Shown here piece by piece: positions 1 to 33,483 of a stretch of DNA of 33,483 nucleotides. Positions within the stretch are counted from its first letter, which is position 1; each line of letters opens with the position of its first letter. The stretch covers positions 1 to 33,483 of the IMG/VR virus record IMGVR_UViG_3300028735_000021; one strand, 5' to 3'. The DNA comes from a virus. The position numbers and the translations under genes are program-made. The notes beneath the pieces are model-generated. The model made no database searches. It was not told the origin of the DNA and saw only the letters and a list, made by a program, of their open reading frames with translations.

Positions 1-254
1 GGCCACCGGACCCCCGTAGGGCATGGCGCAGAGGAGGCGGGCAGTGGGCCGACGAGATCGGCTACGGCCAGGCTGCCGAGGAGGTAAAGCCGACGGACGA
101 GCCGACGCTGAACCTCTTCGGAGAGACCGCCATGGTCCAACCATCGCCCCGGTTCATGCGGGCGCTGCACGAAGCGATCCGTTGTGCGCCGACGTATGTG
201 GTGCGCCACCAGCTTCTTGAGATCAGCAAACAGATCGACGGAGGTGGAAAATGA
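1..254 (+). CDS. Early phage hypothetical protein, 5' end cut off by window edge
   Basis: I do not recognise this family. The reading frame is fixed by the homologous complete gene at 32549-32821, and the coding sequence ends at TGA 252-254. The visible part begins with a basic Pro/Arg-rich stretch (PPDPRRAWRRGGGQW), then an acidic linker (DEPTLNLFG), then a helical C-terminus around PSPRFMRALHEAIR. No membrane segment or catalytic motif is visible. Its stop overlaps the next start as ATGA, implying translational coupling. It differs from the second copy mainly in its second half, so this part of the protein varies between otherwise similar phages. Confidence 0.75.
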   Translation, partial: PPDPRRAWRRGGGQWADEIGYGQAAEEVKPTDEPTLNLFGETAMVQPSPRFMRALHEAIRCAPTYVVRHQLLEISKQIDGGGK

Positions 255-370
255 ACGAGGACAATGAGGGCGGCTATTTCAATCTGGGCAACACCTTGCT
301 GCTCATCCTCGCCATCCTTGCGGCTGTTGGCCTGGTCCTCTCTTCGCCGCAGGCGGGCATGATCCCATGA
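251..370 (+). CDS. Single-span membrane microprotein (39 aa)
   Basis: This small gene starts at ATG 251 inside the stop of the previous gene (ATGA) and ends inside the start of the next one. The N-terminus is acidic (MNEDNEGGYFNLGN) and is followed by one hydrophobic helix of about 22 residues (LLLILAILAAVGLVL) and a short tail. The expected topology is a single-pass inner-membrane peptide. A homologous gene with a GTG start lies at 32818-32937, and conservation of frame and length between the copies supports real coding. Function is unknown; small early phage membrane peptides often affect superinfection or host physiology, but nothing here shows that. Confidence 0.7.
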   Translation: MNEDNEGGYFNLGNTLLLILAILAAVGLVLSSPQAGMIP

Positions 371-657
371 TCAACGTGCTCCTGGTCTACAGCACGCTCT
401 TCTGCACAAGCTGCCTCTACGCGGTTGCGCTGCAGTGTACCTCGTGGGGGCGCTGGCTGGCAACGGAGCGGACGTGGATCAGCGTCGTCATCGGCGTCGG
501 CTACGTCACAGCGTTTATGCGCCTTCTCGGTCCGGCACCAGAGTGGTGGCAGTGGCTGACAGCCTGGGCGATGGCCGGGACGCCCATCGTGGCCAGGTCG
601 CTCTACAACGAGCTACGCCGCTTCGAGGAGTCCTGGCAACGGGAGAGCACCCGATGA
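367..657 (+). CDS. Small multi-span membrane protein (96 aa)
   Basis: The gene starts at ATG 367, overlapping the previous stop as ATGA. The protein has about three hydrophobic segments: near residues 2-25 (with a CTSC motif), 36-55, and a Trp-rich stretch around 60-78 (PEWWQWLTAWA). It ends with a charged Arg/Glu-rich tail. It is probably an inner-membrane protein. The homologue at 32934-33224 is nearly identical over the same length. No family is recognised. Its place in a chain of coupled early genes, directly after another membrane peptide, suggests the two act together or at the same site. Confidence 0.75.
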   Translation: MINVLLVYSTLFCTSCLYAVALQCTSWGRWLATERTWISVVIGVGYVTAFMRLLGPAPEWWQWLTAWAMAGTPIVARSLYNELRRFEESWQRESTR

Positions 658-1025
658 CGCCTAGCAAGCGCTGGCCCAATCATGCTGAATGGGCCAGGCT
701 GGATGTGATCGGGTTGAGCAGAAGGATTCAGGACCGAACCAAAGAGGCGCAAGCGGCAATCGAGCGTAACAACCGTCTGCTGGCAGCGGCGCTCCTGGCA
801 GACATCAGGGCAGACGCCGCCGAGATCATCACGATCCTGGTGAACGTGAAAGGAGGGCAGGGGCCGATGGCTGGACAGGACTCCATCGAGCGACTGAAGA
901 GACAGAACGAGGAACTGGAACGAAAGCTGAAAGAGGCTCGCGATCTGGCCGAGAGGCTGGAGCGAGCGGTCAAGGCGACCAATACGACCAAGCAAGACGG
1001 GCAGCAGGGAGGGAAGAAACGATGA
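654..1025 (+). CDS. Coiled-coil early protein (123 aa)
   Basis: I chose ATG 654, which overlaps the preceding stop (ATGA), over an upstream in-frame extension that would run through the previous gene; the second copy has the same ATG at 33221. The N-terminal half is helical and rich in Ala, Arg and Ile (RTKEAQAAIERNNRLLAAAL). The C-terminal third has strong heptad character around SIERLKRQNEELERKL, then a Lys/Gln-rich tail ending KKR. The likely fold is a long alpha-helical, probably oligomeric protein, possibly nucleic-acid associated through its basic tail. Function unknown. Confidence 0.72.
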   Translation: MTPSKRWPNHAEWARLDVIGLSRRIQDRTKEAQAAIERNNRLLAAALLADIRADAAEIITILVNVKGGQGPMAGQDSIERLKRQNEELERKLKEARDLAERLERAVKATNTTKQDGQQGGKKR

Positions 1026-1081
1026 TCGCATTGCTCGTGATCCTGGTGCTGCTCTACGTGCTCACGTTACCGAAGCCATGA
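1022..1081 (+). CDS. 19-residue hydrophobic micropeptide
   Basis: ATG 1022 overlaps the previous stop (ATGA) and the frame closes at TGA 1079-1081. The peptide is almost entirely a membrane helix (LLVILVLLYVL) with a short LPKP end. The coupling matches the ATGA overlaps of the four genes before it. It is too short for confident gene calling. The second copy is cut off before this point, so it cannot be checked by comparison within the window. Confidence 0.4.
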   Translation: MIALLVILVLLYVLTLPKP

Positions 1082-1092
1082 GGAGGGGAACG

Positions 1093-1578
1093 ATGAGTGG
1101 GAACTGTGGACGTTGCCATCAGTGCGGGGCCGATCTGCGGATCGTCCAGGACGGCGAGGAATGGTGCTCCGTCTGCCAGACCTACCGGCGCTATCGCAGC
1201 CACGGATGGTCAGCCGCTGCCAGCGACCCTAACAGTGAGACGTGTCCCGATTGGTCCAGAATCATCGTCGGGCGCCGCGAGCGGGACGGGGTGGTCGTCG
1301 AACTGGGAGATCGTGACTTGCTGCCCTCAGGCCGCCACAGCCATGATTTCGAATGGGGGTATGGCGGCAGCGGACCGGCGGAGACCGCCTGGGTGGTCCT
1401 GGAGACTGTGGTCGGGCGCGAGGTGGCCGAGGTCTGCTACCAGCACTTCAAGTGGGGGATCGTGGCACACCTGCCGCGGACGTGCTGGCAGATAAGCGTC
1501 AACCAGATCAGGGAATGGGTCTGCCGATTCCTACGTGATGCGGAGACTCCCATCGGCGTGGAGGCGATGGCAGCCTGA
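1093..1578 (+). CDS. Zinc-ribbon early protein (161 aa)
   Basis: The start at ATG 1093 is preferred over ATG 1078 because an AGGAGGGG ribosome binding site lies at 1081-1088. The N-terminus has paired CxxC motifs at C8/C11 and C25/C28, a zinc ribbon of the kind used for nucleic-acid or protein binding. The middle contains an acidic, aromatic stretch (SHDFEWGYGGSGPAETAW), and the C-terminal half looks like a compact alpha/beta domain. I do not recognise the full-length family. It directly precedes the recombination and replication genes, so a role in DNA metabolism or early control is possible. That is inference from position only. Confidence 0.7.
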   Translation: MSGNCGRCHQCGADLRIVQDGEEWCSVCQTYRRYRSHGWSAAASDPNSETCPDWSRIIVGRRERDGVVVELGDRDLLPSGRHSHDFEWGYGGSGPAETAWVVLETVVGREVAEVCYQHFKWGIVAHLPRTCWQISVNQIREWVCRFLRDAETPIGVEAMAA

Positions 1579-1584
1579 AAGCGA

Positions 1585-1617
1585 GGGCGCTCGCGGGCCG
1601 GTCACTCGCGAGCGCCC
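1585..1617 (+). promoter_or_regulatory. GC-rich hairpin ahead of the annealing-protein gene
   Basis: A perfect 11-bp inverted repeat, GGGCGCTCGCG at 1585-1595 and CGCGAGCGCCC at 1607-1617, has an 11-base loop. It sits between the stop at 1578 and the start at 1651. No T-run follows, so it is not a standard Rho-independent terminator. It could be a pause or attenuation hairpin, a processing site, or an mRNA stabiliser. Confidence 0.5.
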
Positions 1618-1650
1618 CATGGGGAAGACGGAACTAGGGAGAGCATACAC

Positions 1651-2736
1651 ATGAGCACCGAGATTGTCAAGCACGAGGATCTCTGGGACGGCGAGAACAT
1701 TCGCCGCATGGCGGATCTGCTGCGCAAAATGCTGCCAGGCGGCGAACGGCTGAGCGACGGCGAAGTACTGGCGCTCGCCCAGGCGGCGAGAGTCATGAAG
1801 CGCAATCCCCTGGCCGGCGAGATCTGGGCAATCGCCGGAAAGGGGGTCACGGATGGCTACCGAGGCCTCATCAAGGACGCAAAACCGGGGAGCTACAACT
1901 ACCGGTATCGCAACCCAAAGCCGGAGGAAGTCACAGCACACGAGATCCGCGAGCGAGATATCGCATGCATCTGCGAACTTTACATCTTCGAGGAGGCCCG
2001 GCAGTGCCGGGAACTCGGCATCCCATACGAGCCGGTGCTGGGCATCGGCATCGTGCGGGAGGAGGAGCGGTACCAAACCGAGACATGGGATGCCAACACG
2101 CGGCGGCGCATCGCATTGCCGCGGGAGAAGTGGCAGCCAATCGCTCCCCCCACAGGTCGTAGCTGGTTCTGGCGAGCAGAGATCCGCGCCCTAAAGGACG
2201 CGCTCAGGAGGGGCGGACTTGCCTACACCGATGACGAGGAGCATGAGATCAGGGCCATCGCCGAAGAGATGGGGGTAGACACGACAGGCGCCACCAATGC
2301 TACGCAGGTCGTGCGGCTCATCGAGACGCACGCGGCCCTGGAGGAGAGCAGGATGAAACAGGCGGAGTACATCGCCGCGACAGAACAGGCATTCGGTCAA
2401 GACATCGCCCAGGAGGTCGCGAAGGCCCGGGTGCAGCAAGCCGCCGACGATCTCTACGGCCCCGATCCGTCCTCGCCTCCACGTCCCCCCATTTTCTGGC
2501 AAATCCCAATTGAATGGATTGATCGCCTCATGGAACGAGCCAATGAGACGACGAACGGCTACTATCGTCACATCAAGCATGTCGAGAATACCCTCCTCAA
2601 GGAAGGGTTTGCCGTAGTCGACAAGACCAACGTAACGCAAGCCCTGCAGGCGCTCATCAGGCATGCGGAAGGAAAGACGGCAGAAGGCACCATAGCGGAG
2701 AAAAAAGATGCCACAGTGGAGAAAGTTGTACACTAA
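1651..2736 (+). CDS. Putative phage single-strand annealing protein (Bet/RecT-like)
   Basis: The protein is 361 aa with a purine-rich site (AGGGAG) about 10 bases before ATG 1651. Residues about 34-75 (LSDGEVLALAQAARVMKRNP, then EIWAI and a DGYRGLI segment) resemble the conserved core of Red-beta/RecT annealing proteins, where a helix is followed by NPxxxEI and then a VxxDGW-like motif. A second family-like element, SWFWRAEIRALKDALRR near residues 171-187, matches the basic 'alkdALRRAf' segment of that superfamily. Such proteins pair complementary single strands during phage recombination. It is longer than the usual 250-300 aa, with an extra helical C-terminus. It precedes the initiator and loader genes. 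No adjacent exonuclease is seen. The call comes from motif memory, without a database search. Confidence 0.5.
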   Translation: MSTEIVKHEDLWDGENIRRMADLLRKMLPGGERLSDGEVLALAQAARVMKRNPLAGEIWAIAGKGVTDGYRGLIKDAKPGSYNYRYRNPKPEEVTAHEIRERDIACICELYIFEEARQCRELGIPYEPVLGIGIVREEERYQTETWDANTRRRIALPREKWQPIAPPTGRSWFWRAEIRALKDALRRGGLAYTDDEEHEIRAIAEEMGVDTTGATNATQVVRLIETHAALEESRMKQAEYIAATEQAFGQDIAQEVAKARVQQAADDLYGPDPSSPPRPPIFWQIPIEWIDRLMERANETTNGYYRHIKHVENTLLKEGFAVVDKTNVTQALQALIRHAEGKTAEGTIAEKKDATVEKVVH

Positions 2737-3769
2737 GATCACCGAGAGCCTCGATGTCAATGACATGCCTGACGACTTCACCAGATTTCTGTGGATCATG
2801 CTGCTGCTCGTCGTGGACCGCGAGGGGCGATGCCTGGACAATCCATCCTACGTGCGCGCCAGAGCCATGCCTTTGCGCAGCGATATCTCAATTGAGCAAG
2901 TAGCAAACGCTCTCGACTGGTTCGCAGAACACGGCATGATCAAGCGCTACCAGGTCAACGGGCGGCGCTATTTCTGGATCCCAACCTTCCACGAACATCA
3001 GGGCAACACGGAGCGCGAGGCGGAAAGCATCTATCCACCACCTCCAAACGAGGAAGACATAGACCTGGCGGGGCCACAATCGGCTTCCGCCGCGGGCGAC
3101 CAGGTCGCGACTAACTCAAGAGCTACTCATGACCAGGTCGCGACTAACTCAAGAGCTACTCATGACCAGGTCGCGACTAACTCAAGAGCTACTCATGACC
3201 AGGTCGCGACTAACTCAAGAGCTACTCATGACCAGGTCGCGACTAACTCGCGCTCAGATGCAGATGCAGATGCAGATGCAGATGCAGATGCAGATGCAGA
3301 TGCAGATGCAGAGGGAGAAGAATTGCCGGCGTCGCAAGCGACGCCGGCCAATCCCCCGCGTGCAGGCCCTAAACGTCACCAAGCTCAAACGACAGACCTA
3401 GGCTATCAGCCGCTCTTTGAGCAACTCTGTCAGACATGTGTCTTGGATCCATCGCTGAGCGCGGCCAAAGTTGGCATCTTCGCGAAGCGACTCCGCAAGG
3501 GGGGATATGGCGCTAACCACATCGCGGACTTTGAGGCATGGTGGTACCAAAACGATTGGCGCGGCAAAAAAGGGCAACCGCCCACGCTCTCTCAGGTTGT
3601 CGCCATGCTCCCCCAGGCGCTCTCACGGGCAAGCCCGCACATACGACAGGAGCCACAGGGATTTGCGGCAATCCGCGAGTACATGAGGATTCGGGAGCGC
3701 GAACATGGCGACGGAACAGGAGATCTTGAAGGCAATGGCTTTGTTGACGGCGGCATACCCGAACTTTGA
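2708..3769 (+). CDS. Phage replication initiation protein with winged-helix N-terminus and repeat linker
   Basis: This 353-aa protein starts at ATG 2708 after GGAG at 2699 and overlaps the previous gene by 29 bases. Residues about 1-100 (SLDVNDMPDDFTRFLWIMLL, then a winged-helix pattern ending FHEHQG) look like the DnaD-type N-terminal domain of phage initiators. Residues 131-182 are four full and one partial copy of an 11-residue repeat (DQVATNSRATH), followed by nine Asp-Ala pairs. Residues about 225-353 form a second, helical domain rich in Trp and basic residues (FEAWWYQNDWRGKKGQPP). The next gene is a helicase-loader candidate, the order seen for SPP1 genes 38 and 39. The repeats double as candidate origin iterons. 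Confidence 0.7.
   Translation: MPQWRKLYTKITESLDVNDMPDDFTRFLWIMLLLVVDREGRCLDNPSYVRARAMPLRSDISIEQVANALDWFAEHGMIKRYQVNGRRYFWIPTFHEHQGNTEREAESIYPPPPNEEDIDLAGPQSASAAGDQVATNSRATHDQVATNSRATHDQVATNSRATHDQVATNSRATHDQVATNSRSDADADADADADADADADAEGEELPASQATPANPPRAGPKRHQAQTTDLGYQPLFEQLCQTCVLDPSLSAAKVGIFAKRLRKGGYGANHIADFEAWWYQNDWRGKKGQPPTLSQVVAMLPQALSRASPHIRQEPQGFAAIREYMRIREREHGDGTGDLEGNGFVDGGIPEL
3098..3253 (+). repeat. 33-bp tandem repeats inside the initiator gene (candidate origin iterons)
   Basis: Four identical 33-bp units start at 3098, 3131, 3164 and 3197, followed by a partial fifth from 3230 that matches for 20 bases before diverging. Each unit contains the small palindrome GACC-A-GGTC and the element GAG-CTA-CTC. 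The copies are identical at DNA level, including synonymous positions, which suggests recent expansion or selection on the DNA itself. All units keep the reading frame. By analogy with lambda ori inside O and SPP1 oriL inside gene 38, these are good candidates for initiator binding sites. Confidence 0.85.
3257..3310 (+). repeat. Nine tandem GATGCA hexamers
   Basis: A perfect (GATGCA)9 microsatellite encodes nine Asp-Ala pairs in the linker of the replication initiator. The unit is a multiple of three, so slippage changes linker length without breaking the frame. It lies directly after the 33-bp repeats. It may be a neutral hypervariable linker or a spacer adjoining the putative origin. Confidence 0.93.
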
Positions 3770-4196
3770 ACCAAAGCCGCAAACAGTTGCCGTCTATGTC
3801 CAGATGCTCAAAGACATTCCCGGCGAAGACCTTTTTCGTGCCGCACGGCAGTGCATCGCGACACTCAAGTTCTTCCCAACTGTCGCAGAAATCCGTGAAA
3901 AAGCCCAACAATCCCATCTGCCATCCGCCGCAGAGGCATGGCAAGAAGTCACAAGGCAAATCTGGCAGTCAGGGTACTACGGCAAGCCGCAGTTTCAGAA
4001 TCCACTCGTGGCACAGATCGTTACAGCCATGGGCTGGCGCGAGTTATGCACGAGTGAGAACCAGATCGCGGATCGTGCGCATTTCATGCGCATGTACGAT
4101 GAGCTGGCACAACGCGCCCAAGCTCAGTTTCTGGCCCTGAATAGCGGCCCTTCGCGACCACAGCTAACGGGGCGGATAGCTTCTGATAACCAATGA
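3705..4196 (+). CDS. Helicase loader/inhibitor, G39P-like
   Basis: This 163-aa protein starts at ATG 3705 after GGGAG and overlaps the 3' end of the initiator gene by 65 bases. The N-terminal pattern EILKAMALLTAAYPNF, the central LFRAARQCIATLKFFPTVAEI and the helical remainder match the layout of phage replicative helicase loader/inhibitor proteins typified by SPP1 G39P. Those carry the host or phage hexameric helicase to the initiator at the origin. No phage helicase or primase is seen in the unit, so it would load the host DnaB-type helicase (inference). The call rests on remembered family pattern and on synteny with the initiator. Confidence 0.62.
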   Translation: MATEQEILKAMALLTAAYPNFEPKPQTVAVYVQMLKDIPGEDLFRAARQCIATLKFFPTVAEIREKAQQSHLPSAAEAWQEVTRQIWQSGYYGKPQFQNPLVAQIVTAMGWRELCTSENQIADRAHFMRMYDELAQRAQAQFLALNSGPSRPQLTGRIASDNQ

Positions 4197-4217
4197 GCCA
4201 GGCCCTCACTCAGAAGG

Positions 4218-4240
4218 CCTTGTAGGGAAATCCTACAGGG
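4218..4240 (+). promoter_or_regulatory. Hairpin between replication and accessory genes
   Basis: CCTTGTAGG at 4218-4226 and CCTACAGGG at 4232-4240 can form a 9-bp stem with one G-U pair and a GAAAT loop. It lies in the 74-base gap between the loader gene and the next start at 4271. No T-tract follows, so termination would have to be factor-dependent. A regulatory or processing hairpin is equally possible. Confidence 0.45.
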
Positions 4241-4270
4241 GGTAAGAGCGACGCAAGGGGCAGGGGGCGT

Positions 4271-4690
4271 ATGATAAGACCTGATACCGTCCAAAGGGTT
4301 GCAGAGCGTCGTAACGGCTCTCTGCGCAAGTTAGCGCAAGAGCTGGGCTTCCCACCTTCGTTTGCCGCCTCTCTCTCTGATGTGCTTCACGAGAGGCATG
4401 AGAACGTTGGCCTTCGGACGGAGAATCGGATCCGCGTCGCCCTCGGCCTGGACCCCATCGCCGTCTATGAGGTGCCTCCCTGCCCCGACTGCGGCCTGGT
4501 CCACACGGGACGCTGCCGCGGCAAGCGGGGCGAGGTGGCAATCGTCGGCCCTGACGAGGTCGTCGTCAAAAGGGCGCGCCGGCGCACAGTGAAACGCTGG
4601 CGTGATCTGCCAGTTGGTGAACTGGCCCGGGCAATCCGCGACCGCGTCGAGTACAAGGTCGCCGACAACTACGGAGAGGAGTGGTCATGA
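4271..4690 (+). CDS. Helix-turn-helix protein with zinc knuckle (139 aa)
   Basis: ATG 4271 is preceded by an AGGGGG site. Residues about 17-60 (SLRKLAQELGF, LSDVLHERHENVG, then IRVALGL) look like an XRE-type helix-turn-helix of the variety common in phage accessory genes. A CPDC motif at C71/C74 with H78 and C82 forms a likely zinc knuckle. The C-terminal half is basic (KRARRRTVKRW) and ends in a short helical segment. It is probably a DNA-binding regulator of phage genes, but the target is unknown. Its stop overlaps the next start by ATGA. No ligand-binding domain is visible. Confidence 0.65.
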   Translation: MIRPDTVQRVAERRNGSLRKLAQELGFPPSFAASLSDVLHERHENVGLRTENRIRVALGLDPIAVYEVPPCPDCGLVHTGRCRGKRGEVAIVGPDEVVVKRARRRTVKRWRDLPVGELARAIRDRVEYKVADNYGEEWS

Positions 4691-4932
4691 CGATAAGGAT
4701 TTGCAGATCACCTGTTTATCCATCGAAAAACAAGCCGCTCACGTTTCAGGACGTTTCTGGCGTTCTCGCCGAGGACACCGAGGGATGGAATGACCTGGAT
4801 TGCCTGGCGCGGGTGCGTGACGATCAAGCGCTGGCTGACTACGATGCGCTGCGCTGGCGCCGTGCGCTGGCGCGTGCACGTGAGCTTCCAGGGGACCGCG
4901 TGGCGATTGATCTGGGGTTGGTGTTCGGCTGA
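4687..4932 (+). CDS. Hypothetical accessory protein (81 aa)
   Basis: I chose ATG 4687 (ATGA overlap with the previous stop, AGGAG just upstream) over an in-frame GTG six bases earlier. The first third is basic and Pro/Lys-rich (RICRSPVYPSKNK). The rest is acidic and then helical (DYDALRWRRALARAREL), ending in a hydrophobic VAIDLGLVFG. No family is recognised. Coupling to the helix-turn-helix gene suggests the same transcript. Confidence 0.55.
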   Translation: MTIRICRSPVYPSKNKPLTFQDVSGVLAEDTEGWNDLDCLARVRDDQALADYDALRWRRALARARELPGDRVAIDLGLVFG

Positions 4933-4942
4933 GGGGGGCAGA

Positions 4943-5455
4943 ATGATACGCGGGTTCCTGCATTCCATAGCCTGGGGAAATCCGTACACTGAGCCACCGG
5001 ATGGCGCACCACGTGTGCTGGCGGAAGTGTTTACGCTCGACCGTGAACCGCCAGATGATTTCAAAAGGTTCGAGTATACGCCCGGTGGCGGTTATTCGTA
5101 CTTCATTCAGCATGTCACACCACCATTGAAACAGCTTCCACCAAAGACACTGGCAAGCGTTCGTCGCAAACGCGTAGAACGTCGGATCAGGCGCAAGTAT
5201 CCACTTTTGGCCGATTATCTCCTTGAAGAAGAGATCGCGAAGAAGCCCGATTATTACGCGGGTATCACCAACACGGAGCTCGCGAAGCGTCACAATGCAG
5301 TCTTGGAAGCGGAAAGGACGCGCTACCTTGAGCTGGTCAACAGAGTTGGCGAGATGGTTGTCTTTGCTCAGGAACCGGCTGCTTGCAAGGAGCGCGCTCA
5401 ACGTTTACGCACAGAGTTGGTATCCCAAAAGGCAGGTAGGGGCCATGGGGAGTAA
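4943..5455 (+). CDS. Hypothetical accessory protein (170 aa)
   Basis: ATG 4943 follows a strong GAGGGGGG site; a longer in-frame start would overlap the whole previous gene and was rejected. The N-terminal half is rich in Pro, Tyr and Phe (FEYTPGGGYSYFIQHV). The C-terminal half is strongly helical and basic (VRRKRVERRIRRKYP, then a Glu/Lys-rich stretch and a long helix through LEAERTRYLELV). No membrane segment is seen. Base composition is less GC-rich than in the flanking genes, suggesting separate acquisition. I do not recognise it. It sits directly before the Csx15-like gene. Confidence 0.6.
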   Translation: MIRGFLHSIAWGNPYTEPPDGAPRVLAEVFTLDREPPDDFKRFEYTPGGGYSYFIQHVTPPLKQLPPKTLASVRRKRVERRIRRKYPLLADYLLEEEIAKKPDYYAGITNTELAKRHNAVLEAERTRYLELVNRVGEMVVFAQEPAACKERAQRLRTELVSQKAGRGHGE

Positions 5456-5528
5456 TCCACGGGGGTGGCACTGATTGTGCGGGCTGGCCACCCGTACATC
5501 AGCACGGAATCAATTCAGGAGGCTATCG

Positions 5529-5849
5529 ATGAAGCTGCTTAACTTTTCGCATCCCATGACCGAGGCGCAGATCGAGGCTGTGGGGAATCTGGTGGGGGCC
5601 AAGATGGAGATCTACGACATCAAGGTCCAGATTGACAACAAAGTCTCGATTATGCCCCAGATTCGAGCTATCGTTGATCAGGTCCTCGTCGCCCTGGAGG
5701 GCGAATACCACGAGTACGTCGTCAACCCGCCAGGGTTGGCCGTGGCGGCAGTCTTGCTTTGCCAGAGGCTTCCAGGTCATTACAAGACCGTTCGCATGGT
5801 TAGCGATGGAGGCACACCTCCACGGTTTCATGTTGCGGAGGTGGTGTAG
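5529..5849 (+). CDS. Csx15-like protein (106 aa), candidate phage counter-defence factor
   Basis: ATG 5529 is chosen over an upstream ATG because AGGAGG lies at 5518-5523. The protein opens with MKLLNFSHPMTEAQI, has a central PPGLAVAAVLL segment, and ends with TPPRFHVAEVV. These three landmarks, in order, match what I remember of Csx15, a small family catalogued among ancillary proteins of type III CRISPR loci: an LNFSHPLT start, a PGL..AA.LL..LHG middle, and a PPRFEVAEI end. Length is close to the family's, slightly short at the C-terminus. No cas genes or CRISPR array are present here. A phage copy could interfere with cyclic-oligoadenylate signalling, but function is inferred only. Confidence 0.6.
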   Translation: MKLLNFSHPMTEAQIEAVGNLVGAKMEIYDIKVQIDNKVSIMPQIRAIVDQVLVALEGEYHEYVVNPPGLAVAAVLLCQRLPGHYKTVRMVSDGGTPPRFHVAEVV

Positions 5850-5857
5850 GTGACGCC

Positions 5858-6388
5858 ATGAACTTGCAGACGTTGAGAGATCAGGTGTGGAGCTTCCGTC
5901 GGCAGGCTGCCGACTACTGGCTGACGCCGGATGAGTTCGACTCCTTGTGCTTCGCTTTTACGGAGGCGGCCGAGGCGATTGACACACAATTGCGCCAGAA
6001 CGGAGATTTCGTCCGCAATCATGACAAGCATATCGATTCCGCTCGCGAGTTGACCCAGTGCGCCGTGATGCTGGTCACGGCCCTGGGGCCAGGCCACAGG
6101 TATGGACAAACTGAGGCGTGGGTTGATCATCGGGAACTGAACGTGTACGAATGCGCCAGGAGGGTCGCCCACGCGTACATCAGCTACATCGATGCGCCAA
6201 AAGCCACGATGTGGCGTGTCTGGGCTGAGGCGGCTCTACTGCAGATTGCCGGGTTGTTGGGGGATGAGTTCCCCCAGATGGTCGATCAGGAGTTGGCACG
6301 CGTGGAGGCAATGCACGGAAAGCAGCGGCTGGAACGGGCAGTGGCGAAGTGCTTCGAGGTGGTCAGGAAAGATCAGCAGAACTGCTGA
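5858..6388 (+). CDS. All-alpha protein, possibly MazG-like (176 aa)
   Basis: ATG 5858 follows TAGGTGA. The protein is predicted to be almost wholly helical. Residues about 30-45 (FAFTEAAEAIDTQLR) and about 65-80 (ELTQCAVMLVTALG) resemble the two acidic helices of MazG-type nucleotide pyrophosphohydrolases, which hydrolyse NTPs or dNTPs and occur often in phages. The match is weak: the usual ExxE and ExxD metal-binding spacing is not clean. A structural all-alpha protein is an alternative. Its last codons overlap the first of two palindromes at 6373-6410. Confidence 0.4.
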   Translation: MNLQTLRDQVWSFRRQAADYWLTPDEFDSLCFAFTEAAEAIDTQLRQNGDFVRNHDKHIDSARELTQCAVMLVTALGPGHRYGQTEAWVDHRELNVYECARRVAHAYISYIDAPKATMWRVWAEAALLQIAGLLGDEFPQMVDQELARVEAMHGKQRLERAVAKCFEVVRKDQQNC

Positions 6389-6410
6389 CCAGAATCAGCA
6401 GTTTTGCTGA
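6373..6410. promoter_or_regulatory. Paired palindromes TCAGCA-N4-TGCTGA (operator or terminator candidate)
   Basis: Two dyads share the pattern TCAGCA-N4-TGCTGA at 6373-6388 and 6395-6410, with centres 22 bp apart, about two helical turns. The first overlaps the end of the preceding gene. Spacing on one helical face is typical of cooperative repressor sites. Because each unit is self-complementary, the two can also pair with each other into a nearly perfect 16-bp stem with a short loop, so an RNA hairpin role is possible. Confidence 0.6.
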
Positions 6411-6443
6411 TGGCAGAAGGGGGAGCTAATCAGGTCGAACGCG

Positions 6444-7037
6444 ATGAGGGTTGAAGAGATCGATACTCCCGTGCCCGGAACGGGGTGGCACGAGCTGTTC
6501 ATGCTGTTGGGGTGGCCATGCGTTGCAGGGATCGCCGCCGGCGTCTTCTGGTGGAAGGTGATCGAAGAAGGGCCATGGACGGTGCTCTTCGACCGCATGC
6601 TCTCTGGGTTCGCGTGGGGGGCAGGGGTGGGGGTTTTCCTGTCTGTGGGATGGCTGGTGATCGTCTTCGGATCGCGGCCGATCTCCGTTACCACGTCTTA
6701 CGATGCGGAGTCGCGTCCAACAGTCATCGATGCCCACTCGCCGCCAGCACCAGAGCAGATTCGTTTGGTGCCCTACCGCGGCCCCTCACGTCTGATCGAT
6801 GGCGTTCCAGCTTCCGATCTGCGCTTCTTCATCGATGGCCTCAAAATCCGCGGCCATACGCAACGGCCGTGGATCGGTCAGATCATGCCGAGTGGTCGCC
6901 GGGTTGACGTGGAGTACTGGCAACAGCTTGTCGAGGTCCTCAAGAAGGCGGGTGTTGTGGTCGGCGCCGGGCCACGACAGGCCGGGACTCTGACGACCAC
7001 CGACGCGCAGGAGATTGCCGAACTGGTTGGCGTTTGA
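6444..7037 (+). CDS. Membrane protein with soluble C-terminal domain (197 aa)
   Basis: Two hydrophobic segments lie at about residues 16-40 (Trp-rich, with GIAAGVFWWKVI) and 54-77 (GAGVGVFLSVGWLVIVFG). They are followed by a linker rich in Ser, Thr and Pro and a soluble domain from about residue 110. The end (SGRRVDVEYWQQLVEVLKKA then AQEIAELVGV) looks like a small winged-helix or helical domain. The ribosome binding site is weak, so the exact start is less certain. It is a likely inner-membrane protein with a cytoplasmic tail. Unknown family. Confidence 0.65.
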   Translation: MRVEEIDTPVPGTGWHELFMLLGWPCVAGIAAGVFWWKVIEEGPWTVLFDRMLSGFAWGAGVGVFLSVGWLVIVFGSRPISVTTSYDAESRPTVIDAHSPPAPEQIRLVPYRGPSRLIDGVPASDLRFFIDGLKIRGHTQRPWIGQIMPSGRRVDVEYWQQLVEVLKKAGVVVGAGPRQAGTLTTTDAQEIAELVGV

Positions 7038-7040
7038 GCC

Positions 7041-7082
7041 TGATCGATCTGATTTGATCTGATCTGACTGATCTGATATCAG
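7041..7082. repeat. Degenerate GATCTGA repeats ending in palindrome CTGATATCAG
   Basis: In the 84-base gap after the membrane-protein gene, TGATC/GATCTGA-like units recur five times within about 40 bases and end in the perfect 10-bp palindrome CTGATATCAG (7073-7082). The array is non-coding and contains many GATC sites. It could be a protein-binding array or slippage debris. Confidence 0.7.
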
Positions 7083-7121
7083 CGAAAATCACGGGGAGGA
7101 TCTCGCGGGGTAGGGGAGGGG

Positions 7122-7352
7122 ATGGGAAAAAGCCATTGTGTAGACGCTAACCTTGTGGTATACTCGCAACAGAACCGGATCGGGTTGACCGTGGACGGTG
7201 AGCCGATCCTGGTATCGGAACGGATCGAGAAGATCATCCGGTGGCTGATCACCAGGTCGGACGCCCTCGATCAGGACAAGTTGCGGATCACGATCAACAT
7301 CGCTGGCTCGTCGATCCGCTACGAGTTGGCGACGTTCGACGCAATCGAATAA
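7122..7352 (+). CDS. Small hypothetical protein (76 aa)
   Basis: ATG 7122 follows a strong AGGGGAGGGG site. The protein begins MGKSHCVDANLVVYSQQN, has a beta-rich middle (GLTVDGEPILVSE), a helix (IEKIIRWLI), and ends with beta-like ITINIAGSSIRYELATF. It may be a compact alpha/beta fold. No family is recognised. A Rho-independent terminator follows 21 bases after the stop, so it appears to be the last gene of the early/accessory transcript. Confidence 0.55.
   Translation: MGKSHCVDANLVVYSQQNRIGLTVDGEPILVSERIEKIIRWLITRSDALDQDKLRITINIAGSSIRYELATFDAIE
7136..7164 (+). promoter_or_regulatory. Possible sigma70-type promoter inside gene start
   Basis: TTGTGT at 7136-7141 and TATACT at 7159-7164 are separated by 17 bases. 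The -10 element is good and the -35 moderate. It lies within the first codons of the 76-aa gene. It could drive a short transcript ending at the terminator at 7374-7408 or feed the late operon by read-through. It is weak evidence on its own. Confidence 0.3.
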
Positions 7353-7373
7353 CCGGCGTCATCGTAATCAGAG

Positions 7374-7408
7374 CGCCAGTACCTTTTGGGTGCTGGCGTT
7401 TTGCTTTT
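7374..7408 (+). terminator. Rho-independent terminator before the holin-like genes
   Basis: CGCCAGTACC at 7374-7383 pairs with GGTGCTGGCG at 7389-7398 (10 bp, one G-U pair) around a short T-rich loop, followed by TTTTGCTTTT. It marks the end of the early/accessory transcript. Late genes beginning at 7421 would need their own promoter or antitermination. Confidence 0.82.
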
Positions 7409-7420
7409 CAGGGGGTGCTC

Positions 7421-7636
7421 ATGGTCCGTATTCCAGGTGTCTTCTGGCTGGCGCTGATCGCGTTCATCACGGAGTGGCTGCCGCGCATCGTCGATGCAGA
7501 TGCGCCGTGGTTGCCACAGGCTTTGCTCGTGCTGTTGGCGCTGGCGAAGGCTGTTGAGGTGATCGTTGCGCCGACGTATTCCACGCGTTCTCCGGAGACA
7601 CAGTGGGGCAAGCTGATGCGTTGGTTGATCGGCTGA
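7421..7636 (+). CDS. Small two-helix membrane protein, holin candidate (71 aa)
   Basis: ATG 7421 is chosen because AGGGGG lies just upstream and the longer in-frame version would run through the terminator. The protein has a hydrophobic N-terminal helix (FWLALIAFITEWL), a short DADAPW turn, a second helix (ALLVLLALAKAVEVIV), and a charged C-terminus. Size, two-span topology and tail are like class II holins, which form the membrane lesion at lysis. No endolysin is seen nearby, so this is by topology only. The position ahead of terminase is compatible but not diagnostic. Confidence 0.5.
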   Translation: MVRIPGVFWLALIAFITEWLPRIVDADAPWLPQALLVLLALAKAVEVIVAPTYSTRSPETQWGKLMRWLIG

Positions 7637-7818
7637 ACGCGGTCATACTCTGGGCCGGTGTGTTGGCCTTCGCGACAATTGTCATCGCTGCGGGGCTTGC
7701 GGTGTGGCTGCATTACCATTACGACATCGCACCACGTCAGCGGCGTATGATCATCGCGTTGACATTTGTCGCCGGCGCGCTGTCGTGTGCTGCGGGGGTT
7801 GTGATTGGGCAGAGGTAG
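7603..7818 (+). CDS. Second small two-span membrane protein (71 aa)
   Basis: The start at GTG 7603 has GGAG a few bases upstream and overlaps the previous gene by 34 bases. There are two hydrophobic helices at about residues 13-37 (VILWAGVLAFATIVIAAGLAV) and 49-68 (IIALTFVAGALSCAAGVVIG), with a short basic loop (RQRR) between them. The overlap with the preceding two-span protein suggests the two act together at the membrane, for example as a holin/antiholin-like pair. No recognised family. Confidence 0.5.
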   Translation: MGQADALVDRLNAVILWAGVLAFATIVIAAGLAVWLHYHYDIAPRQRRMIIALTFVAGALSCAAGVVIGQR

Positions 7819-8043
7819 ATGATTCAGCGTTTTCTCTGGACGTGCGTCAAGTGCAAAAAGACGTTGGGCGAATTCGTAGAGGGCGGCCACCTGATCGTAA
7901 CGCATGGCGGGATGCGCATGGTGGCATCGTTACCTGTTTGGCGTCAGTGTGAACGGTGTGGGACCTGGAATTGGGCGAATGAACACGTCAGAGGAGTGAA
8001 TGATTTGCCAATTTTTTACGCGGTAATGGAACGGATGGGTTGA
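7819..8043 (+). CDS. Zinc-ribbon protein (74 aa)
   Basis: ATG 7819 directly follows the previous stop, with GAGG at 7811-7814. Cysteine pairs C9/C12 and C44/C47 form a typical four-cysteine zinc ribbon, with a Trp-rich segment after the second pair (CGTWNWANEH). Such ribbons bind nucleic acid or mediate protein contacts. It lies directly before terminase, a place where small zinc or HNH-type proteins often sit in phages, but no HNH catalytic histidines are present. Confidence 0.62.
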   Translation: MIQRFLWTCVKCKKTLGEFVEGGHLIVTHGGMRMVASLPVWRQCERCGTWNWANEHVRGVNDLPIFYAVMERMG

Positions 8044-8059
8044 CCCACTGGTGATTGAA

Positions 8060-8482
8060 ATGTCGCCAATCAGTACAGTTAACGACAAACGAATACAGGC
8101 AACAGAACGCCAGCAGCAGGCACTCGAACTGCGTCGTCAGGGGCTGCGCTACGATCAGATCGCCGAACGCCTGGGAATTAGCACCCAGGCAGCCTGGAAG
8201 CTTGTGATGAAGGCCTATCAGCGGTCCCTCAGGCAGAATGACGAGTTGGCCGAGTTCAATCGCAAGCTCGATCTGGAACGCCTCGATGCCGCGCTGCTGG
8301 CGATCTGGCCGCAGGTAGAGGCAGGGAAGTCGCCTGCCGTAGATCGCCTGCTCGGCATCCTGGAGCGGCGCGCCCGTCTGTTGGGGCTGGATAGCCCTCA
8401 AAAGCAGGAGGCGGACATTGGCGAGACTCTTGCGCGAGTCCTGGCAGAGCTTGCTCGTCCAGGCAGTCCAGCAGACGACTGA
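8060..8482 (+). CDS. Terminase small subunit
   Basis: I prefer ATG 8060, with GGTGAT four bases upstream, over the in-frame GTG 8051; either is possible. The protein is about 140 aa. Residues about 15-60 carry a helix-turn-helix (ALELRRQGLRYDQIAERLGI, then TQAAWKLV), followed by long helices suited to oligomerisation (LDLERLDAALLAIWPQVEAG) and an acidic tail. Small terminases bind phage packaging sites on concatemeric DNA and regulate the large subunit. The gene overlaps the 5' end of the large subunit by 65 bases, which supports the assignment. Confidence 0.8.
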   Translation: MSPISTVNDKRIQATERQQQALELRRQGLRYDQIAERLGISTQAAWKLVMKAYQRSLRQNDELAEFNRKLDLERLDAALLAIWPQVEAGKSPAVDRLLGILERRARLLGLDSPQKQEADIGETLARVLAELARPGSPADD

Positions 8483-9710
8483 TGCCGTGGCCTTCGCACG
8501 CGCCTGGCTGGGCTGGGAGCCACATCCCGGACAGTTACGTTGGTTGAGCGCCCCGGAGCGCCCGACGGCGGTCCTGGTGACGGGGAGACGCTACGGAAAG
8601 TCGGAATGCGCTGCCGTGCAAGCGCTCTACTACGCTGTCTTCCGGCCCAAGACTCGCCAGGGCATTGTCAGCGTTACCCTCGATCAGGCGCGCCTGTCAT
8701 TTGATGTGGCGCTGATGATGTGTCAGCGGCAACCACTGCTCGCGGCGCTGGTAGATAAGGTGCGCGAAACCCCTTTCCCCCTCATTCGCTTCAAGCATGG
8801 CTCCGAGATCACGGTGCGCACGGCGGCCCGCGAGGGCATCTATCTGCGTGGTCACAAGTTTCATCGTTGCATCGTGGACGAGGCGGACTATCTCTCCGAG
8901 CGCTTCATCAACGAGGTCGTGCGCATGACGCTGGCCGACGTGGGCGGTCAGCTCGTGCTGATCTCGACGCCACGCGCCCGCCGCGGGCTGGTCTATCGCG
9001 AACTGCAACGCGGCATGGGAGGAGACTCAACGGTCTATGCGCAGCAGGGAGCGACATGGGAGAACCCGAATGTCGATCACGAGTACATCCGTTCCCTGCG
9101 AGACCGCATGACTGCCGCCGCCTGGCAGCGTGAGGTGGAGGGCGTTTACGCCGACGACGACGCGGCAGTATTCCGCTGGGAGGACATCCAGGCGGCCTAC
9201 GAGGGGGTTGACTGGGCACTTCCCCTCTCCCCGGATCCTAAGCGCCGCTGGGTGGGTGGCGCCGACCTCGCCAAAGCAGAGGACTGGACCGTGATCACAG
9301 TTTTGGACGCTACGCAAAAGCCATACCGCATGGCCTACTTCGAGCGCTTCCAGCGGGCGCCGTGGCCGGCCGTGGAGGCGCGGCTGCGGGCTGTGGCGCA
9401 GCAATACGGAATTCGCACCCACGATTTCGCCATCGACGCGACGGGCGTGGGCGCGGCAGTCCTTGACGGCGTGAAGGATATCGCGACAGGGTTCACCTTT
9501 ACGGCTCGCTCGAAAGTGGACCTGCTGACGAATCTGCAAGTATTCCTGGAACGTCGGCAGTTGCGCTTCCCGTTCGTGCGCGAGCTGGTTGACGAACTGC
9601 AGAGCTATGCCTGGGAAGACAAAGACCTCGTGACCGATACGGTCATGGCTCTAGCGCTGGCGTGCTGGGCTGCCGAGCATGGGCGAAGTCGGCGGCTCGT
9701 TACCTGGTAG
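8418..9710 (+). CDS. terL: Terminase large subunit (packaging ATPase/nuclease)
   Basis: The start is TTG 8418, supported by AGGAGG at 8406-8411; no ATG or GTG gives a sensible N-terminus. In the 430-aa product, a Walker A-like GRRYGKS lies at residues 56-62, Walker B CIVDEAD at 151-157, and the coupling motif LISTP near 181. The RNase H-like nuclease domain has conserved acids at D283 (GADLAK), D340 (IDATGVG) and D407 (DTVMALALA). The enzyme drives DNA into proheads through the portal and cuts the concatemer. Length is normal for the family. The gene is followed nine bases later by the portal gene. Confidence 0.95.
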   Translation: MARLLRESWQSLLVQAVQQTTDAVAFARAWLGWEPHPGQLRWLSAPERPTAVLVTGRRYGKSECAAVQALYYAVFRPKTRQGIVSVTLDQARLSFDVALMMCQRQPLLAALVDKVRETPFPLIRFKHGSEITVRTAAREGIYLRGHKFHRCIVDEADYLSERFINEVVRMTLADVGGQLVLISTPRARRGLVYRELQRGMGGDSTVYAQQGATWENPNVDHEYIRSLRDRMTAAAWQREVEGVYADDDAAVFRWEDIQAAYEGVDWALPLSPDPKRRWVGGADLAKAEDWTVITVLDATQKPYRMAYFERFQRAPWPAVEARLRAVAQQYGIRTHDFAIDATGVGAAVLDGVKDIATGFTFTARSKVDLLTNLQVFLERRQLRFPFVRELVDELQSYAWEDKDLVTDTVMALALACWAAEHGRSRRLVTW

Positions 9711-9719
9711 GAGGACGTA

Positions 9720-11081
9720 ATGGCGGAACGATTCCCGGATGTGGCCACGGCTCTGGCGCAGTTGAGGGGCCGGGCAATGGACTACCAGCTTTATCACGAC
9801 TACGCCGAAGGGCGGCACCGGCTGGCTTTCGCTACGGAGAAGTATCGCAATACCTTCGGCTCGCTTTTCCGCGCTTTCGCGGACAATCTCTGCCTGGGCG
9901 TGGTAGGAGCAATCGCTGATCGACTCGTGGTAACCGGCTTTGCTGTCGTGAGCGGTCCAGAGGACGCGGCCGGCGATGCCTGGGCGATCTGGGCGGCAAA
10001 TCGCATGGACCAGCGGGCCGGCGAGGTGCACAAGGAGGCGCTGACGGCGGGCGACGCGTATGTGATCGTCTGGCCGGATGCCGATGGTAACCCGATCCTC
10101 TACCCACAGGACGCCGTCAACGTCACCGTGCGCTATGATCCAGAGATGCCCGGCCGACTGATCTGGGCGGCTAAGTGCTGGCCCGTCGGAGATGGCCGTC
10201 TGCGGCTCAACCTGTACTATCCTGACCGCATTGAGAAATATGTGACGCGCAGCAAGACAGAGAGCCTTCCAGATAGCTCGAATGGCTTTGAGCCGTTCGA
10301 GGTCCCCGGGGAGGTATGGCCACTGCTCAACCCCTATGGTCGCGTGCCGGTATTCCACTTTGCCAACGATGCCGGGATCGGGCGGTGGGGGCGGTCGGAA
10401 TTGGCCGATGTGGTACCGCTGCAGGACGCACTCAACAAGGCCATCGCCGACATGCTGGTGGCGATGGAGTACGTGGCGCTACCCCAGCGCTGGGCGACCG
10501 GTCTGGAGGTGGAGATCGATGAGGCGACGGGGAAACCGCGGGCGCCGTTCATCCCTGGTGCAGACCGCGTCTGGGCAGTGGCTGACGCCGAGACACGTTT
10601 CGGTCAGTTTGACCCCGCCGACCTGGGGCAGTTCCTCAGCGTACAGGAGGGCTTCCGAAAGGAGATTGCTGTCGTCAGCCGGACGCCGCTGCACTTCATC
10701 GTCCCCCCGACAGGGCAGTGGCCGAGCGGCGAGGCGCTGAAAAGCGCTGAGGCGGCTTTCCTGAAAAAGGTACGTGATCGGCAAGTCGTGTTCGGCAACG
10801 TCTGGGAGGATGTGATGCAATTCGCCTTGCGCGTAGCTGGCCAGAGCGAGGCCGTCGCAATCTCCTGTCAGTGGGAGGATCCGACGCCGCGCAACGAGTT
10901 GGACCATGCCAACGTGGCGGTACTCAAGGCGCAGGTGGGCATACCGGAGCGCCAACTGTGGCGTGAGTTTGGCTACTCGGAGCAGGAGATTGAGCGCATG
11001 CTGGAAGAGCGTGCTGCTGGCGATCAGCGTCTAGGAGAGGCCTTGCTGACCAACTTTGATCGCGGCGGTGCACAGGAGTAA
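9720..11081 (+). CDS. Portal protein (SPP1 gp6-type)
   Basis: The product is 453 aa. ATG 9720 follows AGGAGG. It shows the usual portal order: a helical N-terminal wing (LYHDYAEGRHRLAFA), an alpha/beta body (AGDAYVIVWPDADGNPILYP), a conserved GRVPVFHFAN segment near residue 210, a clip/stem region with LQDALNKAIADMLVAMEYVA, and a long C-terminal helix ending in acidic residues. The dodecameric portal sits at one capsid vertex as the conduit for packaging and ejection. The location between terminase and the MuF head protein is the standard order for SPP1-like phages. Confidence 0.88.
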   Translation: MAERFPDVATALAQLRGRAMDYQLYHDYAEGRHRLAFATEKYRNTFGSLFRAFADNLCLGVVGAIADRLVVTGFAVVSGPEDAAGDAWAIWAANRMDQRAGEVHKEALTAGDAYVIVWPDADGNPILYPQDAVNVTVRYDPEMPGRLIWAAKCWPVGDGRLRLNLYYPDRIEKYVTRSKTESLPDSSNGFEPFEVPGEVWPLLNPYGRVPVFHFANDAGIGRWGRSELADVVPLQDALNKAIADMLVAMEYVALPQRWATGLEVEIDEATGKPRAPFIPGADRVWAVADAETRFGQFDPADLGQFLSVQEGFRKEIAVVSRTPLHFIVPPTGQWPSGEALKSAEAAFLKKVRDRQVVFGNVWEDVMQFALRVAGQSEAVAISCQWEDPTPRNELDHANVAVLKAQVGIPERQLWREFGYSEQEIERMLEERAAGDQRLGEALLTNFDRGGAQE

Positions 11082-11085
11082 TCTC

Positions 11086-12711
11086 GTGCCCGACATCTAC
11101 GATCTTGCCGCCCAGTTCCGTCGTCAACTCCTTGCTCACGACCGGGAGGCGGCTGCGGAATTGATCGGCTACTACGGCGAGGTATACCGTCGGCTTCGGC
11201 AGCGCATTGATGTGCTTCTGCGGCAGATCGCCGACGCCCGCGCCGCCGGCGAGGAGGTCTCTCCGGCCTGGCTGTTTCAGGCGGAGCGTATGCAGGCGCT
11301 TCTCGATCAGGTCGCGGCGGAGATGCGACGGTTTGCCGATGCTGCTGGTGTCCAGATCACAGAGGCGCAGCGTCAGGCGGTGGCGTTGGCTGAAGCGCAC
11401 GCCGAGCAACTGGCGTTGACGGGCCTGGGCAAGCCGCCGCCTGGGGTGCTGGTGACCTGGTCAAGGCTGCCGCGGGAAGCAATGACCGATCTGGTGGGCT
11501 TCCTGCAGGAAGGCTCTCCCTTGCGCGCCCTCCTCGACGAGTTGGGGCCGGAGGCGAGCCGGGGCGTGCGTGAGGCGCTGGTAGTCGGCATCGCGACGGG
11601 GCAGAACCCGCGCACGATGGCACGTCAGATCAAACGGGCGCTGGGCGGCAATCTGGTGCGGGCGCTCACCATCAGCCGCACGGAGGTGCTGCGGTCGTAT
11701 CGTGAGGCGACGCGGCGCAGCTATCAGGCGAATCGTGACGTGGTCAAGGGCTGGATTTGGCACGCGCACCTTGACACGCGCACATGCGCCGCGTGCTGGG
11801 CGATGCATGGGACAACGCACAACCTCGACGAACGCCTTGATGACCATCCCAATGGTCGCTGTGCGATGCTTCCCTGGCTGAAAACGTGGGCTGAGCTTGG
11901 TATCAAAGGGATAGAAGGGGGAGAGATCGAGGTCGGCAGGGGGGAGGCGTTGTTTGATGCGTTATCTGCAAAGGATCAGCAACGTGTCCTCGGCAAGAAG
12001 GCCTTTGAGGCATACAACAATTTGCAGGTAGACCTTCGTGACTTCGTGGGCCGCAAGCGTGATCCCCACTGGGGGACAATGCGATACAGATTGCCGTTAC
12101 ATCAGGCGCTGAAACATTCTGATATGCCAGACGTGAAGTGGGGCGTCGAGCGATCACAGGCGCAACCAGTTGCAGATGTGCGGCAAGCAATCCGCATTTT
12201 CCGTGATGCCGGTGTTTCTTTGCGCGGCCAGGCGATTACGCTTCAGGGAGATGTGACGAATTACTTTGGGGCGGTTGATCCTAATAATCGGTCCATCATC
12301 ATGTGGAACAATACTTCTATGGTCATGAGAGATCGCGACCACTGGCAGCACGAACATGAAACTCATGGTGTCTCTGTGAGATTATTCAACAGCGCGGCCG
12401 AACGCTTCGCAGAGACGCTTGCCCACGAATATGGACATGTACTAACGCTCCAGAGAGAAGGGAATTATCCAAGCGAAGGTATGACCGGCTTGCCCAATGA
12501 TCTCTATCGGCGGATTGTAGATGATCTTTTCGATGCAGGTCGGCCACAAACGTGGTATAATGTGGGGGAGGTCATTGCTGATGATGTGCGTCGCGTTTTG
12601 TTGGGGCGCGACACGCGCCTCAATTACATGACCTTCAGAGCGGATTCGTCTGATGTCGATTCTGCCTGGCAGCGTGCCCAGGAGGTGTGGCGATGGTTGA
12701 CAACCCGGTGA
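11086..12711 (+). CDS. MuF-type minor head protein fused to zincin-like metalloprotease domain
   Basis: The start GTG 11086 has AGGAG seven bases upstream; a longer TTG start would lie in the portal gene. The protein is 541 aa. Residues about 1-215 are helical. The MuF signature follows: LDTRTCAACW with D230, C234 and C237, then HPNGRC with H254 and C259. Residues about 285-541 are unlike ordinary MuF proteins and contain HEYGH at 447-451, a zinc-metalloprotease motif, with E495 in GEVIADD as likely third ligand. MuF proteins are injected or capsid-internal, and MuF polymorphic toxins carry variable C-terminal effectors. The C-terminal third is visibly less GC-rich than the N-terminal part, suggesting domain exchange. 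The effector role is inferred. Confidence 0.8.
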   Translation: MPDIYDLAAQFRRQLLAHDREAAAELIGYYGEVYRRLRQRIDVLLRQIADARAAGEEVSPAWLFQAERMQALLDQVAAEMRRFADAAGVQITEAQRQAVALAEAHAEQLALTGLGKPPPGVLVTWSRLPREAMTDLVGFLQEGSPLRALLDELGPEASRGVREALVVGIATGQNPRTMARQIKRALGGNLVRALTISRTEVLRSYREATRRSYQANRDVVKGWIWHAHLDTRTCAACWAMHGTTHNLDERLDDHPNGRCAMLPWLKTWAELGIKGIEGGEIEVGRGEALFDALSAKDQQRVLGKKAFEAYNNLQVDLRDFVGRKRDPHWGTMRYRLPLHQALKHSDMPDVKWGVERSQAQPVADVRQAIRIFRDAGVSLRGQAITLQGDVTNYFGAVDPNNRSIIMWNNTSMVMRDRDHWQHEHETHGVSVRLFNSAAERFAETLAHEYGHVLTLQREGNYPSEGMTGLPNDLYRRIVDDLFDAGRPQTWYNVGEVIADDVRRVLLGRDTRLNYMTFRADSSDVDSAWQRAQEVWRWLTTR

Positions 12712-12917
12712 CTCCTGTAAATGCTCAGATCCACTATGATCCAGAGCGTATACGTGAAGTGATACGTAATAGACTCCTACAAACGAGAAAAGATTTGAGT
12801 AGGGACGAGATCGAGGCGCTTGTTGAGAAGGAGGTGGAGATCGACCGGGAGTTGCTTCGCATGGAAGGGTATTTTGCCCAGGCTAAGCTGTTTGGTATAA
12901 CTATCCCTGACGAGTAG
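12693..12917 (+). CDS. Small helical partner protein, immunity or chaperone candidate (74 aa)
   Basis: ATG 12693 lies seven bases after AGGAGG (12680-12685) and overlaps the last 19 bases of the MuF-protease gene, so the two are translationally coupled. The protein is mostly helical and highly charged (RIREVIRNRLLQTRKDLSRD, then IEALVEKEVEIDRELLRM), ending IPDE. Its composition is as low in GC as the metalloprotease domain and unlike the downstream head genes. MuF-toxin loci often carry an immunity gene here, which makes this the obvious candidate. No family was recognised and immunity is inference. Confidence 0.65.
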   Translation: MVDNPVTPVNAQIHYDPERIREVIRNRLLQTRKDLSRDEIEALVEKEVEIDRELLRMEGYFAQAKLFGITIPDE

Positions 12918-12960
12918 TCACGTACAACGAGCGCGGCCTTTCGACCCGAACGGGCCACTT

Positions 12961-13011
12961 ACGCCGCCACAGCGGGACAGACAGTATGTCCCGCGTGGCG
13001 GCGTTTTGTTT
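12961..13011 (+). terminator. Strong Rho-independent terminator inside the late operon
   Basis: ACGCCGCCAC (12961-12970) and GCGGGACA (12972-12979) pair with TGTCCCGC (12987-12994) and GTGGCGGCGT (12995-13004). This makes an 18-bp stem with one unpaired A and a 7-base loop, followed by TTTTGTTT. It closes the MuF-protease/partner pair, yet the capsid genes continue downstream in the same direction. Late transcription must therefore use antitermination, partial read-through or an unseen promoter. Confidence 0.88.
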
Positions 13012-13024
13012 GCGGAGGTGCAAG

Positions 13025-13339
13025 ATGGCGGTCAGCAATAAGCCGTGGAGTCAGTTCAGCCAGGCCGACTACACGCCAGAACAATGGCGACGTGCCTGCC
13101 TGATTCATATGGACCCCGAATCAGACAACAAGGCAGACCACAAGCTGCCGGTCCGTGAGCCGGATGGCACGCTCAACCGTAATGGCGTACATGCCGCCGC
13201 GGCAGTGCTGGCCGGGGCGCGAGGTGGAGTGGACGCCAGCCCCGAACAGAAGCGCGCTGCTGCCAGGAAGCTTATCCGGCTCTACGCTGAGATCGGTGAG
13301 GAGCCTCCAGAGTCGCTGAAGCGGCTCGCGGGGGACTGA
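13025..13339 (+). CDS. Small head-region protein (104 aa)
   Basis: ATG 13025 follows GGAGG at 13014-13018; an in-frame upstream start would lie in the terminator stem. The protein has a conserved-looking segment found in several phage head or protease-associated proteins: CLIHMDPESDNKADHKLPV, then NRNGVHAAAAVLAGARGG, and AARKLIRLYAEIGEEPPESL. I know the pattern from phage head modules but cannot assign a function; no catalytic residues stand out. It precedes the scaffold and major capsid genes, so a role in prohead assembly is likely. Confidence 0.6.
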   Translation: MAVSNKPWSQFSQADYTPEQWRRACLIHMDPESDNKADHKLPVREPDGTLNRNGVHAAAAVLAGARGGVDASPEQKRAAARKLIRLYAEIGEEPPESLKRLAGD

Positions 13340-13355
13340 ATCCAGGAGAACGATT

Positions 13356-13907
13356 ATGGCAGATGAACCTCAGGGCCAGGCGCCCACCGACAGCGGCCAG
13401 GAGCCGCAAACCGACCAGCAGGGCGCTGCTGGCGCTCAGGGCCAGGAGCCGGAGCGGTTCGATGCGACATACGTGAAGCAGTTGCGTACGGAGGCCGCCG
13501 GCTATCGCCAGCGCGTGCGCGACCTGGAGGCAAAGGTGCAGCAGTACGAGCGTGCCAAGCTCACGGAGACGGAGCGCCTCCAACAGTTGGCCAGCGAGAC
13601 TGAGCGCCGTGCACTGGCGGCAGAGAGTCGGATCGCCCAGGCCGAAATCAGGGCTGACTTCGTGGAGAAGGCGATTCAGGCGGGGGTGACCGATCTACGC
13701 TTGGCGTACCTGGCGGCGCAAACCGAAGGCCTGCTAGGGGCCTACGATCCCGAAAAGGGAGTCGGCAAACACAACTTCGAGGAATTGCGGAAGAGGTACC
13801 CCGGCCTCTTTCGCACCGCCGGGGGCGGCATTGACGCCGGCGCCAGCGGCGGGAGACTGGGCGGGGACATGAATGCATGGATCAGGCGCGCCGCGGGGCG
13901 CCCTTGA
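13356..13907 (+). CDS. Capsid scaffold protein
   Basis: This 183-aa protein follows AGGAG upstream of ATG 13356. The N-terminus is Gln/Pro/Gly-rich and disordered. Residues about 42-110 form a long coiled coil (YRQRVRDLEAKVQQYERAKL). A helical segment follows (ADFVEKAIQAGVTDLRLAYLA), then a Gly-rich tail ending in a basic helix (MNAWIRRAAGRP). This layout and the position 11 bases before the major capsid gene are typical of the GP20/DUF4355 class of scaffolds, which direct prohead assembly and leave before packaging. No prohead protease is encoded, as in SPP1-like phages. Confidence 0.8.
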   Translation: MADEPQGQAPTDSGQEPQTDQQGAAGAQGQEPERFDATYVKQLRTEAAGYRQRVRDLEAKVQQYERAKLTETERLQQLASETERRALAAESRIAQAEIRADFVEKAIQAGVTDLRLAYLAAQTEGLLGAYDPEKGVGKHNFEELRKRYPGLFRTAGGGIDAGASGGRLGGDMNAWIRRAAGRP

Positions 13908-13918
13908 GGGAGTGACAG

Positions 13919-14857
13919 ATGCCTGTTTACAACTCGTTGATCGATAGGACTGATGCGACCCCTCTGATGCCAGAGGAAGCGTCGCGGCAGATCATCCAGG
14001 CCTTGCCACAGCAGTCGGCGGCATTGCGACTGTTTCGGCAAGTAACTATGAGCCGGGCGCAGCAGCGGATGCCCGTCCTGGCAGCGCTCGCAACGGCGTA
14101 TTTTGTCTCAGGCGATACCGGTCTCAAGCAGACCACGGAGATCACCTGGGCGAACAAGTACTTGAATGCCGAAGAGCTGGCGGTCATTGTCCCTGTGCCG
14201 CAGGCCGTGCTCGATGACAGCGACTTCGACATTTGGGGTGAAGTGCGCCCGCGCCTGGTCGAGGCGTTCGGGCGGGCGCTGGACGCAGCCGTCTTCTTCG
14301 GCACCAACAAGCCGTCCTCCTGGCCCAACGCCATCGTGACGGCGGCCAACGCGGCCGGCAACCTGATCTCTCTTGGCAGTGGCGATCTGGTGGACAAGAT
14401 CGGCGCCGACGGGGGCATCATGTCGCTGGTGGAGGCTGACGGCTTCGATGTCAACTTCTTCGCGGGAGCAATGTCGGTCAAAGCCAGGCTGCGCGGCTTG
14501 CGTACGACGGAAGGGGCGCTGATCTTCCAGCCATCGCTGACCGCTGGGACGCCCAGCAGCCTCTATGGGCAACCGCTGGAGTTTCCGCAGAACGGTGCCT
14601 GGGATGCGACGACAGCGCTGCTTATCTGCGGTGACCGGACGATGGGGATGATCGGGTTGCGCCAGGACATCCAGATCAAGGTGCTCGACCAGGCTGTGAT
14701 CCAGGACGGGTCTGGCAACATTGTCTATAACCTGGCGCAGCAGGACATGGTGGCGTTGCGAGCGACGATGCGTGTCGCGTTCCAGGTAGCAAATCCCGTC
14801 ACCAACTTGCAACAGACCGAGGCCAACCGGTACCCGTTCGCCGTCCTGGCCCCGTAG
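13919..14857 (+). CDS. Major capsid protein (HK97 fold)
   Basis: This is a 312-aa product with GAGGGAG upstream of ATG 13919. It has the features of HK97-fold capsid proteins that lack a cleaved delta domain: an N-terminal segment (EEASRQIIQALPQQSAALRL), a P-domain helix region (FGRALDAAVFFGTNKPSSWP), a central Gly/Ala-rich A-domain, and a C-terminal segment with NLAQQDMVALRATMRVAF. The AVPVP-like segment VIVPVPQAVLDDS is also common in this family. It follows the scaffold and precedes a decoration-like gene. Hundreds of copies would build the icosahedral shell. Confidence 0.9.
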   Translation: MPVYNSLIDRTDATPLMPEEASRQIIQALPQQSAALRLFRQVTMSRAQQRMPVLAALATAYFVSGDTGLKQTTEITWANKYLNAEELAVIVPVPQAVLDDSDFDIWGEVRPRLVEAFGRALDAAVFFGTNKPSSWPNAIVTAANAAGNLISLGSGDLVDKIGADGGIMSLVEADGFDVNFFAGAMSVKARLRGLRTTEGALIFQPSLTAGTPSSLYGQPLEFPQNGAWDATTALLICGDRTMGMIGLRQDIQIKVLDQAVIQDGSGNIVYNLAQQDMVALRATMRVAFQVANPVTNLQQTEANRYPFAVLAP

Positions 14858-14867
14858 GAGGTGAGCG

Positions 14868-15452
14868 ATGAGCACGCTGTACCCATACAATCCCAACTAC
14901 GGGCAACGGATTCAGGGCGAGCTAGGCGCCGATCCGATTGACATGGCTTTTCTGGCGCACTATCAGGCATCGCCGGCGGCGGTGTCCACGACTGCTGTTC
15001 ATGCGGCGGTCGCGCTGGGCACAGCGACGCAGGTCGTCACAACGGGGATCACGAACCCGGACGTGCCGCGGACGCTCACCATCACCGGCAACCAGTCCGG
15101 CATCGCGGGCACCGTGACGCTTGCTGGTACTGATGCAGCGGGAGGCACCATCTCCGACGCGCTCGTCCTCAGTGGGACGGCAACGGTGGAGGGAGTACGC
15201 GCCTTCAGGACTGTGTCCAGCATTACCCTGCCAGCCAAGACCAACAGCGGTGATGAGGTCTCAGTTGGCTGGGGGAAGAAACTGGGATTGCCGCATAAGG
15301 TCTACAACGCTTCCTGTGTGCTGGTGAAGCTGTTCGACGGCTCGACAGATGCGGGAACGCTCACGGTGAACAGCGAGCTTTCCAAGAATCTGTATGCGTT
15401 GGGCGGCACCCCGGACGGCAGCAAAGTCGTGGATCTGTTCTACATCGTGTGA
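14868..15452 (+). CDS. Virion structural protein, probable head decoration (194 aa)
   Basis: ATG 14868 follows AGGAGG. The protein is rich in Thr, Gly, Ala and Val, with repeated beta-strand patterns (TQVVTTGITNPDVPRTLTIT, TVTLAGTDAAGGTISDAL) resembling Ig-like or head-fibre beta-sandwich folds. The N-terminus (YPYNPNYGQ) is Tyr/Pro-rich. Position directly after the major capsid gene suggests a decoration or stabilising protein on the outer capsid, though a structural protein of the connector is possible. No catalytic residues are visible. Confidence 0.6.
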   Translation: MSTLYPYNPNYGQRIQGELGADPIDMAFLAHYQASPAAVSTTAVHAAVALGTATQVVTTGITNPDVPRTLTITGNQSGIAGTVTLAGTDAAGGTISDALVLSGTATVEGVRAFRTVSSITLPAKTNSGDEVSVGWGKKLGLPHKVYNASCVLVKLFDGSTDAGTLTVNSELSKNLYALGGTPDGSKVVDLFYIV

Positions 15453-15460
15453 GGTGACCC

Positions 15461-15817
15461 ATGAACGCGGCGGAGGCGCAAGCCCGGCTCAAACGAATGA
15501 CCGATGCAGATAACGAGCCAGCATTGACAGCGGATGACATCGCAGACTGCCTGGCCATATCGAAGCTGGTGGACGCGAACGGGCTTGCGCCTTCCGAAGC
15601 CTCCTGGACGCCGACGTGGGATCTCAATCGTGGCGCCGCGGAGGGCTGGCGGCGGAAGGCCGGCAAGCTGGCAACGCGCTTTGACTTTGAGGCGGACGGT
15701 CAGCGCTTCGACCGCAGCCAGGCAATCGAGCACTGCGAGCGGATGGCGGAGTCCTATCGGCGCAAGATCGTCACGGCGTTGCCTGTGCCTGGTGCGCTGG
15801 CCAGGGAGGATGACTGA
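15461..15817 (+). CDS. Head-tail connector (gp6/gp15-like adaptor)
   Basis: This 118-aa protein with GAGGTG upstream of ATG 15461 is predicted to be alpha-helical. It begins with helices (AEAQARLKRMTDADNEPALT) and contains TADDIADCLAISKLVDANG and a WDLNRGAAEGWRRKAGKLA segment, the pattern I associate with adaptor proteins that attach below the portal. Its stop overlaps the next start. Position after the capsid genes supports the assignment. Confidence 0.65.
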   Translation: MNAAEAQARLKRMTDADNEPALTADDIADCLAISKLVDANGLAPSEASWTPTWDLNRGAAEGWRRKAGKLATRFDFEADGQRFDRSQAIEHCERMAESYRRKIVTALPVPGALAREDD

Positions 15818-16017
15818 TGAGCGCCGAAGAGGAGCGCGCCGCGCTGTACCGTCGGCAGGCCGCTGCCCGGGAGCGTGCCGCACTGCAACGTTGGGCGGCG
15901 TTGGCCGGCTCAGCGGCCGCCACCATGCTTCTGACCAAGACCGAGGCGTTGCGCCACGACGATGGCTGGGATCCGGTCGAGTATGTGACCGAGCAGGAGC
16001 GGGTCGCCAACGGGTAG
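15817..16017 (+). CDS. Small helical protein in the connector module (66 aa)
   Basis: ATG 15817 shares a base with the previous stop (TGATG). The product is mostly helical, Arg/Ala-rich (RRQAAARERAALQRWAALAG), followed by a Met/Leu/Thr segment and an acidic end. It has no recognised family. It may be a connector accessory protein or an assembly factor. Tight coupling on both sides suggests it is made in step with the adaptor proteins. Confidence 0.55.
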   Translation: MSAEEERAALYRRQAAARERAALQRWAALAGSAAATMLLTKTEALRHDDGWDPVEYVTEQERVANG

Positions 16018-16028
16018 GGAGGCGCGCA

Positions 16029-16397
16029 ATGCTCACGGCGAATGATCTGGCATTGATGCGGGCCGCGCAGCAGGCGGCGCTCCCCGACACATGCTCCATT
16101 CAGCGCGCTACCTCCTCCCACAACGTGATCGGCGAGGGAGTGCCGTCCTGGGCAGCGGTGGGGGTGGCTATTCCCTGTCGTCTGGCGCCGCAGTTGCGCC
16201 GCCGCGACCTGCAGGCGGTCGGCGAGCAACAACGCACGGTGGGAGACTGGGTCGTGACGCTGCCGTATGATACCGACGTGCGCAGTGGCGACCGCATCAT
16301 CATCGGCGGGGATGTCTACGATGTGATCGATACACAGCGCGCCGAAAGCTGGCTGACGGCGATTCGGTGCGAGGTGCGGAGGGTCGGCGATGGCTAA
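16029..16397 (+). CDS. Head closure/head-tail joining protein
   Basis: ATG 16029 lies after GGGAGG; the longer frame upstream overlaps two genes and was rejected. The 122-aa product has a beta-barrel pattern typical of head-closure proteins such as SPP1 gp16 and the Phage_H_T_join family: an N-terminal helix, then DTCSIQRATSS, WVVTLPYDTDVRSGDRIII, GGDVYDVIDT, and a final strand. These proteins seal the head and provide the docking surface for the tail. Its end overlaps the next gene by eight bases. Confidence 0.78.
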   Translation: MLTANDLALMRAAQQAALPDTCSIQRATSSHNVIGEGVPSWAAVGVAIPCRLAPQLRRRDLQAVGEQQRTVGDWVVTLPYDTDVRSGDRIIIGGDVYDVIDTQRAESWLTAIRCEVRRVGDG

Positions 16398-16725
16398 GCG
16401 CTTTGGGGTCGAGATCGTCTACAACCGCCTGCCACAACTCTCGGACGAGATCGCCGACCGCGTGGAGGCCGTTGTCCGCAAAAGCGGTCACATGGTCGAG
16501 GCGTATGCCAAGCAGGTAGTTCCTGTCGATACCGGTACCCTCAAGAATTCGATCATGACAGAATTCCCCGACCGCTTCACGACGGAGATCGCACCCCATA
16601 CAGAGTACGCGATTTATGTCGAGTACGGCACGCGCTCCATGGCGGCGAGGCCGTATATGCGTCCGGCAGCTGAACGCGTTCGCCCGATCTTCCTGCAGGC
16701 AATGGATAAGGTGGCGGGGCGATGA
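16390..16725 (+). CDS. HK97 gp10-like tail completion protein
   Basis: This 111-aa protein has GGAGGG upstream of ATG 16390. The hallmark motif for the HK97-gp10 family is clear: VVPVDTGTLKNSI near residues 43-55, then HTEYAIYVEYGTRSMAARPY and a final helix. The family acts in head-tail joining or tail completion. In most phages the tail terminator gene comes next; here two glycosyltransferase genes lie between them. Confidence 0.85.
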   Translation: MAKRFGVEIVYNRLPQLSDEIADRVEAVVRKSGHMVEAYAKQVVPVDTGTLKNSIMTEFPDRFTTEIAPHTEYAIYVEYGTRSMAARPYMRPAAERVRPIFLQAMDKVAGR

Positions 16726-17348
16726 GATCACTGCTCTTGCAATGCGCCGACGGGCTTCCCTACCGCGAGATGTTGCGGGTAACGCATGATCGTCACTCGC
16801 GATATGCGGCGCGCTGGGGGATGAGCTTTTGGTGGATGCTGGGGAAACGGGAGCGCATTCACTCTTGGGACAAATTCCGCTGGGCCTTCGAGGCGCTGCG
16901 GGCCGGGTACGACTACGTGATGTATCTGGACGCGGACGCCGTCATCGTGAACTGCGAACAGGAGCCGACGGCGGCGACGTACCGACCGGGGTTTGGCCTT
17001 GCGCAATCGCAGGTGCCCGGCGGCGAACCCGTTCATCTGCAAGCGGGGGTGTTCTATTTGCGCAACGGTGCAGGGGTGCCTGAGATGCTCGCCGAGCTTC
17101 TCCGCCGCCAACCGCCGATCTATGAGCCGCTGCCCCTCTGGTGGGAGGATGAGCAGAACGAGCAGACGATCCTGAACCGGATGGCTCAGGAATCTCCCTG
17201 GGGGCAGTTCTTTCACATCGTCGATTACCGCTGGAACGTGATTTCAAATCATGAGCGCGGGACTTCTCCAGTCGTCCTGCATCTGGCGGGGACTGTTGGC
17301 CTGGAGAATCGACTTCAGGCACTTCGGCAAGTCTGCATGGGAGGCTGA
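16722..17348 (+). CDS. GT-A-type glycosyltransferase
   Basis: This 208-aa protein starts at ATG 16722, overlapping the previous stop as ATGA. It has a DxD metal-binding motif at residues 70-72 within YVMYLDADAVIVN, then LQAGVFYLRN, an acidic DEQNEQTILNRM segment, and VVLHLAG near the end. This order matches galactosyl/mannosyl transferases of the GMA12/MNN10 (GT34-like) type, which use a nucleotide sugar and a divalent metal. There is no signal peptide or membrane anchor, so it would act in the cytoplasm. With the adjacent GT4 enzyme it may glycosylate virion proteins. The acceptor is unknown. Confidence 0.75.
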   Translation: MRSLLLQCADGLPYREMLRVTHDRHSRYAARWGMSFWWMLGKRERIHSWDKFRWAFEALRAGYDYVMYLDADAVIVNCEQEPTAATYRPGFGLAQSQVPGGEPVHLQAGVFYLRNGAGVPEMLAELLRRQPPIYEPLPLWWEDEQNEQTILNRMAQESPWGQFFHIVDYRWNVISNHERGTSPVVLHLAGTVGLENRLQALRQVCMGG

Positions 17349-18548
17349 ATGTCGCTGCGGATCATGTTCATGGCCAATGCCCCCTGGTGCACCACAGGAT
17401 ATGGGGTCCAGGGGAAGCACTTGACGCCCCGGTTGAAGGCCCTGGGCCATGATGTAGCCTACTTCGCCTTTTACGGCTTGCAGAATGGCATGTTGAACAT
17501 CGAGGGTACGCCGATTTACCCGATGGGGTACGCGCCCTGGGGCGAGGACATTCTTGACGCCCACATGCGCAGTTTTCGGGCTGATGTGCTGATTACTCTG
17601 ATGGACGTATGGGTGACCGACTTCTTCGGCGATCATGCGCAGCGGGGAGGTTGGGCCTGGTTACCCTGGACGCCGATTGACCAGGAGCCGGTTCCACAGA
17701 TGGTCTTGGATCGATTACAGGGCGCCCATACGGTGCTGCCCTATTCCAGGTGGGGGGAGTCGCTGCTTCGCCAGGAGGGGATCGAAAACGTCCGCTACAT
17801 CCCCCACGGGGTTGATACGAACGTGTTCCGCCCGGGAGATCGCACGGAAGCGCGTCGGAAGCTGGGGCTGCCAGAAGACGCCTTCATCATTGGAATGGTG
17901 GCGGCTAACCAGGGATACCCGCCGCGCAAATGTTTCCCCGAACAGTTGCGAGCCTTCTCGGTGTTTCGCAGATACCACAAGGGCGCACTCCTGTACCTGC
18001 ACACGCTGAAGACTACCGCACGGGGTGGAATCGACTTCAAGGAGCTTCTCCGCCGCCTTGACCTGGTCGAGGGCCGCGACGTGATCTTCTCAGACCAGTA
18101 CTCCTACGTGATCGGCTGGCATGAGGAGCGGATGGCTGCCCTCTACCAGTCTTTCGACGTGCTCAGCCTGACCTCCAGCGGCGAAGGCTTCGGGATTCCG
18201 CTGATCGAAGCGCAAGCCTGCGGCATCCCCGTCGTCACTGCCGCCAACTCGGCGATGCCAGAACTGACGTTTGCCGGTGTCTGCGTCGAGAAGCAGCATC
18301 CGTTCTGGACTCCCCTTGGCGCCTGGAGCTATCTCCCCGATCCAGAGGCAATCCTGGATGCCTACGTCGAAATCTACGCCAGGTTGACGAAGCTGGGGCA
18401 GCGGGAGGAATTGGCGGAACGGGCCAGAAAGGGCGCAGAGCAGTTCGATTGGGATCATGTAGTTTCGGCCTACTGGCAGCCATTGCTCGCGGAGATCGAG
18501 GCGGGCCGCAATGAACATGTTAGAACAGGCGATCTACAGCCGGCTTAG
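17349..18548 (+). CDS. GT4-family (GT-B) glycosyltransferase
   Basis: This 399-aa protein follows the GT-A gene with no gap, with GGGAGG before ATG 17349. The N-terminal half begins MSLRIMFMANAPWCTTGYG, a nucleotide-fold start. The C-terminal half holds the GT4 signature: IPHGVDTNVFRPGD near residue 155, FDVLSLTSSGEGFGIPLIEA with E279 and E287 forming the EX7E motif, then CGIPVV. A similar enzyme type transfers sugars from nucleotide donors with retention of configuration. Its 3' end overlaps the tail terminator gene by 38 bases, so it is built into the late operon rather than a loose insertion. Confidence 0.85.
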   Translation: MSLRIMFMANAPWCTTGYGVQGKHLTPRLKALGHDVAYFAFYGLQNGMLNIEGTPIYPMGYAPWGEDILDAHMRSFRADVLITLMDVWVTDFFGDHAQRGGWAWLPWTPIDQEPVPQMVLDRLQGAHTVLPYSRWGESLLRQEGIENVRYIPHGVDTNVFRPGDRTEARRKLGLPEDAFIIGMVAANQGYPPRKCFPEQLRAFSVFRRYHKGALLYLHTLKTTARGGIDFKELLRRLDLVEGRDVIFSDQYSYVIGWHEERMAALYQSFDVLSLTSSGEGFGIPLIEAQACGIPVVTAANSAMPELTFAGVCVEKQHPFWTPLGAWSYLPDPEAILDAYVEIYARLTKLGQREELAERARKGAEQFDWDHVVSAYWQPLLAEIEAGRNEHVRTGDLQPA

Positions 18549-18918
18549 CGGTGGGACGGCGCTGGTGGCGGCGCTGGGCGGGACGGCGATCTACAACGGG
18601 CTGATCCCTGCCGATATCTCGCTGCCTGCGGTGACCTTCTCGCTGGCCAGCGGCATTGAGGAGAACCTGACGCCCACGCGCAGCCAGCGGATGGTGTACC
18701 TGGTCAAGGCCGTCGCAGATTCTCTGTCCCTCGCCGGGTCGCTTGCTGACCTGATTGACGGCCTTCTCCATGATCAGCCGCTCACCATTTCCGGGAGCAT
18801 CAACTTTTGGATCGCACGTGAGACGATAATCCGCTACCAGGAGATCGATCTGGCTGGCCACGTGATCGGTCACGCTGGCGGCGAGTACGCGATCCGCCTG
18901 GAGGGGGCCGGTGGGTGA
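18511..18918 (+). CDS. Tail terminator protein (DUF3168/gp17-like)
   Basis: This is a 135-aa protein; ATG 18511 and ATG 18517 are both possible. It begins with the helix MLEQAIYSRLSGGTALVAAL, then a beta-rich region with IPADISLPAVTFSL, and TPTRSQRMVYLVKAV, a helix (LADLIDGLLHD), and strands to the end. This is the pattern of tail terminators that cap the tail tube and join it to the head. It overlaps the glycosyltransferase gene upstream and the first tail-tube gene downstream. Confidence 0.72.
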   Translation: MNMLEQAIYSRLSGGTALVAALGGTAIYNGLIPADISLPAVTFSLASGIEENLTPTRSQRMVYLVKAVADSLSLAGSLADLIDGLLHDQPLTISGSINFWIARETIIRYQEIDLAGHVIGHAGGEYAIRLEGAGG

Positions 18919-20332
18919 GCGATACACGGGGAAGGACCTCTATATCCGCTGGGAGAGCCTGGCAGGGACAGTGGCCCTGAGTGGGTCGCAGTGTTCTTTG
19001 GCCACTGCGGAGAGCATCGATACCGCAGACGCGACGGCGGGTGCCGACGAGCACAGGCAGTATCTGCCGACTCTGCGCGTGGAATCAGCAACCCTGGACC
19101 TCCTGGATGATCTGGCGCTTGCGGAGTGGGAGGCTTTGACGCCGGGGACCGCCGGGACGCTGGTTTGGGCGCCTGCCGGTACTGCCGGGGGAGCGATTCA
19201 GTACTCGTCGGCGGCGCTGGTGACTTCACGGGATCGCACCATCTCCTACGATGATGTGGCCACGGCGACCGTGGAATTCTCCCTGCAGCGGGAGATTGAG
19301 GCGTGGAGCGAACAGATGGTTGACCTTGGAGTGGTCTACGGTCCGGCAGCGTATGGCGGCGACTGGCGAACGCCTGTCACAGTAGATGCCTTTGCTGGGT
19401 ACACGTTGAACGATGCTGACAATGCCGTCGCTCAACTCCTCAGCCTCCCCAAAACGGGGACGATCACACATGTTGGACTGGTCATTACGGCAATCGTTGG
19501 TTCCCCACCGAGCTATACCATCGCTCTCGTTGCTCTTGGTGGGGATGGATTCCCGTCTGCTGGCAACTATGGCGGCAGCACTCCTGGGACCCTGACGCCA
19601 TCGGCTACTGGCTGGGTCTGGATTCCTCTGGCGACCCCCGCCTCTGCGCAGGCGGGCAATATGGTGGCTGCGATCATCAAGCCTGGAGGGACGGCGCCCA
19701 ATAGTTCGAATTACATCAGCGTACCCTACCAGGGAGCGATGGGGGGCGGGATTGCTAATGTGGGAATCATGCGGTTCTCGACCGCATGGCTAAGCCTTTC
19801 CGGGTTAGGTCCAATGGCTGTCAGGTATGATGACGGAACGATCTGGGGGCTGGCAGCAAGCCAGTATTCGCCGAATTCCAATATCGCGACCAATACCAAC
19901 CCCGATGAAGTTGGGAACCTGTTTTCACTTCCGTGTTCTGCTGTGTGTACCGGGGCACGCGTTGCAATCAGCTCGACAGGGTCAAACGCTCCCTTCCAAG
20001 TGCGTCTCTATGATGCCTCAGATGCTGTAGTTGCTTCTGCGACAGTTACGGACATCGATCATGTCCAAGATTATGGCTTGATCGACCTTTTCTGGGATCC
20101 AGTTTCTCTTCCCGCTGGCAACTACCGGTTGACGGTCCTTCCTACCTCGACGACAACGATCCGCGTCGGAGGCCTGCAGTTCATCAGTGCGGATGCTCGC
20201 AAGGCTCCCATCCTTCCCGCTGCTGGCAATTGGCAGCGCACTCATCGGACAGACGAGGGTGCCTGGACGAAGGTCGATACCGACCTCATGTACATGGCGC
20301 TCCACCTTTCACAGATTACCGTAAGGAGCTAA
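18911..20332 (+). CDS. Long tail-tube paralogue with beta-sandwich extension (473 aa)
   Basis: GTG 18911 follows GAGGGGG. Residues about 1-130 are a tail-tube domain clearly related to the next gene: both have YTGK, an ESxDTAD..AGAD motif, R..LPTLR or VPTLR, and a SRDR..YDDV element. Residues about 150-470 add two beta-sandwich-like repeats, each starting with a similar segment (LSLPKTGTITHVGLVI and FSLPCSAVCTGARVAI). The extension would project from the tail surface and may bind the host surface or carbohydrate. It is the first of two tube proteins, so tails may be a mixture or the long form may be a minor component. Confidence 0.72.
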   Translation: MGERYTGKDLYIRWESLAGTVALSGSQCSLATAESIDTADATAGADEHRQYLPTLRVESATLDLLDDLALAEWEALTPGTAGTLVWAPAGTAGGAIQYSSAALVTSRDRTISYDDVATATVEFSLQREIEAWSEQMVDLGVVYGPAAYGGDWRTPVTVDAFAGYTLNDADNAVAQLLSLPKTGTITHVGLVITAIVGSPPSYTIALVALGGDGFPSAGNYGGSTPGTLTPSATGWVWIPLATPASAQAGNMVAAIIKPGGTAPNSSNYISVPYQGAMGGGIANVGIMRFSTAWLSLSGLGPMAVRYDDGTIWGLAASQYSPNSNIATNTNPDEVGNLFSLPCSAVCTGARVAISSTGSNAPFQVRLYDASDAVVASATVTDIDHVQDYGLIDLFWDPVSLPAGNYRLTVLPTSTTTIRVGGLQFISADARKAPILPAAGNWQRTHRTDEGAWTKVDTDLMYMALHLSQITVRS

Positions 20333-20335
20333 CAG

Positions 20336-20746
20336 ATGGCACGCTATACTGGCAAGAATCTCGTCGTCAGTTGGGTCTACTCCAGGGGGACGGTCTCTTT
20401 GAACGGAGACTTCCGCTCGTTTAAGACCAACGAGAGCGTGGACACCGCAGATAAGTCAGCGGGCGCAGACACTCATCGCTCGTTTGTCCCGACGCTGCGG
20501 GATACCACCGCTTCCCTGGAGTTTCTGGATACGACCGGGTCTTCAGGAACCGCCCAATGGGCAGCTACGGAGCCTGGCACGGAAGGAACTGTAGTCTGGT
20601 CACCACAGGGGACGGCGTCGGGCGCCCCCAAGTATTCGGCGGCGGCCTTCATCGAGAGCCGTGATCGTTCGATGCCCTACGATGACGTCGTCTCGGTTAC
20701 TGTCGAGTTCCACATCCAGGCGGAGCCGACCGCCTCGACCTGGTGA
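20336..20746 (+). CDS. Major tail-tube protein (136 aa)
   Basis: ATG 20336 follows AAGGAG. The protein is the short version of the preceding tube domain, without the beta-sandwich extension. It contains TNESVDTADKSAGADTHRSF, then VPTLRDTTASLEFLD and ESRDRSMPYDDV. Size and beta-rich pattern match siphovirus tube proteins, which stack as hexameric rings around the tape measure. It is followed at once by the chaperone gene. It is likely the main tube subunit because the short form lacks added domains. Confidence 0.72.
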   Translation: MARYTGKNLVVSWVYSRGTVSLNGDFRSFKTNESVDTADKSAGADTHRSFVPTLRDTTASLEFLDTTGSSGTAQWAATEPGTEGTVVWSPQGTASGAPKYSAAAFIESRDRSMPYDDVVSVTVEFHIQAEPTASTW

Positions 20747-20751
20747 GCGGC

Positions 20752-21030
20752 ATGACCTCGAATGAGCGAACGGTAACGCTCACCGATGGTCATACGATCA
20801 CCATCGGTGGGCGAGTGACAATGGGCGACTTCCGCCGTTGGGCGAAAGCGGAACAGTCCGGAGATCTGGAGACGGTCTACCAACACCTGGCAAAGGTGAT
20901 CATCCGCTGGGACTATCCAGGAGACCCGAAGGCCCCGGAGTCCTATGACGATCTGACCTTCCAGGAATACCGTCTGATCAATGAGGCCGTCGCCGCCTGG
21001 CTGCGGGATGAGGTCGCCGCAAAAAACTGA
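20752..21030 (+). CDS. Tail assembly chaperone, G-type, zero frame
   Basis: I prefer ATG 20752 over GTG 20743 because GGTGAG lies just upstream; either gives 92-95 residues. The protein has an acidic beta start (RTVTLTDGHTITIGG) and helices (GDFRRWAKAEQSGDLETVYQ, then FQEYRLINEAVAAWLRDEV). Its last codons are GCA AAA AAC TGA, which place the slippery heptamer A-AAA-AAC (21021-21027) at the end in the correct phase for -1 frameshifting. Position between tube and tape-measure genes is exactly that of lambda G. Confidence 0.78.
   Translation: MTSNERTVTLTDGHTITIGGRVTMGDFRRWAKAEQSGDLETVYQHLAKVIIRWDYPGDPKAPESYDDLTFQEYRLINEAVAAWLRDEVAAKN
21021..21027 (+). promoter_or_regulatory. Programmed -1 frameshift slippery site A-AAA-AAC
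   Basis: The heptamer A AAA AAC is in the zero-frame phase required for tandem P- and A-site slippage and is followed directly by the zero-frame stop TGA. It joins the two tail chaperone frames. The region after it is GC-rich and could form a stimulatory RNA structure, but I did not resolve a clear pseudoknot. Confidence 0.75.
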
Positions 21031-21215
21031 GTAAGGCGGTCTACCTGGCGCTCAAGGCCAACGCCCCGCCGCCCTGGGAGTACATCCGGGTGGCTGTCTG
21101 CGAGCGCTTCGGGTGGACGCTGGAGTATTACGACAGCCTGGACATCCATACGGTCAATGAGATTCTGGCCGTGTGGGACGGGGTTCAGCGAGCTTCATCG
21201 CCACGGAGTCCTTGA
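21027..21215 (+). CDS. Tail assembly chaperone T-type extension reached by -1 frameshift
   Basis: After a -1 slip at 21021-21027 translation continues as LSKAVYLALKANAPPPWEYI, then CERFGWTLEYYDSLDIHTV, to TGA 21213-21215. This extension has no start codon of its own. It adds 62 residues and gives a fused G-T protein of about 154 aa. The region is otherwise an unexplained 184-base gap before the tape measure, and its Trp/Tyr-rich pattern (GWTLEYYD) is coding-like, as in known T extensions. The stop overlaps the tape-measure start as TGATG. Confidence 0.75.
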   Translation: MSKAVYLALKANAPPPWEYIRVAVCERFGWTLEYYDSLDIHTVNEILAVWDGVQRASSPRSP

Positions 21216-23578
21216 TGGCCGACACAATTGCGCAACTGCTGGTTCGCATCAGTGCCGACATCGGCGATCTGCGTAGCGAGTTGGACGATGCGACGGGCGC
21301 GCTGGAGGGGTTTGCGCGCAACGCTGAGAGCGCCTCCGGCAGCGTCTTCAATTCGCTGCGCATGATGGCAACCTTCACGGGCGCTCAATTGCTGGCTGAT
21401 GGTATCCGATCAGTTACCTCGGCCTTTATCGAGATGGGGAAGAGCGCGATCGAGTCGGTTGCTTACGCCGAGCGCATGGACATGGCTTTCACGAGCCTGC
21501 TGGCAAAAGAGATTGCTCAGGCCAGCGGCGTCGAGAAAACCATCGTCGTCGGCCAGCAGCGGATCGCCCTGACCGAGAAGGAGCTTGCCCAACTGGATGA
21601 CCTTCGGGAGAAAATCCAGGATGACACGCTGAGGCGCAACCTCCTGGCGGCTCAGATGCAGGAGCAGCGCCAACGAATCATCGAACTGACTGCCCAGTAT
21701 GGGGCCGAAGGCCTGGCGGTCCAGACAGCCAATGCGCGCCTGGCCCAGATGGAAGACCAGCTTGGCGACCTGGACGCCGCGATCTCCAAGAACTCAGCGA
21801 AGGTCGCCGAACTCGAAGGGAAGCAGGGGGCGCTTGTCACCGTAACTAAGACGGTGCGCGAGGGTCAGATCAGCATCTCTGAGGCAATGGGGCAGGCCTC
21901 TGAGAAAGCTGCTGAACTTGTGCGCTGGAGCCAGCAGTTGGCAGTCCTCTCTCCGTTCTCCAGGAAGGATGTGGACAATGCCCTTCGCTTGGCGATGGCC
22001 TATGGGTTCACCTCCGAAGAGGCGAAACGCCTGACTCAGGCTACGATGGACTTCGCGGCGGGGACCGGGGCCTCTGGGGAGGCAATCAACCGCATTGCCC
22101 TGGCCCTGGGCCAAATCCAGTCACGGGGTAAGCTGGCCGGTCAGGAGATGATGCAGTTGACGGAAGCAGGCGTCTCCGTCCGCCAGATTCTGGCCGACGC
22201 CTTCGGGGTCTCGACTGCCCAACTGGAAGAGATGATCTCGAAGGGGCTGGTTCCCGCGGACAAGGCCATTGAGGCCATTATCGGCAGCATGGAGAAGGAC
22301 TTCGGGGGCGCCGCGAAGGCCCAGGCCAATACGTTCTCCGGCCTGCTGTCCTCCCTCGGCGACCTGAAGGAGGTGGGGCTGCGCGAGTTCTTCGAAGGGG
22401 CCTTCATGGCGGCCAAGCCGTTCCTGGAAAGCTTCGTAGACACGCTTTCGTCTCCAGAGACAATGGCGGCCATCGCTGGGATTGGCCAGCAGTTTGGAGC
22501 GATGGTCACTCAAGTCCTGGGGTGGCTATCCGCGGTGATTCCCAAAATCCAGGCCTTCGGGCAGTCGATTTTGACGTGGGCGACGACAGCGCTGCCGCCG
22601 GTGATCGCCGCCATCCAGCAGTTCATCGCCCAGGCGGGCGCCTTTATTGCGCCCATTGTTCAGGCCATCAGTCAGTTTGTCTCCTGGCAGGACGTGCTCA
22701 CGGCGCTGGGACTGCTGATTGGCTCAGTGGTTGTCCCGGCCCTGGGTGCGCTGATCGCCGCCATCGCTCCGGTGGTCGCCGGCGCCGCGTTACTGGTTGG
22801 CGCCGTTGCCCTGGTCCGTCAGGCGTGGGAGAACGATTGGGGTGGAATCCGCACTGCTCTGACAGAATTCTGGAACAACACGGCGCTGCCGATCTTGCAA
22901 CAGTTGGTGGCGTGGCTGGCCCAGAACCTTCCCATCGCGATTCAAGCCCTCTCTGCCTTTTGGACCAGCACTCTCCTTCCGGCGCTCCAGGCCGTCTGGG
23001 CCTTCATCCGAGACTACTTAATCCCCCTCTGGGTGGCCGTCGAGCAGGTGGGATTCGCCACCGTCAGGGTTGGGATCAGGGCGGTGGCGGGACTGTTCCA
23101 GAACGTACTCCTGCCTGCCCTCGGTGATGTCTGGGAGTTCGTCGGCAAGAAGGTCACGCCGATCTTTACTGGCCTGGCGGACACCTTCTCGCTCGTGGCC
23201 GAGAAGATTCAGGCGCTGACGGGTTGGCTGAAAGACCTGGCCAATCGTCTGAGCAGCCTGACCCTCCCCGACTGGATGACGCCAGGCAGCCCGACGCCCT
23301 GGGAAATCGGGCTGACGGGGGTAGCAGACGCGATGCATCGGCTGTCGCGGGTTGAACTCCCTCGACTGGAGTCCAATTTGGCGTTGGCGCCGGCGCAGGC
23401 TGCTCCGGTCAACAATTTCCGCTTCACGGTCTATGGAAATGTTGGAGATGCCGGGATCTTTCGGGATGCCGTCGAGCGCACGCGTCAGCCGGACGCCCAC
23501 CTGTTGGCGGCCTTGGTTGCCAGGGAGGTCGCGGCGGAGATACGGCGTCAATCGGCGGGGCGGAGGGAGGTGCGATGA
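21215..23578 (+). CDS. Tape measure protein
   Basis: ATG 21215 overlaps the chaperone stop; a longer in-frame start would overlap the T extension. The protein is 787 aa. It begins LLVRISADIGDLRSELDDAT, typical of TP901-type tape measures. A helical coiled-coil region follows (about residues 120-210). The conserved tape-measure core lies around residues 260-390 (LAMAYGFTSEEAKRLTQAT, then LALGQIQSRGKLAGQEMMQL). Hydrophobic stretches of about residues 430-560 follow, with a helical, Trp-rich C-terminus. It sets tail length and may help DNA entry. At about 1.5 angstroms per residue the tail would be near 118 nm. Confidence 0.9.
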   Translation: MADTIAQLLVRISADIGDLRSELDDATGALEGFARNAESASGSVFNSLRMMATFTGAQLLADGIRSVTSAFIEMGKSAIESVAYAERMDMAFTSLLAKEIAQASGVEKTIVVGQQRIALTEKELAQLDDLREKIQDDTLRRNLLAAQMQEQRQRIIELTAQYGAEGLAVQTANARLAQMEDQLGDLDAAISKNSAKVAELEGKQGALVTVTKTVREGQISISEAMGQASEKAAELVRWSQQLAVLSPFSRKDVDNALRLAMAYGFTSEEAKRLTQATMDFAAGTGASGEAINRIALALGQIQSRGKLAGQEMMQLTEAGVSVRQILADAFGVSTAQLEEMISKGLVPADKAIEAIIGSMEKDFGGAAKAQANTFSGLLSSLGDLKEVGLREFFEGAFMAAKPFLESFVDTLSSPETMAAIAGIGQQFGAMVTQVLGWLSAVIPKIQAFGQSILTWATTALPPVIAAIQQFIAQAGAFIAPIVQAISQFVSWQDVLTALGLLIGSVVVPALGALIAAIAPVVAGAALLVGAVALVRQAWENDWGGIRTALTEFWNNTALPILQQLVAWLAQNLPIAIQALSAFWTSTLLPALQAVWAFIRDYLIPLWVAVEQVGFATVRVGIRAVAGLFQNVLLPALGDVWEFVGKKVTPIFTGLADTFSLVAEKIQALTGWLKDLANRLSSLTLPDWMTPGSPTPWEIGLTGVADAMHRLSRVELPRLESNLALAPAQAAPVNNFRFTVYGNVGDAGIFRDAVERTRQPDAHLLAALVAREVAAEIRRQSAGRREVR

Positions 23579-23928
23579 CCGTTAGCCTGACCTGGAACTC
23601 CCAAACGATGCCACTCCCCAGGAAAGAGGGGGGAATCCAAATTGAAGATGCCCCGCTGGTAGCTGCCAGGCGGATGCTGTCGGGGACCTTGCGCACGGAC
23701 GTGATCGCCGTGAAGGCGAGGATCGCGCTCCGCTGGGCGCTGCTCACCGCGTCGCAGCGAAACACTCTCAAGGCGCAGTACGATGCGGGTGGAAGCGCCA
23801 CGCTGGTGCTCCCTGATGGCCAGACATTCACGGTGGTCGCCATCGCACACAGTTGGCGAGAGGAGGTGCTGTACGGTGTTTCCGGGCAGCCGTACTACAA
23901 CATCAGCATCGATTTTGAGGAATTATGA
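23575..23928 (+). CDS. Small distal tail protein (117 aa)
   Basis: ATG 23575 overlaps the tape-measure stop as ATGA, with GGGAGG upstream. The protein is beta-rich (VSLTWNSQTMPLPRKEGGI, then GGSATLVLPDGQTFTVVAI, and GQPYYNISIDFEEL) and resembles small distal-tail or baseplate components that follow the tape measure. The assignment is by position and fold pattern, not by a named family. It overlaps the next start. Confidence 0.6.
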   Translation: MTVSLTWNSQTMPLPRKEGGIQIEDAPLVAARRMLSGTLRTDVIAVKARIALRWALLTASQRNTLKAQYDAGGSATLVLPDGQTFTVVAIAHSWREEVLYGVSGQPYYNISIDFEEL

Positions 23929-25397
23929 TGCCTCCCTCTCCCCTCGATCCGCACCGCTATCCCCAGAGCAAGTTTGAGGTCCAGTGGGACGGTTCCACCT
24001 GGACTGATGAGTCTCAATATCTGATCTCCCATTCTGGCGAATTGAAAATCTCCGGCCCCGGCGAGGACCTGGTGGCACCCGGCGACGTGGGAGCGGCCAC
24101 GGTCCTGCTCTGGAATGAAGGTGGTCGCTTTAGCTGGCTGCGCTCCGACGGGGGATTGTTCGCGCACATCGGGGGCAGCGCGGGGATGTACGGGATTCCG
24201 GCACGGCTCTCCGTGGGATTGGGGACGGCACCGGGCGCTGGGGTCTCCGAGTGGCATCGTATCTTTACAGGGGTGATCTACGACTGGTCAGAGAACAGTC
24301 GTGAGCGGACGGTTACTCTGGAGCTGCGTGATCTGGGGCATCGTTATGTTCAACAACGCGCCAGCACGACGATCTACGAAGATTTGCGCGTCGATGAGTG
24401 GATTCAAACGCTGGCAACCCTGGCGAGCATCTCAGACGTAAGCCTCGATCCTTCGCCGGTGACAGTGGATTATTGCTGGCTGGATGACGAGAGCATCTTA
24501 GGGGAGATGTGGGAGGTCGCCCGGGCGGACGGTGGCCGGTGCTACTTCGACCGGGGGGGCACGCTGCGGTATGAACATCCATCGCACTGGGCAATCGGCG
24601 ATCACGCAGGCTCGCCGGCCTGGACGCTGGATGAGGATGACTATCAGCTTGTCGTACCGGAGATCAGTGTTGACGAATTGGTCTCGCAGGTGCGCGTGGA
24701 GATTCAGCCGCGAGCCGTAGGGCCAGATCAGGACCTTTACACCCTGGATCAGGCGCGTGTCATTCCCCCTGGGGGCACCGCGGTCATTGATTGTCGGATG
24801 TCGTACCCGGTGCTGGCTCTGGGCACTCTGGCCGCCAATGATAACTACGAGATCATCTCGTCAGGTGGTGAGGACTTGAGCGGCACATGTAGCATGTCCC
24901 TGACCACCTATGCCCAGCGGGCCAGGCTCCAGATCATTAATTCCGGCACCATTCAGCAGGCCTATTTGACCATGCTCACCCTGCACGGATCTCCATTGAT
25001 CGGCGGGCCGACGCTTGAGATCAGCGAGGATGTCGCGGGGTCTGTGCCGTATACCAGAATTCGGGGGATCAGCGGGAACCCCTATCTTCAGAATGAGGAT
25101 GTGGCCAGGATGTTGGCCCAGATGTTGCGCGACCGCGGCGCTCGACTTCATCCAGTCTATACCCTTCGGGGGGTCCCTGGGATTCCCAGTCTCAACTTGG
25201 GGGACCGGATCAGGTTCCAGGATGCGTCTGCAATCAGCGGGACACGAGATGGATTCGTAATTGGGATTCGCTGGACTGCTGCCGAGGGGTTTGTCCAGGA
25301 TGTGACGCTGCTCGACGCCGAGGCACTGTTCCCCTACAGCAACTATTTCGTCGTGGGCGCGACGGCGCTGGGCGCGCACGGGAGGTGCTGGTACTGA
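23925..25397 (+). CDS. Tail hub / baseplate protein (490 aa)
   Basis: ATG 23925 (or ATG 23928) overlaps the preceding stop, with GAGG upstream. The early part (ISGPGEDLVAPGDVGAATVL, then IFTGVIYDWSENSRERTVTL) resembles beta-rich hub or gp27/gpD-like modules of tails. The C-terminal third (LRGVPGIPSLNLGDRIRFQD, then FVIGIRWTAAEGFVQDVTLL) matches the common tail-hub pattern in which a loop region ends in a short beta-barrel. It probably forms the tail tip onto which fibres dock. There is no visible peptidoglycan hydrolase motif. Confidence 0.65.
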   Translation: MMPPSPLDPHRYPQSKFEVQWDGSTWTDESQYLISHSGELKISGPGEDLVAPGDVGAATVLLWNEGGRFSWLRSDGGLFAHIGGSAGMYGIPARLSVGLGTAPGAGVSEWHRIFTGVIYDWSENSRERTVTLELRDLGHRYVQQRASTTIYEDLRVDEWIQTLATLASISDVSLDPSPVTVDYCWLDDESILGEMWEVARADGGRCYFDRGGTLRYEHPSHWAIGDHAGSPAWTLDEDDYQLVVPEISVDELVSQVRVEIQPRAVGPDQDLYTLDQARVIPPGGTAVIDCRMSYPVLALGTLAANDNYEIISSGGEDLSGTCSMSLTTYAQRARLQIINSGTIQQAYLTMLTLHGSPLIGGPTLEISEDVAGSVPYTRIRGISGNPYLQNEDVARMLAQMLRDRGARLHPVYTLRGVPGIPSLNLGDRIRFQDASAISGTRDGFVIGIRWTAAEGFVQDVTLLDAEALFPYSNYFVVGATALGAHGRCWY

Positions 25398-26761
25398 TGC
25401 CGCTGCCGGAATGGCCGGGAACGCCGACGTTCGCAAGTGGGCAGGTGATGAGCGCGCAGGCGCACCTCAATCGCCTGAGCCGGGCCGTGCGCCACCTGTT
25501 GGGGATGTACCAGTCGCCGCGCACGGCCTTCGTCGGGACAAGAAAGGTCGGGCTGACCTCCTCATACGCGACCTGGTGGACGGGGGCGATCCGCCACAAG
25601 GCGAACACGCTCAAGCTCGTCTGGCGGCAGTACTACGAGACGGTCAGGGTGCGCGTCAAGTACGGTTCGACTACCGTTTACGAGTCAGACTGGATCACCG
25701 CCGTCGGCGAGGAGCAGATCGAGGAGACGGCGGACATCGGCGGGGCCGGGCTGACCGACAACGCGCTGTACACGGTTACGGTCGAGATCCGGCGGCAAAC
25801 CGGCGCCTGCGAGGAATGTTGGTTCTGGCTGCTCGACCTGGCCGAGACCGAGAGCCTGAGTCTGCCGACGCTGCCGGTCTGCAACGACGAGGACGTGCTG
25901 ACGGCGGCGCAGTGGAACGCGCTGTCGCAGTACGCCGAGGCGTTGCACCGGGCGGGCAGCGGGCCGCAGGCGGGCTATCCGGCGGTGCGCAGCAAATTGA
26001 CGACCGTCTACGAGATGGTGCGCGGGGGCATCCGCCACGTCTCGAACAGCCTGGTCTACCAGGTGTGGCGCAAGAAAAACAACCCGGGCTACAATTTTGA
26101 ACTGGGCATCGAGGTTGACGGGACGCGGTTGATCACGCTGGACGACTCCTCGCCGCCCAATTACACGCTGGAGAACAGCGGCAAGCCGTTCCCCCTGGCC
26201 GAGCTGTACTATCCGTACACGGGGACGCTGGACCTGTCCTCGCTGGGGCTGACGGCGGGGCAAGTGTACCGCGTCCACGTGCGCGGTGACGACCCGGACA
26301 GCGTCTACGAGCATGACCGCGGCCTGGTCGATTACCTGTACGAGATACCCGATAGCTCGTCGCCGTCGGGGTGGACGGCGCTGCCGGAGTGGACGCACGG
26401 CGACTACGTGCGGGGGAGCGCGGGGACGCCGCGGGTGAAGGCGATCCGCGACGACCTAGCCTGGCTGGGGGCGCGCATGGCGCTCTACAATCCGGCCTGC
26501 CGTCACTGGTACGCGCCCAACGACGAATTTCCTCTGGGTTTCTGGTTCGTGCGGCGGGGGCGCTACCTGCACTACTATTCGGAGTCGGAGAAGTCGCCGC
26601 GGCTGCGCTACTACGCCGACGGCTGGCAGGAGGTGAGTTTGCCGGCGGAGTCGAGCGACGCCTGGCGCGTCTACGACCTGGAGCAGTTGGGGCTGCTGAC
26701 GGTGGGGCGGCGCTACCTGGTACAGGGATGCGAGTACGCCATCGAGGATTTCGATCCTTGA
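25397..26761 (+). CDS. Tail-tip protein with three helical repeats (454 aa)
   Basis: ATG 25397 shares its A with the hub gene stop (TGATG); a GTG four codons earlier abuts the binding site and is less likely. I do not recognise the family. Three similar helical elements recur: near residues 18-37 (SAQAHLNRLSRAVRHLLG), 166-188 (LTAAQWNALSQYAEALHRAG) and 345-371 (RVKAIRDDLAWLGARMALYN). Each is followed by a beta-rich region with many Trp and Tyr, suggesting a tandem modular protein. A baseplate or fibre-base role is inferred from position between hub and fibre. Confidence 0.55.
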   Translation: MPLPEWPGTPTFASGQVMSAQAHLNRLSRAVRHLLGMYQSPRTAFVGTRKVGLTSSYATWWTGAIRHKANTLKLVWRQYYETVRVRVKYGSTTVYESDWITAVGEEQIEETADIGGAGLTDNALYTVTVEIRRQTGACEECWFWLLDLAETESLSLPTLPVCNDEDVLTAAQWNALSQYAEALHRAGSGPQAGYPAVRSKLTTVYEMVRGGIRHVSNSLVYQVWRKKNNPGYNFELGIEVDGTRLITLDDSSPPNYTLENSGKPFPLAELYYPYTGTLDLSSLGLTAGQVYRVHVRGDDPDSVYEHDRGLVDYLYEIPDSSSPSGWTALPEWTHGDYVRGSAGTPRVKAIRDDLAWLGARMALYNPACRHWYAPNDEFPLGFWFVRRGRYLHYYSESEKSPRLRYYADGWQEVSLPAESSDAWRVYDLEQLGLLTVGRRYLVQGCEYAIEDFDP

Positions 26762-26783
26762 TTCCAGTTGACGAGGAAAACGA

Positions 26784-28781
26784 ATGCCAAAACGCGAGGT
26801 GGTGAGGCGGATCGACCAGCGAGCCGCGGGCAGCGGCGGCGGGATGGGCGGCGGCGCGGCGTCGGGCAACGCCGACACCGTGGACGGGCTGCACGCGTCG
26901 CGCACGCCGACGGCGGGTTACCTGCTGGCGCTGGGGCCGGACGCGCAATTTCCCGCGGGTGTGGTCGCGCTCGACGACGTGGACGGCGTGACCGTCGAGG
27001 CGTCGCCGGCCGACAACGAGGTGCTGGCCTACGACGCGTCATCTGGGGAGTGGATCAACCAGACGGCGGAAGAGGCCAACCTGCAGGAAAAGCTCACGAC
27101 CGGTGGCCTGACGGCAAGCTCCCCCTTGCAGGCGGACGCGACGCGGCAGGTGATCGGCGGCGCGCTGACGCTCTCGCTCGATCAATCCGGCATCGACCAC
27201 GGCAGCGTCGGCGGCTTGGGCGACGACGACCATACGCAGTATCTGCTCGCGTCTGGGGCACGGGCTGGGTCGGCAAGCCAGGCGCAAGATTTCAGCGCAA
27301 CGGGGATCAAGGCCGACGCGGTGGCCGAATCGACTGCTGGCACCGGCGTGACGGTCGACGGGGTGTTGCTCAAGGATTCAGGCGCGACGTTCGGCGCGGA
27401 CGTGAATTTCGCCGGTTATAAGGCGGTCGCAATGACGTGCGACCGCGGGACCAGCTTCCCGTCCAGCCCGCAGACGGGGCAGTGGTTTTACCGAACGGAC
27501 TGCAAGTGCCTGTTCTTCTACGAGGGGGCTTGGAAACCGATCGTCTCTTTCGGTGACATGGTGCTGTACGTGGACGGCACCAACGGCTCCGACGCGCCCG
27601 GGCAGGGGTTCGCGCCGGGGAGCGGGGCGACGGCGACGATCCAGTACGCGATCAACCTGATCCCTCCCATTGTCGGCGGCAACGTGACGGTGAACATAGC
27701 GGCGGGGACGTATGCAGAGAACCTGACGATCACCAACCGCGTCATCGGTCCTGATTATGTCATCGCCCTGGTCGGCGCGCTCACACAAGTCGCGAGCGGG
27801 ACGGCCACTGACTACAAGAACACGAACACCAGTGCCGGGACCGGAAAAGTCAATACCGTCTCTGGCGGCTCGACGACCGTGACGCTGAGCGGTGGGGGGA
27901 GTACGAGCGCATTTTGGGTTGGCGCGATCATCAAGGCGAACAACATCAGTCGCGTCGTGACTGGTATCATCGATTCGACGACATTTACCGTCGATAGCGC
28001 CGTGGACTGGTATAACGGCGGTTTGGGATATTCCTGGTATCTCTGGCAGTCACAGATCGAGGATTCATCGGCGATATGGACGGACGACCAGCACAATAAT
28101 CGGTTGATCTGCACGAATACATCAGACTTTGATAACAACCTGGCTTTTGTGCTGGACACGGTCGCGTCCACGAAGCGGCTGTGGATCGCCGGCAACATGA
28201 ACTCAACGCCTGGAAACTATGCTATTTACACACTTGGGACCACAATTACCGGCATGATGACCCTACGGACCACTAGTATCACTTTCAAATACATCGTGTT
28301 TGATGCCGGATCCAATGCCGACGCGATCCAATCTTTCTTTTCGCGTTCAATTCTCTTTTACGGATGCAAATTCACTGGTGGAACATCGTACGGATTGTAT
28401 CTGATTCTTTCGCGCATCACCATATATGGCGTGCTGATCGATTCCGCTAGGGGGATATATTCTAGTATCTCATCATCGTTACTGCTCTACAGAGGATACA
28501 TTAAGACATCGCACTACAATTTATTTGCCTATGACCGCTCTTCTATCACCATCCAGCAGTGTTATATCTCCGGAAACTACGCGGCGGCGGTGAGCGTCCA
28601 AGCACAGCTTCTATCTGGGATCTACGGTTCTTCATTCGTCATCAAATACACTGGCGGACATACGACAGCTGCCTACGCCAGCAAGCTGTCAGCACTGGAT
28701 TCGATCATTACGACGATGATGGCGCCAGGATACGCAACGCCGTATTCAGCGGACGCCGCGACATATTCATTCGCTTCCTGA
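26784..28781 (+). CDS. Tail fibre/spike with beta-helix receptor-binding region
   Basis: This 665-aa protein has GAGG upstream of ATG 26784. The N-terminal 250 residues contain fibre-type motifs: NADTVDGLHASRTPT, HGSVGGLGDDDHTQYLLASG, and Gly/Ala-rich linkers. The C-terminal part from about residue 260 (DMVLYVDGTNGSDAPG, VGGNVTVNIAAGTYAENLTI) has the strand-turn repeat pattern of a right-handed parallel beta-helix, typical of tailspikes and pectate-lyase-like adhesins. The last third is markedly less GC-rich than the rest, as expected for an exchanged receptor-binding domain. No catalytic residues could be assigned. Confidence 0.75.
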   Translation: MPKREVVRRIDQRAAGSGGGMGGGAASGNADTVDGLHASRTPTAGYLLALGPDAQFPAGVVALDDVDGVTVEASPADNEVLAYDASSGEWINQTAEEANLQEKLTTGGLTASSPLQADATRQVIGGALTLSLDQSGIDHGSVGGLGDDDHTQYLLASGARAGSASQAQDFSATGIKADAVAESTAGTGVTVDGVLLKDSGATFGADVNFAGYKAVAMTCDRGTSFPSSPQTGQWFYRTDCKCLFFYEGAWKPIVSFGDMVLYVDGTNGSDAPGQGFAPGSGATATIQYAINLIPPIVGGNVTVNIAAGTYAENLTITNRVIGPDYVIALVGALTQVASGTATDYKNTNTSAGTGKVNTVSGGSTTVTLSGGGSTSAFWVGAIIKANNISRVVTGIIDSTTFTVDSAVDWYNGGLGYSWYLWQSQIEDSSAIWTDDQHNNRLICTNTSDFDNNLAFVLDTVASTKRLWIAGNMNSTPGNYAIYTLGTTITGMMTLRTTSITFKYIVFDAGSNADAIQSFFSRSILFYGCKFTGGTSYGLYLILSRITIYGVLIDSARGIYSSISSSLLLYRGYIKTSHYNLFAYDRSSITIQQCYISGNYAAAVSVQAQLLSGIYGSSFVIKYTGGHTTAAYASKLSALDSIITTMMAPGYATPYSADAATYSFAS

Positions 28782-28792
28782 GCGGAGGAGCT

Positions 28793-29101
28793 ATGCGTCT
28801 TCTGTTCGACTCCAATACTGGCGAGATCGTCCACGTCGTGCCGGACCGCGACTGGACGCTGTTCGAGAATCCGACGACGATCCCGTTGGAGGTTTTCTAT
28901 ATCGAGGAGGAGCTTCCGGCCAACCGCGCCGCGTGCATCGATCTGTGGCGCGTCCACGCGCAGCGTGACGTGGCTGGCCGGCCGAAGTACCACATGGTGA
29001 ACGGAGCAGGCGGGTGGGAGTTGCACGCCCACGACGGCTGGGAACCCGCGCCGGAGCGTTTCGGACTGATCGAGGAGCAAGAGCGATGGGCAGGATCGTG
29101 A
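28793..29101 (+). CDS. Small protein after the tail fibre (102 aa)
   Basis: ATG 28793 follows GGAGGAG; a longer frame upstream overlaps the fibre gene and was rejected. The protein has short beta-like segments (MRLLFDSNTGEIVHVVPDRD), a helical middle, and a Trp-rich C-terminus (GWELHAHDGWEPAPERFGLI). No family is recognised. Its position suggests a fibre accessory or assembly protein, though such short genes at the end of late operons vary widely. It overlaps the next gene by 16 bases. Confidence 0.55.
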   Translation: MRLLFDSNTGEIVHVVPDRDWTLFENPTTIPLEVFYIEEELPANRAACIDLWRVHAQRDVAGRPKYHMVNGAGGWELHAHDGWEPAPERFGLIEEQERWAGS

Positions 29102-29334
29102 TCGAAGAATCGCCGCTGCGCCGCGTCCGCCTGGACGAGATCGCGCAGCGCAATCGGGCTGCCGCCGACCTCGTGCGGGCGTCGTCGTTATCGGCCACGT
29201 CGAAGGGCGCGCTCACCGAGGCGCTGCTGGAGATCCGCGAGCTGATGCAACTGCTCGCGCTGGTCCTGGACCGGCAAGGAGTCGAAGTTGTCGGCATGCG
29301 TGATTTGACGGCTGACATGCGTGACCAACGATGA
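29086..29334 (+). CDS. Small helical protein (82 aa)
   Basis: ATG 29086 lies within the end of the previous gene, with GAGGAG upstream. The protein is almost entirely helical, with Arg/Leu-rich segments (SPLRRVRLDEIAQRNRAAAD, then LLEIRELMQLLALVLDRQG). It has no family I recognise and no membrane helix. Overlap on both sides indicates coupled translation with its neighbours at the end of the late operon. Confidence 0.5.
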   Translation: MGRIVIEESPLRRVRLDEIAQRNRAAADLVRASSLSATSKGALTEALLEIRELMQLLALVLDRQGVEVVGMRDLTADMRDQR

Positions 29335-29914
29335 TCTGCTCGCTATCTGGCGATCTAATCTGCACGAGATCGAAAAACGCATTGCGGAATACGGGGGCGA
29401 AAACAGGGCGCCACTGGAATTAGTCAACCTGTTGCGTAATGCACGACGGGAAATCGCCAGTTTGGAAGGGGAAGCATACGAGGAGGGGATGCGCAGCCCT
29501 TCCCAGCAACGGATGGTATCATCGGTAGATTACGCACTCGTAGAAATCGAACGGTTGCGTGGCGACCTGGCGAGATGGCAAGCAAGCGTTACGAAGGATA
29601 TTTTGGAGATGACGGAACAACATGTTAAGCCATCGGAACAGATCATCTACAATCTGAGCAAAAAATTAGATGATATCTCCGCCGCTGTGGCAGATATCAA
29701 TGTTAAGTTGGCAGTCATGTCGAACGACCTGGAAAAATTGCGATCTGATCAATTGCAGGTGCAGCAGATCAATCGTGATATAGATCGAATAAAGGCAGTA
29801 ATGGGGATCAACGGCAACGGAGGATTACGACACGTTTTCGTATGGTATTGGTGGATCGTTGCCGGTTCAGTACTGATCGTTATCCAGTTAATAATCGTCA
29901 TGTTGAGGTTGTGA
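29321..29914 (+). CDS. Membrane-anchored coiled-coil protein, possible lysogenic-conversion factor (197 aa)
   Basis: GTG 29321 overlaps the previous gene by 14 bases. Residues about 5-50 (LLAIWRSNLHEIEKRIAEYG, then NAPL-like RAPLELVNLL and REIASLEGE) resemble a helical-hairpin module that I recall at the N-terminus of bacterial conflict-system and STAND-type proteins. Residues about 85-160 are coiled coil, and about 175-196 form a single C-terminal membrane helix (WWIVAGSVLIVIQLIIVMLR). Base composition is less GC-rich than in the adjacent late genes. Position at the end of the late operon next to the integrase is typical of conversion genes. A spanin-like role is possible. Function is inferred. 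Confidence 0.55.
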   Translation: MTNDDLLAIWRSNLHEIEKRIAEYGGENRAPLELVNLLRNARREIASLEGEAYEEGMRSPSQQRMVSSVDYALVEIERLRGDLARWQASVTKDILEMTEQHVKPSEQIIYNLSKKLDDISAAVADINVKLAVMSNDLEKLRSDQLQVQQINRDIDRIKAVMGINGNGGLRHVFVWYWWIVAGSVLIVIQLIIVMLRL

Positions 29915-29918
29915 GGTT

Positions 29919-30848
29919 TCAACACAGACGCCAGTTATCCGCGGGGCTGGCGTTTTTTTGGGCCCGTTCCAGGTCTACCTCAGCCAGGCGAACGTAAAGA
30001 CGCACGGTATCAAGGCGTGCATGGCCGAGCATCTCCTGAAGCTCCAGTGGATTGCCACCATTACGTAGGAAGGCGATGGCGAAGGTGTGGCGAAAGCGGT
30101 GTGGGTGAACGTCCTTCACGCCGGCGCGCTGACCGAGACGCACCAGCATTTTGCGTACGTCGTCGCGATCTAACGGCTTGCCGGTCGCAGTTGCGAAGAG
30201 CGGTTGATCCTCTGTTGTCTGCCCTCTCTCTGCCAGGTATTTCCAGATGGCCTGGCGCGTGGCATTGCCGACGAAGACGATCCTCTCTTTGTCCCCCTTG
30301 CCGTGCTTGATCCTCACCTGGCCACGGCGCCGGTCGTAGTCGCCGATCTTGAGGTTGACGAGTTCACTGACGCGGACGCCGGAGTCTACGAGCATGAGGA
30401 TGATGGCGCGATCACGTGTTGCCGTGGGACGACGGCTGCGGATGGATTTCGACCAGCGGCGATCCCAGGCCGCCGTGTGCGCGCACGCGTCCAGGAGGGC
30501 GCGGATTTCGTCCTGGGTGAACGGCGTGATCTGGGGGCGATGGTAGCGGGGCGATCGGACTTTGTGGCGGATGATGTGGGGGACGCCGGCGTGCCGTTCG
30601 AGCCAGGTCCAGAAGGAGGAGAGGGCGATGAGGTGATTGATGACGGTTTTCTTGGACAGGTGGAGGTCTTCGGTGAGGTGGTTGAGGAAGCGTTCGATGT
30701 CGTTGCTGGTGATGGCTTCCACCTCGATGGTAGGTCCGACGAACTGGGTGAAGCGTTCCAGGGATAGTCGGTAGTCTCTTTCCGTGTTGGGGCTGATCGT
30801 GCGCGCTTTGGCGAGCCAGTAGCCGTCGAGGGCGTAGTCCAGTTGCAT
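29919..30848 (-). CDS. int: Tyrosine-type phage integrase
   Basis: This 309-aa protein starts at the minus-strand ATG whose complement ends at 30848, after GGAGG. The N-terminal SAM-like core-binding domain spans about residues 1-90. The catalytic domain has all the expected residues: R159 (DSGVRVSEL), K184 (KHGKGDKER), H250-x-x-R253 (HPHRFRHTF), H276 (MLGHARL) and the nucleophile Y285 (RLYVRL). It catalyses site-specific recombination at the attachment site next to it. The protein lacks a large arm-binding domain, like the XerC/D size class. The gene is transcribed against the late operon. No excisionase gene was identified with certainty. Confidence 0.93.
   Translation of the reverse strand: MQLDYALDGYWLAKARTISPNTERDYRLSLERFTQFVGPTIEVEAITSNDIERFLNHLTEDLHLSKKTVINHLIALSSFWTWLERHAGVPHIIRHKVRSPRYHRPQITPFTQDEIRALLDACAHTAAWDRRWSKSIRSRRPTATRDRAIILMLVDSGVRVSELVNLKIGDYDRRRGQVRIKHGKGDKERIVFVGNATRQAIWKYLAERGQTTEDQPLFATATGKPLDRDDVRKMLVRLGQRAGVKDVHPHRFRHTFAIAFLRNGGNPLELQEMLGHARLDTVRLYVRLAEVDLERAQKNASPADNWRLC
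29928..29959 (+). terminator. Late operon Rho-independent terminator
   Basis: ACGCCAG (29928-29934) pairs with CTGGCGT (29947-29953), with a 12-base loop, followed by a run of seven T (29953-29959). It terminates the plus-strand late operon and lies within the 3' end of the convergent integrase gene. No T-run exists in the other direction, so it should not terminate the integrase transcript. Confidence 0.8.
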
Positions 30849-30930
30849 GGGGCCTCCGGGGCTGTGTCAAATTCTTAACACTCCGCCCGTGAGGCCTCCG
30901 GTTTTGTCGCGATTGGGGAGGAACAGCCTT

Positions 30931-30993
30931 CAGGGAATCAGGAACCCCACGGACTGCATACACACACCGCCCGTGGGGTTCCTGATATCCCTG
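30931..30993. repeat. 22-bp imperfect inverted repeat between integrase and attachment site
   Basis: The arms 30931-30952 and 30971-30993 are inverted copies (core ATCAGGAACCCCACGG and CCGTGGGGTTCCTGAT) with one bulged base, separated by 18 bases. No T-run follows. It could be an arm-type binding region for integrase or an accessory factor, or an RNA hairpin limiting transcription across the attachment site. Confidence 0.85.
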
Positions 30994-31002
30994 ACGCTGA
31001 TC

Positions 31003-31052
31003 TGGTGGGCGATTAGGGACTCGAACCCAAGACCTCACGGATGTGAACCGTG
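31003..31052 (-). other. attP: Attachment site core: 3' half of a tRNA-Val(CAC) gene
   Basis: Read on the minus strand, this 50-base segment is the 3' part of a tRNA: anticodon arm CACGG-TTCACAT-CCGTG (anticodon CAC, Val), a 5-base variable loop, a T arm with TTCGAGT, the acceptor strand ATCGCCC and an encoded ACCA. The 5' half is absent: no D arm or matching GGGCGAT is found upstream on that strand. The site lies next to the integrase. Phages often carry a tRNA 3' end as attachment core so that integration restores the host gene. This is a phage-type (attP-like) or tandem-prophage junction site, since phage regulatory genes follow directly. Confidence 0.75.
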
Positions 31053-31075
31053 CTGGCAGCAGGCATGATCGCGGT

Positions 31076-31108
31076 CCTCACGGTACAGGCTTCCGGCGAA
31101 CCGTGAGG
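31076..31108. repeat. CCTCACGGT/ACCGTGAGG inverted repeat beside the attachment site
   Basis: CCTCACGGT (31076-31084) and ACCGTGAGG (31100-31108) form a 9-bp inverted repeat with a 15-base loop. The same 8-mer, CCTCACGG or its complement CCGTGAGG, also occurs at 30887-30894 and 31033-31040. Four copies within 225 bp on both sides of the tRNA fragment suggest integrase or excisionase binding sites. Confidence 0.65.
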
Positions 31109-31133
31109 GCTGCAGTCTAGCCCTCCGTGGTGG

Positions 31134-31178
31134 TTGCGCCGGCGGCAACGGGGCGTGCTATAATTAGAACACTTGTTC
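31134..31178 (+). promoter_or_regulatory. Promoter overlapped by a LexA-type SOS box
   Basis: A TATAAT -10 element at 31159-31164, with a possible TTGCGC -35 at 31134-31139 (19-base spacer), overlaps the dyad GAAC-ACTT-GTTC at 31167-31178. This matches the Gram-positive-type SOS box GAAC-N4-GTTC. Flanking arms GTGCTATA (31155-31162) and TATAGCAC extend the symmetry with a small bulge. LexA binding would block initiation of the 56-codon gene beginning at 31199. Confidence 0.65.
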
Positions 31179-31198
31179 TATAGCACGGAGGTTCTCCT

Positions 31199-31369
31199 AT
31201 GTCCCGCCGCCGGCGGCGCTGCCATGCCTACGAAATTGCTGCCTATCGGCAGTTGTCGCCGCCGCGCCAGGTTCGTTTCTTAGACTGGCTGCGACGAGTG
31301 TTAGCGGCGTGGCTGGGACAGCCAGGCAGGCGGACGCGCACGCGCCCGAAGTTGCGCGTGCTGAGGTAG
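31199..31369 (+). CDS. SOS-box-controlled Arg-rich small protein (56 aa), antirepressor candidate
   Basis: ATG 31199 follows GGAGG (31187-31191) at ideal spacing. The protein starts MSRRRRRCHAYEIAAYRQ, has an amphipathic helix (RFLDWLRRVLAAWLG) and a basic tail (RRTRTRPKLRVLR), so it is very basic. It converges on the repressor gene: its stop lies ten bases before the repressor stop. It is preceded by the LexA-type box. The repressor lacks a self-cleavage domain, so this gene is a good candidate for a damage-induced antirepressor, like Tum of phage 186, or its transcript may interfere by antisense. Coding is supported by the binding site and frame, not by homology. Confidence 0.5.
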   Translation: MSRRRRRCHAYEIAAYRQLSPPRQVRFLDWLRRVLAAWLGQPGRRTRTRPKLRVLR

Positions 31370-31379
31370 GTTTCGGTTT

Positions 31380-31892
31380 CTATCCTGCTTTTCGTTCCTC
31401 TTCCCACTGTTCGGCGAGCAATTGAGCCAGGTAGTTGCGCGCCTGGACGCGCAACGGCTCCGGCAACTGGTCGAGCAGTTCCACCAGTTCGTCTTCACGC
31501 GCCTGCTGTTCGGCATCCTCTGCCTCACGGCCCGCATGCAGCGCCTCCACGGCGTCGAGGATGCCGGTGAAGCCTTCGAGCAGCGACCGCCGATCTTCCT
31601 CTGCAAGATCAGATAAACGCAAGGCCAACTCGTACACGTCCGGGGGGATGCCACGACCAGAAGCACGAGGCTGAGGGTCGTCAACAAGACCAAGAAGGTA
31701 GTCAGTACTTGTGTCAAGAGCAACAGCAATTTTGGCTATCACAGCACTACTGATGTTGTCTCTGATTCCAGCCTCAATCATCGACAAGTACCCCTGGGTA
31801 GTTTGGGCAAGTGATGCCAAAGTACCCTGAGATAGCCCTCGCTTTTCCCTCAGGTGCTTGATACGACTTGCCACAAGACTGGTCTCGCTCAC
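31380..31892 (-). CDS. XRE/CI-type lysogeny repressor without self-cleavage domain
   Basis: I choose the minus-strand GTG at 31892 (170 aa). The longer TTG start at 31910 would place the first codons inside the -10 promoter box. A helix-turn-helix lies at about residues 20-42 (LSQGTLASLAQTTQGYLSMI), followed by an XRE-type helix (AKIAVALDTSTDYLLGL). The C-terminal half is acidic and helical (EEDRRSLLEGFTGILDA), suited to dimerisation. No LexA-like S24 protease motif is present. It is divergent from the Cro-like gene at 32021, with a shared control region. It probably represses the early promoter and keeps the phage dormant. Confidence 0.78.
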   Translation of the reverse strand: MSETSLVASRIKHLREKRGLSQGTLASLAQTTQGYLSMIEAGIRDNISSAVIAKIAVALDTSTDYLLGLVDDPQPRASGRGIPPDVYELALRLSDLAEEDRRSLLEGFTGILDAVEALHAGREAEDAEQQAREDELVELLDQLPEPLRVQARNYLAQLLAEQWEEERKAG

Positions 31893-31898
31893 ATCCGA

Positions 31899-31904
31899 AT
31901 TATA
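31899..31904 (-). promoter_or_regulatory. Repressor -10 box directing a probable leaderless mRNA
   Basis: On the minus strand a perfect TATAAT lies six bases before the GTG start of the repressor, so transcription should begin at or next to the start codon. No Shine-Dalgarno sequence can fit. This mirrors the leaderless cI transcript of lambda made from PRM. The -35 region is weak, which suggests activation or low basal expression. Confidence 0.6.
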
Positions 31905-31911
31905 ACACAAG

Positions 31912-32012
31912 TTATTAGCGCGTGCATTGCGGTCAGAATTTTTAAGGTTCTACCTCTTGACAAATTCAATTACCATTGTTATTATTAGCAGAGAAAAATA
32001 ACATTAGTAATG
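31912..32012. promoter_or_regulatory. Candidate operator elements in the repressor/Cro control region
   Basis: TTATTAGC occurs at 31912-31919 and 31982-31989, and the related perfect palindrome CATTA-G-TAATG lies at 32002-32012. The first is just upstream of the repressor promoter, the second overlaps the -10 box of the Cro-side promoter, and the palindrome lies in its early transcribed region. Their placement is what is expected of repressor or Cro operators; binding is not shown. Confidence 0.5.
31957..31985 (+). promoter_or_regulatory. Near-consensus sigma70 promoter for the Cro-like and early genes
   Basis: TTGACA at 31957-31962 and TATTAT at 31980-31985 are separated by exactly 17 bases. 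It is the strongest promoter I see in the window and points to the Cro-like gene at 32021 and the early genes beyond. It lies in the region between the divergent repressor and Cro-like genes, so it is the natural target for repression. Confidence 0.88.
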
Positions 32013-32020
32013 AGGTTAAC

Positions 32021-32287
32021 ATGACCAAACAACTGCGAGACTGGATGCAAGCACATCACATGTCGCAGACACAATTGGCAAACAGGATGGGGGTCACGCA
32101 GGCCTACATCTCAAGCATCTTGTCTGGTAACCGCATAATAACTCCAGGTTTCATTGGCCGCTTTGCCCAAGCCTTCGGCTTCGACGTAGCCGCCGAGGTG
32201 TTCGGCGGTGCCGGGGGCAAGGGGAACGGCGATGATGTGCAGTCCGACGTTGCGGAGCGCCCTGCTGTCTGCGAATTGTGTGCGTGA
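32021..32287 (+). CDS. Cro-like XRE regulator (88 aa)
   Basis: ATG 32021 follows GAGG in the leader of the strong promoter; an upstream in-frame start would begin at the -10 region. The helix-turn-helix covers about residues 10-38 (MSQTQLANRMGVTQAYISSI, then LSGNR). A further helix (FIGRFAQAFGFDVA) and an acidic, Gly-rich tail follow. The protein is small and divergent to the repressor, as Cro proteins are. It would bind the shared operators and push the switch to lytic growth (inference). The tail after residue 63 is longer than usual for Cro and looks disordered. Confidence 0.75.
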   Translation: MTKQLRDWMQAHHMSQTQLANRMGVTQAYISSILSGNRIITPGFIGRFAQAFGFDVAAEVFGGAGGKGNGDDVQSDVAERPAVCELCA

Positions 32288-32548
32288 TAGGAAGATGCTG
32301 GCACGCGTTGGCACATTCCACTGATGATCCTGGCAGCCGCCGGTGCGTGCGATAGGGGACTGCCGCAGGACAGCAGGGCGTTCCGGAGCGCCGAGACATG
32401 GGCCGGTCGGAGGCGGGACCGACCGGAGGCGCTTCCCCTCCTTGCACCCCGGCCCGTGTGGCTCCCCCGCCAGGGGTCGAGCCCGGGCCGGGCGATTCAA
32501 CCCAAGCGTAACCCGTAGCTGCTGACCTGTCACAAAGAGGAGGTGAAC
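32288..32548 (+). other. Structured GC-rich non-coding leader before the early genes
   Basis: I found no convincing gene in these 261 bases. It contains a perfect 8-bp hairpin, CCGGTCGG (32403-32410) and CCGACCGG (32419-32426), and GGAGG/CCTCC arms at 32425-32429 and 32437-32441. A long-range inverted repeat joins 32258-32269 in the Cro-like gene (CGCCCTGCTGTC) with 32369-32380. It ends in a strong AAAGAGGAGG site for the next gene. It may be an RNA leader for antitermination or mRNA stability. Confidence 0.5.
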
Positions 32549-32821
32549 GTGGAAGGGAAAAGGAAGCGGCCACCGGACCCCCGTAGGGCATGGCGCAGAG
32601 GAGGCGGGCAGTGGGCCGACGAGATCGGCTACAGCCAGGCTGCCGAGGAGGTCAAGCCAATCGACGAGCCGACGTTGGACCTCTTTGGCGCTATGGCCAG
32701 AAGCAACCCCTCGCCCCGATTCATCAGGGCCCTACATGAGGCGATCCGCTGGGCGCCGACGTATGCAGTACGTCAGCGGCTGATCGAACTCGACGACCAA
32801 CTCAACGGAGGTGGGAAGTGA
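32549..32821 (+). CDS. Early phage hypothetical protein (90 aa), second copy
   Basis: GTG 32549 is chosen because AGGAGG (32537-32542) lies six bases upstream; an earlier GTG at 32543 abuts the site. This is the complete version of the truncated gene at 1-254. It begins with a very basic segment (EGKRKRPPDPRRAWRRGGG), then ADEIGYSQAAEEVKPIDEPT, and a helical C-terminus (FIRALHEAIRWAPTYAV). The basic N-terminus suggests nucleic-acid contact. It is the first gene after the structured leader, so likely the first early protein made. Function is unknown. Confidence 0.75.
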   Translation: MEGKRKRPPDPRRAWRRGGGQWADEIGYSQAAEEVKPIDEPTLDLFGAMARSNPSPRFIRALHEAIRWAPTYAVRQRLIELDDQLNGGGK

Positions 32822-32937
32822 ACGAAGATAACGAGGGAAGCTACTTCAACCTGGGCAACATGTTGCTCCTCGTCCTTGCCGTCATCGCGGCCCTTGGCCT
32901 GGTCCTCTCTTCGCCGCAGGCGGGCATGCTCCCATGA
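32818..32937 (+). CDS. Single-span membrane microprotein (39 aa), second copy
   Basis: Homologue of the gene at 251-370, with a GTG start (32818) that overlaps the previous stop as GTGA rather than ATGA. The hydrophobic helix (MLLLVLAVIAALGLVL) and the SSPQAGM tail are conserved. Differences in the helix are conservative (Ile/Val/Leu), so the two copies appear to be under selection for a membrane segment. Confidence 0.7.
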   Translation: MNEDNEGSYFNLGNMLLLVLAVIAALGLVLSSPQAGMLP

Positions 32938-33224
32938 CCAACGTGCTCCTGGTCTACAGCACACTCTTCTGCACAAGCTGCCTCTATGTAGTCGCCCTGC
33001 AGTGCACTTCGTGGGGGCGCTGGCTGGCAACGGAGCGGACGTGGATCAGCGTCGTCATCGGCGTCGGCTACGTCACAGCGTTCATGCGCCTTCTCGGACC
33101 GGCGCCGGAATGGTGGCAGTGGCTGACAGCCTGGGCGGTGGCCGGGACGCCCATCGTGGCCAGGTCGCTCTACAACGAACTGCGTCGCTTCGAGGAGTCC
33201 TGGCAGCGGGAGAGTGCTCGATGA
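32934..33224 (+). CDS. Small multi-span membrane protein (96 aa), second copy
   Basis: Nearly identical to the gene at 367-657, with only a few substitutions (for example Val for Ala in LYVVAL and TAWAVAG). The start ATG overlaps the previous stop as ATGA. The conserved CTSC pair and WW motif are retained. Most DNA differences are silent or conservative, supporting a functional membrane protein of unknown role. Confidence 0.75.
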   Translation: MTNVLLVYSTLFCTSCLYVVALQCTSWGRWLATERTWISVVIGVGYVTAFMRLLGPAPEWWQWLTAWAVAGTPIVARSLYNELRRFEESWQRESAR

Positions 33225-33483
33225 CACCCAGCAAGCGTTGGCCCAACCATGCGGAGTGGGCCAGGCTGGATGTGATCGGGTTGAGCAGGAGGATTCAGGA
33301 CCGGACCAAGGAGGCACAAGCGGCAATCGAACGCAACAACCGCCTACTGGCAGCGACGCTCCTGGCAGACATCAGGGCAGACGCCGCCGAGATCATCACG
33401 ATCCTGGTGAACGTGAAAGGAGGGCAGGGGCCGATGGCTGGACAGGACTCCATCGAGCGACTGAAGAGACAGAACGAGGAACT
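33221..33483 (+). CDS. Coiled-coil early protein, second copy, 3' end cut off by window edge
   Basis: ATG 33221 overlaps the previous stop as ATGA. The frame runs to the window edge and matches the first 87 residues of the gene at 654-1025 almost exactly (Thr for Ala in LLAATLLADI). It confirms the ATG at 654 as the proper start of the first copy. The C-terminal coiled coil and tail lie outside the window. Confidence 0.72.
   Translation, partial: MTPSKRWPNHAEWARLDVIGLSRRIQDRTKEAQAAIERNNRLLAATLLADIRADAAEIITILVNVKGGQGPMAGQDSIERLKRQNEE

Follow-up and report, generated by a model that had tools for sequence, protein, structure and literature searches.

A putative LexA-controlled antirepressor gene beside a repressor lacking an S24 domain in a probable Anaerolineae phage

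The right end of the phage genome and its probable host

The sequence analyzed here (hereafter the window) is a viral record of 33,483 bases representing a temperate tailed phage that encodes terminase, portal, capsid and tape-measure proteins. At its right end, the order is integrase, attachment site (attP), a 56-codon open reading frame (ORF), repressor, Cro-like gene and further small genes (Table 1). The attP site abuts the putative promoter of the 56-aa gene, a position that the preliminary description of this DNA does not mention. Repeats of the CCGTGAGG type resembling integrase arm sites lie on both sides of the tRNA-Val core (30887–31130), and similar repeats surround the core in L143.

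Table 1 Features at the right end of the window. Positions refer to the window.
Feature	Position	Strand	Basis or remark
Tyrosine integrase	29919–30848	-	Phage_integrase 3e-37; 72% identical to L108 integrase
attP core = 3' half of tRNA-Val(CAC)	31003–31052	-	Alignment with L108 attL
Extended −10 element TGCTATAAT	31156–31164	+	Sequence; putative promoter element
LexA (SOS) box	31165–31180		Core GAACACTTGTTC at 31167–31178; matrix score 19.3
Ribosome binding site GGAGG	31187–31191	+	7 nt before ATG; sequence
56-aa basic protein, proposed SOS-controlled antirepressor	31199–31369	+	Same arrangement in six other phages
Phage repressor, HTH_3, without S24 peptidase domain	31380–31910	-	Pfam
Repressor operator candidate ATAACACAAGTTAT	31902–31915		One of three ATWACNNNNGTWAT sites
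Promoter of cro-like gene, TTGACA-17-TATTAT	31957–31985	+	11/12 consensus positions
Repressor operator candidate ATTACCATTGTTAT	31969–31982		One of three ATWACNNNNGTWAT sites
Repressor operator candidate ATAACATTAGTAAT	31998–32011		One of three ATWACNNNNGTWAT sites
Cro-like HTH gene, divergent from repressor	32021–32287	+	Pfam HTH_3 4e-11

The host is probably a bacterium of the class Anaerolineae (Chloroflexota), since the integrase and the attP core match a contig of an Anaerolineae metagenome-assembled genome (L108), in which the related integrase lies beside an intact tRNA-Val(CAC) gene, and since the same integrase type is found beside tRNA genes in other Anaerolineae genomes. An exact tRNA-Val attB gave no match in the genome contigs, and the attB search of class genomes returned three matches with three mismatches each, so that the exact host was not found. 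LexA scored above the family cut-off in 137 of the 150 Anaerolineae genomes searched. Five genomes of the class (L183, L184, L187, L195 and L196) carry two to three LexA homologues, often adjacent, with multiple GAACN4GTTC boxes between and before them.

The LexA-type box, the small gene and the repressor

Upstream of the 56-aa gene, a 16-bp palindrome with a single central mismatch, TAGAACACTTGTTCTA, encloses the only exact GAACN4GTTC of the window (0.39 expected); taken alone, this short motif is weak evidence for a LexA box. The same motif was present in 31 of the 33 Anaerolineae lexA loci read, where its usual form is TTGACA-TAGAACNNNNGTTC-TATAAT, i.e. inside the promoter of lexA itself. 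A matrix built from 30 Anaerolineae lexA-promoter boxes, with training sites scoring 14.4–23.3, assigned 19.3 to the window site (31164–31181) and 9.9 to the runner-up in the window, and a score of 19.3 was reached in one of 200 shuffled windows. By this measure, the box fits the LexA box of the probable host class, and host LexA would be expected to occupy it. A Dehalococcoides LexA reportedly uses the Gram-positive box; the Anaerolineae data stand without this report.

The box starts right after the extended −10 element, and bound LexA would therefore cover the transcription start. A good −35 element was not found for the 56-aa gene, with only a weak one upstream of TGCTATAAT, and a promoter scan of the region reported the cro promoter alone. 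The preliminary description had proposed a LexA-type box over a TATAAT promoter and LexA control of the small gene; the former is borne out by the box and the adjoining extended −10, and the latter is supported by the host-class matrix.

The 56-codon ORF has a good ribosome binding site, as described before, and its product has a pI of 12. Its codon score is the highest of the six frames, yet low, falling below ~97% of real-gene chunks and above 98% of off-frame chunks. Searches of Pfam and PHROG with the protein gave no family match, including none to Tum/DinI or other described antirepressors, and a homologue search of viral contigs found none; in the whole records of related phages, two weak matches appeared, neither at a repressor. 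In 396 class genomes, the best matches all fell within the same segment of a HAD-type hydrolase of the host and were judged to be chance, because they represent a single conserved gene of the host and the E-value is modest for a search of 396 genomes. The predicted structure comprises two helices, and its quality (pLDDT 66, pTM 0.31) did not suffice for a fold search. Against the PDB, profile matches were limited to a designed coiled coil and to a subunit of a V-ATPase, neither of which is meaningful.

The repressor gene is convergent to the 56-aa gene at a distance of 10 bp, and a search of the region, including the DNA after the 56-aa ORF, yielded no intrinsic terminator. The true start of the repressor is probably GTG 31892 rather than TTG 31910. 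In agreement with the earlier claim that the repressor lacks an S24 domain, Pfam detected HTH families only, and no Peptidase_S24, in the window repressor (HTH_3) and in nine related repressors. When the repressor was used as a single query, the search of viral contigs returned nothing, whereas an alignment of repressors did find relatives.

The gap between repressor and cro contains three copies of ATWACNNNNGTWAT, a motif found nowhere else in the window (0.01 expected), and this position suggests that they are the operators of the repressor. Their spacing, AAC-N4-GTT, is that of the LexA box, yet T takes the place of the G in the box, and none of them scores above −0.4 with the LexA matrix. 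The LexA box and the ATWACNNNNGTWAT candidate operators are two separate motifs.

Occurrence of the arrangement in related phages

We collected 80 viral contigs that carry this type of integrase. A repressor without S24 on the strand of the integrase, together with a LexA box and, after it, a small basic ORF on the opposite strand, was found in L370 (71 aa), L371 (57 aa), L377/L211 (60 aa), L382 (62 aa), L403 (45 aa) and L202 (60 aa), the last of which was located through the repressor; all six have this integrase type. The combination of a presumably host-LexA-controlled gene and an S24-less repressor, first noted in the window, is therefore kept in six other phages, making seven in all. The box core lies 16–29 nt before the start codon in all seven, and the small proteins have pI values of 11.1–12.0. 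Each carries three to five Lys/Arg at residues 2–9, with four to five in six members; at least four are reached by 3.8% of comparable ORFs, and L371, which came to light in a search for basic N-termini, is not independent evidence for this trait. The pattern Y..[ED]I....L.P..Q is common to several of the proteins.

Six of the seven small ORFs are convergent to the repressor gene: four overlap its 3' end by 95–116 bp, and two stop 11 and 36 bp short of it by the script's count. In L377, two genes intervene between the small ORF and the repressor. In general, the small gene remains next to the repressor, whereas attP lies at a variable distance from the small gene, from ~0.1 to 1.8 kb (0.6–1.8 kb in the relatives).

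Across 14 comparable phages, the interval between repressor and integrase contained nine exact boxes in 21.9 kb against 0.31 expected (maximum of three in 1000 resamplings), an enrichment that is descriptive and no clean test, as boxes in some of the phages were already known when the interval was defined. Outside the interval, six boxes were present in 166 kb. The exact box is absent from the interval in five of the 14, and in L375 and L376 it occurs without a convincing small ORF. No further members were found at prophage ends in Anaerolineae host genomes, and a scan of viral contigs for strong LexA promoters yielded mostly unrelated genes.

The small proteins proved difficult to relate to each other. 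Pfam and PHROG gave insignificant matches only for the six analogues of the window protein, and BLASTP of the window protein against those of L211 and L202 gave nothing. Leave-one-out profiles ranked the members among ~24,000 ORFs at 2 (L211), 3 (window), 7 (L382), 9 (L370), 46 (L202) and 1842 (L403); in a shuffle test of the window–L211 pair, the score was reached by one of 5000 shuffles. We treat the proteins as one functional set, for which the sequence signal of common ancestry is weak. The smORFs of Silpe et al. are likewise alike in logic and not in sequence (PMC10432266).

LexA boxes also precede recombination genes elsewhere. In five other phages of this integrase type (L389:279, L399:1450, L401:5952, L394:5266 and L413:91), a strong box (14.4–23.4) lies 31–72 nt before the integrase start, which suggests SOS control of the integrase. 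In the unrelated viral contigs L302, L319 and L287, a strong LexA promoter precedes an excisionase-like HTH gene of 57–66 aa.

A proposed SOS switch and its alternatives

The best reading of the locus, which we consider rather likely, is that SOS induces the prophage by way of a LexA-controlled antirepressor. In the lysogenic state, LexA of the host would occupy the box and block transcription of the 56-aa gene, and the S24-less repressor, bound to its three putative operators, would keep cro and the early genes off. Upon DNA damage, activated RecA would promote self-cleavage of LexA, and the 56-aa basic protein would be made, bind the repressor and disable it, whereupon the early (cro) promoter would fire. 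We infer that LexA occupies the box, that damage induces the gene, that the ORF is translated and, most of all, that its product contacts the repressor. We favor antirepression because the box fits that of the host class, the repressor lacks S24, the operators are separate from the box and the layout is kept in seven phages. Several observations speak against it, namely the weak similarity between members, the marginal codon score of the window ORF, the five of 14 phages without a box, the box without a convincing ORF in L375/L376, and the small ORF of L377, which lies two genes from the repressor.

In an extended form of this proposal, to which we give a small though appreciable chance, the switch would have two arms: one SOS transcript would encode the antirepressor and also run antisense into the 3' end of the repressor gene, stopping new repressor synthesis. 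If true, existing repressor would be removed and new synthesis shut off at the same time, and the overlap would be a trait kept in this group of Chloroflexota phages.

The convergent layout in six of seven phages, the overlaps of 95–116 bp in four of them and the failure to find a terminator after the window ORF could also mean that the transcript alone acts, by entering the repressor gene and pairing with its mRNA or blocking polymerase, with the peptide being incidental or secondary. We regard this as unlikely. The common basic N-terminus falls outside the overlap (at least four Lys/Arg in six members), the start codons keep a constant distance from the box, and in L377 the ORF is not adjacent to the repressor; moreover, reduced synthesis alone would leave existing repressor in place, and in the Gifsy prophages of Salmonella the effect of a frameshift of one base indicated that the active agent is the protein and not the RNA (PMC3121763). 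The position of the promoter next to attP, seen in the window only, could point instead to recombination. Excisionases are small and basic, and an SOS-controlled one (a recombination directionality factor) would direct the integrase to excise the prophage; the LexA boxes directly before int in five phages of this integrase type and before excisionase-like HTH genes in unrelated phages agree with such a role. However, Pfam and PHROG detected a known excisionase domain in no member, and the place beside attP and int is not conserved, as other genes lie between attP and the small gene in the relatives. An excisionase is improbable because the gene tracks the repressor and not attP.

SOS-controlled cargo genes are known in phages, and the small protein might act on another target, as a cell-division or host-takeover factor or as a DNA-binding helper. 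The L377 protein, with its hydrophobic C-terminus and its gene within a run of other genes, would suit this role, whereas the conserved placement beside an S24-less repressor, which needs some route of inactivation, argues against it, and we consider it quite improbable. Finally, the palindrome could be due to chance, as 0.39 bare motifs are expected per window, or could be an operator of the phage repressor, with which it shares the AAC-N4-GTT spacing, and the ORF could be spurious. Against this stand the second base of each half-site, which is G in the box and T in the candidate operators, the mismatch to ATWACNNNNGTWAT, the LexA matrix score and the recurrence of the box in relatives; on the score and the mismatch, we rejected the box as a chance or operator site, and this last alternative is very improbable.

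The logic of the antirepressor switch itself has precedents. In the Gifsy prophages, the small antirepressors GftA, GfoA and GfhA are controlled by LexA, the repressor remains uncleaved on induction, and the antirepressor alone triggers induction; LexA-controlled antirepressors are also found in phages 186 (Tum) and N15 (AntC) (PMC3121763). The window resembles Gifsy in having a small protein under a LexA box and, from sequence alone, a repressor without S24. It differs in that the Gifsy antirepressor operon lies far from the immunity region and here the gene is mostly tail-to-tail with the repressor, in the lack of a family match, and in host phylum and LexA box. The likeness to Tum and AntC is the proposed LexA control of an antirepressor, but Tum has 146 aa with a DinI-like half (PMC3121763), compared to 56 aa without Pfam or PHROG match in the window. 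Consequently, the earlier proposal of a new type holds for the protein set and not for the logic, which is known from these phages; what may be novel is the protein set, the host phylum and the tail-to-tail layout.

Tiny proteins without detectable homologues also inactivate the repressor in the TF/smORF lysis modules of linear plasmid-like phages; there, however, they are driven by a phage transcription factor independently of SOS and act on autoproteolytic cI (PMC10432266), in contrast to the proposed control by host LexA and an S24-less repressor here. GIL01, a temperate phage of Bacillus thuringiensis, resembles the window in that its switch depends on host LexA and a box of the Gram-positive type, but LexA itself represses the phage promoter (PMC4551915), whereas here it would control an antirepressor gene. 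Our literature searches, which covered open-licence papers, found no account of SOS-controlled prophages in Chloroflexota. The data suggest that antirepression under SOS control occurs in this phylum as well, with undescribed tiny basic proteins. A host LexA box together with a small basic ORF that converges on a repressor without S24 forms a simple signature by which prophages inducible by damage could be predicted in uncultured bacteria, and the question of protein versus antisense becomes directly testable.

One further relative, L003, resembles the window in its repressor (~40% identity) and its cro. The L003 repressor gene continues in frame into the C-terminal half of an integrase (L003:1476–2363), and the N-terminal part of the integrase, attP and the small gene are missing; either a deletion or an error of assembly may account for this fusion. 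A stretch of the window at 32149–32454, which spans the end of the cro-like gene and the non-coding region behind it, is 91% identical to L003 and far more conserved than the surrounding genes.
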